Source: an uncultured Ruminiclostridium sp.
GTDB taxonomy: Bacteria > Bacillota > Clostridia > Oscillospirales > Ruminococcaceae
Assembly: GCA_947623915.1 (NCBI GenBank)
Contig: CANQIB010000008.1
Coordinates: forward strand, 1 to 64,000
Length of the DNA: 64,000 nt
Reading direction: 5' to 3'
Numbering within the stretch: the stretch's first letter is position 1; each line of letters starts with the position of its first letter. Positions 1 through 64,000 of this stretch are shown in pieces. Under the pieces are notes generated by a model. The model saw only the letters and a list, made by a program, of their open reading frames with translations. It was not told the origin of the DNA and made no database searches. Made by a program: the position numbers and the translations under genes.

Positions 1-75
1 CCTCCTTAGCTCAGTCGGTAGAGCGCGTGACTGTTAATCACGATGCCGTTGGTTCAAGTCCAACAGGGGGAGCCA
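1..75 (+). tRNA. tRNA-Asn (GTT)
   Basis: Cloverleaf with D-stem GCTC at 9-12, anticodon loop CTGTTAA giving GTT, T-arm GTTGG/CCAAC and encoded CCA at 73-75. U8 and A9 fall at bases 7 and 8, so the first acceptor base lies just outside the window and the gene is cut by one nucleotide. Confidence 0.96.
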
Positions 76-84
76 AACCGAACA

Positions 85-128
85 AATACGAACAAATACG
101 GGGATACCGATTTGTTCGTATTTTTTTT
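85..128 (+). terminator. Intrinsic terminator after tRNA-Asn
   Basis: A 13-bp perfect stem (85-97 with 110-122, arms AATACGAACAAAT and ATTTGTTCGTATT) is followed by a run of T ending at 128. It lies 10 nt past the tRNA end. Confidence 0.9.
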
Positions 129-171
129 GGTAGACCAGTGTTCGGATCGGTAGTTTACCTTTAAAAGATCT

Positions 172-206
172 CGCCCGTGGCTGAAAGGCTGCGGGCGGAT
201 TTTTTT
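172..206 (+). terminator. Second terminator-like hairpin
   Basis: CGCCCG (172-177) pairs with CGGGCG (192-197) and is followed by GGATTTTTTT. It may be a back-up terminator for the tRNA transcript. Bases 207-414 hold no gene, only AT-rich sequence before the cas promoter. Confidence 0.6.
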
Positions 207-414
207 AGTGAAATAAAATCGGCATTCTCGGACGGTGGTTTAAGTCCTGTGAATTTTTTCATGAGGTGAAAAATTTTTTGAGAATAAATCGGCTCTCAAT
301 CAACTTCCATTCGTCATTCGAGAAGATGACCTCTAAAATCGACCTCCATTGTAATAAAATCGCTTTGTGTTGGTGCTTATTTACACCGGCACAAGCATTT
401 TTTATTTTATAGTG

Positions 415-443
415 TTTACATTTACAGAATTTAGTGCTATAAT
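415..443 (+). promoter_or_regulatory. Promoter of the cas interference operon
   Basis: -35 TTTACA at 415-420 and -10 TATAAT at 438-443, spacer exactly 17 nt. It lies 33 nt upstream of the cas3 start codon. Confidence 0.8.
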
Positions 444-475
444 ATTAAAAAATATATTTTTTGTGAGGAGTGGGT

Positions 476-2668
476 ATGACGTATTATTCGAGGTCGGAAA
501 ACAGTTTCGGAGAGAAGGAATTATTAGAAGTACATTTACGAAAAACCGCCGCTCTGGCTCGACAGTTTGCCGAATCGTTCGGAGAGGGGGACTGCGGGGA
601 AATTCTCGGTTTGTTTCATGACGCGGGAAAGGCGTCGAAAAAGTTTCAGGATGTTCTTGAGCATAAAGACCACGGAAAAAATCACGAAGCCTGCGGAGCG
701 TTTTTCCTTTGGAGAAATAACCATAAACTTCTCGCACGAGTTGTTTATGCGCATCATAAAGGTATTGACCCGGATATTGAGGACAGACTTTTGGACTCGT
801 ATAAAACCGAAAATTCCAAAGATAAAACAGGCAGAATATTTGCGGTTTCGGGTGTGGAGGAATACAAAGCTGCGTTTGATTTCCTTAAAAACAAGATCGG
901 AATTCCTAATTTTCGGATAAAAATGATAGAAGAAAACAGTTCATTTTATAAAAATCTGCCTCGTATGCTGCACACCAGAATGTTGCTTTCCTGCCTTGCC
1001 GACGCGGATTATTCTGCGTCTGCAACTCACAAGGAAGAGGAATATATAGAAAGATCTACTGATGAAAAAATAAATCCGGGGATGATATTTGAAAATCTTG
1101 AAAAATACCGTGCGGAAATAATTAAGAATTCAAACTCCGATCCCGAATTGAACAATATCCGCGACAGCGTCTACCGAGACTGCGTTGCCGCAGCGGAAAA
1201 AGAAAGCGGGGTGTTTACGCTTACCGCACCTACGGGGACGGGGAAAACTCTCGCGCTTTTGGGATTTGCCGCAAAGCACGCCGCAAAATATCAAAAGGAG
1301 CGAATTATCTTCGTTCTGCCGTTTTTGTCGATAATCGGTCAGAACGCAAAAATATACCGCGAGATCTGCGGAAACGTTCTGGAAGCGCACAGTATGAGCA
1401 ACTATGACGAGCAAACGAAACTTTTTGCGGAAAGATGGACGTCGCCCGTTATTGTAACGACTTCCGTTAAATTTTTTGAAACGCTGTTTAAGAGAATGCC
1501 CGCGGATATCAGATTTTTGCACAGCATGGCAAACAGCGTTATAGTGTTTGACGAGGCGCAGAGCCTTCCTGCGGAGCTTATGGGAACAAGTATGGAATCG
1601 CTGAATTCGCTTTGTGAAATGTTTCGCTGTACGGTAGTTTTGTCTACTGCAACACAGCCTGCGTTGGATTTAAGAAAAGATATCAATTACGACCCGACGG
1701 AAATAATTTCCGAGCCTCGGACGCTTTATGAAAAAACACGGCGCGTAAATGTTGAATGGAACATTTCAGAGCCAACGGATCTTGAAACTATCGCCAAAGA
1801 AATGTCACACGAGCAAAGCACCTGCTGCGTCGTGAACAGGAAAGACCATTCTCATAAGCTGTTTTCTCTGCTGAAAGAGCGCACGGACGACTGCTTTTAT
1901 ATTTCAACGGATATGTGTAAAGCACACCGCGCAAAAGTGATCGAGGAAATAATTCGACGTCAGAAAAACGGACTGTCGTGCCGACTGGTTTCGACCTCGT
2001 GCATCGAGGCGGGAGTAGATCTTGATTTTGACGTGATGTACAGAGCGTTAGCGCCGCTTGATTCAATGATCCAGTGCGCCGGACGCTGCAACAGAAACGG
2101 CAAAACAAACGGGAAAATGACGGTATTTATTCCGAACGAGGAAAAGTTGTATCCTTCGCCGTTTTACGGGAACGCCGCGAACTGCGTCCGTGTAATTTCC
2201 GCGCGTCACAACATAGACATCAACGATCCCGATCATATAAGGGAATACTATGCCGAGCTTTTTAAGGACTGTGCCGAGGATAAAGACAAGCTGGTAAACG
2301 CCGTAAACAATTTTGATTTTGAGGAAACCGAAAAGCAGTATAAATTGATCGGAAAGACGGGCGTTAATGTTCTTGTGCCGTTTGAGGGTGAACGCAAATT
2401 GTTTGACGAGCTGTATAAAGAAGCCACAGAGCGAGGCGTTACCAAATCTTGGATAAAGCGCGCCGCGCCGATAACCGTGACAAGCTATAATGCGGAAAAA
2501 TTGTCGGATATCGGCGAGCGTCCCGCGGCGCTTGTCACAAGCCGAGGGAAAATAGAGACGAACGATTGGTTCATTCTTTCGGATGAAAAATTTTACAAAA
2601 AAGACGAGGGTCTTGTCTTTGACAATGACAGCAGTCTTGATTTTATTATTCAGGAGGTGGAAACTTGA
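476..2668 (+). CDS. cas3: CRISPR-associated nuclease-helicase Cas3 (type I-C)
   Basis: Effector nuclease of type I interference: recruited by target-bound Cascade, it nicks, unwinds and degrades the displaced strand. The 730-aa product has an N-terminal HD nuclease domain (LFHDAGK near residue 48, AHHKG near 93) and an SF2 helicase with Walker A TAPTGTGKT near 250, DEAQ near 359, STAT near 391 and motif VI QCAGRCNRNGK near 533. All catalytic motifs are intact. An in-frame GTG at 470 overlaps the GAGGAG ribosome site at 465-470, so ATG 476 is chosen. First gene of the cas3-cas5c-cas8c-cas7c operon; it overlaps cas5c by 4 nt. Confidence 0.96.
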   Translation: MTYYSRSENSFGEKELLEVHLRKTAALARQFAESFGEGDCGEILGLFHDAGKASKKFQDVLEHKDHGKNHEACGAFFLWRNNHKLLARVVYAHHKGIDPDIEDRLLDSYKTENSKDKTGRIFAVSGVEEYKAAFDFLKNKIGIPNFRIKMIEENSSFYKNLPRMLHTRMLLSCLADADYSASATHKEEEYIERSTDEKINPGMIFENLEKYRAEIIKNSNSDPELNNIRDSVYRDCVAAAEKESGVFTLTAPTGTGKTLALLGFAAKHAAKYQKERIIFVLPFLSIIGQNAKIYREICGNVLEAHSMSNYDEQTKLFAERWTSPVIVTTSVKFFETLFKRMPADIRFLHSMANSVIVFDEAQSLPAELMGTSMESLNSLCEMFRCTVVLSTATQPALDLRKDINYDPTEIISEPRTLYEKTRRVNVEWNISEPTDLETIAKEMSHEQSTCCVVNRKDHSHKLFSLLKERTDDCFYISTDMCKAHRAKVIEEIIRRQKNGLSCRLVSTSCIEAGVDLDFDVMYRALAPLDSMIQCAGRCNRNGKTNGKMTVFIPNEEKLYPSPFYGNAANCVRVISARHNIDINDPDHIREYYAELFKDCAEDKDKLVNAVNNFDFEETEKQYKLIGKTGVNVLVPFEGERKLFDELYKEATERGVTKSWIKRAAPITVTSYNAEKLSDIGERPAALVTSRGKIETNDWFILSDEKFYKKDEGLVFDNDSSLDFIIQEVET

Positions 2669-3327
2669 AAGAAATAAAAGTTGAGGTCTGGGGAGATTTT
2701 GCGTGTTTTTCCCGACCTGAGAGCAAGGTAGAACGGCTCAGTTACCCCGTGATAACGCCGTCGGCGGCGAGAGGGGTTCTGGCGTCGATCTACTCTAAGC
2801 CGGTTGAATTTTATTGGCAAGTCAAAAAGATCGAAGTGTTAAAGCCGATACGATTCACGAGCTTCAAGCGCAACGAGGTGATAAATTCCAAAATCGGAAC
2901 TACTCTTTCTCCGATGCTTGTCGAGGATGACCGCACCCAGCGCCAGAGCGTAGTTTTGAAGGATGTCCGCTATCGAATTACGGCGGAGATCGTAAAACGA
3001 AAGGATTTTTCGGGTACGCTTGAACAGCTTTACGTTCAGGCGAAAAAACGCATTGACCACGGAAAATGCTTTTGCCAGCCGTCGCTTGGTCTGCGCGAGT
3101 TTGTTTGTTATTTTGACAATCCGAGCGACCTTCAGCCGATTAACGAGAGCATGGATCTCGGTCTTATGCTGTATGACGTTTTTGACCTCGATGTTTCAAA
3201 GGTCACAAAGAACGCAGAGCCTTATGTGACGCTGTTTCGTGCGAAGATGGAAAACGGCGTGATAAACGTTCCCGATTTTCATGATGAAAGCGTTTTACGC
3301 CCTGAGGGAGGTGGAAACAATGCTTGA
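2665..3327 (+). CDS. cas5c: Cas5c (Cas5d), crRNA-processing Cascade subunit
   Basis: In type I-C systems, which lack Cas6, Cas5c cuts the precursor RNA in the repeat hairpin and caps the 5' handle of the crRNA. The 220-aa protein has the Cas5 RAMP start (WGDFACFSRPESKVERLSYP) and the GKCFCQPSLGLREF block that follows the catalytic helix in this family. I could not confidently place the Lys-His pair described for Bacillus halodurans Cas5d just before that block. Translation starts at TTG 2665, 6 nt after AGGAGGT, overlapping the cas3 stop, which indicates translational coupling. Confidence 0.93.
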   Translation: MKEIKVEVWGDFACFSRPESKVERLSYPVITPSAARGVLASIYSKPVEFYWQVKKIEVLKPIRFTSFKRNEVINSKIGTTLSPMLVEDDRTQRQSVVLKDVRYRITAEIVKRKDFSGTLEQLYVQAKKRIDHGKCFCQPSLGLREFVCYFDNPSDLQPINESMDLGLMLYDVFDLDVSKVTKNAEPYVTLFRAKMENGVINVPDFHDESVLRPEGGGNNA

Positions 3328-5143
3328 AGAACTGTATAAATACGCGGTGGACAACGGCATTACGGCACGTCCGGGGTTTAAGGAAAAAGGTGTAAAGTAT
3401 TACATATCTTTCGATGTAAACGGCAGTTTCGTCGGATTTGACGCTGCCGAGGACGGCAAAAAGGCAACTTGTCCCGATATGGGCAGCGCGGCGCAAAGCA
3501 CCTCGAAAAGCAATATCATCGCCGAGAAGGCGGATATCGTTTTAAATCTTCCCGATAAAGACGGGAAATTTCCTCGGCAGGCAAAACATGATTTTTATAT
3601 GTCTGCAATGCGGGAAATAGCAGGGTTTAGTTCTGCTTTCGCGAAAGTGGTGAATTCTCTTGAAGAACAGCGGGAGACTATTATTTCAAATATTCCGACC
3701 AAGAAATTTAAACACGGCGATCTGATAAGCATAAAATTCGACGGCAACCCTTTGGAGAACGACCCGTGTTATTTTGACTGGTGGGAGGAATTCCGCGCCC
3801 GCAATAAGGAAAAGAAAACCGCATCGAAACCGAAAAAAGGGCAGAGCGGAAAAGTACGCTGCTTTATAACGGGAGAACTTACCGAGCCTGTGCGTACTGC
3901 TCCGAAGTTTTCGGGTTTGTTAAGCGTTGGCGGTCACACAAGCGGCGACACGATAATCGGCTTTGATAAAGACGCGTATTGCTCTTACGGATTTACTCAA
4001 GCTGCAAACGCCGCGGTGTCCGATGAGGCAATAACCGCCGTAAACGCCGCGCTAAATCAGCTTTTAAGCGAATCGAAGTCATTTGGAGCGGTAAAGGGCG
4101 ATAACAAGGATAACAAAAGATCCAACATTCTTGCGGGAGCCAAAAATATACATTGGTACAGCGGTTCGGTCGAAAATGATATTCTGGAAGTGCTGGATTT
4201 TGATTTTGGATTTTCGTCTGACAGCGATGAACAAAGCGAGCCCGATGAAAAGCAATCCGACAACGCTCGCGTTCGGAAAATGTTCGACAGCATTTTTAAG
4301 GGAGAATGTCCCGAAGAACCGAAAAACAGATATTATATGATGTCGTTAAGCGGCGTAAACGGCAGAGTAATGGTGCGAAGCTATGACGAAGGCACCTACG
4401 GGGAACTTTTCAACAGCATAAAGCAGTGGTATGAAGACTTGTCTTTGTGTGGAAAACGTTATCCGAAAATGTTTACGATTTACACGAGGCTTGTGTCTTA
4501 CAGCACGTCGGGCGGAAAGTTTTCCGAACGAATCAATAAAGAACTTTCGGGAATTTCGCCGAGAATAATTTACGCGATAACGCATAACACCGAGTTGCCC
4601 GACACGGTCGCCGCAAAGACTATAAGTTACATTCGTCACGATATGTACAACTCGTCCGACGATGAAAAGCACAAGCGGAAAAATATAGACAGGGTGTCCT
4701 GCCAGATACTGAAAGTTTGGCTTAACAGAAAATACAGAAATCAGAACAAGGAGGAATATTTGATTATGGAAAACTTAAACCCCGATAGCCCGTCCAAGGC
4801 TTATCAGCTCGGAAGAATGATAGCGGTCTACGCGGCTATTCAGAACAAGGCGCTCGGAGACGTCAATGCGGGTGTTGTAGAGCGATATTTTACGTCTGCC
4901 TGCACCTCGCCCGCTCTCGTGTTCGGGAAACTCGCGATGCTGTCTCAGCACCACCTTTCAAAGCTCGGTCAGGAGCAAAAGGGAAGCGAGGTGTATTTTG
5001 ACAAGATGTTAAGTGATATCGCGTCAAAAATCGGCAATTCTCTGCCGAAAACCTTTACACTTGAACAGCAGTCGGAATTCGCTCTGGGTTATTATGCTCA
5101 GAACGAGGAAATATACAAGAAAAAAACAGTAACGGAGGAATAA
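3320..5143 (+). CDS. cas8c: Cas8c (Csd1), large subunit of type I-C Cascade
   Basis: Large Cascade subunit, responsible for PAM recognition and for recruiting Cas3; in type I-C an internal start in this gene also yields the small subunit Cas11c. The 607-aa product begins MLEELYKYAVDNG and carries the family core DKDAYCSYGF around residue 215. ATG 3320 follows GAGGGAGGTGG, so a longer in-frame version from 3281 is rejected. The gene overlaps the cas5c end by 8 nt. An internal start for Cas11c would lie in the 3' third; an in-frame ATG at 4767 (MENLNPDSPSKAYQLGR) preceded by AAGGAGGAA is a good candidate. Confidence 0.94.
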   Translation: MLEELYKYAVDNGITARPGFKEKGVKYYISFDVNGSFVGFDAAEDGKKATCPDMGSAAQSTSKSNIIAEKADIVLNLPDKDGKFPRQAKHDFYMSAMREIAGFSSAFAKVVNSLEEQRETIISNIPTKKFKHGDLISIKFDGNPLENDPCYFDWWEEFRARNKEKKTASKPKKGQSGKVRCFITGELTEPVRTAPKFSGLLSVGGHTSGDTIIGFDKDAYCSYGFTQAANAAVSDEAITAVNAALNQLLSESKSFGAVKGDNKDNKRSNILAGAKNIHWYSGSVENDILEVLDFDFGFSSDSDEQSEPDEKQSDNARVRKMFDSIFKGECPEEPKNRYYMMSLSGVNGRVMVRSYDEGTYGELFNSIKQWYEDLSLCGKRYPKMFTIYTRLVSYSTSGGKFSERINKELSGISPRIIYAITHNTELPDTVAAKTISYIRHDMYNSSDDEKHKRKNIDRVSCQILKVWLNRKYRNQNKEEYLIMENLNPDSPSKAYQLGRMIAVYAAIQNKALGDVNAGVVERYFTSACTSPALVFGKLAMLSQHHLSKLGQEQKGSEVYFDKMLSDIASKIGNSLPKTFTLEQQSEFALGYYAQNEEIYKKKTVTEE

Positions 5144-5147
5144 GAAA

Positions 5148-6140
5148 ATGGCTATTGAAAACAGATACGAATTCATGTTCTACATTCAGTGTGTGAACGG
5201 CAATCCCAACGGCGACCCCGACATGGGGAATTCGCCCCGCGTAGATTCTCAGGATATGCACGGTTACATAACCGACGGCGCAATAAAACGCCGTATCAGA
5301 AATTATATCCAGGTGGCTTATCCCGAAGACGAGGGAATGAGCATAATCATGCAGAATGCTACAAACCTCAACAAGTTTATCGCAAAATCAAAATCGCTTG
5401 CGGGCGTCGAAATGGGGGCAAAGGACAAGGAAAGCCTTTACAAGTCGCGCAGAAAAGCCTGTGAACTGTTTTATGACGTGAGAACTTTCGGCGGAGTGCT
5501 TTCAACAGGACCCAACGCGGGACAAGTGCGCGGGCCCGTGCAGATCACGTTTGCGAAGTCGGTAGATCCTATTCTGCCGCTTGATATTTCCATTACCAGA
5601 ATGAGTAAAACGGAAGATGTAAAGGGCGCAGAATCGTATGAGGATTATGAAAAAGCCGAAGCTGCCACGGACGAGGAAAAACTTCGCACAATGGGCAGAA
5701 AGCAGCTTATTCCGTATGGACTTTATGAGGCAAGAGGATTTGTAAGCGCAAATCTTGCCGAAGAAACGGGATTTGACGACAAGGATCTGAAGATACTTTT
5801 CGAGGCGATACTCAATATGTATGAACACGACCGTTCCGCAAGCAAGGGCGAAATGTCGGTTATAACGCCCCTGATAATTTTCAAGCATATCGGCACGGAC
5901 AGCGATCCTAATCAGCGTAAGCGTCAGTGCAGGCTTGGCTGCGCGCCTGCCCATAGATTGTTTGAACTTGTGAGCGTTTCGAGAAATCCTGAAATTGAAT
6001 TTGCGAGATATTATACGGACTATGAATTCAAAATCAGAACAGACAGCGTTCCGAGTGGTGTTGAAGTAGGATTTCTGACAGATCCTTACAGCGAGATACA
6101 ATGGAATAAAATTCCGGCAAATTGTGATCTGTTCAAGTAA
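5148..6140 (+). CDS. cas7c: Cas7c (Csd2), Cascade backbone subunit
   Basis: RAMP protein that polymerises along the crRNA to form the backbone of the type I-C effector. The 330-aa product starts with the Csd2 signature CVNGNPNGDPDMGNSPR near residue 16 and has the GPVQITFAKSVDPI block near 130. The start follows GGAGGAATAAGAAA 4 nt after the cas8c stop. Last gene before the CRISPR leader; no terminator separates it from the array, so some read-through into the array is possible. Confidence 0.95.
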   Translation: MAIENRYEFMFYIQCVNGNPNGDPDMGNSPRVDSQDMHGYITDGAIKRRIRNYIQVAYPEDEGMSIIMQNATNLNKFIAKSKSLAGVEMGAKDKESLYKSRRKACELFYDVRTFGGVLSTGPNAGQVRGPVQITFAKSVDPILPLDISITRMSKTEDVKGAESYEDYEKAEAATDEEKLRTMGRKQLIPYGLYEARGFVSANLAEETGFDDKDLKILFEAILNMYEHDRSASKGEMSVITPLIIFKHIGTDSDPNQRKRQCRLGCAPAHRLFELVSVSRNPEIEFARYYTDYEFKIRTDSVPSGVEVGFLTDPYSEIQWNKIPANCDLFK

Positions 6141-6318
6141 CAGATCCTTGCGCAGACCTCAATGGGCTGTAAAACCCCAATAGGTTCGCGCAGAAAAAAG
6201 TTGCATTTTTAAAATTTTTCATTGAGAAAATGTAATATTTTCTGCAATTTTATCAAATTAGTAGTGAATTTTGCCTTATATCTAGGTTAAGAGTAATGAA
6301 AATTTGTATATTTTTGCA
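6141..6318 (+). promoter_or_regulatory. CRISPR leader
   Basis: 178 nt of non-coding, strongly AT-rich DNA between cas7c and the first repeat. It contains an inverted repeat GCGCAGACCT (6150-6159) / AGGTTCGCGC (6182-6191) around TGGGCTGTAAAACCCCA, a layout I recall from other type I-C leaders, and a second dyad AGAAAAT/ATTTTCT at 6225-6243. I see no unambiguous -35/-10 pair. Being at the undegraded end of the array, it should be the acquisition end. Confidence 0.75.
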
Positions 6319-9300
6319 GATACCCCCCTCGCGGGGGTATGACTTGAAACTGTGATACCGAGATTTACCGCGCACTGGCTGCGGATACCCCCCTCGCGGG
6401 GGTATGACTTGAAACTGCACCCGTATAAACTGCATTACCGGCCTTGTACGATACCCCCCTCGCGGGGGTATGACTTGAAACAACGTGGATGCGGATACTG
6501 TATCGGAAATACCGGATACCCCCCTCGCGGGGGTATGACTTGAAACTCCAACGTAGGCACAGCAAACGCCGCAAAGTTGGATACCCCCCTCGCGGGGGTA
6601 TGACTTGAAACCACGATCTCCTCGTAGTAGCGATCCTGCTCCCGCGATACCCCCCTCGCGGGGGTATGACTTGAAACCTGCCGGTCCGCAGGGCGCGACG
6701 GGCGCAGCCGGATACCCCCCTCGCGGGGGTATGACTTGAAACATAAGTTCCGGCCGGCGTGCCGGCGGGGACTTCGGGATACCCCCCTCGCGGGGGTATG
6801 ACTTGAAACAACATTCCTCCGGGGTAGGACTTCTGGAGGATTGATACCCCCCTCGCGGGGGTATGACTTGAAACACTTTTACACAAGTTGCAGAAGCCGC
6901 CCAGTATGATACCCCCCTCGCGGGGGTATGACTTGAAACCACCAGCGAATCGGTAATTCCTGTGGCGTATGCGATACCCCCCTCGCGGGGGTATGACTTG
7001 AAACTGCTCCGCGAGGAATGGTAAAATTCAACTTTGCGGATACCCCCCTCGCGGGGGTATGACTTGAAACTTTCTCCACCTCGGTGATGTACAACGCGTC
7101 CGAGATACCCCCCTCGCGGGGGTATGACTTGAAACGAGATATTCCCGTAGTCCCTCTCGCAGGACGGCGATACCCCCCTCGCGGGGGTATGACTTGAAAC
7201 AAAAGAGCCTTAGAGTTGCAAAGCGCCGGAGTTAAGATACCCCCCTCGCGGGGGTATGACTTGAAACAACGGGCAGCTGATCAGCCATAGCGTAGAGCAT
7301 AGGATACCCCCCTCGCGGGGGTATGACTTGAAACTACAACGACGAGAAGATGGCGCACCACATCATCGAGATACCCCCCTCGCGGGGGTATGACTTGAAA
7401 CTCGGCGAGCGCCTGCGAGGGCTGAGAAGCGAGCGGATACCCCCCTCGCGGGGGTATGACTTGAAACTACCGATGTACCGTTGCGGGCAACGCGTCGGCG
7501 GCTGATACCCCCCTCGCGGGGGTATGACTTGAAACATCTACCACGTTTTTACCCCATGGTTTCAGCAGGATACCCCCCTCGCGGGGGTATGACTTGAAAC
7601 TGTATCATCCACGGCGGGCAAGAAATCCGGCACTGATACCCCCCTCGCGGGGGTATGACTTGAAACCCATTCCATCAGAAGCGATCCCGTATCGTCCACG
7701 GATACCCCCCTCGCGGGGGTATGACTTGAAACATGGTAAACTCCAATCTCTCACCATTCGCCGTGAGATACCCCCCTCGCGGGGGTATGACTTGAAACTT
7801 GGTATTAGACAATGTCGCAACGCGATTACTGGGATACCCCCCTCGCGGGGGTATGACTTGAAACATCCTCGTCTTATCCCGACCCTGTTGAAAGGGTGGA
7901 TACCCCCCTCGCGGGGGTATGACTTGAAACAAGCTCTTTTACCGATAAATCAATCATCGTCAAAGATACCCCCCTCGCGGGGGTATGACTTGAAACACCC
8001 CCGTATTTTTAGCAATACTTGCTATTGCGTGATACCCCCCTCGCGGGGGTATGACTTGAAACAAAGTGGATTTTTACACTCGCTTTAAACCAGTTCAGAT
8101 ACCCCCCTCGCGGGGGTATGACTTGAAACAATGATACCGCTTGCGCCACCTAAAGCACTAGACAGATACCCCCCTCGCGGGGGTATGACTTGAAACCCAA
8201 GCGGTAATTTCTGATTTCCTTAAATCGTTCAGATACCCCCCTCGCGGGGGTATGACTTGAAACACATATCGACTATCAAACAGTTGCTGCGCCAGCTGAT
8301 ACCCCCCTCGCGGGGGTATGACTTGAAACCTGTACAAGATGAAACAATGTACATATCCGGCGGGATACCCCCCTCGCGGGGGTATGACTTGAAACAAGGT
8401 CGTTGCAAGTGCTCTTTCCGAATTGTTTGATACCCCCCTCGCGGGGGTATGACTTGAAACAAAATATAACAGAAGGAGAGATAATGCTATGATGATACCC
8501 CCCTCGCGGGGGTATGACTTGAAACAAATGAACAAATGTATGTAAATGTGCCATGGACCGATACCCCCCTCGCGGGGGTATGACTTGAAACCTCCATGCC
8601 GCGGCGGATATTCTGCGACAAGTTCGGATACCCCCCTCGCGGGGGTATGACTTGAAACCACAGCGTCGTCATCTCACCGATCGAACGACACGATACCCCC
8701 CTCGCGGGGGTATGACTTGAAACAACATAGCCCAGCGATAACCGTCGCCGAGGTGATGATACCCCCCTCGCGGGGGTATGACTTGAAACTTCAACGAATA
8801 TCAAGGTATCATTGGAAGATTAGATACCCCCCTCGCGGGGGTATGACTTGAAACACTAAATTAGGCAGTAAATGGAATAACAGCGCTGATACCCCCCTCG
8901 CGGGGGTATGACTTGAAACTTTCATCGACTGCTTACTCTCTATGCGGATTTTAGATACCCCCCTCGCGGGGGTATGACTTGAAACAATCGCCCTTGCGAT
9001 AACTGCCGGAATGGGAATGATACCCCCCTCGCGGGGGTATGACTTGAAACCTCGTCGTCGAGGTCGAGCGTCTTGCCCGTGGTGATACCCCCCTCGCGGG
9101 GGTATGACTTGAAACCTTTACTTCCTGCTTGACGGGGTCTTTCAGCTCTGGATACCCCCCTCGCGGGGGTATGACTTGAAACTCAACTTTTTTTGCGGAT
9201 TTTTCCGACTCCTTTAGATACCCCCCTCGCGGGGGTATGACTTGAAACAAAATGATTTCGGTTAGCGCGGCTTTTAAGGCTGTGATACCCCCCTCGCGGG

Positions 9301-10694
9301 GGTATGACTTGAAACTTAAGTCCGTGCCTCTTGATCCGCTTGATGAAAGATACCCCCCTCGCGGGGGTATGACTTGAAACAAGATAATCGTTGAATTTAT
9401 CAATGGATTTTTTCGATACCCCCCTCGCGGGGGTATGACTTGAAACTTTGTTCGACGTGACAACTCCGCTGTCAGCATCGTGATACCCCCCTCGCGGGGG
9501 TATGACTTGAAACCCGGAGGGCGCGAGGAAAACGGCGGTGCCGAGCAGATACCCCCCTCGCGGGGGTATGACTTGAAACAAGTCGACGCTCAAATTCAAG
9601 ATGGACGCGAAGCGATACCCCCCTCGCGGGGGTATGACTTGAAACTCAGCATATCTACGTTAGACCTTTTCCAAGCTCACGGATACCCCCCTCGCGGGGG
9701 TATGACTTGAAACATGTCATTTCGCCATGGTCCGGGCATCGCGGAGGGATACCCCCCTCGCGGGGGTATGACTTGAAACTTCGTCAACGTCCTGGATCCC
9801 AAGACGCACAAAAAGGATACCCCCCTCGCGGGGGTATGACTTGAAACCAGTACGCGATATTTCTCCGCCCACTCCGAGACGATACCCCCCTCGCGGGGGT
9901 ATGACTTGAAACATAATTGCCAGCGCCGCTCCGCCGAGGATCGCCCGATACCCCCCTCGCGGGGGTATGACTTGAAACCCTTTACGGTCTGCTTTTCAGG
10001 CCGACCTCCTGCGGATACCCCCCTCGCGGGGGTATGACTTGAAACAAGGCGTCCGACATCGTCGGTGCCTCCGCTGGGATACCCCCCCTCGCGGGGGTAT
10101 GACTTGAAACATCCAAGTAGAGTACCCCCCCCCGCGTAAAATTTCGGATACCCCCCTCGCGGGGGTATGACTTGAAACCTGAACGTGTCAAAGCGTCGGG
10201 TCTGAAACCTTTTGATACCCCCCTCGCGGGGGTATGACTTGAAACAGAGTTTTTTTCTTCGAGCCACTCGGTCTGCCTCGATACCCCCCTCGCGGGGGTA
10301 TGACTTGAAACACTCATTACACCGTCGAGGGCGCGAATATGGAGGATACCCCCCTCGCGGGGGTATGACTTGAAACAACAGCAAGAGCGCGAGCAAAGAC
10401 GACACAGAGGATACCCCCCTCGCGGGGGTATGACTTGAAACGTTCAGGTATCGTAATTGATCGTAGGCGGTAACGGATACCCCCCTCGCGGGGGTATGAC
10501 TTGAAACAAGGCAATAGCTCAAACGATGTATGCAGAATGCCGGGATACCCCCCTCGCGGGGGTATGACTTGAAACGGTGTCCGATACATAGTACAGCGGT
10601 CGGAGCCTAGATACCCCCCTCGCGGGGATATGACTTGAAACATGCCGAGCAAACAGATAGATGAGGAAATGACCGGGATACCCCCCTCGCGGGG
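6319..10694 (+). CRISPR. Type I-C CRISPR array, 67 repeats and 66 spacers
   Basis: Repeat unit of 32 bp, starting GATACCCCCC, with a CCCCC/GGGGG hairpin around TCGC and ending in TTGAAAC, the usual 3' handle of I-C repeats. First repeat 6319-6350, then every 65-68 bp; spacers are 33-37 nt. Sixty-four repeats looked identical by eye. Repeat 58 (10078-10110) has one extra C, repeat 66 (10610-10641) has a G-to-A change at 10628, and repeat 67 (10677-10694) keeps only the first 18 nt. Degeneracy at the right end together with the TTGAAAC orientation gives transcription left to right. Open frames through the array (repeating FKSYPREGGI or IPPSRGYDLK) are artefacts. I saw no duplicated spacers. Confidence 0.99.
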
Positions 10695-10727
10695 CAAAAC
10701 AATTTTTCTTTTAAAAAGGAGGACATT

Positions 10728-11384
10728 ATGGATGATAATTTAACGACTCCTCTGTCGTATATTTCACAGTATAATTATTGTAAAAGACGAGCGGCTCTTT
10801 TAATGATTGAGCGGTTATGGGACGAAAATTCGTATACGGCTATGGGACGAAACGAACATGATCATGTTCATACACCTGCCGCTGATCACAAATCAGACTG
10901 CATTGTCGTAACAGATATGCCTGTCTTTTCTGGGAAAATGCTTTTGTTCGGCAAGTGCGACGCTGTTGAAATGTATGAAGATGAAAACGGCTGCGTTATT
11001 TCGTTTTTGGACAACAAAAAATTTATTCCGTATCCGATTGAATATAAACACGGAGTTTTGCGCAATGAAACGGAATATGAACTCCAGCTATGCGCCCAAG
11101 CAATGTGCATTGAGGAGATGTTCGATTGTCATATAGATAAAGGCGCTGTTTTTTATATTACCTCGCACAGGCGGCGCGAAGTGTTTTTTGACGAAGAAAA
11201 AAGAAAAGCGGTTTATGAAACGGTGAAGCAACTCCGGAGTTTATTAAATTCGCAAACTGTTCCGCAGGCGGAATATTCTTCGAAATGCAAAAAATGTTCT
11301 CTTAATAATTTATGTATGCCGAACTTGGAAAAATCAGCAAAAAAATATATTACAATGATACACGGTTCGTTTAAGGAGGAGTAA
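10728..11384 (+). CDS. cas4: Cas4 nuclease (type I-C adaptation)
   Basis: RecB-like Fe-S nuclease that trims prespacers at the PAM and works with Cas1-Cas2 so that new spacers enter in the right orientation. The 218-aa protein has an N-terminal Cys (YNYCKRR), the nuclease motifs GKCDAVE and IEYKHG, the QLCAQAM helix, and a C-terminal cluster CKKCSLNNLC that completes the Fe-S site. ATG 10728 follows AAAGGAGG. The gene begins only 33 nt after the truncated last repeat, too little for a full promoter, so it probably depends on transcription through the array. Confidence 0.94.
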   Translation: MDDNLTTPLSYISQYNYCKRRAALLMIERLWDENSYTAMGRNEHDHVHTPAADHKSDCIVVTDMPVFSGKMLLFGKCDAVEMYEDENGCVISFLDNKKFIPYPIEYKHGVLRNETEYELQLCAQAMCIEEMFDCHIDKGAVFYITSHRRREVFFDEEKRKAVYETVKQLRSLLNSQTVPQAEYSSKCKKCSLNNLCMPNLEKSAKKYITMIHGSFKEE

Positions 11385-11385
11385 G

Positions 11386-12408
11386 ATGAAGAAACTCGGA
11401 AATGTGCTTTATATACTTTCGGAGGATAGTTATGTCTATTGCAAAAACGAAACCATTGCCGTGAAGATAAACGGTGAAGATAAGGCCCGCATACCTGCAC
11501 ATACCATAGAATCCATAGTTTTCCTAAAAAATACGACGGTATCAACGCCTCTTATCGGGTTTTGCGGAGAAAGAGGCATTTCTATTTCCTTTCATTTTGA
11601 CACCGGAAAATTCTATGGCCGATTTTATGGAGCGGTGAGCGGAAATGTACTTCTTAGAAAAAAGCAATATGATATTATAAACTCTGAACAGTCAGTTGAA
11701 ATCGTCCGCAATATTTTAAGCGGCAAGTTTGCCAACAGTCGATTTGTTTTACTGAAAAGTGCAAGGGATAATTCTCTCGATCGCGCTGAAAGATTAAAAC
11801 GCTCGGCGTCAATGATTGCGGAATATCACGAGAAACTTCTCAAAGCTGATAATATTGACAGCATGCGAGGAATTGAAGGCTTAACGGCAAATTGTTATTT
11901 TGATGCGTTTGATGAGATGCTGAAAAACAATGATAACGAAATGCGCTTTGAAAAAAGAAGTCGCCGTCCTCCCGATAATAGGATAAACGCGCTTTTGTCG
12001 TTCGTGTATATGCTGATGAAAAATGACACACAGTCGGCTTTGGAATCGGTCGGACTCGACCCGGCAGCCGGGTATTTGCACGCGCTTCGTCCCGGAAGAC
12101 CTTCTCTGGCCTTGGATATTATGGAGGAATTGAGGGCACCGCTTTGCGACAGATTTGTAATTTCACTTGTAAATTTAAAGCAGATAAGCTCTGATGATTT
12201 CAGCGTTAAAAACGGAGAAATAAAACTTACTGACAAAGCCTACAGGACTGTTATCGACAAATGGCAAGCAAGAAAAAAAGAAGAGATAACTCATCCGTTT
12301 TTAAAGGAAAAAGTTCCAATAGGCTTGATCCCATATTGTCAGGCAATGCTTTTGGCACGACATTTGCGTGGTGACCTTGATGTTTATCCCCCGTTTTTCT
12401 GGAGGTGA
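11386..12408 (+). CDS. cas1: Cas1 integrase (type I-C)
   Basis: Metal-dependent DNA integrase that inserts spacers at the leader end as a Cas1-Cas2 complex. The 340-aa protein has the N-terminal beta domain (MKKLGNVLYILSEDSYVY) and the catalytic C-terminal domain: Glu in RGIEG, His in YLHALRPGRPSLALD and the acidic DIMEE. It ends in HLRGDLDVYPPFFWR as other I-C Cas1 proteins do. It starts one base after the cas4 stop, behind AAGGAGGAG, so the two are co-translated. Confidence 0.96.
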   Translation: MKKLGNVLYILSEDSYVYCKNETIAVKINGEDKARIPAHTIESIVFLKNTTVSTPLIGFCGERGISISFHFDTGKFYGRFYGAVSGNVLLRKKQYDIINSEQSVEIVRNILSGKFANSRFVLLKSARDNSLDRAERLKRSASMIAEYHEKLLKADNIDSMRGIEGLTANCYFDAFDEMLKNNDNEMRFEKRSRRPPDNRINALLSFVYMLMKNDTQSALESVGLDPAAGYLHALRPGRPSLALDIMEELRAPLCDRFVISLVNLKQISSDDFSVKNGEIKLTDKAYRTVIDKWQARKKEEITHPFLKEKVPIGLIPYCQAMLLARHLRGDLDVYPPFFWR

Positions 12409-12412
12409 TATT

Positions 12413-12703
12413 ATGATGATGTTAGTGACGTATGACGTTGATTTCTCCGATGAAAAAGGCGCAAAACGTTTGCGCAAAGTTGCGGGGATATGTGAAAAAT
12501 TCGGCGTGAGAGTACAAAACTCGGTCTTTGAAATGCTTATCGACCCCGCACAATTAGCAGAGGTGAAAAGCAGGATCTCAAAAGTTATAGATCTGAAAGC
12601 GGATTCGGTGAGGTTTTATAATCTCGGTAAAAATTGGGAACGCCGCGTTGAAATTCTCGGAACTGACAAGGGGTTTGATCAGGAAGGTACCATCATTTTG
12701 TAA
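12413..12703 (+). CDS. cas2: Cas2 (type I-C)
   Basis: Small ferredoxin-fold protein that bridges two Cas1 dimers in the spacer-integration complex. The 96-aa product begins with the Cas2 strand MLVTYDVDF, whose Asp is conserved, and has the RVQNSVFEMLID segment. Three consecutive ATG codons follow GGAGGTGAT; the first, at 12413, is chosen, and a longer frame from 12368 overlapping cas1 is rejected. It ends the cas4-cas1-cas2 operon. No strong terminator directly follows. Confidence 0.95.
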   Translation: MMMLVTYDVDFSDEKGAKRLRKVAGICEKFGVRVQNSVFEMLIDPAQLAEVKSRISKVIDLKADSVRFYNLGKNWERRVEILGTDKGFDQEGTIIL

Positions 12704-12732
12704 CGGGAGCTTAATTCTTTGAATCTGCTTGA

Positions 12733-12825
12733 AGGAAATATTTATCGCTTGCGACAGAGCTCATCAAGTATCTGCTCGGAACGGTACTTGCGGCATATAA
12801 GGACTTTGAGTACCTAAAGTATTGA
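12733..12825 (+). pseudogene. 30-codon remnant of an unknown gene
   Basis: An open stretch of 30 codons reads as plausible protein (LATELIKYLLGTVLAAYKDF, then EYLKY and a stop) but has no start codon and is preceded by an in-frame stop. It looks like the end of a decayed gene. I do not recognise the family. The low complexity makes chance possible. Confidence 0.3.
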
Positions 12826-12850
12826 TAACCGCTTTCGGGTGTGGTATGAT
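12822..12850 (+). promoter_or_regulatory. Promoter for a possible small RNA
   Basis: TTGATA at 12822-12827 and TATGAT at 12845-12850, 17-nt spacer. No ORF with a ribosome site follows, but an intrinsic terminator lies about 70 nt downstream. Confidence 0.5.
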
Positions 12851-12856
12851 CATATT

Positions 12857-12953
12857 ATAAAAAGGAAGTAGTTAGGAGCGCGCGTTACTTCTGCGATAAC
12901 CGGCGCGATTAGAGTATAAATACGCTTTCGTAATAGGGAAGAGCGTATTTTTT
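12857..12953 (+). ncRNA. Candidate small RNA, about 97 nt
   Basis: The segment between the promoter at 12822-12850 and a terminator (AATACGCT 12919-12926 / AGCGTATT 12942-12949, then T-run to 12953) carries no ORF. It can fold a 5' hairpin GAAGTA/TACTTC and pair GCGCGC with CCGGCGCG. It is inferred only from promoter plus terminator geometry, and I do not recognise an RNA family. Its place directly after cas2 makes a link to the CRISPR locus possible but unproven. Confidence 0.35.
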
Positions 12954-13009
12954 ATGTTCATCGCAAATATCTTTTTGATAACAATATTACATCCGCTGTG
13001 CGGTTTCAG

Positions 13010-13325
13010 CACGCTCTCAGGAAACTAAGAGCGTGTCAGCTTGTCGAAAAACCCTCCCTATGGTCGGATTTTCCGACAAGCTGACAAAAAATCGGCTAGA
13101 CTGCCTAAGCAGTCTAGCTCAATTAACCCATTTTTAATGCTTTAAAAATTGGTTGCTGCCGCCTGCTTTGCGCGGCTCTTATCAAACTTGAGGGTGAAAA
13201 CCCTGATGGTTTTCCCCGTGAACTTTCCGCCGAACGGCGGACAGTTTTAAACTCAACTCTTTCCTTCCGCTTTATATTGACCTTTTTCTACAGACTGGCA
13301 CGCTCTCAAGGAAACTGAGAGCGTG
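13010..13325. repeat. Cluster of intergenic hairpin repeats
   Basis: Non-coding block of four hairpins: CACGCTCTCA/TAAGAGCGTG (13010-13035), GTCAGCTTGTCG/CGACAAGCTGAC (13035-13046 with 13074-13085), a 10-bp stem GCTAGACTGC/GCAGTCTAGC (13095-13118), and a second copy of the first (CACGCTCTCA/TGAGAGCGTG, 13299-13325, followed by TTTT). The stretch 12954-13401 has no gene. The second hairpin resembles one at 50989-51022, so it belongs to a repeat family of this genome. Confidence 0.75.
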
Positions 13326-13401
13326 TTTTCATATCTTCGCCCCAAAAATTTTTGACAAAATCACACATCGTTTAGAAAAGTCTTTGTGCGTCGCAAATCA
13401 A

Positions 13402-13425
13402 GAGATCCCGCCGAAACGGGATCTC
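13402..13425 (-). terminator. Terminator of the 13463-13951 gene
   Basis: GAGATCCCG/CGGGATCTC stem with a 6-nt loop, 38 nt past the stop codon on the minus strand. The T-run behind it is weak. Confidence 0.55.
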
Positions 13426-13462
13426 CGATCTTTTCAGTTTTTGCAAGCGACCTTTTGTTTTA

Positions 13463-13951
13463 TTATGTCACCTGAACGGTGAAGGTCAGAGTATCCGAAT
13501 AATTGCCCGCATATTCTGCATATTCCCCTGACAGCGTTGTCTCAAAGTCAAGAGTCGCCCAGCCTGAGGTTTCACCCGCCATCACGGTGAGTATCACAAT
13601 ATCCTCCTGCGCGGCAATATCATGTCCGTTCACCTTCATCCCGTACTCTATATATCCGCTGTCATTCACCATTTTAAAGCCGTTAAGACTGCTTACCGAG
13701 ATGCCCAGCTTACTGCCTTTGTTAAGCAGAACGTCAGTTGCCATAAGAGCCCTTTCTACGGTTTTTTCGCTGTCGGTAAAGGTCACGCTTGCGGGGATCG
13801 TCACCTTGTAGTTGACGTTCGCATTATAGCTTACGCTTATAGAGCCGCTGCTTTCGGTATCTCCGCTTGTTATTTCCTCCGCTTTTACGCCTTGCGGCGA
13901 GATAAGCGTCAACGACGATACAAGAACAGCAAGCAGAAATTTTTTAAACAT
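13463..13951 (-). CDS. Small secreted surface protein, beta-rich
   Basis: 162 aa with a clear Sec signal peptide (MFKKFLLAVLVSSLTLISPQ, cleavage probably after VKA), then a Thr/Ser/Gly/Val-rich mature part with the segment NVNYKVTIPASVTFTD, a pattern seen in secreted beta-sandwich proteins of Firmicutes. No catalytic motif is visible and I cannot name a family with certainty. It lies 24 nt downstream of the membrane-anchored gene 13976-14497 on the same strand, so the two probably form an operon for an exported pair. Confidence 0.75.
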   Translation of the reverse strand: MFKKFLLAVLVSSLTLISPQGVKAEEITSGDTESSGSISVSYNANVNYKVTIPASVTFTDSEKTVERALMATDVLLNKGSKLGISVSSLNGFKMVNDSGYIEYGMKVNGHDIAAQEDIVILTVMAGETSGWATLDFETTLSGEYAEYAGNYSDTLTFTVQVT

Positions 13952-13975
13952 TTTTATCCCCCATTTGCAAGATCC

Positions 13976-14497
13976 TTATTCAGCCGTCAGATGGGCTACA
14001 ATGTCGGCATTATTAGTGGGAGTCAGCCCGTCCATACGATAAGGCTGAATATGGATAACGGCGTTGTATTCACCTTTTTTCAACGGAGATGAAAGAGAAA
14101 TTTTCTTTATCCTTTTGCCGGGCTCAACCAAGGCGGAGGTATACAGGGAGCGATAGCTGCCGTCTATCTCCACTTTAAGCTCAAAGGTAAGATAGTAAAG
14201 ACCGTCGTTTTCTTCGGGGTTGAAAAAGTTAACAATGACCTCGGTTTCGTCGGCGGGAATGATAAGTACCGCCGCGCCCGGAATAGTAACTCCCTGATGA
14301 GGTTTTTCGCTTTGCCCGCCGACGCTTTGGTCGGTTTCCGTATTCAATTCCACCCCGCCGATAAATCCCGTTTCACGTCCCGAAACTAAAAAATGACCTG
14401 CCAGCCCGCCGAGGATAAATACCATGACCATAAGCAGGAGCATGAGGACGATTTTTACGGCTTTTTTCCTTTTTTTGCCTTCGCCGTCTGTGTTCAT
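13976..14497 (-). CDS. Membrane-anchored extracellular protein of unknown function
   Basis: 173 aa with a basic start (MNTDGEGKKRKK), one transmembrane helix at about residues 13-38 and an outside domain of about 130 aa rich in beta-strand pattern (VLIIPADETEVIVNFFNP, IVAHLTAE). No Cys lipobox, so it is a signal anchor rather than a lipoprotein. No catalytic residues recognised. It is the upstream partner of the secreted protein at 13463-13951; perhaps both are cell-surface components. The ribosome site is weak. Confidence 0.7.
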   Translation of the reverse strand: MNTDGEGKKRKKAVKIVLMLLLMVMVFILGGLAGHFLVSGRETGFIGGVELNTETDQSVGGQSEKPHQGVTIPGAAVLIIPADETEVIVNFFNPEENDGLYYLTFELKVEIDGSYRSLYTSALVEPGKRIKKISLSSPLKKGEYNAVIHIQPYRMDGLTPTNNADIVAHLTAE

Positions 14498-14658
14498 ACA
14501 ACGCCGCGCCTTTCATTGTTGTATTTCGGGAAATTTCTTCCCCGTTGATATGATATGCGGGACAGGGAGAGAATGTTATACCGTTTCGGCAATACACAGC
14601 CGCTGAGTTACTTTTATGTTAAGCGTAAAATAGCTTTTTGGTTACAATGTCACAAAAA

Positions 14659-14681
14659 GCCCCGCACTTTTTGTGCGGGGC
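14659..14681 (-). terminator. Terminator of the YegP-like gene
   Basis: GCCCCGCAC/GTGCGGGGC with a 5-nt loop; on the minus strand it is followed by TTTTT. It lies 19 nt past the stop of the 14700-15065 gene. Confidence 0.85.
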
Positions 14682-14699
14682 GTGGGATATTTCGGATAA

Positions 14700-15065
14700 T
14701 TATTCCTCAACTATCTCTGCTTCGGGGGCGTTTTTCTTTATGCTTTCAATGCCGTTCATGCAGCCGGCTTTTGCCTTGTAGCCCTCGCCGGTAGCGATTA
14801 TCTCGCCGTTACGGGCTTTCAGCCTAAATCTGTATTCACCTTTTTTGTCAAGGTAAACTTCAAATTTCGGGTGCTTGAGGACTTCGTATCCTTCGACCGT
14901 CTGGTCCTCGATCCCTCCTTCGCAGCACTTGCGAACGCTTTCAATGCCGTTCTTGCACGCAGCCTCGCTGTTGTAGACCTCGCTGGTGGCGATAACTTCA
15001 CCGTTGCCCGCTTTGAGGTCAAACTTCGTTCCTGTCGCGGTAGTTTTGATAACAAACTTGCCCAT
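14700..15065 (-). CDS. YegP-family protein with two DUF1508 domains
   Basis: 121 aa made of two copies of the DUF1508 unit: FDLKAGNGEVIATSEVYNS with NGIESV in the first half and FRLKARNGEIIATGEGYKA with NGIESI in the second. This matches the tandem YegP architecture and length. Function is poorly known; such proteins are small, cytosolic and linked to stress in some bacteria. ATG 15065 is preceded by AGGAGG. It stands alone with its own terminator. Confidence 0.88.
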   Translation of the reverse strand: MGKFVIKTTATGTKFDLKAGNGEVIATSEVYNSEAACKNGIESVRKCCEGGIEDQTVEGYEVLKHPKFEVYLDKKGEYRFRLKARNGEIIATGEGYKAKAGCMNGIESIKKNAPEAEIVEE

Positions 15066-15371
15066 TTTTTAAAATCCTCCTGTAATATTTTTTCCCGATA
15101 CGGTCGGGAATTGACCGAAATATACGAAAACATTTTTATTTTGCCGGACGGCAAAACTTCAAACGTTCCCGATTTTAACGGGTCGTTATCCCGTCAAAAT
15201 ACATGTAGCGTTACAGCTTTTTCCGTTTTTTTATCGGAAAGGCTTTTTTATCCCGCGTTAAGGCGGATTCTTTTTTATATTAGAACCTAAACAAGACGCC
15301 TTGCCTCTATAGTCGGCGGGGTCTATGTTCTTTGCGATTTTGATACGAGCAAAAAACCTTTCTTTATCGGT
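15066..15371. other. Gene-free stretch between YegP-like and Nudix genes
   Basis: About 305 nt without an ORF. It holds small hairpins: TTCCCGA/TCGGGAA just upstream of the YegP-like ribosome site, a TTTGCC/GGCAAA dyad near 15143-15153, and ACGGG/CCCGT near 15179-15197. Some of these probably belong to the 5' leader of the YegP-like gene. I see no attached RNA family. Confidence 0.4.
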
Positions 15372-15818
15372 TTAGACCTCTTCAAGCAACCGACAGCGCA
15401 ATTCATATAAAGCTGTTTTATTTGAATCCCAAGTCAGGCGCGCCATAGCGTCTTCATAACTCAGCCACTCATAACCGATGTGTTCATTGGATAACATTAT
15501 GTCTGAAACACATTCAAACGCGAAATGATATTCGGGAATAACATAGGTATTCTTTGCCCAATATTTCCGGTGTCGTTCCGAAATAACATTCGCGGGGATA
15601 TACGCCATGGAAGTCAGTTTTATAATACTGTTTGTTTTTATCCCCGTTTCTTCCGAAATTTCTCTGACCGCCGCCTCTGTCGGCGTTTCGTCATCTTCAC
15701 CGCCGCCGGCAAGAAACTGCCACTGATCCAAATCCGAGCGATGAAAAACACAAAACTCCATCTCTCTCGAAGCTGTTTTCCTGAAAGGAATTGCCAATAT
15801 CTGAAATGGTGCTCTCAA
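15372..15818 (-). CDS. Nudix hydrolase
   Basis: 148-aa pyrophosphohydrolase of the Nudix superfamily, which cleaves nucleoside diphosphates linked to another moiety. The Nudix box GGEDDETPTEAAVREISEETG fits GX5EX7REUXEEXGU with all catalytic Glu residues present, near residues 40-61. The overall form resembles NudB-type dihydroneopterin/dATP pyrophosphatases, but substrate cannot be told. Start is TTG 15818, 9 nt after GGAGG. It is the last of four single-gene units that share a repeated intergenic element. Confidence 0.88.
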   Translation of the reverse strand: MRAPFQILAIPFRKTASREMEFCVFHRSDLDQWQFLAGGGEDDETPTEAAVREISEETGIKTNSIIKLTSMAYIPANVISERHRKYWAKNTYVIPEYHFAFECVSDIMLSNEHIGYEWLSYEDAMARLTWDSNKTALYELRCRLLEEV

Positions 15819-15923
15819 CCTGTTAAACCTCCGCTAATCCCGATTTTCTGATTCAGTATACCGTAAATTTTGAGAAAGACAACCGTCTGCAAGTGATAAG
15901 CAGTTTTACACCGCAGGGGGTAA

Positions 15924-15999
15924 TTACACCGCAAAGGCGCACTTTTTAATTTTTCCTCTGCCTTGTATCAAATTCTGCAAGATTATATCAATGTTCATG
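15924..15999 (-). repeat. Cassette-type intergenic element, copy A
   Basis: Near copy of the elements at 16530, 17058 and 17610. It starts TTACACCGCAAAGGCGCAC on the plus strand and includes TTGTATCAAATTCTGCAAG. Copy A and copy C are alike over about 72 nt with only a few differences. A partial extra copy of the left end (TTTTACACCGCAGGGG) lies at 15904-15919. It is upstream of the Nudix gene and downstream of the DUF3795 gene. Confidence 0.8.
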
Positions 16000-16049
16000 C
16001 TTATTTTGATACAACAGGAAAAAATCTTTATGTTTTGGTAAACAGGAAA

Positions 16050-16424
16050 TTATTTTTTTCCTGTTTTGATAAATTCGATTAAATCCTCCACATCATGAAA
16101 ATCATCATAATCGCCATAAATTCCATTCCGATGATAAGCAACGCCTGCTTTTTCATTCCGTTCAAGGCAGTCTAAAAGTTCTTTTTCGCCGTATCTTTTG
16201 ATAAACAAGGTGAATCCATAAGGTTTGATTTTGGATAGCAATCCTCTTCTGCATTCCGTTTTACATTCATGACAATGTGTATAATTTTTCTCAATGGAAC
16301 ATTTTCTGTTTTCGCACCAGTCCTTGTCAGGGCATTCTCCCGAATTGCACCCGCTGCAATGTTCATTTTCGCTGCATAAGCAGCATGCCAGTCCACAGCG
16401 TGCTATTCCCAGTTCCCGTTTCAT
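16050..16424 (-). CDS. DUF3795 cysteine-rich protein
   Basis: 124 aa; the first 60 residues carry about a dozen Cys in CxxC-like spacings (CGLACCLCSENEHCSGC, CPDKDWC, CHECKTEC), the hallmark of DUF3795, presumably a zinc-binding domain. The C-terminal half is helical and acidic. The biochemical role of the family is unknown. ATG 16424 follows GGAGAAAATTAA. Single-gene unit between repeat copies A and B. Confidence 0.85.
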   Translation of the reverse strand: MKRELGIARCGLACCLCSENEHCSGCNSGECPDKDWCENRKCSIEKNYTHCHECKTECRRGLLSKIKPYGFTLFIKRYGEKELLDCLERNEKAGVAYHRNGIYGDYDDFHDVEDLIEFIKTGKK

Positions 16425-16529
16425 TTAATTTTCTCCTATAAATCCATATTCATTGCGCGAGTATATGTCCGCCCTTTAATCAGCCATACCAAAAATGTAT
16501 ATAACTAAGCCGCTGCACATCACCCGACA

Positions 16530-16590
16530 CACATTTTACACCGAAAAGACACACTTTTGGGTTTTCCTCGGCTTTGTATCAAACTTAAAT
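16530..16590 (-). repeat. Cassette-type intergenic element, copy B
   Basis: Starts ACACATTTTACACCG on the plus strand and shares TTTTCCTCGGCTTTGTATC with the other copies. Its right end stops exactly at the GNAT stop codon (16591-16593), so the distal third seen in copies A and C (CTGCAAGAT...) is missing here. Confidence 0.75.
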
Positions 16591-17028
16591 CTAGTTCAGC
16601 CATTGGATGAAAGCCGTCTTATCTGTGCTGTTATATCCCGCATTACTGTAAAATCTCAAAGTCGAATCATTTTTCGCGCCGGTAAGCAACATAATTTTAT
16701 AACAATTTTCTCTTTCTGCGATCCCTTTAGCATAATTTAAACATTCGGTCGCATATCCCTTTTTTCTAAAATCTCTGTGAGTAACAACGTTCTCGATCAA
16801 GGCGTATGGTCTTATATTTCTTGTCAAATTGGGAATGATCACGCATACGCAGGAAGAAACGATTTTTTCACCGATTACATTAACGATAATATGATGATTT
16901 TTATCACGGATAATATCTTTCCATGTATTCATCAAATATTCCGTATTTTCGGGGATGGATACTTCGTGCAGAAATAAATACAATTCCAACAACTCATACA
17001 ATTCGTTTTCTCTGATTTCTCTGACCAT
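16591..17028 (-). CDS. GNAT-family N-acetyltransferase
   Basis: 145 aa. GNAT core: the acetyl-CoA pyrophosphate loop THRDFRKKGYATECL (R/QxxGxG/A form, here RKKGYA) near residues 89-102, and a C-terminal FYSNAGYNSTDKTAF strand. The acceptor substrate cannot be predicted. ATG 17028 is preferred over an upstream in-frame TTG at 17040, though neither has a strong ribosome site. Single-gene unit between repeat copies B and C on the same strand as its neighbours. Confidence 0.87.
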   Translation of the reverse strand: MVREIRENELYELLELYLFLHEVSIPENTEYLMNTWKDIIRDKNHHIIVNVIGEKIVSSCVCVIIPNLTRNIRPYALIENVVTHRDFRKKGYATECLNYAKGIAERENCYKIMLLTGAKNDSTLRFYSNAGYNSTDKTAFIQWLN

Positions 17029-17057
17029 AACAAATCTCAACTTTCAGCTATCAGCAA

Positions 17058-17131
17058 CATACACCGCAAAGGCGCACTTTTTAGTTTTCTCCTGCTTTGT
17101 ATCAAACTCTGCAAGATCATATCTATGTTCG
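17058..17131 (-). repeat. Cassette-type intergenic element, copy C
   Basis: Full-length copy: ATACACCGCAAAGGCGCAC on the plus strand through TTGTATCAAACTCTGCAAG to TATGTTC. It lies between the TfoX-like stop and the GNAT start and is the closest match to copy A. Confidence 0.8.
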
Positions 17132-17168
17132 ATTGTGATAAAAACAGAAAAATGCTGACTCACCACTT

Positions 17169-17513
17169 TTATTCCGATGAGGTTTTATTTACCTTTTTCT
17201 TCTTTTTAGGCTTTGATTCGGGTAACTCGTCATACATTGCCGTAAACAAACCTGTTAAAAACTCTCTGTTGTCAACTTCATCTACCAACAACATTCCTTT
17301 TGCTCCCTCATAGGGTAATTCATACGAAGCTGTTGGCATATAGCTGATCGCTGCTTTAATTGGTTTTACAAGTAATCTGTCATCATAGATACCGCCTATG
17401 ATTTTGCCGCGATAATAGATGATAAATTCTCCCATCATAGCCCGATATGTAATTTCATCCAATTCGGATAACTGCCCTAAAATAAATTCTAAATATTCTT
17501 TACTCGATGCCAT
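17169..17513 (-). CDS. TfoX N-terminal domain protein
   Basis: 114 aa. The core MASSKEYLEFILGQLSELDE, then ITYRAMMGEFIIYYRGKIIG and DDRLLVKP, is the TfoX N-terminal domain. Free-standing versions are common in Firmicutes and of unclear function, distinct from the full competence regulator TfoX/Sxy. The C-terminus is a Lys-rich tail (KPKKKKKVNK). ATG 17513 follows GAGGTGG; the upstream TTG at 17525 is less likely. Single-gene unit between repeat copies C and D. Confidence 0.85.
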   Translation of the reverse strand: MASSKEYLEFILGQLSELDEITYRAMMGEFIIYYRGKIIGGIYDDRLLVKPIKAAISYMPTASYELPYEGAKGMLLVDEVDNREFLTGLFTAMYDELPESKPKKKKKVNKTSSE

Positions 17514-17609
17514 ATTCCACCTCAAATCTCGATTTATCGGTCGGACACATTCACTTCCAATAAATCATACCACAAAATCGTGAATAAATCTACCGCTATT
17601 AACTCGTCA

Positions 17610-17680
17610 CACATTTTACACCCCATAGGCGCGCTTTTTGATCGGCTTGATATCAAGGTCTGCAAGATAATTTTCTGCCC
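17610..17680 (-). repeat. Cassette-type intergenic element, copy D
   Basis: Most divergent copy: ACACATTTTACACCCCATAG, then GGCGCGCTTTTTGATCGGC, GATATCAAGGTCTGCAAGAT. It shares the ACACATTTTACACC left end with copy B and the CTGCAAGAT right end with copies A and C. It lies between the truncated adhesin and the TfoX-like gene. Confidence 0.7.
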
Positions 17681-17736
17681 TTATTAGAGAATATTTTAGC
17701 ATATTTTGTCTAAGATGTCAATCGTGCTTAAAATTT

Positions 17737-18510
17737 TTAAGAGGGATTAAAAATTGTTATAAGTATCGCCATATTTGTCCCACTTCCTCCCAGTCTTTTT
17801 TGGAACGTGTTCCAACTGAGCGTGTGACCGTCGAGCGTCCTGCTTTGCATGCTTGAGTTGCTGCCCGCAGAGCCGGTAAGCCCTGTTCTCAGTCCCTGCT
17901 GGAACTCCCAGACAAGCACCTGTGTGGCTATTACCCAGTCGTCCGCGTTCGAGCCGGATACGGCGCTGTTACGAACGTTTTCGTAATAAGCCCCATTTAA
18001 TCCGTAATACATCGCAAGCGCTATATACTGGTCGGCTTTTGCGGTGGAGTAGCCGGCAGCTTCGCCTGTTTTCATCATTTGATTCCATTTAGAACCTGAC
18101 AATATTTTTGACTTATAAGTTATACCGTCCTCAAAGCTCTTGCCGGGTTCAAGGCAAATAGTATATTCGCCCGATGACGCGGTGGGACTGTTCGCGATAA
18201 GCAGACGCGAGGCGGCGGTCGTCCCGTCGTGATAGCCTATCTTCCAACTATCGGACTTGTAGTCGTAATAGCGGTAGTGGAACGGAGAGTTATCGACCGT
18301 TTTGTCGCCGTCAGACGGTACAAACTCTGTACTGTACAGCGAATAGACCGTTTTCCCGGACGCAAAAGACATAAGATTTATTTCGGGTTCTTCTGCCGTC
18401 GGCTTTATTTCCGCCGCCAACGACTGCAAGGGCAGGGCGGCAATAGCGGTGACCATTGCCAACGCTCCGGCGAGTATTCTTTTCATGCCGGATTTAAAAA
18501 TGTTTTTCAT
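17737..18510 (-). pseudogene. Truncated thioester-domain surface adhesin
   Basis: 257 aa with a Sec signal peptide (MKNIFKSGMKRILAGALAMV, Ala-rich to LAAE) and a thioester adhesion domain: Cys in TICLEPGKSF and the partner Gln in IATQVLVWEFQQ, which in related proteins form an internal thioester for covalent host binding. Family members continue with Cna-B repeats and an LPXTG anchor; here a stop follows at once and there is no anchor. The last codons look frameshifted: other frames read KDWEEVG and WDKYGDTYNNF. ATG 18510 has better ribosome-site spacing than 18516. Confidence 0.75.
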
Positions 18511-18613
18511 ACTCATCTTTCCTTTCTTTAAATTTTGTTTTTGTATATATAAAAAGACGCATTGTTTTGTCCACACCGCGACAGCACAAAGCGTCTTGAA
18601 TTTTTGAAAAAAG

Positions 18614-18658
18614 AAAGAGCCTTTCTGCCGGACTTCAAGTCCTTTTGAAAAGCTCTTT
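18614..18658 (-). terminator. Terminator of the lipoprotein gene
   Basis: Outer stem AAAGAGC/GCTCTTT enclosing a GGACT/AGTCC hairpin; on the minus strand followed by TTTCTTTTTT. It lies 40 nt past the stop at 18698. Confidence 0.7.
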
Positions 18659-18697
18659 ACTGTTCACTTGTATTTTCCATTATTTTTTACATTCTCC

Positions 18698-20047
18698 TTA
18701 TGACAGATACTGTTTAAGGTCTTTGTGTTTCCATTCGATAAAACCGTTTTTCTCTAAAGTCCCATCATTATATAAAACATCAGCAAAACCTACAATAATC
18801 CCTTCTTCTTTGTAATATCCAAATCTGCCGTCAAAGTCTATTGTCTGTCCAACAGGGCTTAAAACAAATCCGCAACCCGGCAAATCCGCGTCAGCATATA
18901 TTGGTAAATTCCCTTTAAGCATACTCTTTTCAAGAGTTTCACCGCCGGTTGTTCCACAGAAATTTCCATTTTCATCAAAAGCCCATTGTGCTTCGCGCAT
19001 TAGGGATTCAGCTTCCTCATTATAAGAAAAATTCACCACTTTACAAAACTGGTGACCGCTGCTGTGTTCATACATATGTTCCCACTCGAAACCGAGCTGC
19101 TCAAGTACCATTCCGAGAGCCTTTGTTGCGCCCGCACAAGAGGCTTCCTTACCGATAAATACGCCCCATGCGCTCCAGTTTACGACCTTAGTATCGTCAT
19201 AACTGCACTTGTCGTAATACTCAGCTACCTTGTCGGTCGCCAAAGCTATCTGTTTAAGGCTGCGCTCGCTGCCGACTTCCGCGCGTACTTCGTCAGCTAT
19301 CTTCTTCGCTACCTTGAGCGCCGCGTTGTAGTGTTCTTCGGTTTCGCCCTCACGCCAGCTATTAGGCTTTGCGGTCGTGCTGGTACTCGGCTTGCTCGTA
19401 TTCTGCTTTGCGGTCGTTGACGGCTTTGTCGTGTTAGGCTTTGCGGTCTGGACGGTCACCTTGTCCATGCCGAGGTAGTCCTTGTGTATAAAATTGCCGT
19501 CTGACAGCTTGTAGTAGTCGGTGTTCGTCACCGCCACCACGGTAACCTTGTCGTTAAGGTTATACTGCTTTACTGTGGGCGCTCCTAACTGCGCCTTACT
19601 GCGACTGTAGATACCCGCCGTGTTGACGTACATTGTCGCGCTCATCTTGGTTTCTTTCCACGCCGGAGCAGGGGTGCTTGCCTTGGTGGTAGCTTTAGTG
19701 GTCGCCTTGGTAGTCACGGGCTTATCTGCGGGTTTGGTGCTTGCCGGGGCTTTGTCCGTAGTAGACGGTTTGCTGTCGCTGTTTGCCTTGGTGGTTTCCG
19801 GTTTGCTCTCCGCATTGTCTTTGCTCTCGGCTGCGCTCTCCGCGTCAGATACCGTGCTTTCGGTAGCGCCGCTGTCGGTGCTGTCTGCGCTCTCCGTGCT
19901 TTCGGCAGCGCTGTTTTCATCGGCAACGCTTACATTGCTTTCGGGTATCGGGTTGGTCTGCGCGGTATTTGCGGCACACGCCGTCGCGCTCACCGCCATA
20001 ATTGCCGCAAGCGCGGCTGCTAATGCTTTGTATCTTGTAGTTTTCAT
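18698..20047 (-). CDS. Lipoprotein with SH3-like and transglutaminase-like domains
   Basis: 449 aa. Lipobox signal peptide (MKTTRYKALAAALAAIMAVS, then ATAC), a Ser/Thr/Ala/Glu-rich linker of about 110 aa with KATTKATTKAS repeats, a bacterial SH3-like domain near 130-200 (MYVNTAGIYSRSKAQLGAP), a second TTKPSTT linker, and a C-terminal transglutaminase-like domain: Cys in EASCAGATKALGMVL and His in HSSGHQFCKVV. Probably a membrane-tethered, wall-associated protein that processes or cross-links peptides. ATG 20047 follows AAGGAG; an upstream ATG at 20095 is rejected. Its start region is nearly repeated at 63780. Confidence 0.82.
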   Translation of the reverse strand: MKTTRYKALAAALAAIMAVSATACAANTAQTNPIPESNVSVADENSAAESTESADSTDSGATESTVSDAESAAESKDNAESKPETTKANSDSKPSTTDKAPASTKPADKPVTTKATTKATTKASTPAPAWKETKMSATMYVNTAGIYSRSKAQLGAPTVKQYNLNDKVTVVAVTNTDYYKLSDGNFIHKDYLGMDKVTVQTAKPNTTKPSTTAKQNTSKPSTSTTAKPNSWREGETEEHYNAALKVAKKIADEVRAEVGSERSLKQIALATDKVAEYYDKCSYDDTKVVNWSAWGVFIGKEASCAGATKALGMVLEQLGFEWEHMYEHSSGHQFCKVVNFSYNEEAESLMREAQWAFDENGNFCGTTGGETLEKSMLKGNLPIYADADLPGCGFVLSPVGQTIDFDGRFGYYKEEGIIVGFADVLYNDGTLEKNGFIEWKHKDLKQYLS

Positions 20048-20172
20048 GTTTTTCTCCTTTCGGACTGTGCCTTTCGGCTGCTCTTTTTTCATCATCTTAA
20101 TTATATCTCATGTTCTGTACCATAGAACGGACAGAGCAGGGGTATTTTGTTTTCGCTTTTCCTTTCACCTTA

Positions 20173-20201
20173 ATTATATCACTTTATCCTTGCAATTTCA
20201 A
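20173..20201 (-). promoter_or_regulatory. Promoter of the lipoprotein gene
   Basis: On the minus strand TTGAAA (20201-20196) and TATAAT (20178-20173), spacer 17 nt. The remaining sequence from 20202 to the terminator at 20319 holds no gene. Confidence 0.75.
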
Positions 20202-20318
20202 GCATTAAACATTCACAAAATGCTAGCTTTCAGCTTGTATAAGGTGTACAAAAGTTAAACAGCATTTTTGCGGGGAGTTTCAATTTTTTGAGGGAGGGGC
20301 AGGAGATTGAACGAAAAC

Positions 20319-20359
20319 AGCCTTTCCGACAGGGATAAAAAGCCCTGCCGGAAAGGCTT
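20319..20359 (-). terminator. Terminator of the kinase/nucleotidyltransferase operon
   Basis: GCCTTTCCG...CGGAAAGGC with inner CAGGG/CCCTG pairing, 45 nt past the stop at 20404. A short T-run on the plus side makes it possibly bidirectional. Confidence 0.7.
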
Positions 20360-20403
20360 AAACAAATTTTTTATTGTTTCGCTATGCGATTACTTTTGAA
20401 TTT

Positions 20404-21288
20404 TCATTCCTTGCTCAGCAGTTTAGAATAAGAGAATTGTAAAATGCTTTCGTATCTTTGTTTTATTATGACTTTGTAAAACTGCTTTTGTACATCGCTT
20501 ATTACCGATATTCCATCTATAATTTTTTCAATGCGGTTTATATTGATCTTTGGGAAAATATTTTTTAGCGCCTTGTTACATCCCTCATTAGCACACAGAG
20601 AAATAAAATTGAAATAATTTATTCGTTTGCCGTTTATTACTATCGCGGAGGTAGGGCGATTATATACTCGGTCGTTCAGTTCGTTCTTTTTAGACAAAAC
20701 ACTTAGCATGATCGACTCATCCGCTTGAGGGAACAGGCAGCTCCCGCAATCGTAAACGGGCGCAAGAGAGAGCTTGTCGGTAAAAGTGTTATATAAAAAT
20801 CCCCAGTTGCCGTTGTGTCTGTCCCAATTTCCTATTAGAGCGTCAACAATAAACATATTCCAAAATCGCTCTGACAACTCTTCGCGGTCTATTGCGCTTT
20901 GCTTGTCCAATGTATCGAGTATATCGTTTAGTTCCGTTCCATATCCTTGATGACCCGAATCGATGATATGATTTTTCAGAGAAACAAAGTCTTGCAGGAC
21001 AACCCCCGTAGAAGTAAAATCTTTGCAGGCAGCAACTACTGTTTGTCCGCGGGAAGTCGTATAAGTGCCGAGCGATACTTCCTGCACAGGTATGCCGACA
21101 CTTTCAAAAATCTTGCAGCCTAAATATTCGGAAATACAGCTGTTAGTATAACTCAAATCGGCGTTTTTAGTAACTACGGCAGGAAATTTTAACATATATA
21201 CTTCGTTATTGTATGATACGGAAATTTTCTTACCGTTCGCGCCGTCGTAACATTTATGGAGCGTTGGCAAATCAGTAAAATCGATCAT
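20404..21288 (-). CDS. HipA/CtkA-like Ser/Thr kinase
   Basis: 294 aa with the HipA C-terminal kinase fold: a nucleotide-binding Lys in YMLKFP near residue 34, the catalytic loop GNWDRHNGNWGF near 153, and the metal-binding APVYDCGSCLF near 177. There is no HipA N-terminal domain, as in compact CtkA-type kinases. HipA kinases act as growth-arresting toxins by phosphorylating translation factors or tRNA synthetases; the target here is unknown. It starts 4 nt after the nucleotidyltransferase stop with the ribosome site AAAGGA inside that gene, so the two are co-translated. Confidence 0.85.
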   Translation of the reverse strand: MIDFTDLPTLHKCYDGANGKKISVSYNNEVYMLKFPAVVTKNADLSYTNSCISEYLGCKIFESVGIPVQEVSLGTYTTSRGQTVVAACKDFTSTGVVLQDFVSLKNHIIDSGHQGYGTELNDILDTLDKQSAIDREELSERFWNMFIVDALIGNWDRHNGNWGFLYNTFTDKLSLAPVYDCGSCLFPQADESIMLSVLSKKNELNDRVYNRPTSAIVINGKRINYFNFISLCANEGCNKALKNIFPKININRIEKIIDGISVISDVQKQFYKVIIKQRYESILQFSYSKLLSKE

Positions 21289-21292
21289 TTTA

Positions 21293-22204
21293 CTAATTCC
21301 TTTCTAATCCTAAATACTTTTCTCTCAGATACCACGCCTGTTCTGTGGTGATCAGTTGTTCTGTCTCAGCTATATTTATATTACTTTGAAGTTCACAGAA
21401 ATCGCAGTCAAACTGCATATACGGTATCCCTTTTTCATGTTTTTCCCACGCGGCTTTCATCTGCTCTATTGATTGCCGCAAAAACGGCGGCAGTCCGCAC
21501 TCCAAATATCCTTTATCTATCGGCAGCCCGGTCGTTTCGTCATATTCTTTGATATATTCTTTAATTAGTTCATTTTCATTACCGTCAGTCTGAAGTCCTA
21601 TCTTTTCGATTGCGGACAAAAATAGATCCAGCAATTTTTTCTTATTTATTAACTTGTCCGGGTGGTTGTAAACAAGATAATAATATTGTTCTATACCCTT
21701 AGCGGAAATCGTATCAAAGATAAAATTTTTGGTTTGTTCCGATAAACGGTCGTAATAATTGCAGCAAATGAAAGACAGATCATACATATCCCTCATTTTG
21801 TCACGAGAAGCATATGCGCTGCACTTCATTGATGCCAAACGCTCAATGGTGTAAACAATTATTCCGTTTATTTTTACATATTCTTTAGGTTCTATTACAT
21901 TTTTTCGGCATGACACTTCTATTTTAAGAGGTTTTGCACCGCCATAGCGGATCATACACCGTTTTAATGTATCGGTGTTTTTATCTTCTCTATAATCGTA
22001 TGAATTGCCTTTGCAATAGCGGTCAATCAAATCAAAAATTAAATTTTCGTTTCCGTCTAAATATATATCTTCTGAAAATCTGTCAAGATTATAACATTGT
22101 CTTAGCGCCGTGCCGCCTTTAAGAATATATGAACTTGTATTTTTATATAAAAATTGTAAAAAATCGCTTATTACTTGTTCCTGTTTCCTTGCTTGATCTT
22201 CCAT
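21293..22204 (-). CDS. AbiEii/AbiGii-type nucleotidyltransferase, DxD altered
   Basis: 303-aa member of the AbiEii/MenT nucleotidyltransferase toxins, which transfer nucleotides to tRNA or other targets. The N-terminal core LKGGTALRQCYNLDRFSEDI carries the GG and Ser-x-Asp features, and the third acidic residue may be Glu in LKIEVSC. The next residues are YLD where the family has DxD, so the second metal-binding Asp appears replaced by Tyr (TAT, one base from GAT). The rest is helical, with a Cys-containing C-terminal domain. It overlaps the upstream gene by 34 nt and is tightly followed by the HipA-like kinase. Confidence 0.85.
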   Translation of the reverse strand: MEDQARKQEQVISDFLQFLYKNTSSYILKGGTALRQCYNLDRFSEDIYLDGNENLIFDLIDRYCKGNSYDYREDKNTDTLKRCMIRYGGAKPLKIEVSCRKNVIEPKEYVKINGIIVYTIERLASMKCSAYASRDKMRDMYDLSFICCNYYDRLSEQTKNFIFDTISAKGIEQYYYLVYNHPDKLINKKKLLDLFLSAIEKIGLQTDGNENELIKEYIKEYDETTGLPIDKGYLECGLPPFLRQSIEQMKAAWEKHEKGIPYMQFDCDFCELQSNINIAETEQLITTEQAWYLREKYLGLERN

Positions 22205-22587
22205 AATCTCCAGCTTCTTTTATATTCTTTTTCCATGAAATCATTTATTTGATCCCATTTGTCGGTTTCTTTCAGTTTATAAACTTGTGAAAAAATTTCA
22301 TCATCGTAGTCATCACAGCATATATAATCGTTCTTCATACCTTGAGCAACGCTGAAATTACCGATTTGCAGCAAGTCCAGTAAAGCTCTTATATGATCAG
22401 CAACGTTGTATTTTTCGCTATGTTCGGGAATGGTTCTGTCCGTTTCAATGCCGTAATCCCCGTAAATAGAGCCGTCCGATTCCATAATTGTCGGATGATC
22501 CCATTGTATTGCCGAAGTATGCCAATCTCCGCAGGTTTTTAAACTGCAATCCAAATTAAGCGCATGAATGCCGGTAACATATAGCAT
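22171..22587 (-). CDS. Unknown protein, first gene of the toxin-like operon
   Basis: 138 aa, acidic to neutral, with no helix-turn-helix and no membrane segment. N-terminus MLYVTGIHALNLDC; notable segments GDWHTSAIQWDHP, SIYGDYGIETDRTIPEH and a C-terminal basic tail KRSWRLWKIKQGNRNK. I do not recognise a family. It starts 7 nt after AAGGAG, in a different frame from an ATG 4 nt earlier. Its leading position and 34-nt overlap with the nucleotidyltransferase suggest it could be the cognate antitoxin or a sensor subunit; that is inference from context only. Confidence 0.7.
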   Translation of the reverse strand: MLYVTGIHALNLDCSLKTCGDWHTSAIQWDHPTIMESDGSIYGDYGIETDRTIPEHSEKYNVADHIRALLDLLQIGNFSVAQGMKNDYICCDDYDDEIFSQVYKLKETDKWDQINDFMEKEYKRSWRLWKIKQGNRNK

Positions 22588-22616
22588 ACATTTTCTCCTT
22601 TCGCTTTATTTTTTCC

Positions 22617-22645
22617 ATTATATCACCTGCCTTTTCCTTTGTCAA
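22617..22645 (-). promoter_or_regulatory. Promoter of the three-gene toxin-like operon
   Basis: Full consensus on the minus strand: TTGACA (22645-22640) and TATAAT (22622-22617), 17-nt spacer, 30 nt upstream of the first start codon. No obvious operator palindrome overlaps it. Confidence 0.85.
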
Positions 22646-22739
22646 ACAAAAGCGCCGCGGCTTTTATTCCGAACTATATATACGATATAAGACTGAAAAA
22701 ATTTTTTGGTTTATCAATAAAGTTGTGACCTTTTCGCGG

Positions 22740-22768
22740 TTTACTTTTCCGCATTATTGTGCTATAAT
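22740..22768 (+). promoter_or_regulatory. Promoter of the permease gene
   Basis: TTTACT (22740-22745) and TATAAT (22763-22768) with a 17-nt spacer, about 55 nt before the start codon. Confidence 0.7.
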
Positions 22769-22822
22769 TTCATGTGTTGGCTTTTACCCTTTAATTGAAA
22801 AAAGGAGAAATAACGGATATAT

Positions 22823-23941
22823 ATGAATAAAATATCGGCTGTGCTGAAAAAACAGCCTGTTCTTGCGGTTTCCTTTGCGGCGGCGTTTGTGTCCGCTTTT
22901 CTTGTCCCGCCGGACAAGGAATATCTCGGTTATTGCAACGTGACCGTTTTGATACAGCTTTTCTGCCTTATGATAACGGTGGCGGGCTTTCGCAGTATAG
23001 GTATATTCGATATCATAACTCACGCCGTATTGAAAAAAGCCGGCAGTATAAGGAGAATAGGGATACTGCTGATGAGCCTGTGCTTTTTCAGCTCGATGCT
23101 TGTGACAAACGACGTCGCTCTGCTCACCTTCGTACCGCTTACTCTTATGCTGTTTTCACACATAGACGACCCTAAAAGCCTTATATGGGTCATCGTGCTT
23201 GAAACGGTCGCCGCGAACCTCGGCAGTATGCTCACCCCTATCGGAAATCCGCAAAATCTCTATATATATACCAAGTATCAGCTCGACCCTCTTACTTTTC
23301 TCAAGCTGATGCTGCCGCTTGGAGCGGTGAGCTACATATGCCTTTTCGCGCTTTCCTTTATCCTGCCGTCAAAAAAATGCACCGCCGGTATCTCACAAAA
23401 GCGTGATATTTCAAAACCGAAAGCGTCGGTGTATGCCGTCATGCTGCTTTTCTGTCTGGCTGCCGTTTTTCGTTTGGTTCCTGATTGGTGCTGCCTTTTG
23501 ATATGCGCGGCAGTCGCTTTAATATTTGACCGTAAGCTGTTCGGCAAAGCGGATTACGCGCTGCTTGCGACCTTTGTATGCTTTTTTATTTTTGTGGGAA
23601 ACATAGCGCGTATCGAGCTTGTGAGAGATTTTTTTGCGGCGGTCATGCAGGGCAGGGAAACTATAACCTCCGCGCTGCTTTCTCAATGTATCAGCAACGT
23701 ACCCGCGGCGGTGATGCTGTCGGGATTTACCGATAAAGCGCAGGCGCTGCTTTTGGGAGTAAATATCGGCGGCTTGGGAACTCCGATAGCGTCCCTTGCA
23801 AGCCTTATCTCCTACCAGTTTTATTCAAGATCCGAAAACGCGCTTTGCAAAAGATATTTAACGGTCTTTTCGCTGGTGAATTTCGGACTGCTGATATTGC
23901 TGCTCGGATTTACTTATCTGACGCCGCTGATATTTAAATAA
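22823..23941 (+). CDS. ArsB/NhaD-superfamily anion permease
   Basis: 372-aa polytopic membrane protein with about 10 hydrophobic segments. The hairpin motifs TNDVALLTFVPLT near residue 95 and LGSMLTPIGNPQNL near 133 are those of the ion transporter superfamily that includes ArsB, NhaD and SLC13-type carriers. A second NVPAAVMLSGF / NIGGLGTPIASLASL pair near 290-330 gives the usual inverted duplication. Substrate unknown. ATG 22823 is 15 nt after AAAGGAG, unusually far, but no better start exists. Monocistronic, with its own promoter and terminator. Confidence 0.82.
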   Translation: MNKISAVLKKQPVLAVSFAAAFVSAFLVPPDKEYLGYCNVTVLIQLFCLMITVAGFRSIGIFDIITHAVLKKAGSIRRIGILLMSLCFFSSMLVTNDVALLTFVPLTLMLFSHIDDPKSLIWVIVLETVAANLGSMLTPIGNPQNLYIYTKYQLDPLTFLKLMLPLGAVSYICLFALSFILPSKKCTAGISQKRDISKPKASVYAVMLLFCLAAVFRLVPDWCCLLICAAVALIFDRKLFGKADYALLATFVCFFIFVGNIARIELVRDFFAAVMQGRETITSALLSQCISNVPAAVMLSGFTDKAQALLLGVNIGGLGTPIASLASLISYQFYSRSENALCKRYLTVFSLVNFGLLILLLGFTYLTPLIFK

Positions 23942-23962
23942 TTTTGTAAACAAAAAACATCA

Positions 23963-24000
23963 AAAATTTAGTGACCGTACAGTCGGTCACTAAATTTTTT
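23963..24000 (+). terminator. Terminator of the permease gene
   Basis: AAATTTAGTGACCG pairs with CGGTCACTAAATTT around TACAGT and is followed by TTT. A strong 14-bp stem. Confidence 0.92.
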
Positions 24001-24325
24001 GCCGAGTTTCGAGTCGAAAAAGCTGTCGAAACATGATTTTTCGTGGTGAAATTGCACAACTAAAAAAAGTTTTTTTGTGAAATCATACAAAAATGCAAAA
24101 ACGGTTGCAGTAAATCGCCCTCTCAAACGCTATAGTATATGAGGGGCAGAGGAAACCTGTTTCCTTTTTATTCCATCCCCTTTGGAATAAAAGTCGGTAT
24201 GAAAATACCGATCTCCTTAAAACCCTCCTATTGTCGGCCGACAGTCTTGTATTGTCGGTCGACTCCTTTTTGTCCCTGCCGCGGTAAAGCTCGGCAAATT
24301 ATCTTTCGTATATTCGTTTAAAACA
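24001..24325 (+). other. Gene-free region with small hairpins and a paired palindrome
   Basis: About 325 nt without a credible gene. It contains GGAAAC/GTTTCC followed by TTTTTATT near 24153-24175 (terminator-like), CGGTAT/ATACCG near 24195-24210, and two related palindromes at 24232 and 24253. A weak TATAGT box lies near 24132. It could hold a short transcript. Confidence 0.4.
24232..24264. promoter_or_regulatory. Tandem palindromic operator candidate
   Basis: TGTCGGCCGACA (24232-24243, perfect palindrome) and TGTCGGTCGACT (24253-24264, near-palindrome) lie 21 bp apart, two helical turns, on the same DNA face, about 60 bp upstream of the kinase promoter. Confidence 0.45.
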
Positions 24326-24354
24326 TTGACAAAAAACGCGGAAATTGATATAAT
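24326..24354 (+). promoter_or_regulatory. Promoter of the hybrid histidine kinase
   Basis: Consensus TTGACA (24326-24331) and TATAAT (24349-24354) with 17-nt spacing. Confidence 0.88.
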
Positions 24355-24406
24355 GTTAATAGTATGTGTTAATATAACTTAAAATCGGGGATAGAGGTAT
24401 CAAGTA

Positions 24407-27352
24407 ATGAAAATTTCAGGAAAAGCGCTGATAGGGCAGATAGCGTTCATTATCGCATTGATCGCTTTTATTTTGGTCGCGCTGTTTGCGTTTATACGGA
24501 TAAATAACGATAGGGTGCTTGCCCAAAACGCAAGTTATGTCGGCGACGCCGCAGAGTTGTCCGCCAGCAGGGTAAGCAACGTCATCAGAGTGGCTCAGGG
24601 CAACATAAAAAACTTGGCGGGGCTTTACGGCGGGGTACTTACCGACGATCATCCCAACAGCGAGGTTTTGGAAAAGCTGACCGATAACGCAACGTTTGAC
24701 TATATAAGATTTATAGACGCCGACGGAAACATCGTCACCAAGTCCGGCGAAACGGTGAACGTTGCCGACAGGGATTATTTTATCGACGGCATGAAAGGAA
24801 ACAGCGGGCTGTGTTATATAAAAGAGTCCAAGCACACTAATGAGATATATTTTGTTTTTTACGCGCCGGTAAACCATGAGGGAAAGATAGTCGGCTTGCT
24901 TGTCGGGGTCTTCACTCACGACAATATGAAAAGCCATATAGCAACGACATTTTTTGATACCGAAGCAACGACATATCTTTGCAACATAGACGGAGAGGTG
25001 CTTGCATACAGCGGTACTGCCACATGGCTTGAGGATTCCGAAAAATACAACAACAATATCCTTGATTATTACACCCATTCCGAAAGGGTGTCCGATGATA
25101 TAGTCGGAGAGATACGCGACGCGTTTACGGAAAACCGCTCTTATTCCTACACCTTCCACGGAACCAGCGGAGAAAGCACCGCATATGCCGCTAACGTAAA
25201 GTATAACGATTGGATGCTGATACAGGTATTCCCGTCCAGCGTTACGGTCGGAATGATAGACATTTCACAGCGCGCCGGTATTTTCCTGGTGGTCGGCGTG
25301 GTGATAGTGTTTGTCATATATATTGCTTTCCTGCTGTTCCAAAAGTACAGACAGACAAAGCGCCTTATGAAAGAAAAGCACAAGGTCGAGGATATAGTAA
25401 AAAGCGTTACCGAGCTGTTTGTAAGGTTTATGGTGGCGGATTTTGAGACCGACAGATACGAATATTTTGAAAAGAACGACGGTATGCCCAAAAGCGGCAG
25501 ATACACCGAGCTTATAAAATACGTTGCCGATATGTATATCGACGAGGACGGCGAAGAAAAAATGAGCGATACCGTCAGCGTAAAAACGGTGCAGGAGCGG
25601 CTGACGGAAAACGTCGACTATTTGCAGTATGAGTACCGTATCCGCCACGGAAAGGAAAGATGGGAAAGTCTGTCCATCATACCGCTCGGCAGGAAAAACG
25701 GCGTGGTGATGTCCGTCCTTTACGCTATACAGGACGTGACCGAGCTCAAAATGAAAGAACAGCAGTCGAGGGAAGCTCTCAAAAGCGCGTTTGAAGCCGC
25801 CGAGGCCGCCAACAGGGCAAAGAGCGAATTTTTGTCAAGAATGTCGCATGATATCCGCACTCCCATGAACGCTATAATGGGTATGACTACCGTCGCGGCT
25901 ATGCATATCGACGATAAGGAACGGCTCATGGATTGCCTGAACAAGATAACCATTTCCAGCCGTCATCTGCTCGCGCTTATCAACGACGTTCTTGATATGT
26001 CTAAGATAGAAAGCGGAAACCTTACGCTTACCGAAGAGCCGTTCAATCTTTCGGAGATGACCGACAGCCTGCTGACGATAATACACCCGCAGATAAAGGC
26101 AAAACATCAGCATCTTAACATGAGCATTTCCCAGATACAGCATGAGGACGTTATCGGCGATACGCTGAGACTGCGCCAGATATTTGTAAATCTTATGGGC
26201 AACGCGGTGAAGTTTACGCCGGAGGAGGGCACTATATCCCTTGCTATCCGCGAGTTGGAATCCAAAGCAAAGGGAATGGGATATTATGAATTTGTATTTA
26301 CGGATACCGGCATAGGAATAGAGGAATCTTTCCTTGACGATATATTCGAGCCGTTTGCGCGTTCAAGGACCTCCGAATCGCAGAAGATAGAGGGTACGGG
26401 GCTCGGTATGCCTATCGCGAGAAACATCGCCAGACTGATGAACGGCGATATATCCGTAAAGAGCAAGGTAGGCGAAGGCTCGGAATTTACCGTAAGGGTA
26501 TATCTGAAGATACAGGATATAGACATTACCAACACCGATGACCTTGCCGATTTGTTGGTACTGGTAGCCGACGACGATAAGGACGCGGTCGATAACACCT
26601 GCGAGATACTGGACAGTATCGGAATGCAGGCTACCGGCGTATTGAACGGCACCGATGCGGTGACGCAGGCGATAGAACATCACGAGAATAACAACGATTT
26701 CTTTGCTATCATACTCGACTGGAAGATGCCGGATAAGAGCGGTGTGGAAGCCGCAAGAGAGATACGAAAGACCGTGGGCGACGATGTTCCGATAATTATT
26801 TTGTCGGCTTACGACTGGTCGGATATAGAGCAGGAGGCTCGCAGCGCGGGAGTAAACGCGTTTATCACCAAGCCGCTGTTCCGTTCAAGACTTATATATG
26901 TATTGAAATCTTTGGTAAACGAGCCGGATACCGCCAAGGAAAACGAGATAGATATATTCCGCGAAAATCAGTACAACGGAAAGCGTATACTGCTTGCGGA
27001 GGATAACGAGCTTAACCGCGAGATAGCAAAAGAGCTTCTTGAGGCTATCGGCGTTGAGGTCGAGATGGCGGAGGACGGACAGATAGCCTATGAGACTGTC
27101 ATCAGAAAGCCGGAGCATTATTTTGACCTTATCTTTATGGACATACAGATGCCGAATATGAACGGCTATCAGGCGACGGAGGCGATACGTTCGTCCGGCA
27201 GACAGGACCTTAAAGAGCTGCCGATAGTCGCGATGAGCGCGGACGCTTTTTCGGACGATATACTTCATGCTCATAGATCCGGCATGAACGACCATATCGC
27301 AAAGCCTGTGGAAATTTCCAAGCTGTCCGAAGCGCTTAAAAAGTGGCTGTAA
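24407..27352 (+). CDS. Hybrid sensor histidine kinase with two receiver domains
   Basis: 981 aa. Order: transmembrane helix 8-30, an extracellular dCache-like sensor region of about 250 aa, second transmembrane helix near 290-313, a PAS-like segment (340-455), dimerisation/phosphoacceptor domain with His481 in SRMSHDIRTPMNAIMGM, HATPase with NAVKFTPEEG and GTGLGMPIARN, then two receiver domains with Asp771 (ILDWKMPDKSG) and Asp912 (FMDIQMPNMNGYQA). All phosphotransfer residues are present. No cognate regulator is adjacent, but an Hpt protein and an HD-GYP regulator lie at 45-47 kb and could be partners. The ligand is unknown. Confidence 0.93.
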   Translation: MKISGKALIGQIAFIIALIAFILVALFAFIRINNDRVLAQNASYVGDAAELSASRVSNVIRVAQGNIKNLAGLYGGVLTDDHPNSEVLEKLTDNATFDYIRFIDADGNIVTKSGETVNVADRDYFIDGMKGNSGLCYIKESKHTNEIYFVFYAPVNHEGKIVGLLVGVFTHDNMKSHIATTFFDTEATTYLCNIDGEVLAYSGTATWLEDSEKYNNNILDYYTHSERVSDDIVGEIRDAFTENRSYSYTFHGTSGESTAYAANVKYNDWMLIQVFPSSVTVGMIDISQRAGIFLVVGVVIVFVIYIAFLLFQKYRQTKRLMKEKHKVEDIVKSVTELFVRFMVADFETDRYEYFEKNDGMPKSGRYTELIKYVADMYIDEDGEEKMSDTVSVKTVQERLTENVDYLQYEYRIRHGKERWESLSIIPLGRKNGVVMSVLYAIQDVTELKMKEQQSREALKSAFEAAEAANRAKSEFLSRMSHDIRTPMNAIMGMTTVAAMHIDDKERLMDCLNKITISSRHLLALINDVLDMSKIESGNLTLTEEPFNLSEMTDSLLTIIHPQIKAKHQHLNMSISQIQHEDVIGDTLRLRQIFVNLMGNAVKFTPEEGTISLAIRELESKAKGMGYYEFVFTDTGIGIEESFLDDIFEPFARSRTSESQKIEGTGLGMPIARNIARLMNGDISVKSKVGEGSEFTVRVYLKIQDIDITNTDDLADLLVLVADDDKDAVDNTCEILDSIGMQATGVLNGTDAVTQAIEHHENNNDFFAIILDWKMPDKSGVEAAREIRKTVGDDVPIIILSAYDWSDIEQEARSAGVNAFITKPLFRSRLIYVLKSLVNEPDTAKENEIDIFRENQYNGKRILLAEDNELNREIAKELLEAIGVEVEMAEDGQIAYETVIRKPEHYFDLIFMDIQMPNMNGYQATEAIRSSGRQDLKELPIVAMSADAFSDDILHAHRSGMNDHIAKPVEISKLSEALKKWL

Positions 27353-27362
27353 TAGTAATTAC

Positions 27363-27393
27363 GCCCCTCCGCAATATTGCTGAGGGGCAGTCT
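27363..27393 (+). terminator. Terminator of the hybrid kinase
   Basis: GCCCCTC/GAGGGGC stem with a 12-nt loop, followed by AGTCTTTT, 10 nt after the stop. Confidence 0.8.
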
Positions 27394-27494
27394 TTTAAGG
27401 AGCAAGCGGAAAAAACACGGGCTTTTAGCGGAAAGTTCCTTGCTTTTTCGCTTTGTGTGACCGCAGCGCGGTAAGCCCGATTGCATAAATAAAA

Positions 27495-27529
27495 CGCCGT
27501 CTAAACCTCAGGTAAAGACGGCGCTTTTT
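27495..27529 (-). terminator. Terminator of secG, possibly bidirectional
   Basis: CGCCGTCT/AGACGGCG stem. T-rich sequence on both sides (CGTTTTATTT on minus, CTTTTTTCTTTTT on plus). Confidence 0.75.
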
Positions 27530-27539
27530 TCTTTTTGAT

Positions 27540-27953
27540 TTACTCCTGCGATGTCGTATCGGAAGAATCGGTCGATGCTGCGCTTTCCGCTGCGTCGGAA
27601 GAATCGGTCGTGCTTTCCGTTTCGCTGACGTCGGCGGTATCGCCGGGAGTAGCGGTGCTGCTGGTACTGGTCGTGCTGCTCGTGTTTGTCGCTGCGGCAA
27701 AGTTACCGCTGTACATTACGACGAAGTTAACTACCAGCGCTGCCACGAAAAATACGACAGCCGCGATCTTTGTCAGTCTTGCGAGCTTTGCCTCGTTCGA
27801 TCTGCCGGAATTTCTCTGATAATAGTTATCCGCGCTTCCGCCTGAGATAGTTTGCGACATTCCCTGCTGAGTGTCCTGCATAAGTACCACAAGAACTATA
27901 AACACACACGCGATAACAAGAATTATTGCGCTAAATATTTCCAAAAATCCCAT
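27540..27953 (-). CDS. secG: Preprotein translocase subunit SecG with extended tail
   Basis: Small integral membrane subunit of the SecYEG channel. The 137-aa product has the two SecG helices (IILVIACVFIVLVVLMQ at 9-25, and IAAVVFFVAALVVNFVVMY near 64-82) joined by the conserved QDTQQGMSQTISGG loop. The usual protein is 75-85 aa; here a tail of about 50 aa made almost only of Ser, Thr, Asp, Ala and Glu (TSSTTSTSSTATPGD) follows the second helix and should face the outside. ATG 27953 follows AGGAGG. Confidence 0.93.
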   Translation of the reverse strand: MGFLEIFSAIILVIACVFIVLVVLMQDTQQGMSQTISGGSADNYYQRNSGRSNEAKLARLTKIAAVVFFVAALVVNFVVMYSGNFAAATNTSSTTSTSSTATPGDTADVSETESTTDSSDAAESAASTDSSDTTSQE

Positions 27954-28055
27954 CTGTATCCTCCTAAAATGTATATCGGAAAAATTGCGTTTAAAATCAC
28001 ACAGCTATTAGTATAGCATATCCTAACGTAAAATGCAAGCGTTTTGACGATTTTT

Positions 28056-29339
28056 TTATTTTTTGACGGCCTCTAACGCTCTTTTTCCTATATCCGTGCG
28101 GTAATGCGCTTTGTCAAAGTGTATGGTTTGTACGGCTTTATATGCGGAGTCGAGCGCCTCGGTAAGCGTGTCGCCGGTAGCCGTTACTCCCAGCACACGG
28201 CCGCCTGAGGTGTAGTATTTCCCGTCGGTCAGCTTTGTGCCTGCATGGTATACCGCCGCGCCTTTACATTGACCGCGCTCGTCAAGGCCGGATATTTCCT
28301 TTCCCGTTTCGTATTTTTCGGGATAGCCGCCGCTTGCCATTACTACACAGGCGCACGCGCCGCCGTCGAATTCAATATCCGTACCGTCCAGCCGCTGTTC
28401 GTATACCGCCTCGATTATATCGCAAAGATCCGTTTTGAGCAGGGGCAGCACCACCTGTGTTTCGGGATCTCCGAAACGGCAGTTGTATTCGATGACCTTA
28501 GGACCGTTCGGGGTAAGCATAAGTCCGAAGTACAGACAGCCCGAAAACGGTCTGCCCTCCGCCTGCATGGCTTTTATGGTGGGCATGAATATCTTTTCGT
28601 AACACTCCTTTTGCAATTCGGGAGTGTAGTGCGGGTTCGGAGCGACCGTGCCCATTCCGCCGGTATTCAATCCCTTGTCGCCGTCGTAGGCGCGCTTGTG
28701 ATCCATCGAGGACACCATAGGCTTTACCGTTTTGCCGTCGGTAAACGCCAGCACCGAGACTTCGGGACCGGTAAGAAATTCTTCTATCACCACAGTATTG
28801 CCGGATTTTCCGAATTTGCCGTCCACCATCATGGAATTTATCGCGTCTATGGCGGCGGTTTCGTTTTCCGCTATGATAACGCCTTTTCCCAGCGCCAAGC
28901 CGTCGCATTTTATTACCGTGGGATAGGTATTGCGTGCCTTGACATATGATATTGCCTTTTCCGCCTCGGTAAACGTTTCATACTCGGCAGTCGGAATATT
29001 GTATTTTTTCATCAGCTCCTTGGAGAACGCTTTGCTCCCCTCGATAATAGCGGCGTTTGCTTTCGGACCGAAGGTTTTAAAGCCCTCGGCGTTCAGCTTG
29101 TCCACCATACCCATTACCAGCGGATCGTCCGGCGCTACAAACACATAGTCCGGCTTTAACTGCTTTGCCAAAGCGACTATACCGTCTATATCGGTGGCTT
29201 TCACGTCAAAACATTCGGCGTATGCGGATATTCCTCCGTTGCCGGGAGCGGCGTAAATTTTTTCCGTTTTTTCAGATCTTGCAAGCGCGGCGATTATCGC
29301 GTGTTCCCGTCCGCCGCCGCCTACTACCAGTATGTTCAT
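28056..29339 (-). CDS. purD: Phosphoribosylamine-glycine ligase PurD
   Basis: Second step of de novo purine synthesis: ATP-dependent joining of glycine to phosphoribosylamine. The 427-aa protein has the N-terminal MNILVVGGGGREHAI, the ATP-grasp motif KCDGLALGKGV near 145, and the signature YNCRFGDPETQVVLP near 285. Usual length for the family. It is the last gene of the purine operon, separated from the other pur genes by four non-purine genes. Confidence 0.97.
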   Translation of the reverse strand: MNILVVGGGGREHAIIAALARSEKTEKIYAAPGNGGISAYAECFDVKATDIDGIVALAKQLKPDYVFVAPDDPLVMGMVDKLNAEGFKTFGPKANAAIIEGSKAFSKELMKKYNIPTAEYETFTEAEKAISYVKARNTYPTVIKCDGLALGKGVIIAENETAAIDAINSMMVDGKFGKSGNTVVIEEFLTGPEVSVLAFTDGKTVKPMVSSMDHKRAYDGDKGLNTGGMGTVAPNPHYTPELQKECYEKIFMPTIKAMQAEGRPFSGCLYFGLMLTPNGPKVIEYNCRFGDPETQVVLPLLKTDLCDIIEAVYEQRLDGTDIEFDGGACACVVMASGGYPEKYETGKEISGLDERGQCKGAAVYHAGTKLTDGKYYTSGGRVLGVTATGDTLTEALDSAYKAVQTIHFDKAHYRTDIGKRALEAVKK

Positions 29340-29389
29340 ATTTATGTTCCTTTCTTAGCTGTATTTTACCGACGAAACGTCGGTCGTTT

Positions 29390-29965
29390 TCAGTATCGTA
29401 TATCGCTGCCGTTTTGTACTTTTCGGCGTTTTCGTATAAGCGCGTAAAAAGGGGAGTCCTCAGGATGATTTAACAGTCCCTTGTACGGGGGAACGTAACA
29501 GTATTTATAAGTATCCCCAAGAACAGTCTGAACGGTTACTCTGAGCGACCTTGCCAGACCGAAGCTGTGCAGCTCCTTGAAATTTACGGAAAGCACATTG
29601 TCGTATTTTATCACGTCCGTGCGGTCCTTAAACTCTATCCTGAGCTCCTCGTCGTTCGCTTCGTAATGATAGCGCCCTCCTTTGAGCCAGCGCCTTATCA
29701 TAAGCAGCGACGTTATCCAAAGAGCCGCGCCCCCGATAGCCGTCAGCAGCAGTAAAAATACCGGCGCGACGTAATTTAAATAGTAGGTTTGGGAAAAGTC
29801 CACCTGCATCGCCCAAGTCCAGAACACCACCGACAGCACGGTGAGTATTGCCGCCGACAGGAACAACGTCACAGACAGCACACGCGCCAGCTCCGAACGC
29901 AGCTGCATATATCCGCTTTGACGGTACTCGAACCGACCGTCCAAAATATCGTTATCTATCCTCAT
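29390..29965 (-). CDS. Two-helix membrane protein, family member 1
   Basis: 191 aa: cytoplasmic N-terminus starting MRIDNDILDGRFEYRQSG, two transmembrane helices (about 30-52 and 64-88), then a C-terminal soluble domain (YHYEANDEELRIEFKDRTD, YKYCYVPPYKG, HPEDSPFY) that recalls PH-like bacterial domains. The segment with RFEYRQSG before the first helix and the closing DSPFYALI recur in the next two genes, so all three are paralogues. Function unknown. Located between purD and the other pur genes on the same strand. Confidence 0.75.
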   Translation of the reverse strand: MRIDNDILDGRFEYRQSGYMQLRSELARVLSVTLFLSAAILTVLSVVFWTWAMQVDFSQTYYLNYVAPVFLLLLTAIGGAALWITSLLMIRRWLKGGRYHYEANDEELRIEFKDRTDVIKYDNVLSVNFKELHSFGLARSLRVTVQTVLGDTYKYCYVPPYKGLLNHPEDSPFYALIRKRRKVQNGSDIRY

Positions 29966-29979
29966 TCGCCCTTACTCCT

Positions 29980-30564
29980 TCAGAAAACTATACCGATATC
30001 TTTATCGGAGCGTGTTTCATCGCTTACAGGAGGAGCCTGCAAATAATAAAACGGCGTATTCTCCGGCGTTGTAAACGCTCCCTTTCGGGGAGAGATATAT
30101 TGATATTTGTCAACGCCCTGTTTTGTCATGACGGTGATCTCAAATCCGACGGTTTTTCCCGCGCCGGTTATCGGAACAAAATATACGTTTTTGGCGTTTT
30201 CGTATCTGTATTCGACCGTCGGCTTATGCGGGATAAACAGTTTAAGGCTCTTCTCGTCGGCAACGTACCGACATTTTGAACCCTTGTGTATCAGCCCTAT
30301 CGCTATGGCGGAAAGTATTATCAAAATAACCGTAAATATCCCCGCCGTCAGCGCGTAAAACAGTATAAAATAGCTGAATCTTTCGTGCTGCGGACCTACG
30401 CCCGTAAGCCAAATGAGAAAAGCGGGGAAGGAAAACGCGGCTATTATCGCCGTGCATACTATTATTATGGTGTATAAGGCGGTGTGCTTTGTCCGTATGA
30501 AGAAAGCGCCGCTTTCTTTAAATTCAAATCGATGCTCCAACGGGTCTTTTCCGTAATGTTCCAT
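29980..30564 (-). CDS. Two-helix membrane protein, family member 2
   Basis: 194 aa with the same build as its neighbours: HRFEFKESGAFF ahead of two transmembrane helices (about 30-52 and 68-92), then a soluble domain (CRYVADEKSLKLFIPHKPTV, KYQYISPRKGAFTTPENTPF). ATG 30564 is preferred because AAAGGA lies 7 nt upstream; an in-frame TTG at 30582 lacks a ribosome site. Unknown function; a paralogue of 29390-29965 and of each half of 30602-31765. Confidence 0.75.
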   Translation of the reverse strand: MEHYGKDPLEHRFEFKESGAFFIRTKHTALYTIIIVCTAIIAAFSFPAFLIWLTGVGPQHERFSYFILFYALTAGIFTVILIILSAIAIGLIHKGSKCRYVADEKSLKLFIPHKPTVEYRYENAKNVYFVPITGAGKTVGFEITVMTKQGVDKYQYISPRKGAFTTPENTPFYYLQAPPVSDETRSDKDIGIVF

Positions 30565-30601
30565 GAGTGAGTCCTTTGGCAAATGCCGTCCGATATTGCT
30601 G

Positions 30602-31765
30602 TTATGCTTGAGGTGATGAGGAATAGTAGGCTTTTAAAGCCTTTTCAAAAACGTAAAACGGTGTGCTTTGATAATTTTGCTCCGAGCGTTTAAGCGAATA
30701 TACGCAGACAAGCTCCATCGTTTTCGTTTCGCCCTGCTCGGCGAGCTTTAAAGTGCATTTCGCACCGTAAGGCTTATTTCTTTTTTGCACTTCGTTGTGA
30801 TAATAGGAGATAACGTCCCCGAAACGGATAAGATGCGATACGTTTTTTCGGTATATCCGCATTTTATCGTATTCTATATTGTACTGCCATTGCTGACCGT
30901 TTTTAATGAATTTCAGCGCCGCGGCCGCAAAGACCGAGAGCGCGAGCGTCGTCAGCACGGCGGCGGTCATTATCGGTACATCTCCGAAATTAAAAATAAA
31001 GAATACCGCCGCCGTAATGTCAACGGCTGACATCAAACCTAAAACTATATATTTAAGTATGTTGTAATAGGTAACGTAAAGATGGACCGTTCCGACGCTG
31101 TTCTTTTCCAAAGGCGCATATCTTTCGTTCTCGCTGAACCGCGGGACGGTCTGCGTCGGAACGTCGGCGGTACTGAAAAATACCGTTTCCTCTCGCGGTG
31201 CGGCGGTATCACGACTCTCCCCGTGTTGTTCATTTACCGCGGACTGCCTTAATTCATGCGCCTTTTGCCGTACGATACCGAACGGCGTGTTTTCAAACGA
31301 CCTGTCAATACTTCCGTCTGGGAAAACATAGATGAATTTTTTTCTGCCCAGCGGCTGACATTCTATCGTTACGGCGATAAGGTGCTTTTTGAGAATGTCT
31401 ATATTTCGGCTTTGCGACTCCACGAACATACTGTATTGAAACACATAGAGCTTAGAGCCGTTAAATATGCGCATATAATTTTCTTCGATATCACAGCGAT
31501 AGCGCTTTCCGTCCAGAAGAAGGTTCAGTACTGTCAGCAAAGCCATATTTAAGATGATGATGATAAGTATGCTTAACATATCCGTTAGCATAGATGAGCC
31601 GCCGAAAAAAATAATATAAATATCCAAGACGAGCAATGCTAAAATAATGGCGGCGATAAGCGGTATAAACCACAAAGGCATCAGCCTTATAAACATACCT
31701 TCGTTTTTGTATTTCATATCGAAACGGTCTTTCGGGTCTATTTTTTCGTATCTGTAATCGCTCAT
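30602..31765 (-). CDS. Duplicated four-helix membrane protein, family member 3
   Basis: 387 aa consisting of two copies of the neighbouring module: the first half has two helices near 29-52 and 62-85 and the closing DGSIDRSFENTPFGIV; the second half begins near residue 200, again has two helices (about 229-251 and 262-284) and the closing YSLKRSEQNYQSTPFYVFEKA. A linker of about 40 aa (NEQHGESRDTAAPREE) joins them. A gene duplication and fusion is the simplest origin. Function unknown; it may sense or move something at the membrane. Confidence 0.75.
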   Translation of the reverse strand: MSDYRYEKIDPKDRFDMKYKNEGMFIRLMPLWFIPLIAAIILALLVLDIYIIFFGGSSMLTDMLSILIIIILNMALLTVLNLLLDGKRYRCDIEENYMRIFNGSKLYVFQYSMFVESQSRNIDILKKHLIAVTIECQPLGRKKFIYVFPDGSIDRSFENTPFGIVRQKAHELRQSAVNEQHGESRDTAAPREETVFFSTADVPTQTVPRFSENERYAPLEKNSVGTVHLYVTYYNILKYIVLGLMSAVDITAAVFFIFNFGDVPIMTAAVLTTLALSVFAAAALKFIKNGQQWQYNIEYDKMRIYRKNVSHLIRFGDVISYYHNEVQKRNKPYGAKCTLKLAEQGETKTMELVCVYSLKRSEQNYQSTPFYVFEKALKAYYSSSPQA

Positions 31766-31795
31766 ATCGTCACCAAATGTATCTCAGATGATATT

Positions 31796-32371
31796 TTATT
31801 TAATGCTGAACGTAGACAATAACGTGTCGATCTCCGGCTTTACCTTATCGTATACCGAGTCAAAGTAGGTTATGTGGAAAGCGTAGACATATTGGTCGGA
31901 TACCACAAATTCCTGCATAAGCGTAAGACCGCTGTCGTCGCCCTCTTCCTTGAGCTTGAAGTAATGCGAGTCATAGCTTGCTACCTTGGTATCGCCCTCC
32001 TCGACTACCGTATATATGCCTTCATAGGCTTTTCTCATGGAATCTACAAAGGTAGAAAGGGGGAAGCCGCCGGAATCGGAGGTCTGTATGCCGACCAGCG
32101 TCGCCACTTCGTCGCCCAGCTCGTCCTCATTTTCTCCTACATAGCGAAACGCGGTGTCCGTGCCCTCCTGCTCGAAATTCTCCCACTTATCGTTGGCAGA
32201 GATAACAAAGTTATCTTCTTCATACGGCTGTCCTAACTGTTCGGACGCCGAGATGTTTTGATCCGCGCCCGACTGTGCGGTATCCGCGCCTTGACCTGAG
32301 CAGGCGATAAGTGTCACTGCTATCAGCACGGCCGGCAGCAGCTTTGCGAAAAGTTTTCCTGTACGGAGCAT
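31796..32371 (-). CDS. Putative lipoprotein
   Basis: 191 aa. Signal peptide with a lipobox (LLPAVLIAVTLIAC, Cys near residue 24), a short Gln/Ser/Ala linker, then a compact domain of about 140 aa (EDNFVISANDKWENFEQEGT, DSGLTLMQEFVVSDQYVYAF, DKVKPEIDTLLSTFSI) that resembles small secreted lipoproteins with a PsbP/DcrB-type fold by general pattern; that assignment is weak. It follows purH and precedes the membrane protein trio on the same strand. Confidence 0.75.
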   Translation of the reverse strand: MLRTGKLFAKLLPAVLIAVTLIACSGQGADTAQSGADQNISASEQLGQPYEEDNFVISANDKWENFEQEGTDTAFRYVGENEDELGDEVATLVGIQTSDSGGFPLSTFVDSMRKAYEGIYTVVEEGDTKVASYDSHYFKLKEEGDDSGLTLMQEFVVSDQYVYAFHITYFDSVYDKVKPEIDTLLSTFSIK

Positions 32372-32425
32372 ATTAAAATACCTCGCTTTCGTTTTTAAGC
32401 GGCAAACGCCGCAATTTACCGTTTT

Positions 32426-33604
32426 TTAATGGTGGAAAAGCCTTAAACCTGTGAACGCCATGGCGATGCCGTATTTGTTGCAGGTCTCGATAACGTTGTC
32501 GTCGCGGATAGAACCGCCGGGCTGCGCGATATATTCAACGCCGCTCTTATGCGCTCTTTCGATATTGTCGCCGAACGGGAAGAAAGCGTCCGAGCCTAGC
32601 GCGACGCCTTTCATGGTGTCCAGCCATGCGCGCTTTTCCTCACGGGTGAACACTTCAGGCTTGACCTCAAAAATGTTCTGCCATGCGCCGTCCGCCAGCA
32701 CGTCCATATAGTCCTCGCCTATGTAAAGGTCGATGGCGTTATCTCTGTCGGCACGTCTTATAGAGTCGATAAACTTCAGCTCCATTACCTTGGGGCATTG
32801 CCTTAAATACCAGTTGTCCGCTTTTGTTCCGGCAAGTCTGGTACAATGTATTCTCGACTGCTGTCCCGCGCCTATACCTATAGCCTGACCGCCGCAGGCG
32901 TATGCCACGGAGTTGGACTGGGTGTATTTCAGCGTTATGAGCGCGATGAGCAGGTCTTTTTTCGCGCTGTCGGGAATGTTTTTGTTTTCGGTAACGACGT
33001 TTGCGAGCATTTCGTTGTCTATGACCAGAGAGTTGCGCCCCTGCTCGAAGGTTATCCCGAATACCTGCTTATGCTCGATAGGTTCGGGGATATAATCGGG
33101 GTCTATCTTGATTATATTATATGTGCCTTTTCTCTTGGACTTGAGTATCTCCAGCGCTTCCGGATCGTAGCCCGGAGCGATAACTCCGTCGGATACCTCG
33201 CGCTGTATCATCTTCGCGGTGGGAACGTCGCAGACGTCGGACAGCGAGATGAAATCACCGTAGGAGGACATTCTGTCTGCTCCTCTCGCCCTTGCGTAGG
33301 CGCAGGCGAGGGGGGACAGCTCTCCGAGATCGTCCACCCAGTATATCTTTTTCAGCGTGTCGCTCAGCGGCAGACCGATCGCGGCGCCGGCTGGCGAAAC
33401 GTGCTTGAAAGAAGTCGCGGCGGGCATACCCGTAGCGACTTTAAGCTCCTTTACGAGCTGCCAGCCGTTGAACGCGTCCATAAAGTTAATGTAGCCGGGC
33501 TTGCCGTTCAATACTTCGATAGGCAGCTCTTTGCCGTTTTCCATAAAGATCCTTGACGGCTTTTGATTAGGGTTGCAGCCGTATTTAAGTTCCAGTTCGT
33601 TCAT
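32426..33604 (-). CDS. purH: AICAR transformylase (PurH C-terminal domain only)
   Basis: Penultimate step of purine synthesis: formylation of AICAR with 10-formyl-THF. The 392-aa protein has the transformylase signatures TSFKHVSPAGAAIG near residue 65 (catalytic Lys-His), QSNSVAYACGGQAIGIGAGQ near 235 and GSDAFFPFGDNIERA near 345, and ends ...AMAFTGLRLFHH. The N-terminal IMP cyclohydrolase domain of ordinary PurH (about 200 aa) is absent; the neighbouring purO supplies that step. ATG 33604 follows AAGGAGG. Confidence 0.94.
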   Translation of the reverse strand: MNELELKYGCNPNQKPSRIFMENGKELPIEVLNGKPGYINFMDAFNGWQLVKELKVATGMPAATSFKHVSPAGAAIGLPLSDTLKKIYWVDDLGELSPLACAYARARGADRMSSYGDFISLSDVCDVPTAKMIQREVSDGVIAPGYDPEALEILKSKRKGTYNIIKIDPDYIPEPIEHKQVFGITFEQGRNSLVIDNEMLANVVTENKNIPDSAKKDLLIALITLKYTQSNSVAYACGGQAIGIGAGQQSRIHCTRLAGTKADNWYLRQCPKVMELKFIDSIRRADRDNAIDLYIGEDYMDVLADGAWQNIFEVKPEVFTREEKRAWLDTMKGVALGSDAFFPFGDNIERAHKSGVEYIAQPGGSIRDDNVIETCNKYGIAMAFTGLRLFHH

Positions 33605-33661
33605 TTTTTCCTCCTTATGATCCGTATTTATGCCGTGTTTTTCTTCGGCAGATCCACAGAC

Positions 33662-34378
33662 TTACTTGTTCTTATTTACAATGCGGCTTTCAAATTCGCC
33701 GCTCTCGATGTCGATGTAGCGGGTGAAAAGCGATACCTTGTTGTCCTTGTTCAAATTCTCCCACACAAGCTCGGTAAAGCCGTCTATATCGGTATCGGGA
33801 AGCTCCAAGGTCTTCGGCTCTCCCTCAAAGCTCGGCAGGGGATCGCCTGCCGCCTTGTAGGTGTGGATAAATTTTCCTCTGCCCGCGATAGGAGAATTGT
33901 AAGCGTAGGTAAATCTCTGGCAGGAGGAGCTGTCGCCGTCGGCGCTCTTGATAATGGACATTGCAAAGTTCATATCTCCGTTATCTATATGAACGATCCC
34001 TGATATTCTCGGCGTGTAATTCGGAGCGTCGTCCTCAAATTCGCGCGTTCTGAGCGACTGCTCAAAGGTGAGCTGCTTGTCCATACCCTCGTAAATGGTG
34101 TCGGTCTGGTCGCCGTTGGTGACTATCGTCTTATTGCCGAGTTTTCTTACCGGCGCATAGATGATAAGATGCGGGTCGGTCATTTTGGATTCGTCAAACG
34201 CTTGGGTGCGTATGCCGTCGCCGTCCTCAATAAATACGCGGTTGCGGCTGTTTTCGCTCCTGCCCATGATGAAATAAGCGATGACCGCTTTCTTGCCGTC
34301 GGGGCTTTTCCCGATAAGTATGCCCCTGCCGTGGTACTCAAGCGAATTAAGCTCGTCCTTGATGGTTTTGATGTCCAT
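33662..34378 (-). CDS. purO: IMP cyclohydrolase, archaeal PurO type
   Basis: Closes the purine ring, FAICAR to IMP. The 238-aa protein carries the PurO pattern LEYHGRGILIGKSPDGKKA near residue 13 and GRSENSRNRVF near 39. PurO was first described in archaea and is unrelated to the PurH cyclohydrolase domain; relatives occur in some Clostridia. Its position directly before the transformylase-only purH supports the assignment, since together they replace bifunctional PurH. ATG 34378 follows AGGAGG. Confidence 0.9.
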   Translation of the reverse strand: MDIKTIKDELNSLEYHGRGILIGKSPDGKKAVIAYFIMGRSENSRNRVFIEDGDGIRTQAFDESKMTDPHLIIYAPVRKLGNKTIVTNGDQTDTIYEGMDKQLTFEQSLRTREFEDDAPNYTPRISGIVHIDNGDMNFAMSIIKSADGDSSSCQRFTYAYNSPIAGRGKFIHTYKAAGDPLPSFEGEPKTLELPDTDIDGFTELVWENLNKDNKVSLFTRYIDIESGEFESRIVNKNK

Positions 34379-34390
34379 GGTTACCTCCTG

Positions 34391-35128
34391 TTAAAATGTG
34401 CCGAGATAGCACAATGTATTGTACGACATCGTAACGACGCCGTTTCTTTCATATTCGTAAAATGCGGCGGTAAGCTCATCGGTAAATTCGCGATAGCCCT
34501 TGTCGCCGCTTTTGAGCGCATAGGAGCGTGACAGGGTATCGCCGATAAAACGTTCTTTGTCAAAAAGAATATCGTTTTTTGCGCTGATGACCTCCACGGA
34601 GGAAAAGTATTCTTCGCGGAGAAATCTGTCCCCCTCCGAGCTGTCGCGTTTTCCGACGTGACCCGTGTGGAACGCTCCGCAATACTTCATACATATACTG
34701 TCGCGCCGTTTTGACAGCCCGTTTTGCGCCCTTTCGTTGAAAACTATCGCCAGCTTTCCTTTCGGGGTGAGGATACGCTGACATTCCTCTTTGAATTTTT
34801 GCTCGTCGAACCAATGAAACGCCTGCGCTGCGGTAACGAGGTCGCAGGAACCGTCGGGCAGTCCCGTGCTTTCCGCTGAGGCTTTGACGGATTTTATTTT
34901 GGGTAGTGTTTCGATCAGCTTTTCTAGCATATCCGCGTTCGGCTCGACCGCTATGACTTCCCACGGCTCAGCCGTAAGGCATTGCGTAAATTTTCCCGTT
35001 CCCGCTCCAATATCGGCGACTGTATCGGCGTGCGTTTTGTCATACAGCCAGTCTATGACCGCCGCAGGGTAGGAGGGGCGGTATTTAGCGTAATTGTCAG
35101 CCTTTCCGCTGAATTTATCCTCATTCAT
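34391..35128 (-). CDS. Class I SAM-dependent methyltransferase
   Basis: 245 aa, UbiE/BioC-like. Motif I VADIGAGTGKFTQCL near residue 38, the acidic VIAVEPNADMLEKL near 58 and the SCDLVTAAQAFHWFD segment near 91. The substrate is unknown; the start MNEDKFSGKADNYAKYRPSY is typical of small-molecule methyltransferases. It overlaps the purN stop by 8 nt and precedes purO by 12 nt, so it sits inside the purine operon, though no methylation step is known in that pathway. Confidence 0.88.
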   Translation of the reverse strand: MNEDKFSGKADNYAKYRPSYPAAVIDWLYDKTHADTVADIGAGTGKFTQCLTAEPWEVIAVEPNADMLEKLIETLPKIKSVKASAESTGLPDGSCDLVTAAQAFHWFDEQKFKEECQRILTPKGKLAIVFNERAQNGLSKRRDSICMKYCGAFHTGHVGKRDSSEGDRFLREEYFSSVEVISAKNDILFDKERFIGDTLSRSYALKSGDKGYREFTDELTAAFYEYERNGVVTMSYNTLCYLGTF

Positions 35129-35753
35129 CTTTGATTGTCGCGACTCCGTTGCTTACCGTGACCTTATCCTCGCACAGCAGCCTTACCGCCTCCGGCAGTA
35201 TCTTCCACTCAGCCTGCTCCATTATGCGCTTTTGCAAGGTTTCGGGAGTATCGCCGTTTTTGACCTCCACCGCCTTTTGCAGGATTATAGGTCCTCCGTC
35301 GCACTCCTCGGTGACAAAATGCACGGTAGCGCCGCTCAGCTTTACGCCGCGCTTCAGCGCCTCCTCATGGACGTGCAGTCCGTAATATCCCTTACCGCAA
35401 AACGACGGTATCAGGGCAGGGTGGACGTTTATCATCTTGTAGGGAAACGCTTCGGTTATCTGTCTGTCAAGTATAGTCATAAATCCCGCGTATACAACTA
35501 TGTCCGCTTTTTCCTCAAGCAGCGCGTCGGTGACCGCTTTGGTGTATGCCGCTGCGTCGGGATAATCCTTTCTGGGTATAACCTTGGCGGGAATGTTATT
35601 GTTTGCGGCTCTTTCCAAAGCGTATACGCCGGGCTTTGACGCTATCACAAGAGTTATCCTGCCTTTATCGGCAAAAAGTCCGCTTCGCTGTGCGTCGATG
35701 AGCGCCTGTAAATTTGTTCCGCCGCCGGATACCAGTACAGCTATTCTTTTCAT
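35121..35753 (-). CDS. purN: Phosphoribosylglycinamide formyltransferase PurN
   Basis: Third step of purine synthesis using 10-formyl-THF. The 210-aa protein starts [18 protein letters not shown] and has the catalytic region INVHPALIPSFCGKGYYGLHVH (Asn, His) and VHFVTEECDGGPIILQKAV with the catalytic Asp. ATG 35753 overlaps the purM stop (TAATG), so the two are coupled; a longer frame from 35825 is rejected. Confidence 0.96.
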   Translation of the reverse strand: MKRIAVLVSGGGTNLQALIDAQRSGLFADKGRITLVIASKPGVYALERAANNNIPAKVIPRKDYPDAAAYTKAVTDALLEEKADIVVYAGFMTILDRQITEAFPYKMINVHPALIPSFCGKGYYGLHVHEEALKRGVKLSGATVHFVTEECDGGPIILQKAVEVKNGDTPETLQKRIMEQAEWKILPEAVRLLCEDKVTVSNGVATIKDE

Positions 35754-36790
35754 TATACTATTATTATTCCCTCGCTGCCGCTTACTATCTCGCCGATACA
35801 GTAAGCGTCCGTGCCCTCGCCGCAAAGCAGCTTTACCGCCTCGTTTGCGTCGTCTTTATCGACAATGACCGTCATTCCTATACCCATATTGAAAGTGTTG
35901 TACATATCATGCTCGCTGATGCCGCCTGTCTGTTGCATCAGCTTGAATATATACGGCACTTCGTAGCTGCCCTTGGTTATCCTTGCGGTAAGCCCGTCGG
36001 GTATCGAACGCGGTATATTCTCGTAAAATCCGCCGCCGGTAACGTGCGAAACGCCCTTTACCTTTATCTTTTCCATCAGTTTAAGTACCGGCTTAACGTA
36101 TATCTTTGTGGGCTCAAGCAGCGTTTCTCCGAGGCTGCGCCCGTTGTCGAGCCGCTTTGAGAGCGTTTCCACGGAGTTTATGTCAAATATCTTTCTTACC
36201 AGAGAAAAGCCGTTGGAATGTACGCCGCTCGACGCAAGCCCGATAACTATATCTCCCGGCTTCATATCCTTGCCGTCAATTATCTTTTCTCTGTCCACTA
36301 TTCCTGTGCAGTAGCCCGCGAGGTCGTATTCGTTTTCAGGCATAAGTCCGGGGTGTTCCGCGGTCTCTCCGCCTATCAGCGCGCAGCCCGCCTGTATGCA
36401 GCCCTCCGCGACGCCTTTTACTATCGAGGCGGTCTTTTCGGGATAGTTTTTCCCGCAGGCTATATAATCGAGAAAGAAAAGCGGCTTAGCTCCGCAGCAT
36501 ATAATGTCGTTTACGCACATCGCCACCGCGTCGATACCTATAGTGTCATGCTTGTCAAGCAAAAACGCGAGCTTTATCTTTGTGCCTACTCCGTCCGTTC
36601 CCGAAACCAGGACCGGCTCTTTCATGCCCGAAAGATCGGGCTGAAACAGTCCGCCGAATCCCCCTATGCCGGATAACACCCCTTTTATTTCGGTGCGCTT
36701 TACATCATCACGCATAAGCCGAACGCTTTCGTACCCCGCGGTAACGTCCACGCCCGCCGCTTTGTAGCTGTCGGAAAAGCTGTTCTTCAT
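35753..36790 (-). CDS. purM: Phosphoribosylformylglycinamidine cyclo-ligase PurM
   Basis: Makes AIR from FGAM with ATP. The 345-aa protein has the conserved start [32 protein letters not shown] near 65, the segment [17 protein letters not shown] near 93 and [14 protein letters not shown] near 253. Full length. It lies between purF and purN, sharing one base with the purN start codon. Confidence 0.97.
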
Positions 36791-36862
36791 AATTATTCAT
36801 TCTCCGTTTCTGCCGCTGGCTGATATTCGCAGGGCCCGCGCGGCGGATAGGCTCTGCTGCTG

Positions 36863-38284
36863 TTATTCGCTTAACTTTTGTTCAAATTTGTCCTTGGGCA
36901 TTTCGTTTGGTACTTCAACGGGATATTCGCCGGTAAAGCAGCCCCGACAAAAGCCGGTATCCGCCTCCTGCGCTATCCTGATAACGTTTTTTGCGCTGAG
37001 ATAGCCCAGGGTATCCGCGCCGATATGCTTTGTTATTTCGGGGACTGTCATACGGCAGGCTATCAGCTTGTCTTTGCTGTCTATGTCCGTACCGAAATAG
37101 CACGGGCTGATGAACGGGGGAGAGGAGATCCGCATATGTACCTCTTTCGCGCCCGCGTTCCTGATAAGGTCGACTATCCTGCCGCTGGTAGTGCCTCTTA
37201 CTATGCTGTCGTCCACCAGCACCACGCGTTTGCCTTCCACTACCTTTTTAATAACGTTCAGCTTTATCCTGACCGAATTTTCCCTCATGCCCTGAGCGGG
37301 CTGGATAAAAGTTCTGCCGACGTATCTGTTTTTGATAAATCCCACTCCGTAGGGTATACCCGACTCCAGCGAAAAGCCGAGCGCCGCGTCCAAGCCGCTG
37401 TCCGGCACGCCTATAACTATATCCGCGTCTATCGGGTGTTCCTGCGCCAGAAATCTTCCGGCTTTTATTCTTGCCTGATGTACCGAAAATCCTCCGATGT
37501 TGCTGTCGGGACGCGCAAAGTAAACAAACTCGAAAACGCACAGCGAGCCTTTTTTTCCGCAATGTGTCTTAATGGAGGTAAGCCCGTTTTCGTTTATGAC
37601 CACTATCTCGCCCGGCAGGACGTCCCTGAGATATTCCGCTCCGATGCTGTCCAGCGCGCAGCTTTCGCTCGCCGCGACATAAGAGCCGTCCGGCAGCGTG
37701 CCTATGCAAAGCGGGCGAAACCCGTCGGGATCGCGTGCGGCTATCAGCTTTTTTGCCGACATTATCACCAGCGAATACGCCCCGCGTATTTTGTCCATCG
37801 CTTTTTCCAGCGCCTGTTCTATCGAACCGCAGGTCAGCCGCGCCTCGGTTATGGCGTAGGATATTACCTCGGTGTCGCTGGTAGTGTGAAATATCGCGCC
37901 TCTCATCTCATATTCCCTGCGAAGCTGTAACGCGTTGATAAGATTGCCGTTGTGCGCTATCGCCATCGGACCTTTGACGTGCCTTACCACTATAGGCTGA
38001 ATGTTGGACGCGGTAAGATTTCCAGTGGTGGAATATCTGACGTGTCCTATAGCTATCTTGCCTTCCGGCAGCTTTCCGAGGCTCTCTTGGTCGAACACCT
38101 CGTTTACAAGTCCCAGCCCTTTGTGGTAGCTGAAAACTCCGCAGTCATTGACCACTATACCGCAGCTTTCCTGTCCGCGGTGCTGTAATGCGTATAAGCC
38201 GTAAAAAACCGAATTTGCGACCTTTGCGGCGGTTTTGCTGTATATGCCGAAAACACCGCATTCTTCACGGATCCCGTTATACAT
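36863..38284 (-). CDS. purF: Amidophosphoribosyltransferase PurF
   Basis: First committed step: PRPP plus glutamine to phosphoribosylamine. The 473-aa protein starts MYNGIREECGVFGIY; the Cys at position 9 becomes the N-terminal nucleophile after propeptide removal. The glutaminase LQHRGQESCGI and the PRPP-binding motif VVLVDDSIVRGTTSG are present, and Cys residues near the end (GFCRGCFTG) fit the Fe-S type enzyme. ATG 38284 lies 2 nt after the paralogue's stop; longer frames from 38401 are rejected. Confidence 0.96.
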   Translation of the reverse strand: MYNGIREECGVFGIYSKTAAKVANSVFYGLYALQHRGQESCGIVVNDCGVFSYHKGLGLVNEVFDQESLGKLPEGKIAIGHVRYSTTGNLTASNIQPIVVRHVKGPMAIAHNGNLINALQLRREYEMRGAIFHTTSDTEVISYAITEARLTCGSIEQALEKAMDKIRGAYSLVIMSAKKLIAARDPDGFRPLCIGTLPDGSYVAASESCALDSIGAEYLRDVLPGEIVVINENGLTSIKTHCGKKGSLCVFEFVYFARPDSNIGGFSVHQARIKAGRFLAQEHPIDADIVIGVPDSGLDAALGFSLESGIPYGVGFIKNRYVGRTFIQPAQGMRENSVRIKLNVIKKVVEGKRVVLVDDSIVRGTTSGRIVDLIRNAGAKEVHMRISSPPFISPCYFGTDIDSKDKLIACRMTVPEITKHIGADTLGYLSAKNVIRIAQEADTGFCRGCFTGEYPVEVPNEMPKDKFEQKLSE

Positions 38285-38286
38285 TT

Positions 38287-39708
38287 TTAGCCCTTTCCGT
38301 TCCAGCAATAACTGCACAGCTTGCAGGCGGGAAGTCCCACCGCTTTTATCGTGCCGTCGAGCGACTGGTATTCCAGAGAGGTGAGCTTCAGCCTTTTGCA
38401 TATCTCGGCACGCAGCTTTTTCCCTCGCTCGGTAGATGTATCGCTGTACTCTTCAATGTATTTTATTCCGTCCGCACCCTCAAAATCGTTTATTATATTT
38501 CTTGCTATAAGGTCAAGCTCCGACGTGCTGCGCGAAAAATTAAGATACTTGCAGCCGTACATGATGGGAGGACAAGCAGAACGCATATGTACCTCTTTTG
38601 CACCATTCGCGTATAAGAACTCGACCGTTTCTCTCAGCTGTGTGCCGCGGACTATACTGTCGTCCACGAACAGCAGTTTTTTACCCTCTATAAGCTCCTG
38701 CACGGGTATCAGCTTCATTTTTGCGACGCGGTTGCGCATCGCCTGACTTTGCGGCATAAAGCTCCTCGGCCATGTGGGGGTATACTTTATAAAAGGACGT
38801 GCAAACGGTATGCCACTGCGGTTCGCATATCCTATCGCATGAGCCGTGCCGGAATCCGGCACGCCGCAGATATAATCGACGTTCGGCAGAGTGCCGTTGT
38901 TTATATCCGCCTGCGCCATTATGCTGCCGTTCCTGTATCTCATAAGCTCGACGGTCACTCCCTCGTACACCGAGTTGGGATAGCCGTAATAGGTCCACAG
39001 AAACGTGCATATCTTCATTTCATCGCGTCCGGGACTGAGCTGCTCGACTCCGTCTGCGGTGATTTTTACTATCTCGGCGGGCGCAAGCTCCTTTAAGGTC
39101 TTGTACCCCAGCTTTTGGAAAGCGAAAGATTCGGAGGAAAGGCAGTAGCCGTCCTCTCTTTCTCCGACTATGATAGGCAGTCTGCCCATCTTATCTCTCG
39201 CCGCGATGATGGAATTTTCGGTAAGTATCAGCAGGGACATCGAGCCGACTATCTTATCCTGTGCGTACCGTATGCCCTCTACAAAAGAATCCTTTTGTGA
39301 GATAAGAGCGCCTATAAGCGCGCTGGAGTTTATACGCCCGCTGCTCATCGCCTCAAAGCTCGCCTGATATGTGTTGGTTATCTCGTGCTTCAGCTCCTCC
39401 GCATTGTTGATGATGCCGACGTTGCAGACCGCGTAAGTACCCAGCTTTGAGCTGAGCAGTATCGGCTGAGGGTCGGTATCGCTGATGCACCCGATACACA
39501 GCTTTCCCTCCGTATCTTCAACATCTTTCTCGAACTTGGTGCGAAACGGAGAATTTTCAATGCTGTGTATGCTTCGCTGAAATCCTTTTTCTTCCGAATA
39601 TGCGGTCAGTCCGCCGCGCTTTGTGCCGAGGTGCGAATGATAATCCGTACCGAAAAACACATCGCTTACGCAGTCGTTTTTGCCGGCCGCTCCGAAAAAT
39701 CCGCCCAT
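38287..39708 (-). CDS. PurF paralogue lacking the catalytic cysteine
   Basis: 473 aa, same fold order as PurF: N-terminal nucleophile glutaminase-like half, then a phosphoribosyltransferase half with LLFVDDSIVRGTQLRE near 345 and a Cys-containing end (LPACKLCSYCWNGKG). The start is MGGFFGAAGKNDC, so the position of the PurF nucleophile Cys (ECGVFG) is Gly and no propeptide exists. LGTKRGG replaces LQHRGQ. It should not hydrolyse glutamine; it may use ammonia or regulate PurF, its immediate downstream neighbour. I recall similar paralogues in other gut anaerobes, so it is probably a conserved family. Confidence 0.88.
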   Translation of the reverse strand: MGGFFGAAGKNDCVSDVFFGTDYHSHLGTKRGGLTAYSEEKGFQRSIHSIENSPFRTKFEKDVEDTEGKLCIGCISDTDPQPILLSSKLGTYAVCNVGIINNAEELKHEITNTYQASFEAMSSGRINSSALIGALISQKDSFVEGIRYAQDKIVGSMSLLILTENSIIAARDKMGRLPIIVGEREDGYCLSSESFAFQKLGYKTLKELAPAEIVKITADGVEQLSPGRDEMKICTFLWTYYGYPNSVYEGVTVELMRYRNGSIMAQADINNGTLPNVDYICGVPDSGTAHAIGYANRSGIPFARPFIKYTPTWPRSFMPQSQAMRNRVAKMKLIPVQELIEGKKLLFVDDSIVRGTQLRETVEFLYANGAKEVHMRSACPPIMYGCKYLNFSRSTSELDLIARNIINDFEGADGIKYIEEYSDTSTERGKKLRAEICKRLKLTSLEYQSLDGTIKAVGLPACKLCSYCWNGKG

Positions 39709-39732
39709 AATCTACACCGTTCCTCCTTTATC

Positions 39733-40443
39733 TTATTTGTCGAATATGCGGTGCATTATCTCGTTGTATGCGTCCTCGACTCCGCCCATGTCGCGGCGGA
39801 AACGGTCCTTGTCCAGCTTTTCGTGAGTGGTGCTGTCCCAGAAACGGCAGGTGTCGGGTGAAATTTCGTCCGCAAGGATTATCTTGCCGTCGGGAGTCCT
39901 GCCGAATTCTATCTTGAAATCTATGAGGTCTATATTCAGCTTCTTGAAAAAGTCTTTCATGAAGTCGTTGACCTTAAACGCATATTCGGTGATAAGGTCT
40001 ATCTCTTCACGAGTGGCGAGTCCGAGTCCCAGCGCGTAATAATCGTTGATAAAGGGATCGCCGAGATCGTCGTTCTTATAGCTGAATTCCAGCGTCGGGC
40101 ATTTGAGCGGCGTGCCTTCCTCAATACCGAGCTTTTTGGAAAAGCTGCCGGCTGCCACGTTCCTTACGATGACCTCCAGCGGAACTATCTCCACCTTTTT
40201 TACAACGGTCTCGCGGTCGTTTATCTCCTCCACCAGATGCGTGGGAACGCCCGCTTTTTCAAGCAGACCGAACATATAGTTGGTCATCTTGTTGTTGATA
40301 ACGCCTTTGCCTGTGATAGTACCTTTTTTCAGCCCGTTGAACGCCGTAGCGTCGTCCTTGTAGGACACTATCACGAGATTTTCGTCGTCGGTCGCGTAGA
40401 CTTTCTTTGCCTTGCCTTCGTAAAGCATTTCTTTCTTTTCCAT
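39733..40443 (-). CDS. purC: SAICAR synthase PurC
   Basis: Joins aspartate to CAIR. The 236-aa protein has [15 protein letters not shown] at the start, [20 protein letters not shown] near 92 and the substrate-binding [14 protein letters not shown] near 195. The length is typical of the short bacterial form. ATG 40443 is the start; the longer frame from 40638 reads across the intergenic region and is rejected. Second gene of the operon, 73 nt after purE. Confidence 0.97.
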
Positions 40444-40516
40444 GTTTATCCTCCTCTGTTTTGCAGCCGCCCGTGCGGCTCGTATCGTCTTTTTTAAACG
40501 CGGGAACGTTATGCGT

Positions 40517-41008
40517 TCATGCAAATTCGCCGCGTATTTTTTCGTCCGCTTGAAGTACCTTTTCGGTCTGCTCGGCTCTGAACGCTTTGAACTTGTCCAT
40601 AAGCGCCCCATCGCCGACGGCAAGTATCTGTACCGCAAGATAACCGGCGTTCGCCGCGCCGTCTATCGCAACGGTAGCCACCGGAACTCCGGCGGGCATT
40701 TGTACCGTCGCAAGCAGCGCGTCCATTCCCTCAAGCGCGCTCGCTTTAATCGGTATGCCGATGACGGGCAGGGGAGTCTGCCCCGCGATAGCGCCGGCAA
40801 GATGCGCGGCCTTGCCCGCCGCCGCGATGATAACGCCGAAACCGTTTTTCTCGGCGTTTGACGCAAATTCGCTCACCTGAGCGGCACAGCGGTGCGCCGA
40901 CAAGACCCTTACCTCGACGGGAACGCCGAACTGCTTGAGAACGTCGATCGCCTTTTTGACTATCGGAAGATCCGAATCACTCCCCATGATAACGGCAGCT
41001 TTTTTCAT
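40517..41008 (-). CDS. purE: N5-CAIR mutase PurE
   Basis: Converts N5-CAIR to CAIR (class I) in the purine pathway. The 163-aa protein has [15 protein letters not shown] at the start, [15 protein letters not shown] near 37 with the catalytic His, and the [15 protein letters not shown] segment. First structural gene of the purine operon, preceded by an intrinsic terminator and a leader ORF. Confidence 0.97.
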
Positions 41009-41033
41009 TTTGATGTTCTCCTTTCGGTCTGCT

Positions 41034-41073
41034 TTAAAAAAATAAAGCTGTGTACAATGACCCACAGCTTTAT
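41034..41073 (-). terminator. Attenuator-type terminator upstream of purE
   Basis: ATAAAGCTGTG/CACAGCTTTAT, an 11-bp perfect stem with a 10-nt loop, followed on the minus strand by seven T. It stands between the operon promoter and purE, 26 nt before the purE start, so part of the transcription must end here unless it is prevented. Confidence 0.9.
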
Positions 41074-41171
41074 ATACTTATGTTGTTTAAAACAGACAAA
41101 GTGTATTTTGACGCGCCGGAATGATCGCAATATGTACAAAACGTGTTGGAAGAGTAGAAGTGTGTTCTCAT
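41070..41171 (-). CDS. Leader peptide of the purine operon, 33 aa
   Basis: ATG 41171 lies 9 nt after AAAGGA (41186-41181) and about 26 nt after the predicted transcription start. It encodes MRTHFYSSNTFCTYCDHSGA followed by 13 more residues and a TAA whose bases fall inside the terminator stem. An earlier in-frame ATG at 41180 touches the ribosome site and is less likely. A dyad (41118-41127 with 41174-41183) can hide the ribosome site. This arrangement fits ribosome-coupled attenuation; the sensed signal is not evident from the codons. Confidence 0.55.
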   Translation of the reverse strand: MRTHFYSSNTFCTYCDHSGASKYTLSVLNNISI

Positions 41172-41203
41172 TCCGATCATTCCTTTCTTTGTTTCTAATG
41201 ATT

Positions 41204-41232
41204 ATTGTACCTTATTTAAATGTTAAATTCAA
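41204..41232 (-). promoter_or_regulatory. Promoter of the purine operon
   Basis: On the minus strand TTGAAT (41232-41227) and TACAAT (41209-41204), 17-nt spacer. Expected start near 41197. Confidence 0.75.
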
Positions 41233-41348
41233 GAGCAAAAAAGAAAAATCTATTAAATTGTCGCTTTTTAACAACACCGCAAACAGGTTTTTGTGCTGTT
41301 TGCACATTTTGCCTAATTTAAGTAAAATAAAAAAATTCTAAAAATCGA

Positions 41349-41360
41349 GAAAACGTTTAC
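41349..41360. promoter_or_regulatory. LacI-type operator half, distal
   Basis: GAAAACGTTTAC resembles the operator at 41498-41509 (GTAAACGTTTAC). It lies about 190 bp upstream of the sugar transporter promoter, in the 41233-41541 stretch that has no gene. Confidence 0.4.
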
Positions 41361-41497
41361 AAAACGGCGTTTGCATATAAAATCGCCTATAAACAAGGTC
41401 TGTCAACTTTTTCAACTTCATAAATCTTTGATTTAGTTACAAAAGTGTAAACAAAAATTGTGCATATTGACGAAAAACGACACGTTAAAGATACATT

Positions 41498-41509
41498 GTA
41501 AACGTTTAC
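41498..41509. promoter_or_regulatory. LacI/CcpA-type operator
   Basis: Perfect 12-bp palindrome GTAAACGTTTAC with the central CG typical of LacI-family sites, 32 bp upstream of the -35 box of the ABC importer. It may bind a local LacI regulator or CcpA. Confidence 0.6.
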
Positions 41510-41541
41510 GGTAAAAAGTACAAATTCTTTTAGCAAAACTA

Positions 41542-41570
41542 TTGCATTTTAGTGAAACTTGTGGTATCAT
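41542..41570 (+). promoter_or_regulatory. Promoter of the carbohydrate ABC importer
   Basis: TTGCAT (41542-41547) and TATCAT (41565-41570) with a 17-nt spacer; a 110-nt leader follows before the start codon. Confidence 0.65.
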
Positions 41571-41688
41571 TATCTCGATAAGGAAAAAATGTTGTACTAT
41601 ATGTCAACATTTAACCTTTATTAAAAAGATGCCGAAAGGCAAGCAAGTCTTATTTTATAAGACGAGAAAACTACTGGAGGAATTACCA

Positions 41689-43170
41689 ATGAAGAAAAGA
41701 ATTTTAGCGGCTCTTCTCGCATCGGCTACGCTGATAAGCATAGCAGGCTGCGAATCGACCGCGACGACCTCTTCGACCGGCGGCACCGAAAGTACGGCAG
41801 ACAGCACCGCTGAAAGCACGGCTGACAGCACCGCTGAAAGCAGCACGGAAGAGAGCACCGGCGGAGACGAGACCCCGGATCCTGCCAAGCATATTGACAA
41901 GATGACTCTCGCTGAGGGTGAGGGCACTCATCTTAACATTTATGTTTGGAACGACGAGTGGAAGGACTACTTTGAGACTTATCTCAAGGATAAGCTGCCT
42001 GATGGCGTTACCTATGACTTCACCATCACTCCGAGCGATGACGGCGCATATCAGACCAAGCTGGACACGGATCTTCCCAAGAACACCCAGAACACCAGCG
42101 ATCCTATCGACCTGTTCCTGTTCGAGGCTGATTACTGCACAAAGTACGTTGACGCTGACGTAACTCTTGATGTTAAGGATCTCGGCATCACCGACGAGGA
42201 CATGGCTAACATGTACAAGTACACTACCGACGTTGTTACCTCTTCCGACGGAAAGGTAAAGGGTCTGTCTTGGCAGGCAACTCCCGGTCTGTTCGCTTAT
42301 CGTACAAGGATAGCTGAGGACGTACTCGGCACTTCCGATCCCGATGAGGTACAGGAAGCACTTTCCGACTGGACCAAGTTCAACGATGTAGCTGCAAAGG
42401 CACAGGAGAAGGGCTACAAGATGCTCTCCGGTTATGATGACGCTTACCGTGTATTCTCCAACAACGTTTCGGCTCCTTGGGTAAACGAGAACAACGAGAT
42501 AATCATTGACGATCAGCTCATGGCTTGGGTAGACCAGACCAAGGATTACACCGACAAGGGCTACAACAACAAGACTACTCTTTGGGCAGACGCTTGGACC
42601 GCTGACCAGGGCCCCGGCGCTAACGTATTCGGTTTCTTCTATTCTACATGGGGCATCAACTTCACTCTGGCCGGCAACTCTCTTGAAACAAAGACTGATA
42701 AAGGCGGAAAGCTGGAAGTAGGCAACGGCGAATACGGCGAGTGGAAGGTTTGCTACGGTCCTCAGAGCTACTTCTGGGGCGGCACATGGCTCGCAGCAGC
42801 TAACGGCACCGACAACAAGCAGCTCGTTGGACAGATCATGAAGGACTTCTGCTGCAACGCAGACTTCCTGAAGGACTTCTCCAAGGTTACCAGCGACTAT
42901 GTAAACAACGACTCCATAATGAAGGAGATCGCAGCTGATCCCGAGTACGGTTCGGCATTCCTCGGTGGCCAGAACCACATTGCTCTGTTCGTTGACGTTG
43001 CTCCTGACATCTCTATGGATAAGTGCACCAAGTACGACCAGATCTGCAACGAAAAGTTCCAGAGTGCGTTCAAGGAGTACTTTGCTGGCTCAGTTGATAA
43101 GGATACCGCTCTTAACAACTTCTATACGCTTGTTATCGAAGCATATCCCGAGCTGAAAAAGCCCGCGTGA
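41689..43170 (+). CDS. ABC importer solute-binding lipoprotein (carbohydrate)
   Basis: 493 aa. Lipobox signal peptide MKKRILAALLASATLISIAG with Cys21, an acidic Ser/Thr/Glu linker of about 45 aa, then a family 1 solute-binding domain (LNIYVWNDEWKDYFETYL, FGFFYSTWGINFTLAGN). Such proteins capture oligosaccharides for MalFG-type permeases, which follow. Codon use is strikingly biased to C-ending codons (AAC, AAG, GAC), as expected for a highly expressed gene. ATG 41689 follows GGAGGAA; the longer frame from 41542 starts inside the promoter and is rejected. Confidence 0.92.
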   Translation: MKKRILAALLASATLISIAGCESTATTSSTGGTESTADSTAESTADSTAESSTEESTGGDETPDPAKHIDKMTLAEGEGTHLNIYVWNDEWKDYFETYLKDKLPDGVTYDFTITPSDDGAYQTKLDTDLPKNTQNTSDPIDLFLFEADYCTKYVDADVTLDVKDLGITDEDMANMYKYTTDVVTSSDGKVKGLSWQATPGLFAYRTRIAEDVLGTSDPDEVQEALSDWTKFNDVAAKAQEKGYKMLSGYDDAYRVFSNNVSAPWVNENNEIIIDDQLMAWVDQTKDYTDKGYNNKTTLWADAWTADQGPGANVFGFFYSTWGINFTLAGNSLETKTDKGGKLEVGNGEYGEWKVCYGPQSYFWGGTWLAAANGTDNKQLVGQIMKDFCCNADFLKDFSKVTSDYVNNDSIMKEIAADPEYGSAFLGGQNHIALFVDVAPDISMDKCTKYDQICNEKFQSAFKEYFAGSVDKDTALNNFYTLVIEAYPELKKPA

Positions 43171-43210
43171 GTTTCTGACTTGACGTCGGTCTGACCGACA
43201 AATAACATCT

Positions 43211-43290
43211 CTTGACTGCGGGTTCGTCGCGGATTCGCAGTCAAGTATGTTAATGGGACGAATTGCTTTGCTTTCGTCCTGTTAACATGC
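43211..43290 (+). other. Twin hairpins between binding protein and permease genes
   Basis: CTTGACTGCG/CGCAGTCAAG (43211-43245, perfect 10 bp) and a longer stem ATGTTAA.GGGACGAA/TTCGTCC.GTTAACAT (43247-43288). No T-run follows, so they probably protect the binding-protein mRNA and reduce expression of the downstream permeases, a common device in such operons. Confidence 0.6.
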
Positions 43291-43327
43291 TTGACTCAAA
43301 GCATGAATAAAAAAGTGAGGTGTTATT

Positions 43328-44338
43328 ATGGCTCAGCAGGTTGCTGTTGAAAAAGCGCCAACCCCGAAAAAGAAAGGCGGAGGAATAGGGAAATATAAAA
43401 AATGGGGATATATTTTCATGATCCCGTTTACCGTTGTATTTCTTGTTTTCCAGGCTTGGCCGCTTATCCAAACTTTCTATTACAGCGTATTTGAATATTT
43501 CAGGAGCGGACTCGATTATATCGGACCGAATTTTGTCGGACTTGACAATTTCGCGTCGATATTTGATTTCAGCAAGGTAAATATTTTCGGACTTACTTAT
43601 AACACTCTCGTTATGTGGGCTATAGGATTTATCCCGCAGATAATCATTTCACTTCTTTTTGCGTACTGGTTCACAAACGTAAGGTTAAGACTGAAATGTC
43701 TCGGTCTTTTCAAGACCATTATTTATATGCCCAACCTGATAATGGCTTCCGCATTTGCGATGTTGATATTCTCTATCTTCTCGGATATAGGACCTGTCAA
43801 CGACATTATCAAGATATTCAACAACGGTGAGCCGTTCCGTTTCCTTGACTATACCTACAGCACGATGGGACTTGTCGGACTTATGAACTTCATGATGTGG
43901 TTCGGCAACACCACGATACTTCTGATGGCTGCCATGATGGGTATAAACGAATCCGTCATCGAGGCGGCGGAAATAGACGGTGCAAACAGTGGTCAGATAT
44001 TCTGGAAGATAACTCTTCCGCTTATCAGACCCATACTCGTATATGTTCTTATCACTTCGCTCATCGGCGGTTTGCAGATGTACGATGTTCCGCAGATACT
44101 TACCAACGGTACAGGCGGACCGAATTTCACCACCAGAACGCTTATCATGTACCTCAGCTCGAACATTTCCGGCAACCCGAACTACGGTCTTGCAGGCGCT
44201 ATATCGGTAGTTATCTTCATTATCTGCGCTGCACTCAGCCTGATAGTTTATTACGGATTTGCAGCCGATAAAACTTCAAGAGAAGCGAACAAGGCGGCTA
44301 AGGCTGCGTTGAAGGCAGAGAAAAGGAGGGGCGTATAA
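43328..44338 (+). CDS. ABC sugar importer permease, MalF type
   Basis: 336 aa with six transmembrane helices after a basic N-terminus (APTPKKKGGGIGKYKKWGY). The coupling EAA loop reads EAAEIDGANSGQIFWKITLP near residue 218, which contacts the ATPase. It ends in a charged tail (ANKAAKAALKAEKRRGV). It overlaps the next gene by one base (TAATG). No ATP-binding subunit is encoded nearby, so a shared MsmK/MsiK-type ATPase elsewhere is expected. Confidence 0.93.
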   Translation: MAQQVAVEKAPTPKKKGGGIGKYKKWGYIFMIPFTVVFLVFQAWPLIQTFYYSVFEYFRSGLDYIGPNFVGLDNFASIFDFSKVNIFGLTYNTLVMWAIGFIPQIIISLLFAYWFTNVRLRLKCLGLFKTIIYMPNLIMASAFAMLIFSIFSDIGPVNDIIKIFNNGEPFRFLDYTYSTMGLVGLMNFMMWFGNTTILLMAAMMGINESVIEAAEIDGANSGQIFWKITLPLIRPILVYVLITSLIGGLQMYDVPQILTNGTGGPNFTTRTLIMYLSSNISGNPNYGLAGAISVVIFIICAALSLIVYYGFAADKTSREANKAAKAALKAEKRRGV

Positions 44339-45252
44339 TGGCAAAGAAAGATAAGAATTTGCCGGAGGTAAAATCCGCGCTTCAGCAGCCCAACGGTGAT
44401 CCGTCCATGAAACCGGACCACGGTCTGCTGATACACAGAATAGTATGCTACGTTGTATTGACGTTTTTCTCGATACTCTGTCTGTTCTTCTTCTACATAC
44501 TGATAATAAACTCCACCCGTGAGCATAACGAAATAACGGCAGGTTTTTCGCTCATTCCCGGAGTGTCCTTCGTAAACAACTTTGTCAGCGCGGTCACCGA
44601 TGCCACGATACCGGTCGTAAGAGGTATTATCAACAGCCTTATAATAGCAGGTTCAAGCGCTATACTGTCGATATACTTCTCCGCGATGACCGCTTACGCG
44701 ATACACGTTTACGACTTCAAGGGCAAGAAGTTCATGTTCAACTTCATACTTATCATAATGACGATACCCACACAGCTCAGCGCGCTCGGTCTGTTTACCA
44801 TGTGCACCGACTGGCATATCAGAGATACCTTTATCCCGTTGATAGTTCCTTCGGTCGCTGCTCCCACGGTATTCTTCTTCATGATACAGTATATGAAGAG
44901 CTCGCTGCCCCTCGACATCATCGAGGCTGCCCGTATCGACGGTTCGGGCGAGTTCAGGACCTTTAACACCATCGTACTTCCAATACTGAAACCCGCTCTT
45001 GCGGTACAGGCGATATTCAGCTTCGTGGCGTCCTGGAATAACTACTTTGTTCCCGGTCTGATACTGGATTCTACCGAGAACAAGACGCTGCCGATAATGA
45101 TAGCTCAGCTGCGTGGCGCGGACTTCCTGAAGTTTGACCTCGGTAAGGTTTATATGTTCATCTTCATTGCGATAGTACCCGTAATGATAGTGTACTTCTG
45201 CCTTTCCAAGTTCATAATCGCGGGCGTCGCAGTTGGCGGTGTAAAGGAATAA
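44338..45252 (+). CDS. ABC sugar importer permease, MalG type
   Basis: 304 aa, six transmembrane helices; EAA loop EAARIDGSGEFRTFNTIVLP near residue 197, and the typical MalG end (SKFIIAGVAVGGVKE). Partner of the preceding permease, to which it is translationally coupled. Last gene of the importer operon, followed by a strong terminator. Confidence 0.94.
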   Translation: MAKKDKNLPEVKSALQQPNGDPSMKPDHGLLIHRIVCYVVLTFFSILCLFFFYILIINSTREHNEITAGFSLIPGVSFVNNFVSAVTDATIPVVRGIINSLIIAGSSAILSIYFSAMTAYAIHVYDFKGKKFMFNFILIIMTIPTQLSALGLFTMCTDWHIRDTFIPLIVPSVAAPTVFFFMIQYMKSSLPLDIIEAARIDGSGEFRTFNTIVLPILKPALAVQAIFSFVASWNNYFVPGLILDSTENKTLPIMIAQLRGADFLKFDLGKVYMFIFIAIVPVMIVYFCLSKFIIAGVAVGGVKE

Positions 45253-45288
45253 TCGCTTATAAGTCTTTTCATAATATACTCCTTAGTA

Positions 45289-45322
45289 GGGAAGTCCTCC
45301 GGATTTTTTCGGGGGGCTTCCC
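45289..45322 (+). terminator. Terminator of the ABC importer operon
   Basis: GGGAAGTCCTCCG pairs with CGGGGGGCTTCCC (with G-T pairs) around GATTTTTT, then TCATTTTAG. Confidence 0.8.
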
Positions 45323-45335
45323 TCATTTTAGATAT

Positions 45336-45366
45336 AAAAATTCCCCGTTTTAAACGGGGGAATTTT
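45336..45366 (-). terminator. Terminator of the HD-GYP regulator gene
   Basis: AATTCCCCGTTT/AAACGGGGGAATT stem; on the minus strand the stem is followed by TTTTTATATC. It lies 18 nt past the stop codon. Confidence 0.8.
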
Positions 45367-45383
45367 ATGTAACGTAAGTTTGC

Positions 45384-46439
45384 TTACAACACTAAGTCAT
45401 GCTCGTTTTTAACGTTGCATTCGTTCTTTCTTAAAATCTCAAGCACCTTGGGATTGAATACGCCGCATTCTCCGTTATATATCATGTTCAGCGCCGTTTC
45501 GTGGTCGAACGCGGCTTTGTAACATCTCGGAGAGGTGAGCGCGTCGTAAACGTCCGCAAGCGCGACTATCTGCGCCCATATGGTTATTTCATCACCTGCA
45601 AGCCCGTCGGGATAGCCTCTGCCGTCCCATCTTTCATGGTGGTGCCGACATATATCTATCGCGTACTTGAACGTGTCGTCGTCGAATATCTTGTTCGGTA
45701 TATTTTCCAGCATTTCGCCGCCTTTGACGGTGTGCTGTTTCATTATCTCGAATTCTTCCTTGGTAAGCCTGCCGGGCTTGTTCAGAATTCCGTCGGGTAT
45801 CGCTATCTTGCCGACGTCATGCAGAATGGACGCGTTTACGACTTTTTCTATCTCCACTCTGTCCATGTAGTATTCCGGATAGGTATCGCTGATAGAGGTA
45901 AGCAGTATTCGGGTAAGTCCGCATATGCGTCTGACGTGCTCGCCCGATTCGCAGTCCCGAAACTCTATCAGAGTAGCCAGCGTTTCTATCATGGATTTGT
46001 TTATCTTACTGAGCTTTTTTATCTGCTCGTTCACTATTTCAACAAGCTCGTTTCTGTGTCCGTAAAGCTCGATGATATTCGTTATTCTTGATTTGATAAA
46101 GTTCATGATGAACGGCTTGGAGATAACGTCCACCGCGCCGAGCTCGTATGCCTCGGTCAGCGTGTCCTCGTTATCGGCGGCGGTTATTATGAACACGGGT
46201 ATGTGGTTTATCTTGCCTGTGCGGTTAAGCTCCCGCAGTACCGATATGCCGTCCATCTCCGGCATGATAAGATCCAGCAGTACGGCCGCTATATCTCTGT
46301 GCGCGTTTATCGTTTCCATCGCCTGCTTGCCGTTCTCGGCTTCAATAATGTGATATGTGTCTGTAAATCCCTCGGCAAGTATCGCCCTGTTTATTTCCAT
46401 ATCATCGACTATCAAAATCGTTTTATCTTTATTTTCCAT
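45384..46439 (-). CDS. Response regulator with HD-GYP phosphodiesterase domain
   Basis: 351 aa. Receiver domain 1-125 with the phosphoacceptor Asp56 (VLLDLIMPEMDG), then a linker and an HD-GYP domain with HDVGKIAIPDGILN near 208 and HHERWDGRGYPDGLAGDEI near 270. HD-GYP proteins of the RpfG group hydrolyse cyclic di-GMP, and the metal-binding HD and GYP residues are all present. It may receive phosphate from the hybrid kinase at 24-27 kb through the Hpt protein encoded just upstream. Confidence 0.92.
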   Translation of the reverse strand: MENKDKTILIVDDMEINRAILAEGFTDTYHIIEAENGKQAMETINAHRDIAAVLLDLIMPEMDGISVLRELNRTGKINHIPVFIITAADNEDTLTEAYELGAVDVISKPFIMNFIKSRITNIIELYGHRNELVEIVNEQIKKLSKINKSMIETLATLIEFRDCESGEHVRRICGLTRILLTSISDTYPEYYMDRVEIEKVVNASILHDVGKIAIPDGILNKPGRLTKEEFEIMKQHTVKGGEMLENIPNKIFDDDTFKYAIDICRHHHERWDGRGYPDGLAGDEITIWAQIVALADVYDALTSPRCYKAAFDHETALNMIYNGECGVFNPKVLEILRKNECNVKNEHDLVL

Positions 46440-46527
46440 TTCTTTTGACGCCCTGAAATGAAAGCGTCACTCCTTTCTCTTTTTTTGGCTGTATACAGCC
46501 TTGGTAAAAAGATAGTTCGCGCAGGGT

Positions 46528-46878
46528 CTATTGATCGTTTTCTATGCAGTTTAAGATCTCGTTTTCGAGGGGCAGGACGGCTTCAACGACTTCGCGCGCC
46601 TTTTCCGGCTCGTTCTCTCTGAGCAGGCGCACCGCCTCGGAATATGCCTGATAAAGCGGAGTTACCGAAAGATTTCCCGTCACTCCTTTAAGAGTGTGCG
46701 TGCTTTCCAGCGCCGCCTGATAATCCTTTTCGTCAAAGTGCTTCATGACCTCCTGAGATCTTACGTTCGCGGGGAGCTTGCCCATCATTCTTTCATAAAG
46801 CGCGGCATTGCCCATAAACCGCTTTAATCCCTCGTCGGTGTTTACTCCCAGTTCCTTTAATTTGTCGATCATGCTCAT
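46528..46878 (-). CDS. Histidine phosphotransfer (Hpt) protein
   Basis: 116-aa stand-alone Hpt domain, a four-helix bundle carrying His61 in ESTHTLKGVTGNLSV. It passes phosphate between receiver domains in multistep relays. ATG 46878 follows AAGGAG with 8-nt spacing; the longer frame from 46953 is rejected. It precedes the HD-GYP regulator by 88 nt on the same strand, so a relay of hybrid kinase, Hpt and HD-GYP regulator is plausible. Confidence 0.9.
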   Translation of the reverse strand: MSMIDKLKELGVNTDEGLKRFMGNAALYERMMGKLPANVRSQEVMKHFDEKDYQAALESTHTLKGVTGNLSVTPLYQAYSEAVRLLRENEPEKAREVVEAVLPLENEILNCIENDQ

Positions 46879-47068
46879 TTGATTTGCTCCTTTTTGTAAA
46901 AACTTTTGCGGCAGAAACGTTCTGTCGGAAGTATATCGCTCAGGCGCTTTCAATAAACAGGTGCTTTAAAACTTTCGAGCGCCTATGTTAAAATCGTTAG
47001 ATATGTCCTTTATATTATAACACATATTAAGTAGGATTTCAATACCGAATTTAAGTTTTTATGCAGGG

Positions 47069-47097
47069 TTGACAAATTGCCGCCGTTTTGATATACT
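47069..47097 (+). promoter_or_regulatory. Promoter of the esterase gene
   Basis: TTGACA (47069-47074) and TATACT (47092-47097), 17-nt spacer, about 38 nt before the start codon. Confidence 0.82.
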
Positions 47098-47135
47098 TTT
47101 TAGTATAAAGAAAGTCTGTTGCAGGAGGTAATATC

Positions 47136-48305
47136 ATGAAATTTAAGGCAGCGGCAGCCGTAGGCTGTGCGATTTTACTTTTGGGGAGCATTACAGCCTG
47201 CTCACAGGATCAAAACGCGGGTGCGTATCAGATAGGAGAGGACGGAATGAAAACATACATACCCGACAGCACAAACGTAAAAAGGCTCGGACGTACATAC
47301 GAGCTTGAGGATTCGCTATGGCTTACTTTTTCAGGTTCGGGCGCAGAGTTCACCTTTAACGGAAAAAGAGCGACGGTAACTTTTGCGGGCGACGACAATG
47401 TAGCGACCGAAACGGCGGAAAATCAGGCGAGGGTGGCTATCTACCTCAACGGTGAAAGGGTAGTGGACGAGATGATTACCCAGCCCGAACAAACCTTTGA
47501 AGTATTCAACAGCGACGCCGCGGAGGACTGCACGGTAAGGATAATAAAGCTTTCGGAGACCGCGATGTCAACGGTCGGCATCACCAAAATATCGGTGGAT
47601 TCCGACGAGGGCATAAAGCCTACCGAGGCAAAGGACCTTGCGATAGAGTTCGTGGGAGATTCGATAACCTGCGGATACGGCGTAGACGATGAGGACAAGG
47701 AACACCATTTTGCAACTTCCACAGAGGACGTTACCAAGGCTTATGCTTATAAGACCGCCGAGGCGCTCGACGCGGACTACAGCATGGTATCTATAAGCGG
47801 ATACGGTATCATATCAGGTTATTCCGACGGTAAGAAGAAGGTGTCTTCCCAGACCATACCGCAATATTACGAGAAAATGGGATTTTGCTACGGCCCGTAT
47901 AAAGAGCAAAGACCCAACCAGGTAGACTGGGATTTTTCACAGTACACCCCCGATATGGTTGTTATCAACCTCGGAACGAACGATGACAGCTACACCCTCA
48001 ACGACGCCGAAAAGCAGCAGGAATACTGCGACGAGTATGTTGAGTTTTTAAAGACCGTGCGCAAGGACAATCCCGATTCCATCATACTCTGCACTCTGGG
48101 AATAATGGGCGACAGACTGTTCCCGACCATTGAAAAGGCGGTTGCCGCATATACCGAGCAGACCGACGACAAAAACATCTATACGATGAAATTTGACCCG
48201 CAGGACCCCAATGACGGATACGCCGCAGACTGGCACCCCACTCAGACCACCCATGAAAAAGCGTCGGCTAAGCTGGTGGAGAAGATAAAAGAGCTTATCG
48301 GCTGA
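47136..48305 (+). CDS. SGNH esterase lipoprotein, carbohydrate esterase 2-like
   Basis: 389 aa. Lipobox signal (LLLGSITAC, Cys22), an N-terminal jelly-roll domain of about 130 aa (DSLWLTFSGSGAEFTF), then an SGNH hydrolase domain: FVGDSITCGYG with the catalytic Ser near residue 175, VINLGTNDDS near 280 and DWHPTQTTHEKAS with the catalytic His near 370. This two-domain build and the GDSITCGYG block match CE2 acetyl esterases that de-acetylate plant polysaccharides. It probably works at the cell surface alongside glycan uptake. Confidence 0.88.
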   Translation: MKFKAAAAVGCAILLLGSITACSQDQNAGAYQIGEDGMKTYIPDSTNVKRLGRTYELEDSLWLTFSGSGAEFTFNGKRATVTFAGDDNVATETAENQARVAIYLNGERVVDEMITQPEQTFEVFNSDAAEDCTVRIIKLSETAMSTVGITKISVDSDEGIKPTEAKDLAIEFVGDSITCGYGVDDEDKEHHFATSTEDVTKAYAYKTAEALDADYSMVSISGYGIISGYSDGKKKVSSQTIPQYYEKMGFCYGPYKEQRPNQVDWDFSQYTPDMVVINLGTNDDSYTLNDAEKQQEYCDEYVEFLKTVRKDNPDSIILCTLGIMGDRLFPTIEKAVAAYTEQTDDKNIYTMKFDPQDPNDGYAADWHPTQTTHEKASAKLVEKIKELIG

Positions 48306-48333
48306 TATTGCCGTACCGTTTTCGGGAGGGAAA

Positions 48334-48819
48334 ATGCCGATACACAACATACCGCCTGTGTACAACGCCGACAGCAGGATACTTATACTGGGTTCTTTTC
48401 CGTCCGTGAAAAGCAGGGAAGGGATGTTTTTCTATCATCACCCTCAAAACCGCTTTTGGAAAGTGATAAGCGCGGTATTTGACGAGGATTGTCCGCAGAC
48501 GGTGGAGCAAAAGAAGAAACTGCTGTTAAAGCACGGCGTCGCTTTGTGGGACGTCGTTCAAAGCTGTACCGTGACAGGCTCTTCCGACAGCAGCATAAAA
48601 GACGCTGTCGCAAATCCGCTGCGGCTTATTCTGGATAACAGCCGCGTAAGCGCGATATTCACCAACGGAAACACCGCCTTTACGCTTTATAACAGGCTTT
48701 GCCGAGAGGAAACGGGAATGTCGGCAGTCGGGCTGCCTTCCACCAGTCCCGCGAACGCCGCGTTTTCGCTTGATCGGCTCATCGAAATATGGAAAGAAAA
48801 AATTTTAAGTAAAATTTAA
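48334..48819 (+). CDS. Hypoxanthine/uracil DNA glycosylase
   Basis: 161-aa base-excision repair enzyme of the uracil-DNA glycosylase superfamily, close to family 6 hypoxanthine (deoxyinosine) glycosylases. N-terminal ILILGSFPSVKSREGMFFYH with HPQNRFWKVI, GVALWDVVQSC near 69, and LPSTSPANAAF near 131, which corresponds to the C-terminal substrate motif. It removes deaminated bases. Short gap after the esterase gene, so probably co-transcribed with it. Confidence 0.88.
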   Translation: MPIHNIPPVYNADSRILILGSFPSVKSREGMFFYHHPQNRFWKVISAVFDEDCPQTVEQKKKLLLKHGVALWDVVQSCTVTGSSDSSIKDAVANPLRLILDNSRVSAIFTNGNTAFTLYNRLCREETGMSAVGLPSTSPANAAFSLDRLIEIWKEKILSKI

Positions 48820-48828
48820 AAAAAACAG

Positions 48829-48857
48829 TTGACATTTTGGCGGATGTAGTGTATAAT
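48829..48857 (+). promoter_or_regulatory. Promoter of the leuA T-box transcript
   Basis: Consensus TTGACA (48829-48834) and TATAAT (48852-48857) with a 17-nt spacer. Confidence 0.9.
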
Positions 48858-48863
48858 AAATAT

Positions 48864-49124
48864 AATATATAAAAGCGTTGATTGGGAGAAAAGCCTTTAT
48901 TCGACATTCAGAGAGCCGGCGTTTGGTGCAAGACGGCTGCGGAGAAAGGAAATGACTCGCCCAAGAGCTGCGCGGCTGAAAATTTACAGTAGGCTGCGAC
49001 GGGGGCTCCCGTTATAGAGTAACACATTGTTTGATGTGGTTGAGGTGCGGTGTGTGAGCATTGCATGAATTGAAGTGGTAACACGGGTATAAGCTCGTCT
49101 TCTGTACGGAAGGCGGGCTTTTTT
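48864..49124 (+). ncRNA. T-box leader, probably leucine-specific
   Basis: Stem I with AG bulge (AGAGAGCCGG), then the conserved AGTAGG (48988-48993) and CGGG...CCCGTTA block, the T-box GAAGTGGTAACACGGG (49072-49087), and a terminator AGCTCGTCTTC/GGAAGGCGGGCT with T-run to 49124. The UGGU in the T-box pairs with an NCCA end having A73, as in tRNA-Leu. A CTC triplet at 48956-48958 sits where the specifier should be (Leu). Uncharged tRNA-Leu would stabilise the antiterminator and switch on leuA. Confidence 0.9.
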
Positions 49125-49202
49125 GTGTACGGAAGGCGGCTTTTTGATAGTACCGTATCCAAAACTCCGTTCAAACTGAAAAACGCAAGGGAGGATCTTA
49201 AT

Positions 49203-50876
49203 ATGACAAACAAAGGAAAATATTCGAGAGGCTATTTTATGCCCCCGACAGAGTGCATGGACTGGGCAAAGAAAGAGTATGTGGACAAAGCGCCGATATG
49301 GTGTTCGGTGGATCTGCGCGACGGAAATCAGGCTTTGATAGTTCCTATGAGCTTGGAGGAAAAGCTGGAATTTTTCAAAATGCTGGTAAAGATAGGGTTT
49401 AAGGAGATAGAGATAGGCTTTCCCGCGGCGTCGGAAACCGAATACGAGTTTTGCCGCGCGCTCATCGAGCAGGAGCTTATACCCGACGACGTTACCATTC
49501 AGGTGCTTACTCAGTCGAGAGAGCATATCATCAAGAAAACCTTTGAGGCGCTGCGCGGGGCAAAGCACGCGGTAGTGCATCTTTACAATTCCACATCCGT
49601 GGCGCAAAGAGAACAGGTATTTAAAAAGGATAAGACTGAGATAACCGAAATAGCGGTATCCGGCGCAAAGCTGCTTAAGGAGTATCGCGAAAAGACTCCC
49701 GGCGAATTCAAGTTTGAATATTCACCTGAGAGCTTTACGGGTACCGAGCCGGAATATGCGTTGGAAATATGCAACGCCGTACTTGACGTATGGCAGCCCA
49801 CGCCTGAGGACAAGGTAATAATCAATCTGCCGGTAACGGTGGAAATGTCCATGCCTCATGTGTACGCTTCTCAGATAGAGTATATGTGCAAGAATATGAA
49901 GTACCGCGAAAACGTCATCGTATCGCTCCACCCGCATAACGACAGAGGCTGTGCCGTAGCGGACAGCGAAATGGGCTTGCTCGCGGGAGGCGATAGGATA
50001 GAGGGTACGTTGTTCGGCAACGGAGAACGCACCGGAAACGTGGATATAATCACCCTCGCGCTTAATATGTATACCCATGGCGTTGACCCAGGACTGGATT
50101 TTTCCGATATTCCCGCGATAACAAAGGTATATGAAAAAATGACCTGCATGAAGGTTTACGAAAGGCAGCCGTATTCCGGCGCGCTGGTATTCGCCGCTTT
50201 TTCAGGCTCTCATCAGGACGCTATCGCCAAGGGAATGAAGTGGAGAGAGGAAAAGGGGCTTACACAATGGACCGTGCCGTATCTCCCCATCGACCCCAAG
50301 GATCTCGGCAGACAGTATGACGGCGACGTTATCAGGATAAACAGTCAGAGTGGCAAGGGCGGCATAGGCTTTTTGCTGGAAACCAAATTCGGCGTAGATC
50401 TTCCCAAGAAATTCCGCGAGAAAGTCGGATATACCGTAAAGGGCGTTTCCGACCATCTCCACAAGGAGCTGTCGCCCGATGAGGTCTACGGCGTATTCCG
50501 CGATAATTTTGTAAATATCGAAACGGATATAAAGGTGATAGAGGCACATTATGTTCAGGAAGAAAACGGCGCGAGAATAGCGGCGGAGGTCACGGTAGAG
50601 CATAAGGGCAGCAGGGGAGTATACCGCGGCAAGGGCAACGGCAGGCTTGACGCGGTGAGCAACGCAATAAAGGAAGGACTCGGCTTTAATTACACTATTG
50701 CCACTTATACCGAGCACGCGTTGGAGGTAGGTTCTAAATCCAAGGCAGCGGCTTATGTTGAAATAACCGACGCTGACGGAAACTCCTCGTGGGGCGCGGG
50801 AATACACACCGATATAATAAACTCCTCGGTAAGCGCGCTCGTAAGCGCCATCAACAACAGCAATATCGCAAAATAA
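49203..50876 (+). CDS. leuA: 2-isopropylmalate synthase LeuA (long type)
   Basis: First committed step of leucine synthesis: acetyl-CoA plus 2-oxoisovalerate. The 557-aa product has RGYFMPPTECMDWAKKEYVD at the start, the catalytic SVDLRDGNQALI near residue 33, the metal-binding SLHPHNDRG near 240, and a C-terminal regulatory domain (from about 420) for leucine feedback. RGYFMPP and the length place it in the longer LeuA subtype. ATG 49203 follows GGGAGGATCTTA; a frame extended to 49125 begins in the T-box terminator. Expression is set by the T-box. Confidence 0.95.
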   Translation: MTNKGKYSRGYFMPPTECMDWAKKEYVDKAPIWCSVDLRDGNQALIVPMSLEEKLEFFKMLVKIGFKEIEIGFPAASETEYEFCRALIEQELIPDDVTIQVLTQSREHIIKKTFEALRGAKHAVVHLYNSTSVAQREQVFKKDKTEITEIAVSGAKLLKEYREKTPGEFKFEYSPESFTGTEPEYALEICNAVLDVWQPTPEDKVIINLPVTVEMSMPHVYASQIEYMCKNMKYRENVIVSLHPHNDRGCAVADSEMGLLAGGDRIEGTLFGNGERTGNVDIITLALNMYTHGVDPGLDFSDIPAITKVYEKMTCMKVYERQPYSGALVFAAFSGSHQDAIAKGMKWREEKGLTQWTVPYLPIDPKDLGRQYDGDVIRINSQSGKGGIGFLLETKFGVDLPKKFREKVGYTVKGVSDHLHKELSPDEVYGVFRDNFVNIETDIKVIEAHYVQEENGARIAAEVTVEHKGSRGVYRGKGNGRLDAVSNAIKEGLGFNYTIATYTEHALEVGSKSKAAAYVEITDADGNSSWGAGIHTDIINSSVSALVSAINNSNIAK

Positions 50877-50896
50877 TGACGGCGGGAGAAAAATAT

Positions 50897-50932
50897 AACG
50901 GACATTGTCGATTTTGACAATGTCCGTTTTCT
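50897..50932 (+). terminator. Terminator of leuA
   Basis: AACGGACATTGTC/GACAATGTCCGTT, a 13-bp perfect stem, followed by TTCTTTCCC. Confidence 0.88.
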
Positions 50933-50967
50933 TTCCCTCCTTTCGTTACCGAATGACGACAATAAAA

Positions 50968-51529
50968 AATCCGTCCCACGGACGGATACAGTTTGTCGAA
51001 AAAGTCATTTTTCGACAAACTGACAGGCGTCGAGAAACACGCGCAGACAAGGAAAGAGACGCGATAGGCGTACAAGGGTACTAGACGTTGCGGAGTCGGA
51101 CACAAGTCGGTTTTTACAGGCATATTTCCGCCAATACTGCGTTGACCTCGCTAGGCATACGCAAGTATGCCGTCGTTCGGTCGCCTTGTCTTGACGAAAA
51201 TCTGCTCTGTAAAAACGAACCTCACGCCGAGAGATTTTGGAGATAGTTTTGGCTCTTGCGACGCAGGCAGGCTTGCGCCTGCCGAGGAACAAGGGACAAA
51301 AATAGCCCAAAAGAATCGGCGTGAGGCGGCTTGTGTCCGACTCCGCAACGTCTGTGAGCGGCTCTTGACGCATTAAGAAAATTTGTGCTGTCGTTAAGTT
51401 TAAGCCGCGGGGCAGGAGTTTTGAATTATATAAATTCAAAACTCCGACACGAACAGCCTTTCAGGCTGTTCGTAATGGTGCTGTGGGTTTATCGACAGCC
51501 TGAATCCGTCCCACGGACGGATTTTTTTA
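50968..51529. repeat. Block of nested inverted repeats, no gene
   Basis: About 560 nt with no credible ORF. Both ends carry the same palindromic 20-mer AATCCGTCCCACGGACGGAT (50968-50987 and 51503-51522). Inside: a 15-bp hairpin (50989-51003/51008-51022); a 27-bp long-range arm pair (51083-51109/51327-51353, one mismatch) that encloses GTTTTTACAG/CTGTAAAAAC (51110-51119/51207-51216), CCTCACGCCGA/TCGGCGTGAGG (51220-51230/51316-51326) and two small hairpins; then GGAGTTTTGAATT/AATTCAAAACTCC (51415-51445) and CGAACAGCCT/AGGCTGTTCG (51450-51472). It could be a MITE-like repeat or a large structured RNA. The right end is also a good terminator (T-run 51522-51528). Confidence 0.7.
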
Positions 51530-51544
51530 TGACTTTACGAAATA

Positions 51545-52279
51545 TCAGTCGTTCATTTCCCAGTTATGCCATACGTTTTGAACGTCGTCGTTATCGTCCA
51601 GCGTTTCAAGCAGCAAATTCATTTTCTTTATCTGTTCCTCATCGGTGAGGGTGGTGTAAGTAGTAGGAACTTGCTCCGCCTCCGCGGAAAGCACCTTGTA
51701 GCCCAGTTTGGAGAGCGCCTCCCCGACTTCGCCGACCGTTTTGGGGTCGGTGGTTATCTCAATGCAGCCGTCCTCAAAGCTGAAGTCGTCGCCTCCGCAT
51801 TCGAGTATGTCCTCCATTGCCTTATCCTCGTTTATGTCGCCGTCCTCGTTGTCGATGATGATAACGCCCTGAAGATTGAACATAAAGGAAACACAGCCGG
51901 TAGCGCCCATATTTCCGCCGAATTTGTCAAAATAATGACGTATTTCTCCGGCGGTCCTGTTCCTGTTATCGGTAAGGCAGTCAACTATCACCGCAACTCC
52001 CGCAGGACCGTAACCCTCGTATACGCAGTTTTCATAGTCGTTTTTCTCTCCGCCGCCGACAGCCTTTTTGATAAGTCTGTCTATGTTGTCGTTCGGGATA
52101 TTGTTTGACTTTGCCTTTTGGATAAGTGTAGCGAGCTTAGCGTTGTTCGCCGGATCGCCGCCGCCTTCCTTGACCGCAACTATTATCTCTCTGCTTATCT
52201 TGGTGAATACCTTGGCTCTTGCGCCGTCCTTTTCACCCTTTTTCCTTTTGATGGTACTCCATTTTGAATGTCCTGACAT
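51545..52279 (-). CDS. yebC: YebC/PmpR-family translation/transcription factor
   Basis: 244 aa, start MSGHSKWSTIKRKKGEKDGA, with the YebC core FTKISREIIVAVKEGGGDP and VYEGYGPAGVAVIVDCLTDN. YebC/TACO1 proteins relieve ribosome stalling or act as regulators. Full length. Monocistronic on the minus strand with the structured repeat block immediately downstream. Confidence 0.95.
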   Translation of the reverse strand: MSGHSKWSTIKRKKGEKDGARAKVFTKISREIIVAVKEGGGDPANNAKLATLIQKAKSNNIPNDNIDRLIKKAVGGGEKNDYENCVYEGYGPAGVAVIVDCLTDNRNRTAGEIRHYFDKFGGNMGATGCVSFMFNLQGVIIIDNEDGDINEDKAMEDILECGGDDFSFEDGCIEITTDPKTVGEVGEALSKLGYKVLSAEAEQVPTTYTTLTDEEQIKKMNLLLETLDDNDDVQNVWHNWEMND

Positions 52280-52299
52280 ATTCTTCTCCTTATACTGTC

Positions 52300-53187
52300 T
52301 TAGATTATTTGCTTAAAGCCCTGTCCCAAAACCTCTTTGGCGCTGTTTATTATCATAAACGCGTCAGGGTCGATTTCTTTGACAAAGCGCTTTACTTTCA
52401 CATACTCATTTTTATGAACGGCGCAGCAGATAACTTTTGTATCGGTGCCGTTGTAAGCTCCCGTACCTTGTAAAAATGTTACCCCGCGTCCCGTTTCCAT
52501 TATCTTTTCGGATATTTCCCCGTATCTTTGCGAGAAAATAAGCAGCATTTTACCCTCATAACTGCCGTATATGAGCATATCCATGACCTTGGACGAAACA
52601 AATATCGCGATAAGCGAGTAAAGTCCCGCCTCCAAATTTCCGAATGCAAGTATAGCCGCGACCACGACCACCATATCCACCAAAAAGGTTATCACGCCCA
52701 AGCTCATTTGCGGGAATTTTCGGTTTATCAGCTTGTTTATTATATCTGTGCCGCCGGAAGTGCCTTCGCAGTAATAGCAAAGCCCCAGCCCCGCGCCGAG
52801 CAGTATCCCGCCGTATATTGCGGCTATTATCGTATCGCCCTCGTATTTCGGCAAAAACTCGAAAACATAGTCGGTAGCGACGGTTATCGTGATTATCGAG
52901 ATTATCGTTTTGAACATCAGCAGCTTGCCGAGGAAAATAAAGCCGATTATCATTATCGGAATATTTATCAGCAGGTACAGCAGACCCTCGCTTATTCCTG
53001 TAAGGTGCGATATTATGACCGCTATGCCGGATACGCCGCCGGACGCTATCCCGTTGGGAGCGGCAAAAGTCTGCACTCCGCAGGCAAACAGGAAACCGCC
53101 CAGTATTATTATCGGTATGTCGATAAGCGTTTTAGACAGACGGGCGCGCTTTTTAGCCTTGCCGTCTTTCTTTTTCACTTTGCCCAT
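52300..53187 (-). CDS. YitT-family membrane protein
   Basis: 295 aa with about five transmembrane helices (IPIIILGGFLFACGVQTFAAP onward, ASGGVSGIAVIISHLTG) and a C-terminal cytoplasmic DUF2179 domain (VTFLQGTGAYNGTDTKVICC, PDAFMIINSAKEVLGQGF). The family is widespread in Firmicutes; transport of an unknown small molecule is suspected. It lies between mrnC and yebC on the same strand, 12 nt from mrnC. Confidence 0.9.
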   Translation of the reverse strand: MGKVKKKDGKAKKRARLSKTLIDIPIIILGGFLFACGVQTFAAPNGIASGGVSGIAVIISHLTGISEGLLYLLINIPIMIIGFIFLGKLLMFKTIISIITITVATDYVFEFLPKYEGDTIIAAIYGGILLGAGLGLCYYCEGTSGGTDIINKLINRKFPQMSLGVITFLVDMVVVVAAILAFGNLEAGLYSLIAIFVSSKVMDMLIYGSYEGKMLLIFSQRYGEISEKIMETGRGVTFLQGTGAYNGTDTKVICCAVHKNEYVKVKRFVKEIDPDAFMIINSAKEVLGQGFKQII

Positions 53188-53199
53188 AAGAGAGCCTCC

Positions 53200-53604
53200 T
53201 TATTTTTTCGGCAGCTCCAGATCGTATATAATGTTAAAAAGCTCATTCATTCTTTCGGTCTTGCCGGACAGATACAAATAGCCGAACAAAGCCTCCAAGC
53301 CGGTAGCGCGGTGATAATCTTTGGGATTGCTTGAGCGGGGAACGTTGCTCCCCGTGGCGTTCCGTCCGCGTTTGAATATCTCGGTCTCATCTTCGGTGAG
53401 CAGCGATTCAATATGCTCCGACGCGAAAGACTGAAACCCCGCGTTGACCTTTTTTACCGCCATATCGTGCAGCGCATGAATGGGCTTAGAGCCGTCTTTT
53501 ACTATTCTTTCCCTTACAAGCACCTCGTAAACGCTGTCGCCGAAAAAAGCCAGCGTAAGCGGACTTAAAGAACGTGCCTGCTTTTCGGTAAAGTTATCCG
53601 CCAT
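53200..53604 (-). CDS. mrnC: Mini-ribonuclease III MrnC
   Basis: 134-aa RNase III-like domain without the RNA-binding domain; in Bacillus it matures 23S rRNA. Core residues LAFFGDSVYEVLVRERIV (catalytic Asp in GDSVYE) near 19 and HRATGLEALFGYLYLSG near 98. Usual length. Starts behind AAAGGTGACGAT, 18 nt after obgE. Confidence 0.93.
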   Translation of the reverse strand: MADNFTEKQARSLSPLTLAFFGDSVYEVLVRERIVKDGSKPIHALHDMAVKKVNAGFQSFASEHIESLLTEDETEIFKRGRNATGSNVPRSSNPKDYHRATGLEALFGYLYLSGKTERMNELFNIIYDLELPKK

Positions 53605-53622
53605 ATCGTCACCTTTAAAGAA

Positions 53623-54900
53623 TCATCTCATATAATCAAACTCAAAATCGTAAATGGATACCGTGTCGTTTTCCTGTATACCCATTTCCTCCAGCTTATC
53701 TATTATGCCGCTGAACCTGAGAACACGCTGAAAATATTGCAGGCTTTCGTAATCGTCCATATTCACCGTTTGGAGAATAGGAGCAAGAAACGGCGCGTCC
53801 ACAATATATATCCCGTCCTCTTTGGTAACGGTAAAGCTCTTTTTCTTCAGCGCCAGCTCGTCAAGCTCGCGCTTTGTCATCGGCTCCGCCTCGTAACGCT
53901 TTATCGGAGGCAGCTTGTCAAGCTGCGCGGCTATATACTTTATTATATCCTCCGTTCCTTTTGCGGCGGCCGCACAGCAGGAAAAGCAGGGAAGTCCCTT
54001 TTCCTCGGAAATATATCTGCCGAACTTCTCTATCTGCTCCGGCGCGGCAAGGTCGGTCTTGTTCATGACCACTATCTGCGGCCTTTCGGAAAGCTCGGCG
54101 GAGAAATTTACAAGCTCGCGGGTTATCTTCTCAAAGTCCTCTACGGGGTCGCGCCCCTCCGAGCCGGAAACGTCCACCACATGGACTATCATGCGGCAGC
54201 GCTCGACATGGCGCAAAAATTCGTGACCCAGTCCCGCGCCGTCGCTCGCTCCCTCGATAAGACCGGGTATATCCGCCATAACGAACGACTTTTCGCCAAG
54301 GCTTACCACTCCCAGAACAGGCGTTATCGTGGTAAAATGATAATTCGCTATCTTGGGCTTTGCGGCGCTCACCACGCTGATAAAGGTGGATTTTCCCACG
54401 TTGGGAAATCCTACCAGTCCTACGTCCGCGAGCAGCTTTAACTCCAAGGTAACGTTATATTCTTCTCCGGGGTAGCCGGGCTTTGCAAATTTGGGTATCT
54501 GACGGGTAGCGGTGGCAAAATTCATGTTTCCTTTGCCGCCGTTGCCGCCTTTTGCGACTACTACCGGCTCGTCGCCGGATATGTCCGCAAGTATCCTGCC
54601 GGTATCCGCGTCCTTTATAAGCGTGCCGCGAGGTACTCTTATGACCGTAGGTTCGGCGCTTTTTCCGGTACGGCGGCAAGGACCGCCTTTTTCTCCGTCG
54701 GGAGCGATATATTTTTTCTTGTATCGGAAATCTATCAGCGTAGAAAGATTATCGTCCGCCGTAAAAACGATGTTCGAGCCTTTGCCGCCGTTGCCTCCGT
54801 CGGGTCCTCCCGCGGCAACGTATTTTTCGCGGTGGAAAGAAACGGCGCCGTTGCCGCCGTTTCCGGCTTTGATATATATATTCACCGTATCGACAAACAT
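53623..54900 (-). CDS. obgE: GTPase ObgE/CgtA
   Basis: Essential ribosome-assembly and stress GTPase. The 425-aa protein has the glycine-rich Obg domain (1-160: IYIKAGNGGNGAVSFHREKY), a G domain with GFPNVGKST, DIPGLIEGAS and NKTDLA, and the C-terminal OCT domain (VYIVDAPFLAPI onward) found in Firmicutes Obg. ATG 54900 is the start; a longer frame from 54939 is rejected. Follows rpmA as usual. Confidence 0.97.
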   Translation of the reverse strand: MFVDTVNIYIKAGNGGNGAVSFHREKYVAAGGPDGGNGGKGSNIVFTADDNLSTLIDFRYKKKYIAPDGEKGGPCRRTGKSAEPTVIRVPRGTLIKDADTGRILADISGDEPVVVAKGGNGGKGNMNFATATRQIPKFAKPGYPGEEYNVTLELKLLADVGLVGFPNVGKSTFISVVSAAKPKIANYHFTTITPVLGVVSLGEKSFVMADIPGLIEGASDGAGLGHEFLRHVERCRMIVHVVDVSGSEGRDPVEDFEKITRELVNFSAELSERPQIVVMNKTDLAAPEQIEKFGRYISEEKGLPCFSCCAAAAKGTEDIIKYIAAQLDKLPPIKRYEAEPMTKRELDELALKKKSFTVTKEDGIYIVDAPFLAPILQTVNMDDYESLQYFQRVLRFSGIIDKLEEMGIQENDTVSIYDFEFDYMR

Positions 54901-54975
54901 ACGACCGCTCCTTTCAAAAATGCTGCTGCTATACAACAAAAAGGGCGAGTTGCCCCGCCCGTCATTCTGTTATCC

Positions 54976-55254
54976 TTAATCAGCGTAAACGCTTACCTGC
55001 TTGCGGTCTTTGTCGTAGCGTTCAAATTTGACCTTACCGCTGACAAGAGCAAATAACGTATCGTCGGAACCGCGTCCCACGTTATTGCCGGGGTGAATGT
55101 GTGTTCCTCTCTGGCGAACTATGATGTTGCCTGCCAGCACATACTGACCGTCGGCACGCTTTACGCCGAGACGCTTGGATTCGCTGTCACGTCCGTTTTT
55201 GGTAGAACCCATACCTTTTTTATGAGCGAAATGCTGTAAACTTATCTTGATCAT
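54976..55254 (-). CDS. rpmA: Ribosomal protein L27 with cleavable N-terminus
   Basis: 92 aa. The mature start [20 protein letters not shown] is preceded by MIKISLQHF, the Firmicutes-specific extension that Prp removes after Phe9 so that the N-terminus can reach the peptidyl transferase centre. Prp itself is encoded next door. [19 protein letters not shown] is the L27 signature. Confidence 0.97.
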
Positions 55255-55259
55255 CGTTA

Positions 55260-55601
55260 TTATCCTTTCTCCGTTTGACCTGTCTTGTTAATTTCGAGCC
55301 TTATCTGCCCGTAATCCTCCCGAATGCTGTCAAGGTGAGCATAAAAGGATCTTATCATTCCCTCCGCGTTTTTGTTGTACGGAGGGATAAGCGTCAATGA
55401 AGCCTGCCCCTCTTTGGCGGGATCGACGTTTACCTCGGCGTCGGCGGCTATGAAATCCGTTATCGTGTTGACCGTAAGCATCAACGCGCTGGAAACGCCC
55501 GCGCACACTATATCCCGTCCTTTTCCGCCATGGTCGGAATGACCCGTAATGGAAAAGCCTATCATTTCACCGTCACGCTCGGTAAAAACAGCCGTTATCA
55601 T
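55260..55601 (-). CDS. prp: Ribosomal-processing cysteine protease Prp
   Basis: 113 aa. Cleaves the N-terminal extension of L27. Catalytic residues appear as His21 ([13 protein letters not shown]) and Cys33 ([12 protein letters not shown]), matching the His/Cys pair of the S. aureus enzyme. The standard gene order rplU-prp-rpmA is kept, 3 nt after rplU. Confidence 0.95.
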
Positions 55602-55604
55602 CGC

Positions 55605-55910
55605 TTATGCGTTGATGGACTCTATCTTTACCTTGCTGTACGGCTGTCTGTGTCCCATGGAGCGCTTGCTGGATTTCTTGGGCTTGTAGGTGAAGACGTT
55701 TATCTTCTTGCCCTTGCCGTTCTTGATAAGAGTGGCTTTTACGCTTGCTCCGTCCACATAGGGAGCGCCGACTACAGCGCCGTCGTCCTTGCCTACCATT
55801 ATCACCTTGTCAAATGTGATCTCGCCTTCGGCGTCCAGTTTTTCAACGAAGATCTCGTCGCCCTCGCTGACCTGATACTGCTTTCCGCCGGTCTCAATAA
55901 TTGCGTACAT
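55605..55910 (-). CDS. rplU: Ribosomal protein L21
   Basis: 101 aa, start [20 protein letters not shown], with the C-terminal [20 protein letters not shown] that binds 23S rRNA. First gene of rplU-prp-rpmA-obgE-mrnC. A short hairpin (GGATCGC AGC GATCC, near 55950-55964) lies between its promoter and start and may belong to an L21-type autoregulatory leader. Confidence 0.97.
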
Positions 55911-55992
55911 ATCATTACCTCTTTCAAAATCTCGCTGTCAAAGGCGGGATCGCTGCGATCCTCTTTTTTACCTTAAACACGCGGCAGATATT

Positions 55993-56021
55993 ATTATATC
56001 AGATGAAAAGCAAAAAGTCAA
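55993..56021 (-). promoter_or_regulatory. Promoter of the rplU operon
   Basis: On the minus strand TTGACT (56021-56016) and TATAAT (55998-55993), 17-nt spacer; leader about 75 nt. Confidence 0.85.
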
Positions 56022-56043
56022 GGATTTTTTAGGGATTTTTGCT

Positions 56044-57069
56044 TTATTTATCGGGTTTTTTGTGTTTCTGCGCCTCTTTTTGCGCTGTTAAGTATACATT
56101 TTCCAGCTTTTCTCCGATAAGGCTTATATCCTTGTCCTCGACCGCTTTATATCCGTTTTCGGCAAGGGAGGGAAGCTGTCCCTCGATAACGCCCCGTATC
56201 TTTACCGCAAAATCCGTGTTGTCCTTGGCTTTATACACCTCGTTTTCGGAAAGCCAGGAAAAAGCCGGAATATCTCGTATCACCGCCGGAGCTTTAGACG
56301 CCAAAGCCTCCAACAGCACTATGCCCTCGGTCTCCTCGTGGGTAGGGAAGATGTAAGCGTCGCAGCCGGCGTATGCCTTTTTCAGCTCGTCCGGCTGTAC
56401 ATATCCGGCAAAGCACAGGTTGTCCAGCTTGGTCTTGACCGCTTTGCGTACCTCGTGAGGAACGGTAAACAGAGGCGTTTTGCCGAACCAGATGAATTTA
56501 TACTCCGGCATTGCTTTTGCAAGCTCCACGAAATCCAACACGCCTTTTCTGCGAAGGTACAGCCCTACCGCCATGACCACCTTGTCGTCGTCAGAATAAC
56601 CGAATTTCCTGCGAAATTCCGCTCTGTCCTCGGCTCTCTTTTTGAAAAAATCAAGCCTTACTCCGTTGGATACCGCAAATATCGGCTTGGTTATCCCATA
56701 GCCCTCAAGCAGGGATTTTGAATATTCCGTTGGCGTAAGTATCACGTCGCCGAGATCATAACAGGAGCATATCCATTTTTTAAAAACTCCGGCGAACATA
56801 TTCGAGCCGATAAAGGAATCCATGAAATCCTCTTTTGTGGAATGGGCGTGGTAAGCTACCGCTTTGCCGTTTTTACGGGCTTTTTTCGCTATCCTGCGGG
56901 AGTTCAGTCCATAGGTGTTTATATGAACAACGTCCCAGTCGTTATCGGACGGCTTGTCGGTAAAGGCTATCCCATGCTCGGTAAGTGCCTGCTTTTGGTG
57001 CATTATCGCTCTTCCGAGTCCCGATACCTTGATAAATCTCATGTTTTCGGAATATAAAAGTATCTTCAT
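56044..57069 (-). CDS. Family 4 glycosyltransferase
   Basis: 341 aa, GT-B fold, resembling diacylglycerol glucosyltransferases of Gram-positive bacteria. N-terminal domain with VHINTYGLNSRRIAKKARKN and YHAHSTKEDF; C-terminal donor-binding domain with FAVSNGVRLDFF near 130, CDAYIFPTHEETEGIVLLEA near 243 (the EX7E motif) and SKAPAVIRDIPAFSWL. Probable role in glycolipid or surface glycan synthesis. Located downstream of ychF on the same strand, 15 nt apart. Confidence 0.88.
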   Translation of the reverse strand: MKILLYSENMRFIKVSGLGRAIMHQKQALTEHGIAFTDKPSDNDWDVVHINTYGLNSRRIAKKARKNGKAVAYHAHSTKEDFMDSFIGSNMFAGVFKKWICSCYDLGDVILTPTEYSKSLLEGYGITKPIFAVSNGVRLDFFKKRAEDRAEFRRKFGYSDDDKVVMAVGLYLRRKGVLDFVELAKAMPEYKFIWFGKTPLFTVPHEVRKAVKTKLDNLCFAGYVQPDELKKAYAGCDAYIFPTHEETEGIVLLEALASKAPAVIRDIPAFSWLSENEVYKAKDNTDFAVKIRGVIEGQLPSLAENGYKAVEDKDISLIGEKLENVYLTAQKEAQKHKKPDK

Positions 57070-57084
57070 TTCGTCCTCCGAAAA

Positions 57085-58179
57085 TTATACGTTAAATCTG
57101 AACAGCACAACGTCGCCGTCACGCATAACATAATCCTTGCCTTCAAGGCGGACAAGCCCTTTTTCCTTTGCGGCGTTCATGTTCCCGCAGGCGATAAGGT
57201 CGTCGAACGACACTATCTCCGCCCTGATAAAGCCCTTTTCAAAATCGGTGTGTATCTTTCCGGCGGCTTTGGGCGCTTTCGTGCCTTCGGTTATCGTCCA
57301 CGCCCTGACCTCCTGCGGACCGGCGGTAAGATAGGAAATAAGCCCCAACAGGCTGTAGCCGGTCTTTATTATGCGGGCAAGTCCGGATTGTTCCAAATTC
57401 AGCTCGGATAGGAACATTTGCTTGTCCTCGTCGTCCATATCCGCTATCTCCGCCTCTATCTGTGCGCAGATGGGAAGAACGGCGCTATGCTCCTCCTCGG
57501 CTGTTTTTTTGACCGCCAGATACTGTTCGTTGGTTTCGATGTCGCCGGTAAAATCCGCCTCGGAAAGGTTGGCGGCGTATATGACCGGCTTGTTGGAAAG
57601 CAGGGGAGTGGTCTTTATTATCTCCGATTCCTCTTCGGTAAATTCAAAGGCGCGCGCGGATCTTCCCTCCTCAAGATGGCTTAGCAGCCGCTCCAACAGA
57701 TCTACCTCCGCCGCAAGGCTCTTATCGCCTTTCATTTGCTTTTTCGCTCTGTCCAGCCTGCGCTGAACTATTTCAATATCCGAAAATACCAGCTCAAGAT
57801 TTATCGTTTCTATATCTCTTGCCGAGTTTATGCTGCCGTCCACATGAATGATGTTGTCGTTTTCAAAGCACCGTACCACATGAACTATAGCGTCTACCTC
57901 CCGTATGTCCGCAAGGAACTTGTTTCCGAGCCCCTCGCCCTTGGACGCGCCTTTTACCAGTCCGGCAATGTCCACAAATTCCAACGTTGCGGGGGTGAAT
58001 TTTTCGGGGTGGTACATTTCGGCGAGCTTGTCCAGTCTTTCGTCGGGAACGGACACTATGCCCACATTCGGCTCTATCGTGCAGAACGGATAATTTGCGG
58101 ATTCCGCGCCCGCGTTGGTCAGAGCGTTGAACAAGGTGCTTTTTCCCACGTTCGGCAGACCTACCATACCAAGTTTCAT
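57085..58179 (-). CDS. ychF: Ribosome-associated ATPase YchF/OLA1
   Basis: 364 aa, start MKLGMVGLPNVGKSTLFNAL with a P-loop, VDIAGLVKGASKGEGLGNKF switch region, a coiled-coil insertion near 130-180, and a C-terminal TGS domain (RAWTITEGTKAPKAAGKIH, to VMRDGDVVLFRFNV). YchF prefers ATP to GTP and binds the 70S ribosome. Full length. Confidence 0.97.
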   Translation of the reverse strand: MKLGMVGLPNVGKSTLFNALTNAGAESANYPFCTIEPNVGIVSVPDERLDKLAEMYHPEKFTPATLEFVDIAGLVKGASKGEGLGNKFLADIREVDAIVHVVRCFENDNIIHVDGSINSARDIETINLELVFSDIEIVQRRLDRAKKQMKGDKSLAAEVDLLERLLSHLEEGRSARAFEFTEEESEIIKTTPLLSNKPVIYAANLSEADFTGDIETNEQYLAVKKTAEEEHSAVLPICAQIEAEIADMDDEDKQMFLSELNLEQSGLARIIKTGYSLLGLISYLTAGPQEVRAWTITEGTKAPKAAGKIHTDFEKGFIRAEIVSFDDLIACGNMNAAKEKGLVRLEGKDYVMRDGDVVLFRFNV

Positions 58180-58321
58180 TTATATTTATTCCTTTCGTTT
58201 TGTATTTTCTCTTGTCAGTATACCATCTTTTGCGTCTTTTTGCAAGTGTTACGGCAAAACTTGTCCGCGTTTGGCGATAAACCGAGGTTAAAAAAATAAT
58301 TTTGCAAATTTGAAAAAATGC

Positions 58322-58350
58322 TTGACACATCTTTTTTTTTATGATATAAT
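58322..58350 (+). promoter_or_regulatory. Promoter of tRNA-Thr
   Basis: TTGACA (58322-58327) and TATAAT (58345-58350), 17-nt spacer, 16 nt before the tRNA. Confidence 0.9.
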
Positions 58351-58365
58351 ATCTAACTGTCAGGC

Positions 58366-58441
<76 letters not shown>

Positions 58442-58443
58442 TT

Positions 58444-58472
58444 GAAAAAGCCTTGATTTTCAAGGCTTTTTC
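58444..58472 (+). terminator. Terminator after tRNA-Thr, supplied by the element
   Basis: GAAAAAGCCTTGA/TCAAGGCTTTTTC, followed by GCTTTTTC. The tRNA's original terminator appears to be the one displaced to 63577-63605. Confidence 0.85.
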
Positions 58473-58490
58473 GCTTTTTCAAGAAAAATC

Positions 58491-58547
58491 AAATCCCGCT
58501 CCAAAAAGCCATTTAGCTACTATTTGGCTACTGGAGCGGGATTTTTT
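58491..58547 (-). terminator. Terminator of the integrase gene
   Basis: AAATCCCGCTCC (58491-58502) pairs with GGAGCGGGATTT (58533-58544); T-runs on both sides. The loop contains an integrase arm-type site (58515-58532). Confidence 0.75.
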
Positions 58548-58552
58548 TGTTT

Positions 58553-59854
58553 TTATGCCTCTTTTGCGAGGAGGTTTTCCAGTACGTCAGACGCCTTTCG
58601 ATCACCCTCTTGCAGGGCATGCGCGTATATGTTCATGGTAGTCGAAGTTTGAGCATGACCGAGCCTGTTTGATACTGTCTTTATGTCTTGATGAGAGGCA
58701 ATCAACAGCGTTGCCGATGTATGGCGCAGACCGTGAAACGGGATCACGGGTAGCTGATCGGACGGCTTGTGTCCCTCGTTGTATCGCTTGATCGCGTCTT
58801 GTAGCGCTTCGTACGGGGTTGAATAGCTCATCATTCTGCCGTTGTACTGAATGAAAATCCAGTCTTCTCCCTGCCAGTCCTTTCCAAACTGGAAGCGGTG
58901 CTTATACTCTGCAATCTGTAAAGCCTTTAAGCGGTTGGCGAGGAAATGCGGGAACGAAACTGTGCGGTGTGAGGTTTTCGTCTTCGGCGCTTTGCAGACC
59001 TGCTTGCCGTCTACGATTGTGACCGCCTTTGATACCCGCACAAGATCATTCTCAAAATCAATGTCAGACCATTTCAGGGCGAGCAATTCACCTTTTCTAA
59101 GCCCTGTATAGATTGCCAGATTAAACAGGACTTTTATTTGCTCCTGCATCTCCCGTGTGATCTCATAATCGCCGACAGTATAGGCTATGCCCGTATCATC
59201 AATGCGGGTGTGCCCTCCCACACGCACTGTATAGGGCTGTTCAATGTACTGGAGGAAAGCCACTGCCTGATCGGGGGTGAAGAATTTGAGCTTGTCGGCG
59301 ATTTCCTCTGCCTGTACCCTGACTTTATTGCAGGGGTTGCGGTCAATTACTTCCCATTCTGTAGCCGTGCGGAGAACGGACGACAGAACGTTACGGGTCT
59401 TCGTTATGCTGCCCTTGCTGTAACCTCCCGCCTTGCCGTCCCGCCGCGCTCCGTCCTTTGTGAGAGAGAGGAAAAAGGCATTGACCGTGTGAGGCTTTAT
59501 CTCTGCAAGTTTCAGGTGTCCAATGGCGGGGAGGATTTTGTCGGTCAGCTCCTCCCTGTACTTTTTGACCGTCCCCGCCTGTAGCTTCGGCTTTGCGTAT
59601 TCCTCTATCCACCTATCGGCAAATACTTTCAGCGTGACTTTGCGCCCGTCCATTGCAGCGCCGCTTTTCACTTGTCGTTCAAAATCGTTGGCAAATTCCT
59701 GTGCCGCTTTTTCCATCTTCTTTGGCGTTAAGCTGAGATCGGGCTTATATGTCGCCGTCTCAATGATTTTCTTCCCGTTAATGTCGTAACCGCATGAAAC
59801 CGTGATTTTGTAGCTGATCCCCGTTTTTCCTTCGATCTTCTTAATACTTGCCAT
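58553..59854 (-). CDS. Tyrosine recombinase (integrase)
   Basis: 433 aa, Tn916/phage-type integrase: N-terminal AP2-like arm-binding domain, SAM-like core-binding domain (70-170) and catalytic domain with Arg in YTGLRKGELLALKW, HxxR in FHGLRHTSATLL and the nucleophile Tyr in TTMNIYAHALQ. All catalytic residues present. Its start codon overlaps the repressor stop (TAATG), and the ribosome site GGAGGTG lies within the repressor gene, so the two are co-expressed. The gene abuts attL as usual. Confidence 0.95.
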   Translation of the reverse strand: MASIKKIEGKTGISYKITVSCGYDINGKKIIETATYKPDLSLTPKKMEKAAQEFANDFERQVKSGAAMDGRKVTLKVFADRWIEEYAKPKLQAGTVKKYREELTDKILPAIGHLKLAEIKPHTVNAFFLSLTKDGARRDGKAGGYSKGSITKTRNVLSSVLRTATEWEVIDRNPCNKVRVQAEEIADKLKFFTPDQAVAFLQYIEQPYTVRVGGHTRIDDTGIAYTVGDYEITREMQEQIKVLFNLAIYTGLRKGELLALKWSDIDFENDLVRVSKAVTIVDGKQVCKAPKTKTSHRTVSFPHFLANRLKALQIAEYKHRFQFGKDWQGEDWIFIQYNGRMMSYSTPYEALQDAIKRYNEGHKPSDQLPVIPFHGLRHTSATLLIASHQDIKTVSNRLGHAQTSTTMNIYAHALQEGDRKASDVLENLLAKEA

Positions 59855-60372
59855 TATTCAGCACCTCCGTTTATTTTTTGGCGTAAAGCCTGTAATTCTC
59901 CAATTATATCAAGCAGGAACACGTCGGCGATATTCTTTCCATTGATAATTACGTTTCCCGCTTCGACTTGGCCGTCAAACTTATGAAAAAGAAAACTGTA
60001 AACGTCCTGTATTATGCCCCCGTTGTCAAATTCAATTAGAGCATTTATCGCCTGTATTCTGGAGCTTTTGAAAGCCTTGTCCGCTCTCAGCTGATTTATA
60101 GCAATCTCTGAAAGCCCAGTCTCAGCTTTTATATCAGTGCTTTTTCTTGTTTTGCAATCATATTCCCCTATAAAGTAACCGAGATCGCAGCCGTATAATT
60201 CGCAGAGTATCAGCAGCTTTTCAAGCGAGGGCGTAGTGTTTCCGTTTTCCCATTTTGAAACAGTCTGATATTGCTGAATGTTGCAAGCCTCCGCTACGTA
60301 TTCGAGACTATAGCCCATTGTTTTACGTGCTTCCTTTAATCGAGCACCAAGCACGGCGTATTTATGTGTCAA
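59854..60372 (-). CDS. XRE-family repressor of the element
   Basis: 172 aa. N-terminal helix-turn-helix LGARLKEARKTMGYSLEYVA...QQYQTVSKWENGNTTPSLEKL (residues 9-60), then a helical C-terminal part. Probable master repressor. Translation starts at TTG 60372, 9 nt after AAGGAGG; frames from further upstream run over that ribosome site. It is transcribed from a promoter overlapped by a palindrome (60454-60469). Confidence 0.88.
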   Translation of the reverse strand: MTHKYAVLGARLKEARKTMGYSLEYVAEACNIQQYQTVSKWENGNTTPSLEKLLILCELYGCDLGYFIGEYDCKTRKSTDIKAETGLSEIAINQLRADKAFKSSRIQAINALIEFDNGGIIQDVYSFLFHKFDGQVEAGNVIINGKNIADVFLLDIIGELQALRQKINGGAE

Positions 60373-60430
60373 AACAAATATCCTCCTTAAATTTTGTTTC
60401 AAAAATCTCTATTTTCATATGTTCAAACAC

Positions 60431-60459
60431 ATAATATCACGATATAATGTATTTGTCAA
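60431..60459 (-). promoter_or_regulatory. Promoter of repressor and integrase
   Basis: On the minus strand TTGACA (60459-60454) and TATTAT (60436-60431), 17-nt spacer. Confidence 0.8.
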
Positions 60460-60469
60460 CAGGTTGACA
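60454..60469. promoter_or_regulatory. Operator palindrome between divergent genes
   Basis: TGTCAACAGGTTGACA: two 7-bp arms around AG. It covers the -35 box of the repressor promoter and contains a TTGACA facing right towards the excisionase-like gene, so bound repressor could control both directions. Confidence 0.7.
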
Positions 60470-60516
60470 CGAAAAAACACGCAACGAAACAAAAAAAGAA
60501 GGGTTAGGTGAAAGAA

Positions 60517-60711
60517 ATGACAGACGGCGCGAACATTCCGAAAATGCTTACTATTCGAGAGGTAGCAAAGACAGGACTACTTTCTGAGTACACATTGAGA
60601 CAGCTATGCAAACAAGGAAAAGTGCCTTGTATCACTGTTAATAACAAAGTGCTGATAAACTTTGACGCTTTTGTGCAGCAGCTTCAGCAGTTGAAAGGGG
60701 CTGACCGCTGA
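60517..60711 (+). CDS. Excisionase-like MerR/Xis helix-turn-helix protein
   Basis: 64 aa: KMLTIREVAKTGLLSEYTLR with QLCKQGKVPCITVNNKVLIN is the helix-turn-helix/wing pattern of DNA-binding excisionase-family proteins. It probably directs excision or controls the element's early genes. ATG 60517 is chosen, with AGGTG 7 nt upstream; GTG 60508 in the same frame is the alternative. Ends in a TGATG overlap with the next gene. Confidence 0.82.
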   Translation: MTDGANIPKMLTIREVAKTGLLSEYTLRQLCKQGKVPCITVNNKVLINFDAFVQQLQQLKGADR

Positions 60712-61052
60712 TGAGTTTTCAGAAGATCGACAGAGAGACGTTCCCGCAGTTGTTTGAAAGTCCTCTCTATGCAAAAATCCTGTCTCTGATCGGGACAGGG
60801 TGGGAGCAGGGCGTTCACGTCAGGGATATTTGCCGAGCAACAGAGCTTGACAACAGAGGAGCGCGGAAAGCTATCGAAACAATACGCAGGGCGGGCGTTG
60901 TTGTCTGTACAGACTGTTTGCACGGATATTTTTACCCTGAGACGGTGGAAGAGTTGGGACTATACATCCGGCAAGAGGAACGGAGAGGGCGCAGCACCTT
61001 CTACACGTTAAAAGCTGCAAGGGAGCTGTACAAACAGCGCGGCGGGGGGTGA
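60711..61052 (+). CDS. Small winged-helix-like protein of the element
   Basis: 113 aa. Helix-turn-helix-like region VRDICRATELDNRGARKAIE, then a wing-like strand pair (RAGVVVCTDCLHGYFYP) and a helical end (YTLKAARELYKQRGGG). Proteins like this occur in the early region of Firmicutes phages. A role in replication or regulation is likely but not provable. Start codon overlaps the preceding stop. Confidence 0.7.
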   Translation: MSFQKIDRETFPQLFESPLYAKILSLIGTGWEQGVHVRDICRATELDNRGARKAIETIRRAGVVVCTDCLHGYFYPETVEELGLYIRQEERRGRSTFYTLKAARELYKQRGGG

Positions 61053-61056
61053 TTTT

Positions 61057-61335
61057 ATGGAAAAGAAACGCTCTTTTCCTTGCTATCTTGACTACAAAAA
61101 GCCGCTGGAGCTGTTGACAGTTGCAGAATGTGGGGAGCTATGGCTTGCAATGTTCGATTATGAAGAAACAGGAGCTTTGCCAAACTTCACAGGGGCGCTT
61201 GCTATGGCATTTTCCTTCATTCGTTCGCAGATGGACAGGGACAGAGCAGCATACGAAGAGAAATGCAGAAAAAACGCCGAAAACGGTGCGAAAGGCGGCA
61301 GACCGTCAAAAGCAGAAAATCCCTTCAAAGAATGA
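61057..61335 (+). CDS. DUF6291-type phage protein, possibly truncated
   Basis: 92 aa: MEKKRSFPCYLDYKKPLELL, GALAMAFSFIRSQMDRDRAA and KCRKNAENGAKGGRPSKAEN match DUF6291 proteins of Firmicutes phages. Family members usually continue with NGF/EKP-rich repeats and a longer C-terminus. Here the frame stops at PFKE, while the +1 frame continues with NRAVFNKPNGFSENRALQLG, so a frameshift seems to have cut the gene. Starts 4 nt after the preceding stop. Confidence 0.7.
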   Translation: MEKKRSFPCYLDYKKPLELLTVAECGELWLAMFDYEETGALPNFTGALAMAFSFIRSQMDRDRAAYEEKCRKNAENGAKGGRPSKAENPFKE

Positions 61336-61525
61336 AAACCGAGCGGTTTTCAATAAACCGAACGGTTTTTCAGAAAACCGAGCTTTACAGTTGGGTTATG
61401 AAAAAAGCCGATAAGATAAGAGAAGAAAAGAAGAGATAAGACAGGAAAAGAAAAGACGTGCTTCTCTTTGCTTCTTTCTCTTGAAAAAACGAGCGGCAGC
61501 GCCGCAGAAACAGGAGGAAAATTCA

Positions 61526-62275
61526 ATGAATGTTATTATCAACAAAACGCCGACAGCTGTTCTTTTTAGGGCATATTTGGAACAGCTGGCGAAGGAATAC
61601 CACAAGCTGAACGAAGAGCTTGAAACGACTTACAGGACAGCAAACAAGCAGTACAAGGACGACAGCTTACGCGGTGTTTACACAGATAAACACCTACGGA
61701 GAAACCTTGATTTGGCGTTAGGAGCTGCTACGGATAAGTTTTACAAAGCTTCAGAACAGTTGAACGCCAAAGCAAAAAGCTACATTTCCGAGCTGAAAAA
61801 GAAGATCATTCCCGCCTTGTCTGAAATGGAAAAGCCCTCCGATTATGCCGTTAGGGTGAACAATGCTTTGCAATTCGTACAGGTGGAGGGCGCGGAAATC
61901 GACGACGCGACAGCTTTTCAAATTCTTCACGACTTCGAGGGGGACGTTGAAACAATGCGGCGCTTTCGCAGCGTGATTGAACATCAGAAAGAGGAAAAGC
62001 TCTCCGACGCATACGGAAGAACAACATTTCCGCTCACTTTCGGGCGGTTGGAGAAATGCGAGAAACTGATCGAAGCTTTTGAAGAGTTGGAAACAACCAT
62101 AGAACGCCTTTTCATCCGGAAAAAGGCAGAGACGGAAACGGAATACACGTCAACGGGCGTAAAGCTCTCCGTTCCTATGGACGTATATTCTCAGCTGATC
62201 GGGGAAGAAATCGCAGTTAAACAGGCTGAAACGCTTGAAAAAATGGTCGCAGAGCTGCTCACTACTACAAATTGA
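61526..62275 (+). CDS. Coiled-coil protein of the element, unknown
   Basis: 249 aa, almost entirely helical and charged (YLEQLAKEYHKLNEELETTY, LEKCEKLIEAFEELETTIER), with a C-terminal segment KLSVPMDVYSQLIGEEIAVK. It could be a structural, scaffold-like or interference protein; no motif decides. ATG 61526 follows AGGAGGAAAATTCA; the longer frame from 61481 is rejected. Confidence 0.7.
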   Translation: MNVIINKTPTAVLFRAYLEQLAKEYHKLNEELETTYRTANKQYKDDSLRGVYTDKHLRRNLDLALGAATDKFYKASEQLNAKAKSYISELKKKIIPALSEMEKPSDYAVRVNNALQFVQVEGAEIDDATAFQILHDFEGDVETMRRFRSVIEHQKEEKLSDAYGRTTFPLTFGRLEKCEKLIEAFEELETTIERLFIRKKAETETEYTSTGVKLSVPMDVYSQLIGEEIAVKQAETLEKMVAELLTTTN

Positions 62276-62432
62276 GTACGGCGCGGAGGGCGACAGCTGT
62301 CACGTCTGAAGCGCTTGCTCAATGCTTCGCAGCGCATACCCCGCGCTGAAAAGTGCTCCGCCGGCGGGAGGTTCAGAAGGGCTTTTGTTCCTGTCGGCGG
62401 GGTATCTTCTTACTACTACAGGAGGTGAAACA

Positions 62433-62855
62433 ATGGCAGCGGGAAAAAATAACCTGATCCCGATGAATGAACGAACAGAGGACGAACAAAGGGAGATTGC
62501 CCGTAAGGGCGGGATTGAAAGCGGCAAAGCGAGACGACGCAAGCGGACAATGAAGGAAGCCGCGCAGATCGTCTTAAATGCACCTGTGAGCGCCGAAAAA
62601 GCCGAGCTGTTAAAGAAGTACGGCATAGCCGAGCAGGACTGTACAAACCTTATGTTGATAATGGTAAAAGCTGTTCAAATGGCAACGGACGGGAATTTGA
62701 AAGCCGCCGAGTTCGTGCGCGATATTCTGGGCGAAAATCCGCAGTACAAAATTTATGAGAAGCGCCTTGAATACCTGATTGCCGAAAAAGAAGCGGTGCA
62801 TACTCTGACGGATGAATGGGTCGCCGCTATACCTGAATTTACAGACAGCGAATAA
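62433..62855 (+). CDS. Small phage-type protein, possible terminase small subunit
   Basis: 140 aa. Start MAAGKNNLIPMNERTEDEQR, a KGG-type stretch IARKGGIESGKARRRKRTMK, then helices (LVL-poor, LMLIMVKAVQMATDGNLKAAEFVRDILGE region) ending ALIPEF-like acidic tail. Such proteins are found beside phage packaging genes, and the N-terminal Lys/Arg patch could bind DNA, but the terminase role is only a guess. ATG 62433 follows CAGGAGGTGAAACA, the best ribosome site of the element. Confidence 0.6.
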   Translation: MAAGKNNLIPMNERTEDEQREIARKGGIESGKARRRKRTMKEAAQIVLNAPVSAEKAELLKKYGIAEQDCTNLMLIMVKAVQMATDGNLKAAEFVRDILGENPQYKIYEKRLEYLIAEKEAVHTLTDEWVAAIPEFTDSE

Positions 62856-62961
62856 CAGCCCTTCAGCGCCGCAGATAACGCCGTAGTGCTTCGGGTGTGT
62901 TTCTCTCTTCGGGGAAATCTGAAAGAACGCGTCACGGGGCTGTAATCGCCCACAAAAAGCA

Positions 62962-62988
62962 AGAGCGGAGGTCGTGCGCCTCCGCTCT
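62962..62988. terminator. Bidirectional terminator in the element
   Basis: AGAGCGGAGG/CCTCCGCTCT with a 7-nt loop between converging genes (62433-62855 and 62994-63167). Confidence 0.75.
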
Positions 62989-62993
62989 CTTTG

Positions 62994-63167
62994 TCATCGG
63001 TTTTTCTTTCGTGCTTCGTCGTATTCGTCAACCAGTCGAACGAGCATAAGGGACAGGACGTTTATATCCTCCGACGCTGAGCTTGTGTCGTCCTCTATTA
63101 GTTTATCGAGGGCGTGAGCTGTGGCTCTGATCTTCAAGAAAAGGTCTTCGCATTCGTTGCTAATCAC
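62994..63167 (-). CDS. 57-aa protein of the element, unknown
   Basis: Starts at GTG 63167 eight nt after AGGAGG, giving ISNECEDLFLKIRATAHALD after the initiator Met, a helical acidic protein ending DEYDEARKKNR. No known motif. It runs opposite to the other right-half genes, so it may be independently expressed cargo or a control gene. A longer frame from 63209 runs over the ribosome site. Confidence 0.6.
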   Translation of the reverse strand: MISNECEDLFLKIRATAHALDKLIEDDTSSASEDINVLSLMLVRLVDEYDEARKKNR

Positions 63168-63514
63168 GGTATTTTCCTCCTGTATGTATTGTCTGCCGTC
63201 TGGCAGCAAGAACAGTATAGCAGAAGGAACGGGGCTTGTGTGATTTATTCCGAATTTAATAATTTATTTCTGAAAAACGGAAAATTCTTACCAAACAGTA
63301 AGCAAAAAAAAGGACTTTCCGCAGATTGTCCGCAGACTGTCCACGGACGCCAATGGCGTTAAGGCATTCATTTTTGTCAGCTACTTTTTGGCTACTAAAG
63401 CTATTAAACGATGTTAAACAGTAGCTAATTTTTCGCAACAGCAGTATACCGAAACACATTGAAATGCGGGCATTTTAAGACACTTTGCAACACTTCATCA
63501 CGGCAAAAATACCA
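63168..63514. other. Non-coding right end of the element
   Basis: About 345 nt without a supported gene. It holds an integrase arm-type site AGCTACTTTTTGGCTACT (63379-63396), 17 of 18 bases identical to 58515-58532, and further AGCTATT/AGTAGCT fragments near 63400-63426. Confidence 0.6.
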
Positions 63515-63559
63515 TTGGTAAGGATGAGGTCCCCAGTTCGAATCTGGGTATCAGCTCCA
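63515..63559 (+). repeat. attR (45-bp core)
   Basis: Perfect copy of the tRNA-Thr 3' half at 58397-58441. Downstream lies the tRNA's original terminator (63577-63605). Confidence 0.95.
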
Positions 63560-63576
63560 GCGGCGGACAGCCGTAC

Positions 63577-63605
63577 AAAAAGCTCAGCATTCGCTGAGCT
63601 TTTTT
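63577..63605 (+). terminator. Original tRNA-Thr terminator, displaced by the element
   Basis: AAAAGCTCAGC/GCTGAGCTTTT with an ATTC loop and T-run, 18 nt past attR. Confidence 0.85.
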
Positions 63606-63706
63606 GTTATATACAAAGGTCGAAATATTGTAAACGGTGATTTTCTCTAAATTCAAGAAAATAACCGCTTTATCTTTTGTATACATATCTAAGCGCCTAA
63701 AAATAC

Positions 63707-63735
63707 TTGCATTTTGCTGCAAAGAGTGGTATACT
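63707..63735 (+). promoter_or_regulatory. Promoter of the truncated surface-protein gene
   Basis: TTGCAT (63707-63712) and TATACT (63730-63735), 17-nt spacer, followed by AAAGGAGCAGGTC before ATG 63780. Confidence 0.65.
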
Positions 63736-63779
63736 GAAAACGGACAGAATGTATGATATACTTACAAAAGGAGCAGGTC

Positions 63780-63839
63780 ATGAAGAAAAGAAGATACAAA
63801 GCATTAGCAGCCGCGCTCGTGGTCGAAGCCTGTACATAG
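63780..63839 (+). pseudogene. Truncated lipoprotein-type start (19 codons)
   Basis: MKKRRYKALAAALVVEACT then stop. Bases 63792-63817 are identical to the start of the lipoprotein gene (complement of 20010-20035), so this is a second copy of that signal-peptide region whose body has been replaced after about 38 nt. Promoter and ribosome site are intact. Confidence 0.7.
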
Positions 63840-64000
63840 TCCTTGTTCGCGTTCTTCCTCTGCACCGTGAATTTCACTTGCGCGTTCTGCGCCGCCGTGC
63901 CGGTCGCGCCGTCAAACTTCTTGTAGACGTGTCCCGATTCGGTGTTTCGGGTGTTAGTGAATTCTACTTTGCTTTCAGCGTCCGCGTTGACTGTCACGGT
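63818..64000 (-). pseudogene. Cna-B/SpaA-like adhesin fragment, partial
   Basis: Minus-strand reading frame, open to the window edge: TVNADAESKVEFTNTRNTES, GHVYKKFDGATGTAAQNAQV, KFTVQRKNANKDYVQASTT. The sequence is of Cna-B/SpaA isopeptide-domain type (VEFTNTR followed by VKFTVQRKNANKDY). It loses homology at about 63818 where it meets the reversed signal-peptide copy. Parts beyond 64000 are not visible. Confidence 0.65.

Follow-up and report, generated by a model that had tools for sequence, protein, structure and literature searches.

The window, a 64,000-nt stretch of DNA from an uncultured Ruminiclostridium sp., carries an array of four one-gene units on the minus strand, with the following features listed in array direction.

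17693..17721, minus strand: promoter-like sequence (TTGACA-N17-TAAAAT, TG ahead of the second hexamer) lying upstream of the array
15322..17683, minus strand: the cassette array as a whole (four one-gene units), bounded by left end D and the free right end past the Nudix gene
17615..17683, minus strand: element D, the unit 1 left end, with most of the arm retained and core AA instead of GA
17169..17525, minus strand: unit 1 gene, TfoX_N-like, 118 aa, just below the Pfam cut-off
17060..17148, minus strand: composite site C, in which left arm and left-end motif are intact and the right arm is degenerate (GA core, 17123-17122)
16591..17040, minus strand: unit 2 gene, GNAT acetyltransferase, 149 aa (Pfam)
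16536..16587, minus strand: element B, degenerate, outer left arm and left-end motif kept, without core or right arm
16050..16424, minus strand: unit 3 gene, Cys-rich 124-aa protein
15924..16014, minus strand: composite site A, intact (right arm 16014-15990, GA 15989-15988, left arm 15987-15963, left-end motif to 15924)
15372..15818, minus strand: unit 4 gene, Nudix hydrolase, 148 aa (Pfam)
15322..15348, minus strand: free right end of the array, 3' of the Nudix gene (right arm 15348-15324, GA core 15323-15322, then host DNA CCCCGCC)

The four small same-strand units described in the first-pass annotation were recovered as four minus-strand ORFs. Its Nudix and GNAT labels agreed with Pfam, TfoX_N scored 29.5 against a cut-off of 30.1, and 'DUF3795' for unit 3 is a label only, because the 124-aa protein matched no Pfam or NCBIfam model. 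Shared elements A-D lay where that annotation had placed them, a 22-nt core pattern (≤3 mismatches) matching exactly four times in the 64 kb and not once in 100 dinucleotide shuffles, and the likeness of A and C over about 72 nt was reproduced, with ~70 nt in common. Element B, said to abut a stop codon exactly, sits beside the GNAT stop, but its match begins 3 nt past it and the element is degenerate, with the core and half of the left arm missing. Two features had been overlooked: the composite architecture of right arm, GA and left arm, intact in the window only in A, and the free right end beyond the Nudix gene. Since B and D are degenerate, the window array may be partly frozen. The adjoining truncated adhesin, proposed as the insertion point, has 279 aa against 669 aa for a sister-genome ORF paired with it by DNA similarity, which fits truncation, although its break and the element do not coincide exactly. 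The upstream promoter-like site could read into the array; such sites were not in excess in the window region (8 found, 8.1 expected). A promoter in each cassette was rejected (42 non-redundant cassettes gave a best score of 8.5; shuffles gave 8.30, and 11 of 200 reached the cassette value). The motif GTGCGCC..GGTGTAA, which we take to resemble the 5' end of a group II intron, was followed up with Rfam at gathering thresholds; no such intron was found in the window or in L008, and genes, not introns, follow the window elements. Beyond the array, only two more left ends (E≤1e-10) were found in the window's genome, so the element is not an abundant genome-wide repeat.

Each cassette has a left end (25-nt arm and ~40 nt of conserved motif) and a 25-nt right arm, usually with a single co-directional gene between them, and GA at the junctions. 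An intact junction is a 52-bp dyad of 25-nt right arm, GA core and 25-nt left arm. For 13 left and 14 right arms chosen by hand, mean identity between left arm and reverse-complemented right arm was 16.2/25, a value reached by 0 of 2000 column permutations (permuted mean 7.1). GA preceded 114 of 122 mapped left ends (E≤1e-8; 109 loci from genome and viral scans, seven from genus genomes and 106 retrieved with a 21-nt pattern containing neither arm nor core), a count that includes seven duplicates of genus genomes (L238, L240, L244, L250, L256, L294, L308) and in which GA may be somewhat favoured, since the search profile includes core columns. The right arm stood at exactly the expected offset in 42 of the 122, all 42 of these composite sites carrying GA; no other offset between -12 and +12 accounted for more than 3. 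The features of an element moved by a large serine recombinase (LSR) were found, namely a dyad att site around a 2-nt core, with the core alone common to the target, and judged by its sequence the site is a dyad of LSR type.

Cassettes were shared across loci and taxa. The Nudix cassette occurred in seven genomes (the window and six other loci, all listed pairs at 89-98% nt identity), and between the window, G018 and G029 its homology stopped sharply at both ends, with differing neighbours; it had no match among 72,556 plasmids. Units like unit 3 were found at L027, L023, L077, L257, L314 and L239. Between pfkA and bioY, G005 and G094 are empty (..AACACA GA CCCGCCCTRCAAAACG), and G029, 95-96% identical to them in the flank, carries a GNAT and a Nudix cassette in addition, placed precisely at that GA. 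The nspC locus of G029 exceeds that of G005 by one HIT cassette, located at the same point and flanked by GA on either side; the single core of G005 is TA. In G018, rlmL is interrupted by a unit (intact copy GTGTGC GA CCCGTTTTG, junction AACATA GA CCCGTTTTG), with only GA as the core in common between target and junction. In both empty/filled pairs (pfkA-bioY and nspC, 2/2) the difference lies at the array 3' end, and we infer the direction of change (gain versus loss). The sites seen lie in rlmL, in a type IIG RM gene, in hsdM-like genes and between genes. Rabbit-gut MAGs made up 92 of 104 genome matches. Weak matches to R1 and R2 in other species of the genus (14/71 and 30/71 genomes at limits 0.01 and 0.05) were not taken as real, and eight genomes with E<1e-8 were counted.

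In a census of closed cassettes, from which the seven duplicates named above were left out, the longest ORF ran in cassette direction in the 50 of 53 that had an ORF of at least 60 aa; median unit size was 732 bp, and no complete LSR or other recombinase lay inside. The first-pass annotation had proposed a Firmicutes cassette system with a recombination site other than attC, and this is supported by unit sharing, order changes and GA-exact differences. It had named as contrary evidence a common genome-wide repeat or a fixed unit order; with the element rare in the genome, like units present in differing orders and loci, and single units gained or lost at one dinucleotide between sister genomes, neither was seen.

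LSR-encoding elements have the same ends as the cassettes, and LSR prophages have targets in common with them. Prophages with tandem LSRs terminate in cassette-type arms and GA: a 55.7-kb prophage of An172 has both ends, the GA core and two LSRs inside, phage PV036426.1 has both arms at its ends, and in G018, of the same genus, an LSR pair lies 4.4 kb from a right-type arm-GA-hsdM junction. Among viral LSR loci (the best 80 of 470, not dereplicated), 63 had 300 bp or more downstream; 36 of these showed an arm-N16-core TC arrangement, any other dinucleotide at that position occurring at most 6 times, and the arm was absent at the tested stringency in 27 of the 63. With CT instead of TC, the arm was found in 38/77 whole loci of this set (42/77 for TC), and in 1/63 downstream of the LSR. 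Arm and core beside viral LSRs often lie at methyltransferase codons, and a single base separates the phage arms at L403 and L420 from the cassette arm. Only 6/77 of the viral loci had the complete left-end motif (E≤1e-4), and the exact 21-nt motif was present in 2 viral contigs. The related phage phi1207.3, with an LSR 55% identical, integrates at a GA dinucleotide that is duplicated (PMC4260502).

Close LSRs are few in carrier genomes. The window's genome has one PF07508 gene and no LSR of the phage family at E≤1e-60; matches at this threshold were found in 15 of 22 genomes searched, all with cassettes or left ends. Close relatives were present only in G018 (63%), G112 (60%), G102 (54%) and a 187-aa stretch of G117 (76%), the remaining matches listed among the 22 carriers being 34-49% identical. 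An enzyme linked to the arrays, which the first-pass annotation had suggested looking for, has its likely candidate in the phage LSRs that share the ends; in the scan of genus recombinases, no arm scoring ≥17 lay in 34 LSR stretches (30 of 53 PF07508 matches, some also taken wider) or 30 tyrosine-recombinase loci, a scan that overlooked the G018 arm-GA-hsdM junction too, which was recognised by reading. At the LSR loci of G112, G117 and G102 (L364-L367), the only arm and TC match was on the wrong strand. A short PF07508 recombinase of ~310 aa (G005, G029, G092; a weaker relative in G035) was rejected as the array enzyme, with no arm nearby, as were tyrosine recombinases of L070, which share a contig with one element that interrupts an LSR-like gene there. 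The likely enzyme comes from the prophages whose ends match those of the cassettes.

Three other origins were weighed. True integron cassettes (a CALIN of an unusual integron), in which a tyrosine IntI would recombine attC by way of the folded bottom strand, would account for single small same-direction genes of the integron kind, and a shared junction of 2-3 nt would fit single-strand integron recombination. The bottom strand, which the first-pass annotation had suggested folding, was folded together with the top strand for 25 of 41 distinct sites: the dyad folds better than shuffles (-2.28 kcal/mol in shuffles), but the strands were alike (top -7.93, bottom -7.88 kcal/mol), without attC asymmetry. 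The first-pass annotation saw no clear attC core, and RYYYAAC..GTTRRRY pairs were indeed found in 0/42 composite contexts, a count that says merely that none is present, since shuffles average only 0.35. Added units lie at the 3' end in 2/2 pairs, not beside an attI, and the two of ten PF00589 matches in the window's genome (G000) that were scanned against NCBIfam both fell far under the integron integrase cut-offs. We regard integron cassettes as very improbable.

The cassettes could instead derive from a transposon with terminal inverted repeats (mobile insertion cassettes): a DDE transposase would move them, duplicating a 2-bp GA target, and arrays would form by insertion at resident ends. 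This would explain why the 25-nt arms are terminal and inverted, why GA on both sides resembles a duplication, and why closed cassettes lack a complete recombinase. A transposon entering non-palindromic GA should yield TC about half the time, so the near-fixed polarity of the core before left ends and at all composite sites counts against it, as do LSR prophages bounded by the same ends and a related phage that uses GA; we hold it to be decidedly unlikely. Decayed prophage remnants, each left by a deletion between the ends of a phage, with one accessory gene, and spread by homologous recombination through the 70-nt repeat, are suggested by C-terminal LSR pieces in or near units at L303 (46 aa, in a closed cassette), L317, L231 and L244, and by one right end in the window's genome that adjoins Hachiman genes. 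Against this stand the same complete cassette with the same ends in seven genomes, and insertions in rlmL and between conserved genes that are exact at GA without other homology, making it an unlikely account. The LSR remnants at the four loci point to phages rather than ICEs, and prophage decay is compatible with our preferred reading as the origin of cassettes and incompatible as the whole mechanism.

In that reading, the array consists of non-autonomous cassettes that phage LSRs would move in trans and that would accrete at attR. Its probability is put at about 0.77, and no higher because close LSRs are so rare among carriers. A cassette circle (right arm-GA-left arm) would serve as an attP-like site for LSRs that are probably the tandem pairs encoded by a temperate gut phage family whose prophages share the arms. 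Acting in trans, the pair would carry out strand exchange at GA, the partner being either an attB-like site (often methyltransferase-motif codons) or a resident cassette's attR, and the array would thereby grow at its 3' end; passage between cells would probably be with phages. Canonical LSRs usually do not join attP to attR unless a directionality factor is present, and accretion at attR would therefore need a relaxed enzyme or such a factor.

Several known systems share parts of this arrangement. Tn4451 (TnpX) and Tn5397 (TndX) use a large serine recombinase and a GA core; unlike the cassettes here, they encode their own recombinase and do not form cassette arrays. phi1207.3/Tn1207.1 of Streptococcus, with tandem LSRs (PMC4260502, as above), and the 'Ca. 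Heliusvirales' phages differ from the cassettes as full phages of roughly 50-60 kb; PV036426.1 has the same ends as the cassettes. In a term search of the Ca. Heliusviridae paper (PMC9226167), serine recombinase, integrase and attachment site were absent. Integron cassettes and CALINs (PMC8618304) are alike in tandem one-gene same-direction units with one common site and similar gene kinds, in exchange among distant hosts of one habitat, and in arrays without a linked recombinase. One gene per unit and uniform direction were found here too, but with no attC core pair, a symmetric GA-core dyad of serine-recombinase type, no attI platform seen, extra units at the 3' end instead of 5' (attI)-end entry (2/2 empty/filled pairs), and scattered chromosomal insertion. 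CIMEs and tandem accretion (PMC5704250) provide att-flanked units without integration genes and a newcomer that enters the resident's attR. As in CIMEs, attL and attR are kept while closed cassettes hold no complete LSR, and the unit size leaves little room for transfer genes; in contrast to CIMEs, the units hold about one gene (median size as above) and occur singly at differing loci and taxa, with a phage LSR, not an ICE or IME integrase, as probable partner. SCC/ECC elements with CcrAB (PMC6222049) likewise combine an LSR pair, att sites in a methyltransferase gene (rlmH) and variable cargo. They carry their own ccr and occupy rlmH, whereas the cassettes here encode no complete recombinase, neither ccr within the element nor att in rlmH was found, and the LSR scored 137 bits against a CcrB model cut-off of 900.

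Integrons are the well-described collector of single genes as interchangeable cassettes. On balance we lean towards a second, unrelated integron-like gene economy, in which one-gene cassettes would circulate among gut Clostridia (also a Phascolarctobacterium and a Bacilli MAG, if binning is right), with the attP of phage-family LSRs as the cassette site, landing in methyltransferase genes (restriction systems, rlmL) and in earlier cassettes, and with exchange switched on when such a phage lysogenises the host. That the phage family favours methyltransferase motif codons, frequently those of restriction systems, is notable by itself, and the 52-bp sites and GA-core tandem LSRs supply testable material. 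If true, such a convergent system would mean that a phage's own integration chemistry can give rise to cassette economies, and gut Clostridia would gain an integron-free route for trading metabolic, repair and stress genes.

The four minus-strand genes of the first-pass annotation (TfoX-like, GNAT, 124-aa protein and Nudix) and its four element copies were all located in the window where they had been placed, within 15322..17683. A 22-nt core pattern allowing up to three mismatches matched the window exactly four times, and gave 0 matches in 100 shuffles. An element sequence model built from 14 copies, including the four from the window, was used to search the whole genome (G000), and returned six matches at E<=1e-10, of which the array accounts for four and the other two lie on C25 and at the end of contig C2, so the element proposed as the shared site of a cassette array is rare and concentrated in that array. 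Alignment with copies from sister species identified the conserved block as a unit's left end, made up of an arm TATAATCTTGCAGAGTTTGATACAA and a motif that closes with GTGCGCCTTTGCGGTGTAA; the unit before it terminates in a right arm, TTGTATCAAAATCGCAAAGAACATA. Around a central GA the two arms form an inverted repeat; for a hand-picked set of 13 left and 14 right arms, mean identity was 16.2/25, versus 7.1 in column permutations (0/2000 as high).

State of the sites and ends in the window (minus-strand array, 15322..17683)
Site A: intact
Site C: right arm damaged
Elements B and D: both degenerate
Free right end: after the Nudix gene

Elsewhere in the window, ORFs resembling Cas4, Cas1 and Cas2 of a type I CRISPR system (10728-12703) and adjacent HipA-like and AbiEii-like ORFs (20404-22204) were read by eye, and a T-box leader lies at 48869-49105 (Rfam RF00230, 113 bits).

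Unit boundaries were compared across genomes of the same genus, with gene names at insertion loci, unless scanned, read from sequence. The window Nudix unit is 94-95% identical to units in G018 and G029, and identity ends at both unit ends. The right end of the G018 unit is fused to rlmL inside DPFCGSGT, and comparison with the intact rlmL copy upstream showed that target and unit have only GA in common. At this G018 locus (L022:5561-9184) the complete rlmL is followed about 2 kb later by another copy of its 3' part at 95% identity, and between the two lie the Nudix cassette, a dCTP-deaminase-like gene and an exonuclease-like fragment (the latter two read by eye). G035 (L146) shows another rlmL junction of this form, with a different right-arm variant and a weak R2 match. 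Between pfkA and bioY, G005 and G094 hold a single unit (124-aa gene) ending AACACA GA CCCGCCC, and G029 has, besides the 124-aa-gene unit, a GNAT and a Nudix unit whose insertion point is the GA closing the G005/G094 unit. At nspC, a HIT unit is present in G029 and absent from G005 at the same kind of point, the G005 core being TA; between fbpA and valS, different units occupy the same boundaries in G005 and G029, and G094 has other content. In G000, contig C2 closes with the 5' half of a type IIG restriction-methylase gene, which stops at ..ATA GA, and then a left end; on C9 a right end is followed by a 3' half, reading GA TTATGCATGCGG; we infer that these form one split gene, though they lie on different contigs. 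Several MAG contigs terminate within elements, so the other side of many insertions is hidden. In G092, a large serine recombinase (LSR) gene seems to be broken within its N-terminal coding part by an element (L070:460-672). The right-arm variant TTGTATCAAYGAGAGAGTTTACATA recurs on C5 of G000 (L192:6655-6691), in G030 (L029/L238) and at the G035 rlmL, and may mark a cassette sub-family.

For the closed-cassette census, 53 cassettes from 38 loci were used, with genus loci included and seven duplicate loci removed. Median length was 732 bp (n=53), and the longest ORF runs in the cassette direction in all 50 cassettes that have an ORF of at least 60 aa. Pfam gene kinds were Nudix, GNAT, RibD_C, MazG, HIT and methyltransferase, with TfoX_N and alkyltransferase-like genes scoring slightly below the cut-offs. 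Copies of the Nudix cassette at 89-98% identity are present in seven genomes, and a MAG named Lachnospiraceae carries a 95% identical copy of the RibD_C-like cassette of G005. Pieces of the C-terminus of a rabbit-type LSR, similar to one another, lie in or near units at L303:5195-5338, L317:5480-5734, L231:1986-2153 and L244:1737-2026; a full gene for the pieces at these four loci was not found.

An exact scan of 84,980 species genomes with 21 nt of the motif, excluding arm and core, matched 104 stretches, of which 92 are from rabbit-gut ('Lapin') MAGs in 80 bins (hand count of record titles, raw numbers). The remaining 12 all have the phage-type arm AATAATC.., and seven stretches of the scan belong to the window's genus. 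Bin names include Clostridia, Lachnospiraceae, Oscillospiraceae, Acetatifactor, Ruminococcus, Eisenbergiella, Peptococcaceae, Phascolarctobacterium and Bacilli, with single contigs possibly misbinned. Across 109 mapped loci (the genome-scan stretches, two viral loci with the same pattern, and three loci from an arm pattern), GA precedes 114 of 122 left ends at E<=1e-8, and composite sites have GA in 42/42, each with its right arm exactly at the expected offset.

Phage-type left ends lie 0.1-3 kb from tandem LSRs. Both ends are visible in a 55.7-kb prophage of Anaeromassilibacillus strain An172, the left reading ..GGCAGTATTTTA GA and the right GAACATA GA GCCGTCCTGCGG; it splits a gene with codons GSILE/PSCGTGNF, a methyltransferase-type motif by eye, and encodes two LSRs, 523 and 595 aa long, that contain resolvase, recombinase and zinc-ribbon domains. 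Phage PV036426.1 ('Ca. Heliusvirales') has a 99.6% identical LSR, and its ends are the two An172 prophage arms plus GA. G018, which belongs to the window's genus, has an LSR pair (identities 63% and 48%); at a distance of 4.4 kb from it, TTGTATCAAATTAGACACGGCAACA GA is fused to hsdM-like codons TDPAMGSAGF. The LSR of phi1207.3 is 55% identical, and this phage inserts at a GA dinucleotide, which is duplicated, according to PMC4260502. Directly inside the right end on C9 of G000 (L156:10057-16846) lie a Hachiman system (PADLOC: HamA and HamB) together with a type I HsdR, and a HamB-like helicase gene was read by eye near the right end of the An172 prophage (L342, contig 165347-167980); tandem-LSR phages may use their right ends as a place to carry defence genes.

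For the viral-contig scan with the 523-aa LSR, the best 80 of 470 relatives were kept, 63 of them with at least 300 bp downstream. Within this best-80 set, the arm followed at a fixed distance by TC, which is GA read on the other strand, was found downstream of the LSR in 36/63, with at most 6 for any other dinucleotide, 3 of 63 for opposite-strand TC and 1/63 for arm with CT. In whole viral loci from the same best 80 of 470 (n=77), arm with CT numbered 38 versus 42 with TC, and the full left-end motif was present in only 6/77. Phage arms at L403 and L420 are one base off the cassette arm. Many viral-locus flanks (L397-L473) read NKVY/D, GRVY/D, KMIYI/D or GNIL/E, which read as codons of DNA-methyltransferase motifs; the tandem-LSR phages at these loci show repeated integration at GA within apparent conserved DNA-methyltransferase motif codons (hsdM-like, mod-like, helicase-methylase).

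The proposed Firmicutes cassette system with a non-attC recombination site was supported. The array works similarly to an integron array but lacks the attC core pair, none being present in the composite sites examined, and has its extra units at the end opposite to the integron's; it is integron-like, yet not an integron. In most respects the cassettes also fit what PMC5704250 defines as a CIME with attR accretion, but they differ from the CIME described there in being of one-gene scale and in lying singly at different loci in different taxa. No description of such cassettes was found in searches of open-access full text.

Since their ends are common to LSR phages and prophages, the cassettes look, at the sequence level, like minimal elements that retain one gene together with the phage attachment ends. 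If cassettes integrate both at scattered targets and into the attR of cassettes already resident, this would explain the arrays as well as their 3' growth. No LSR of the An172-prophage family was found in G000 at E<=1e-60, and among 22 genomes searched a close LSR was present only in G018, G112, G102 and, partly, G117. With so few carriers holding a close LSR, the cassettes probably stay inactive in most carriers until a suitable phage comes in.
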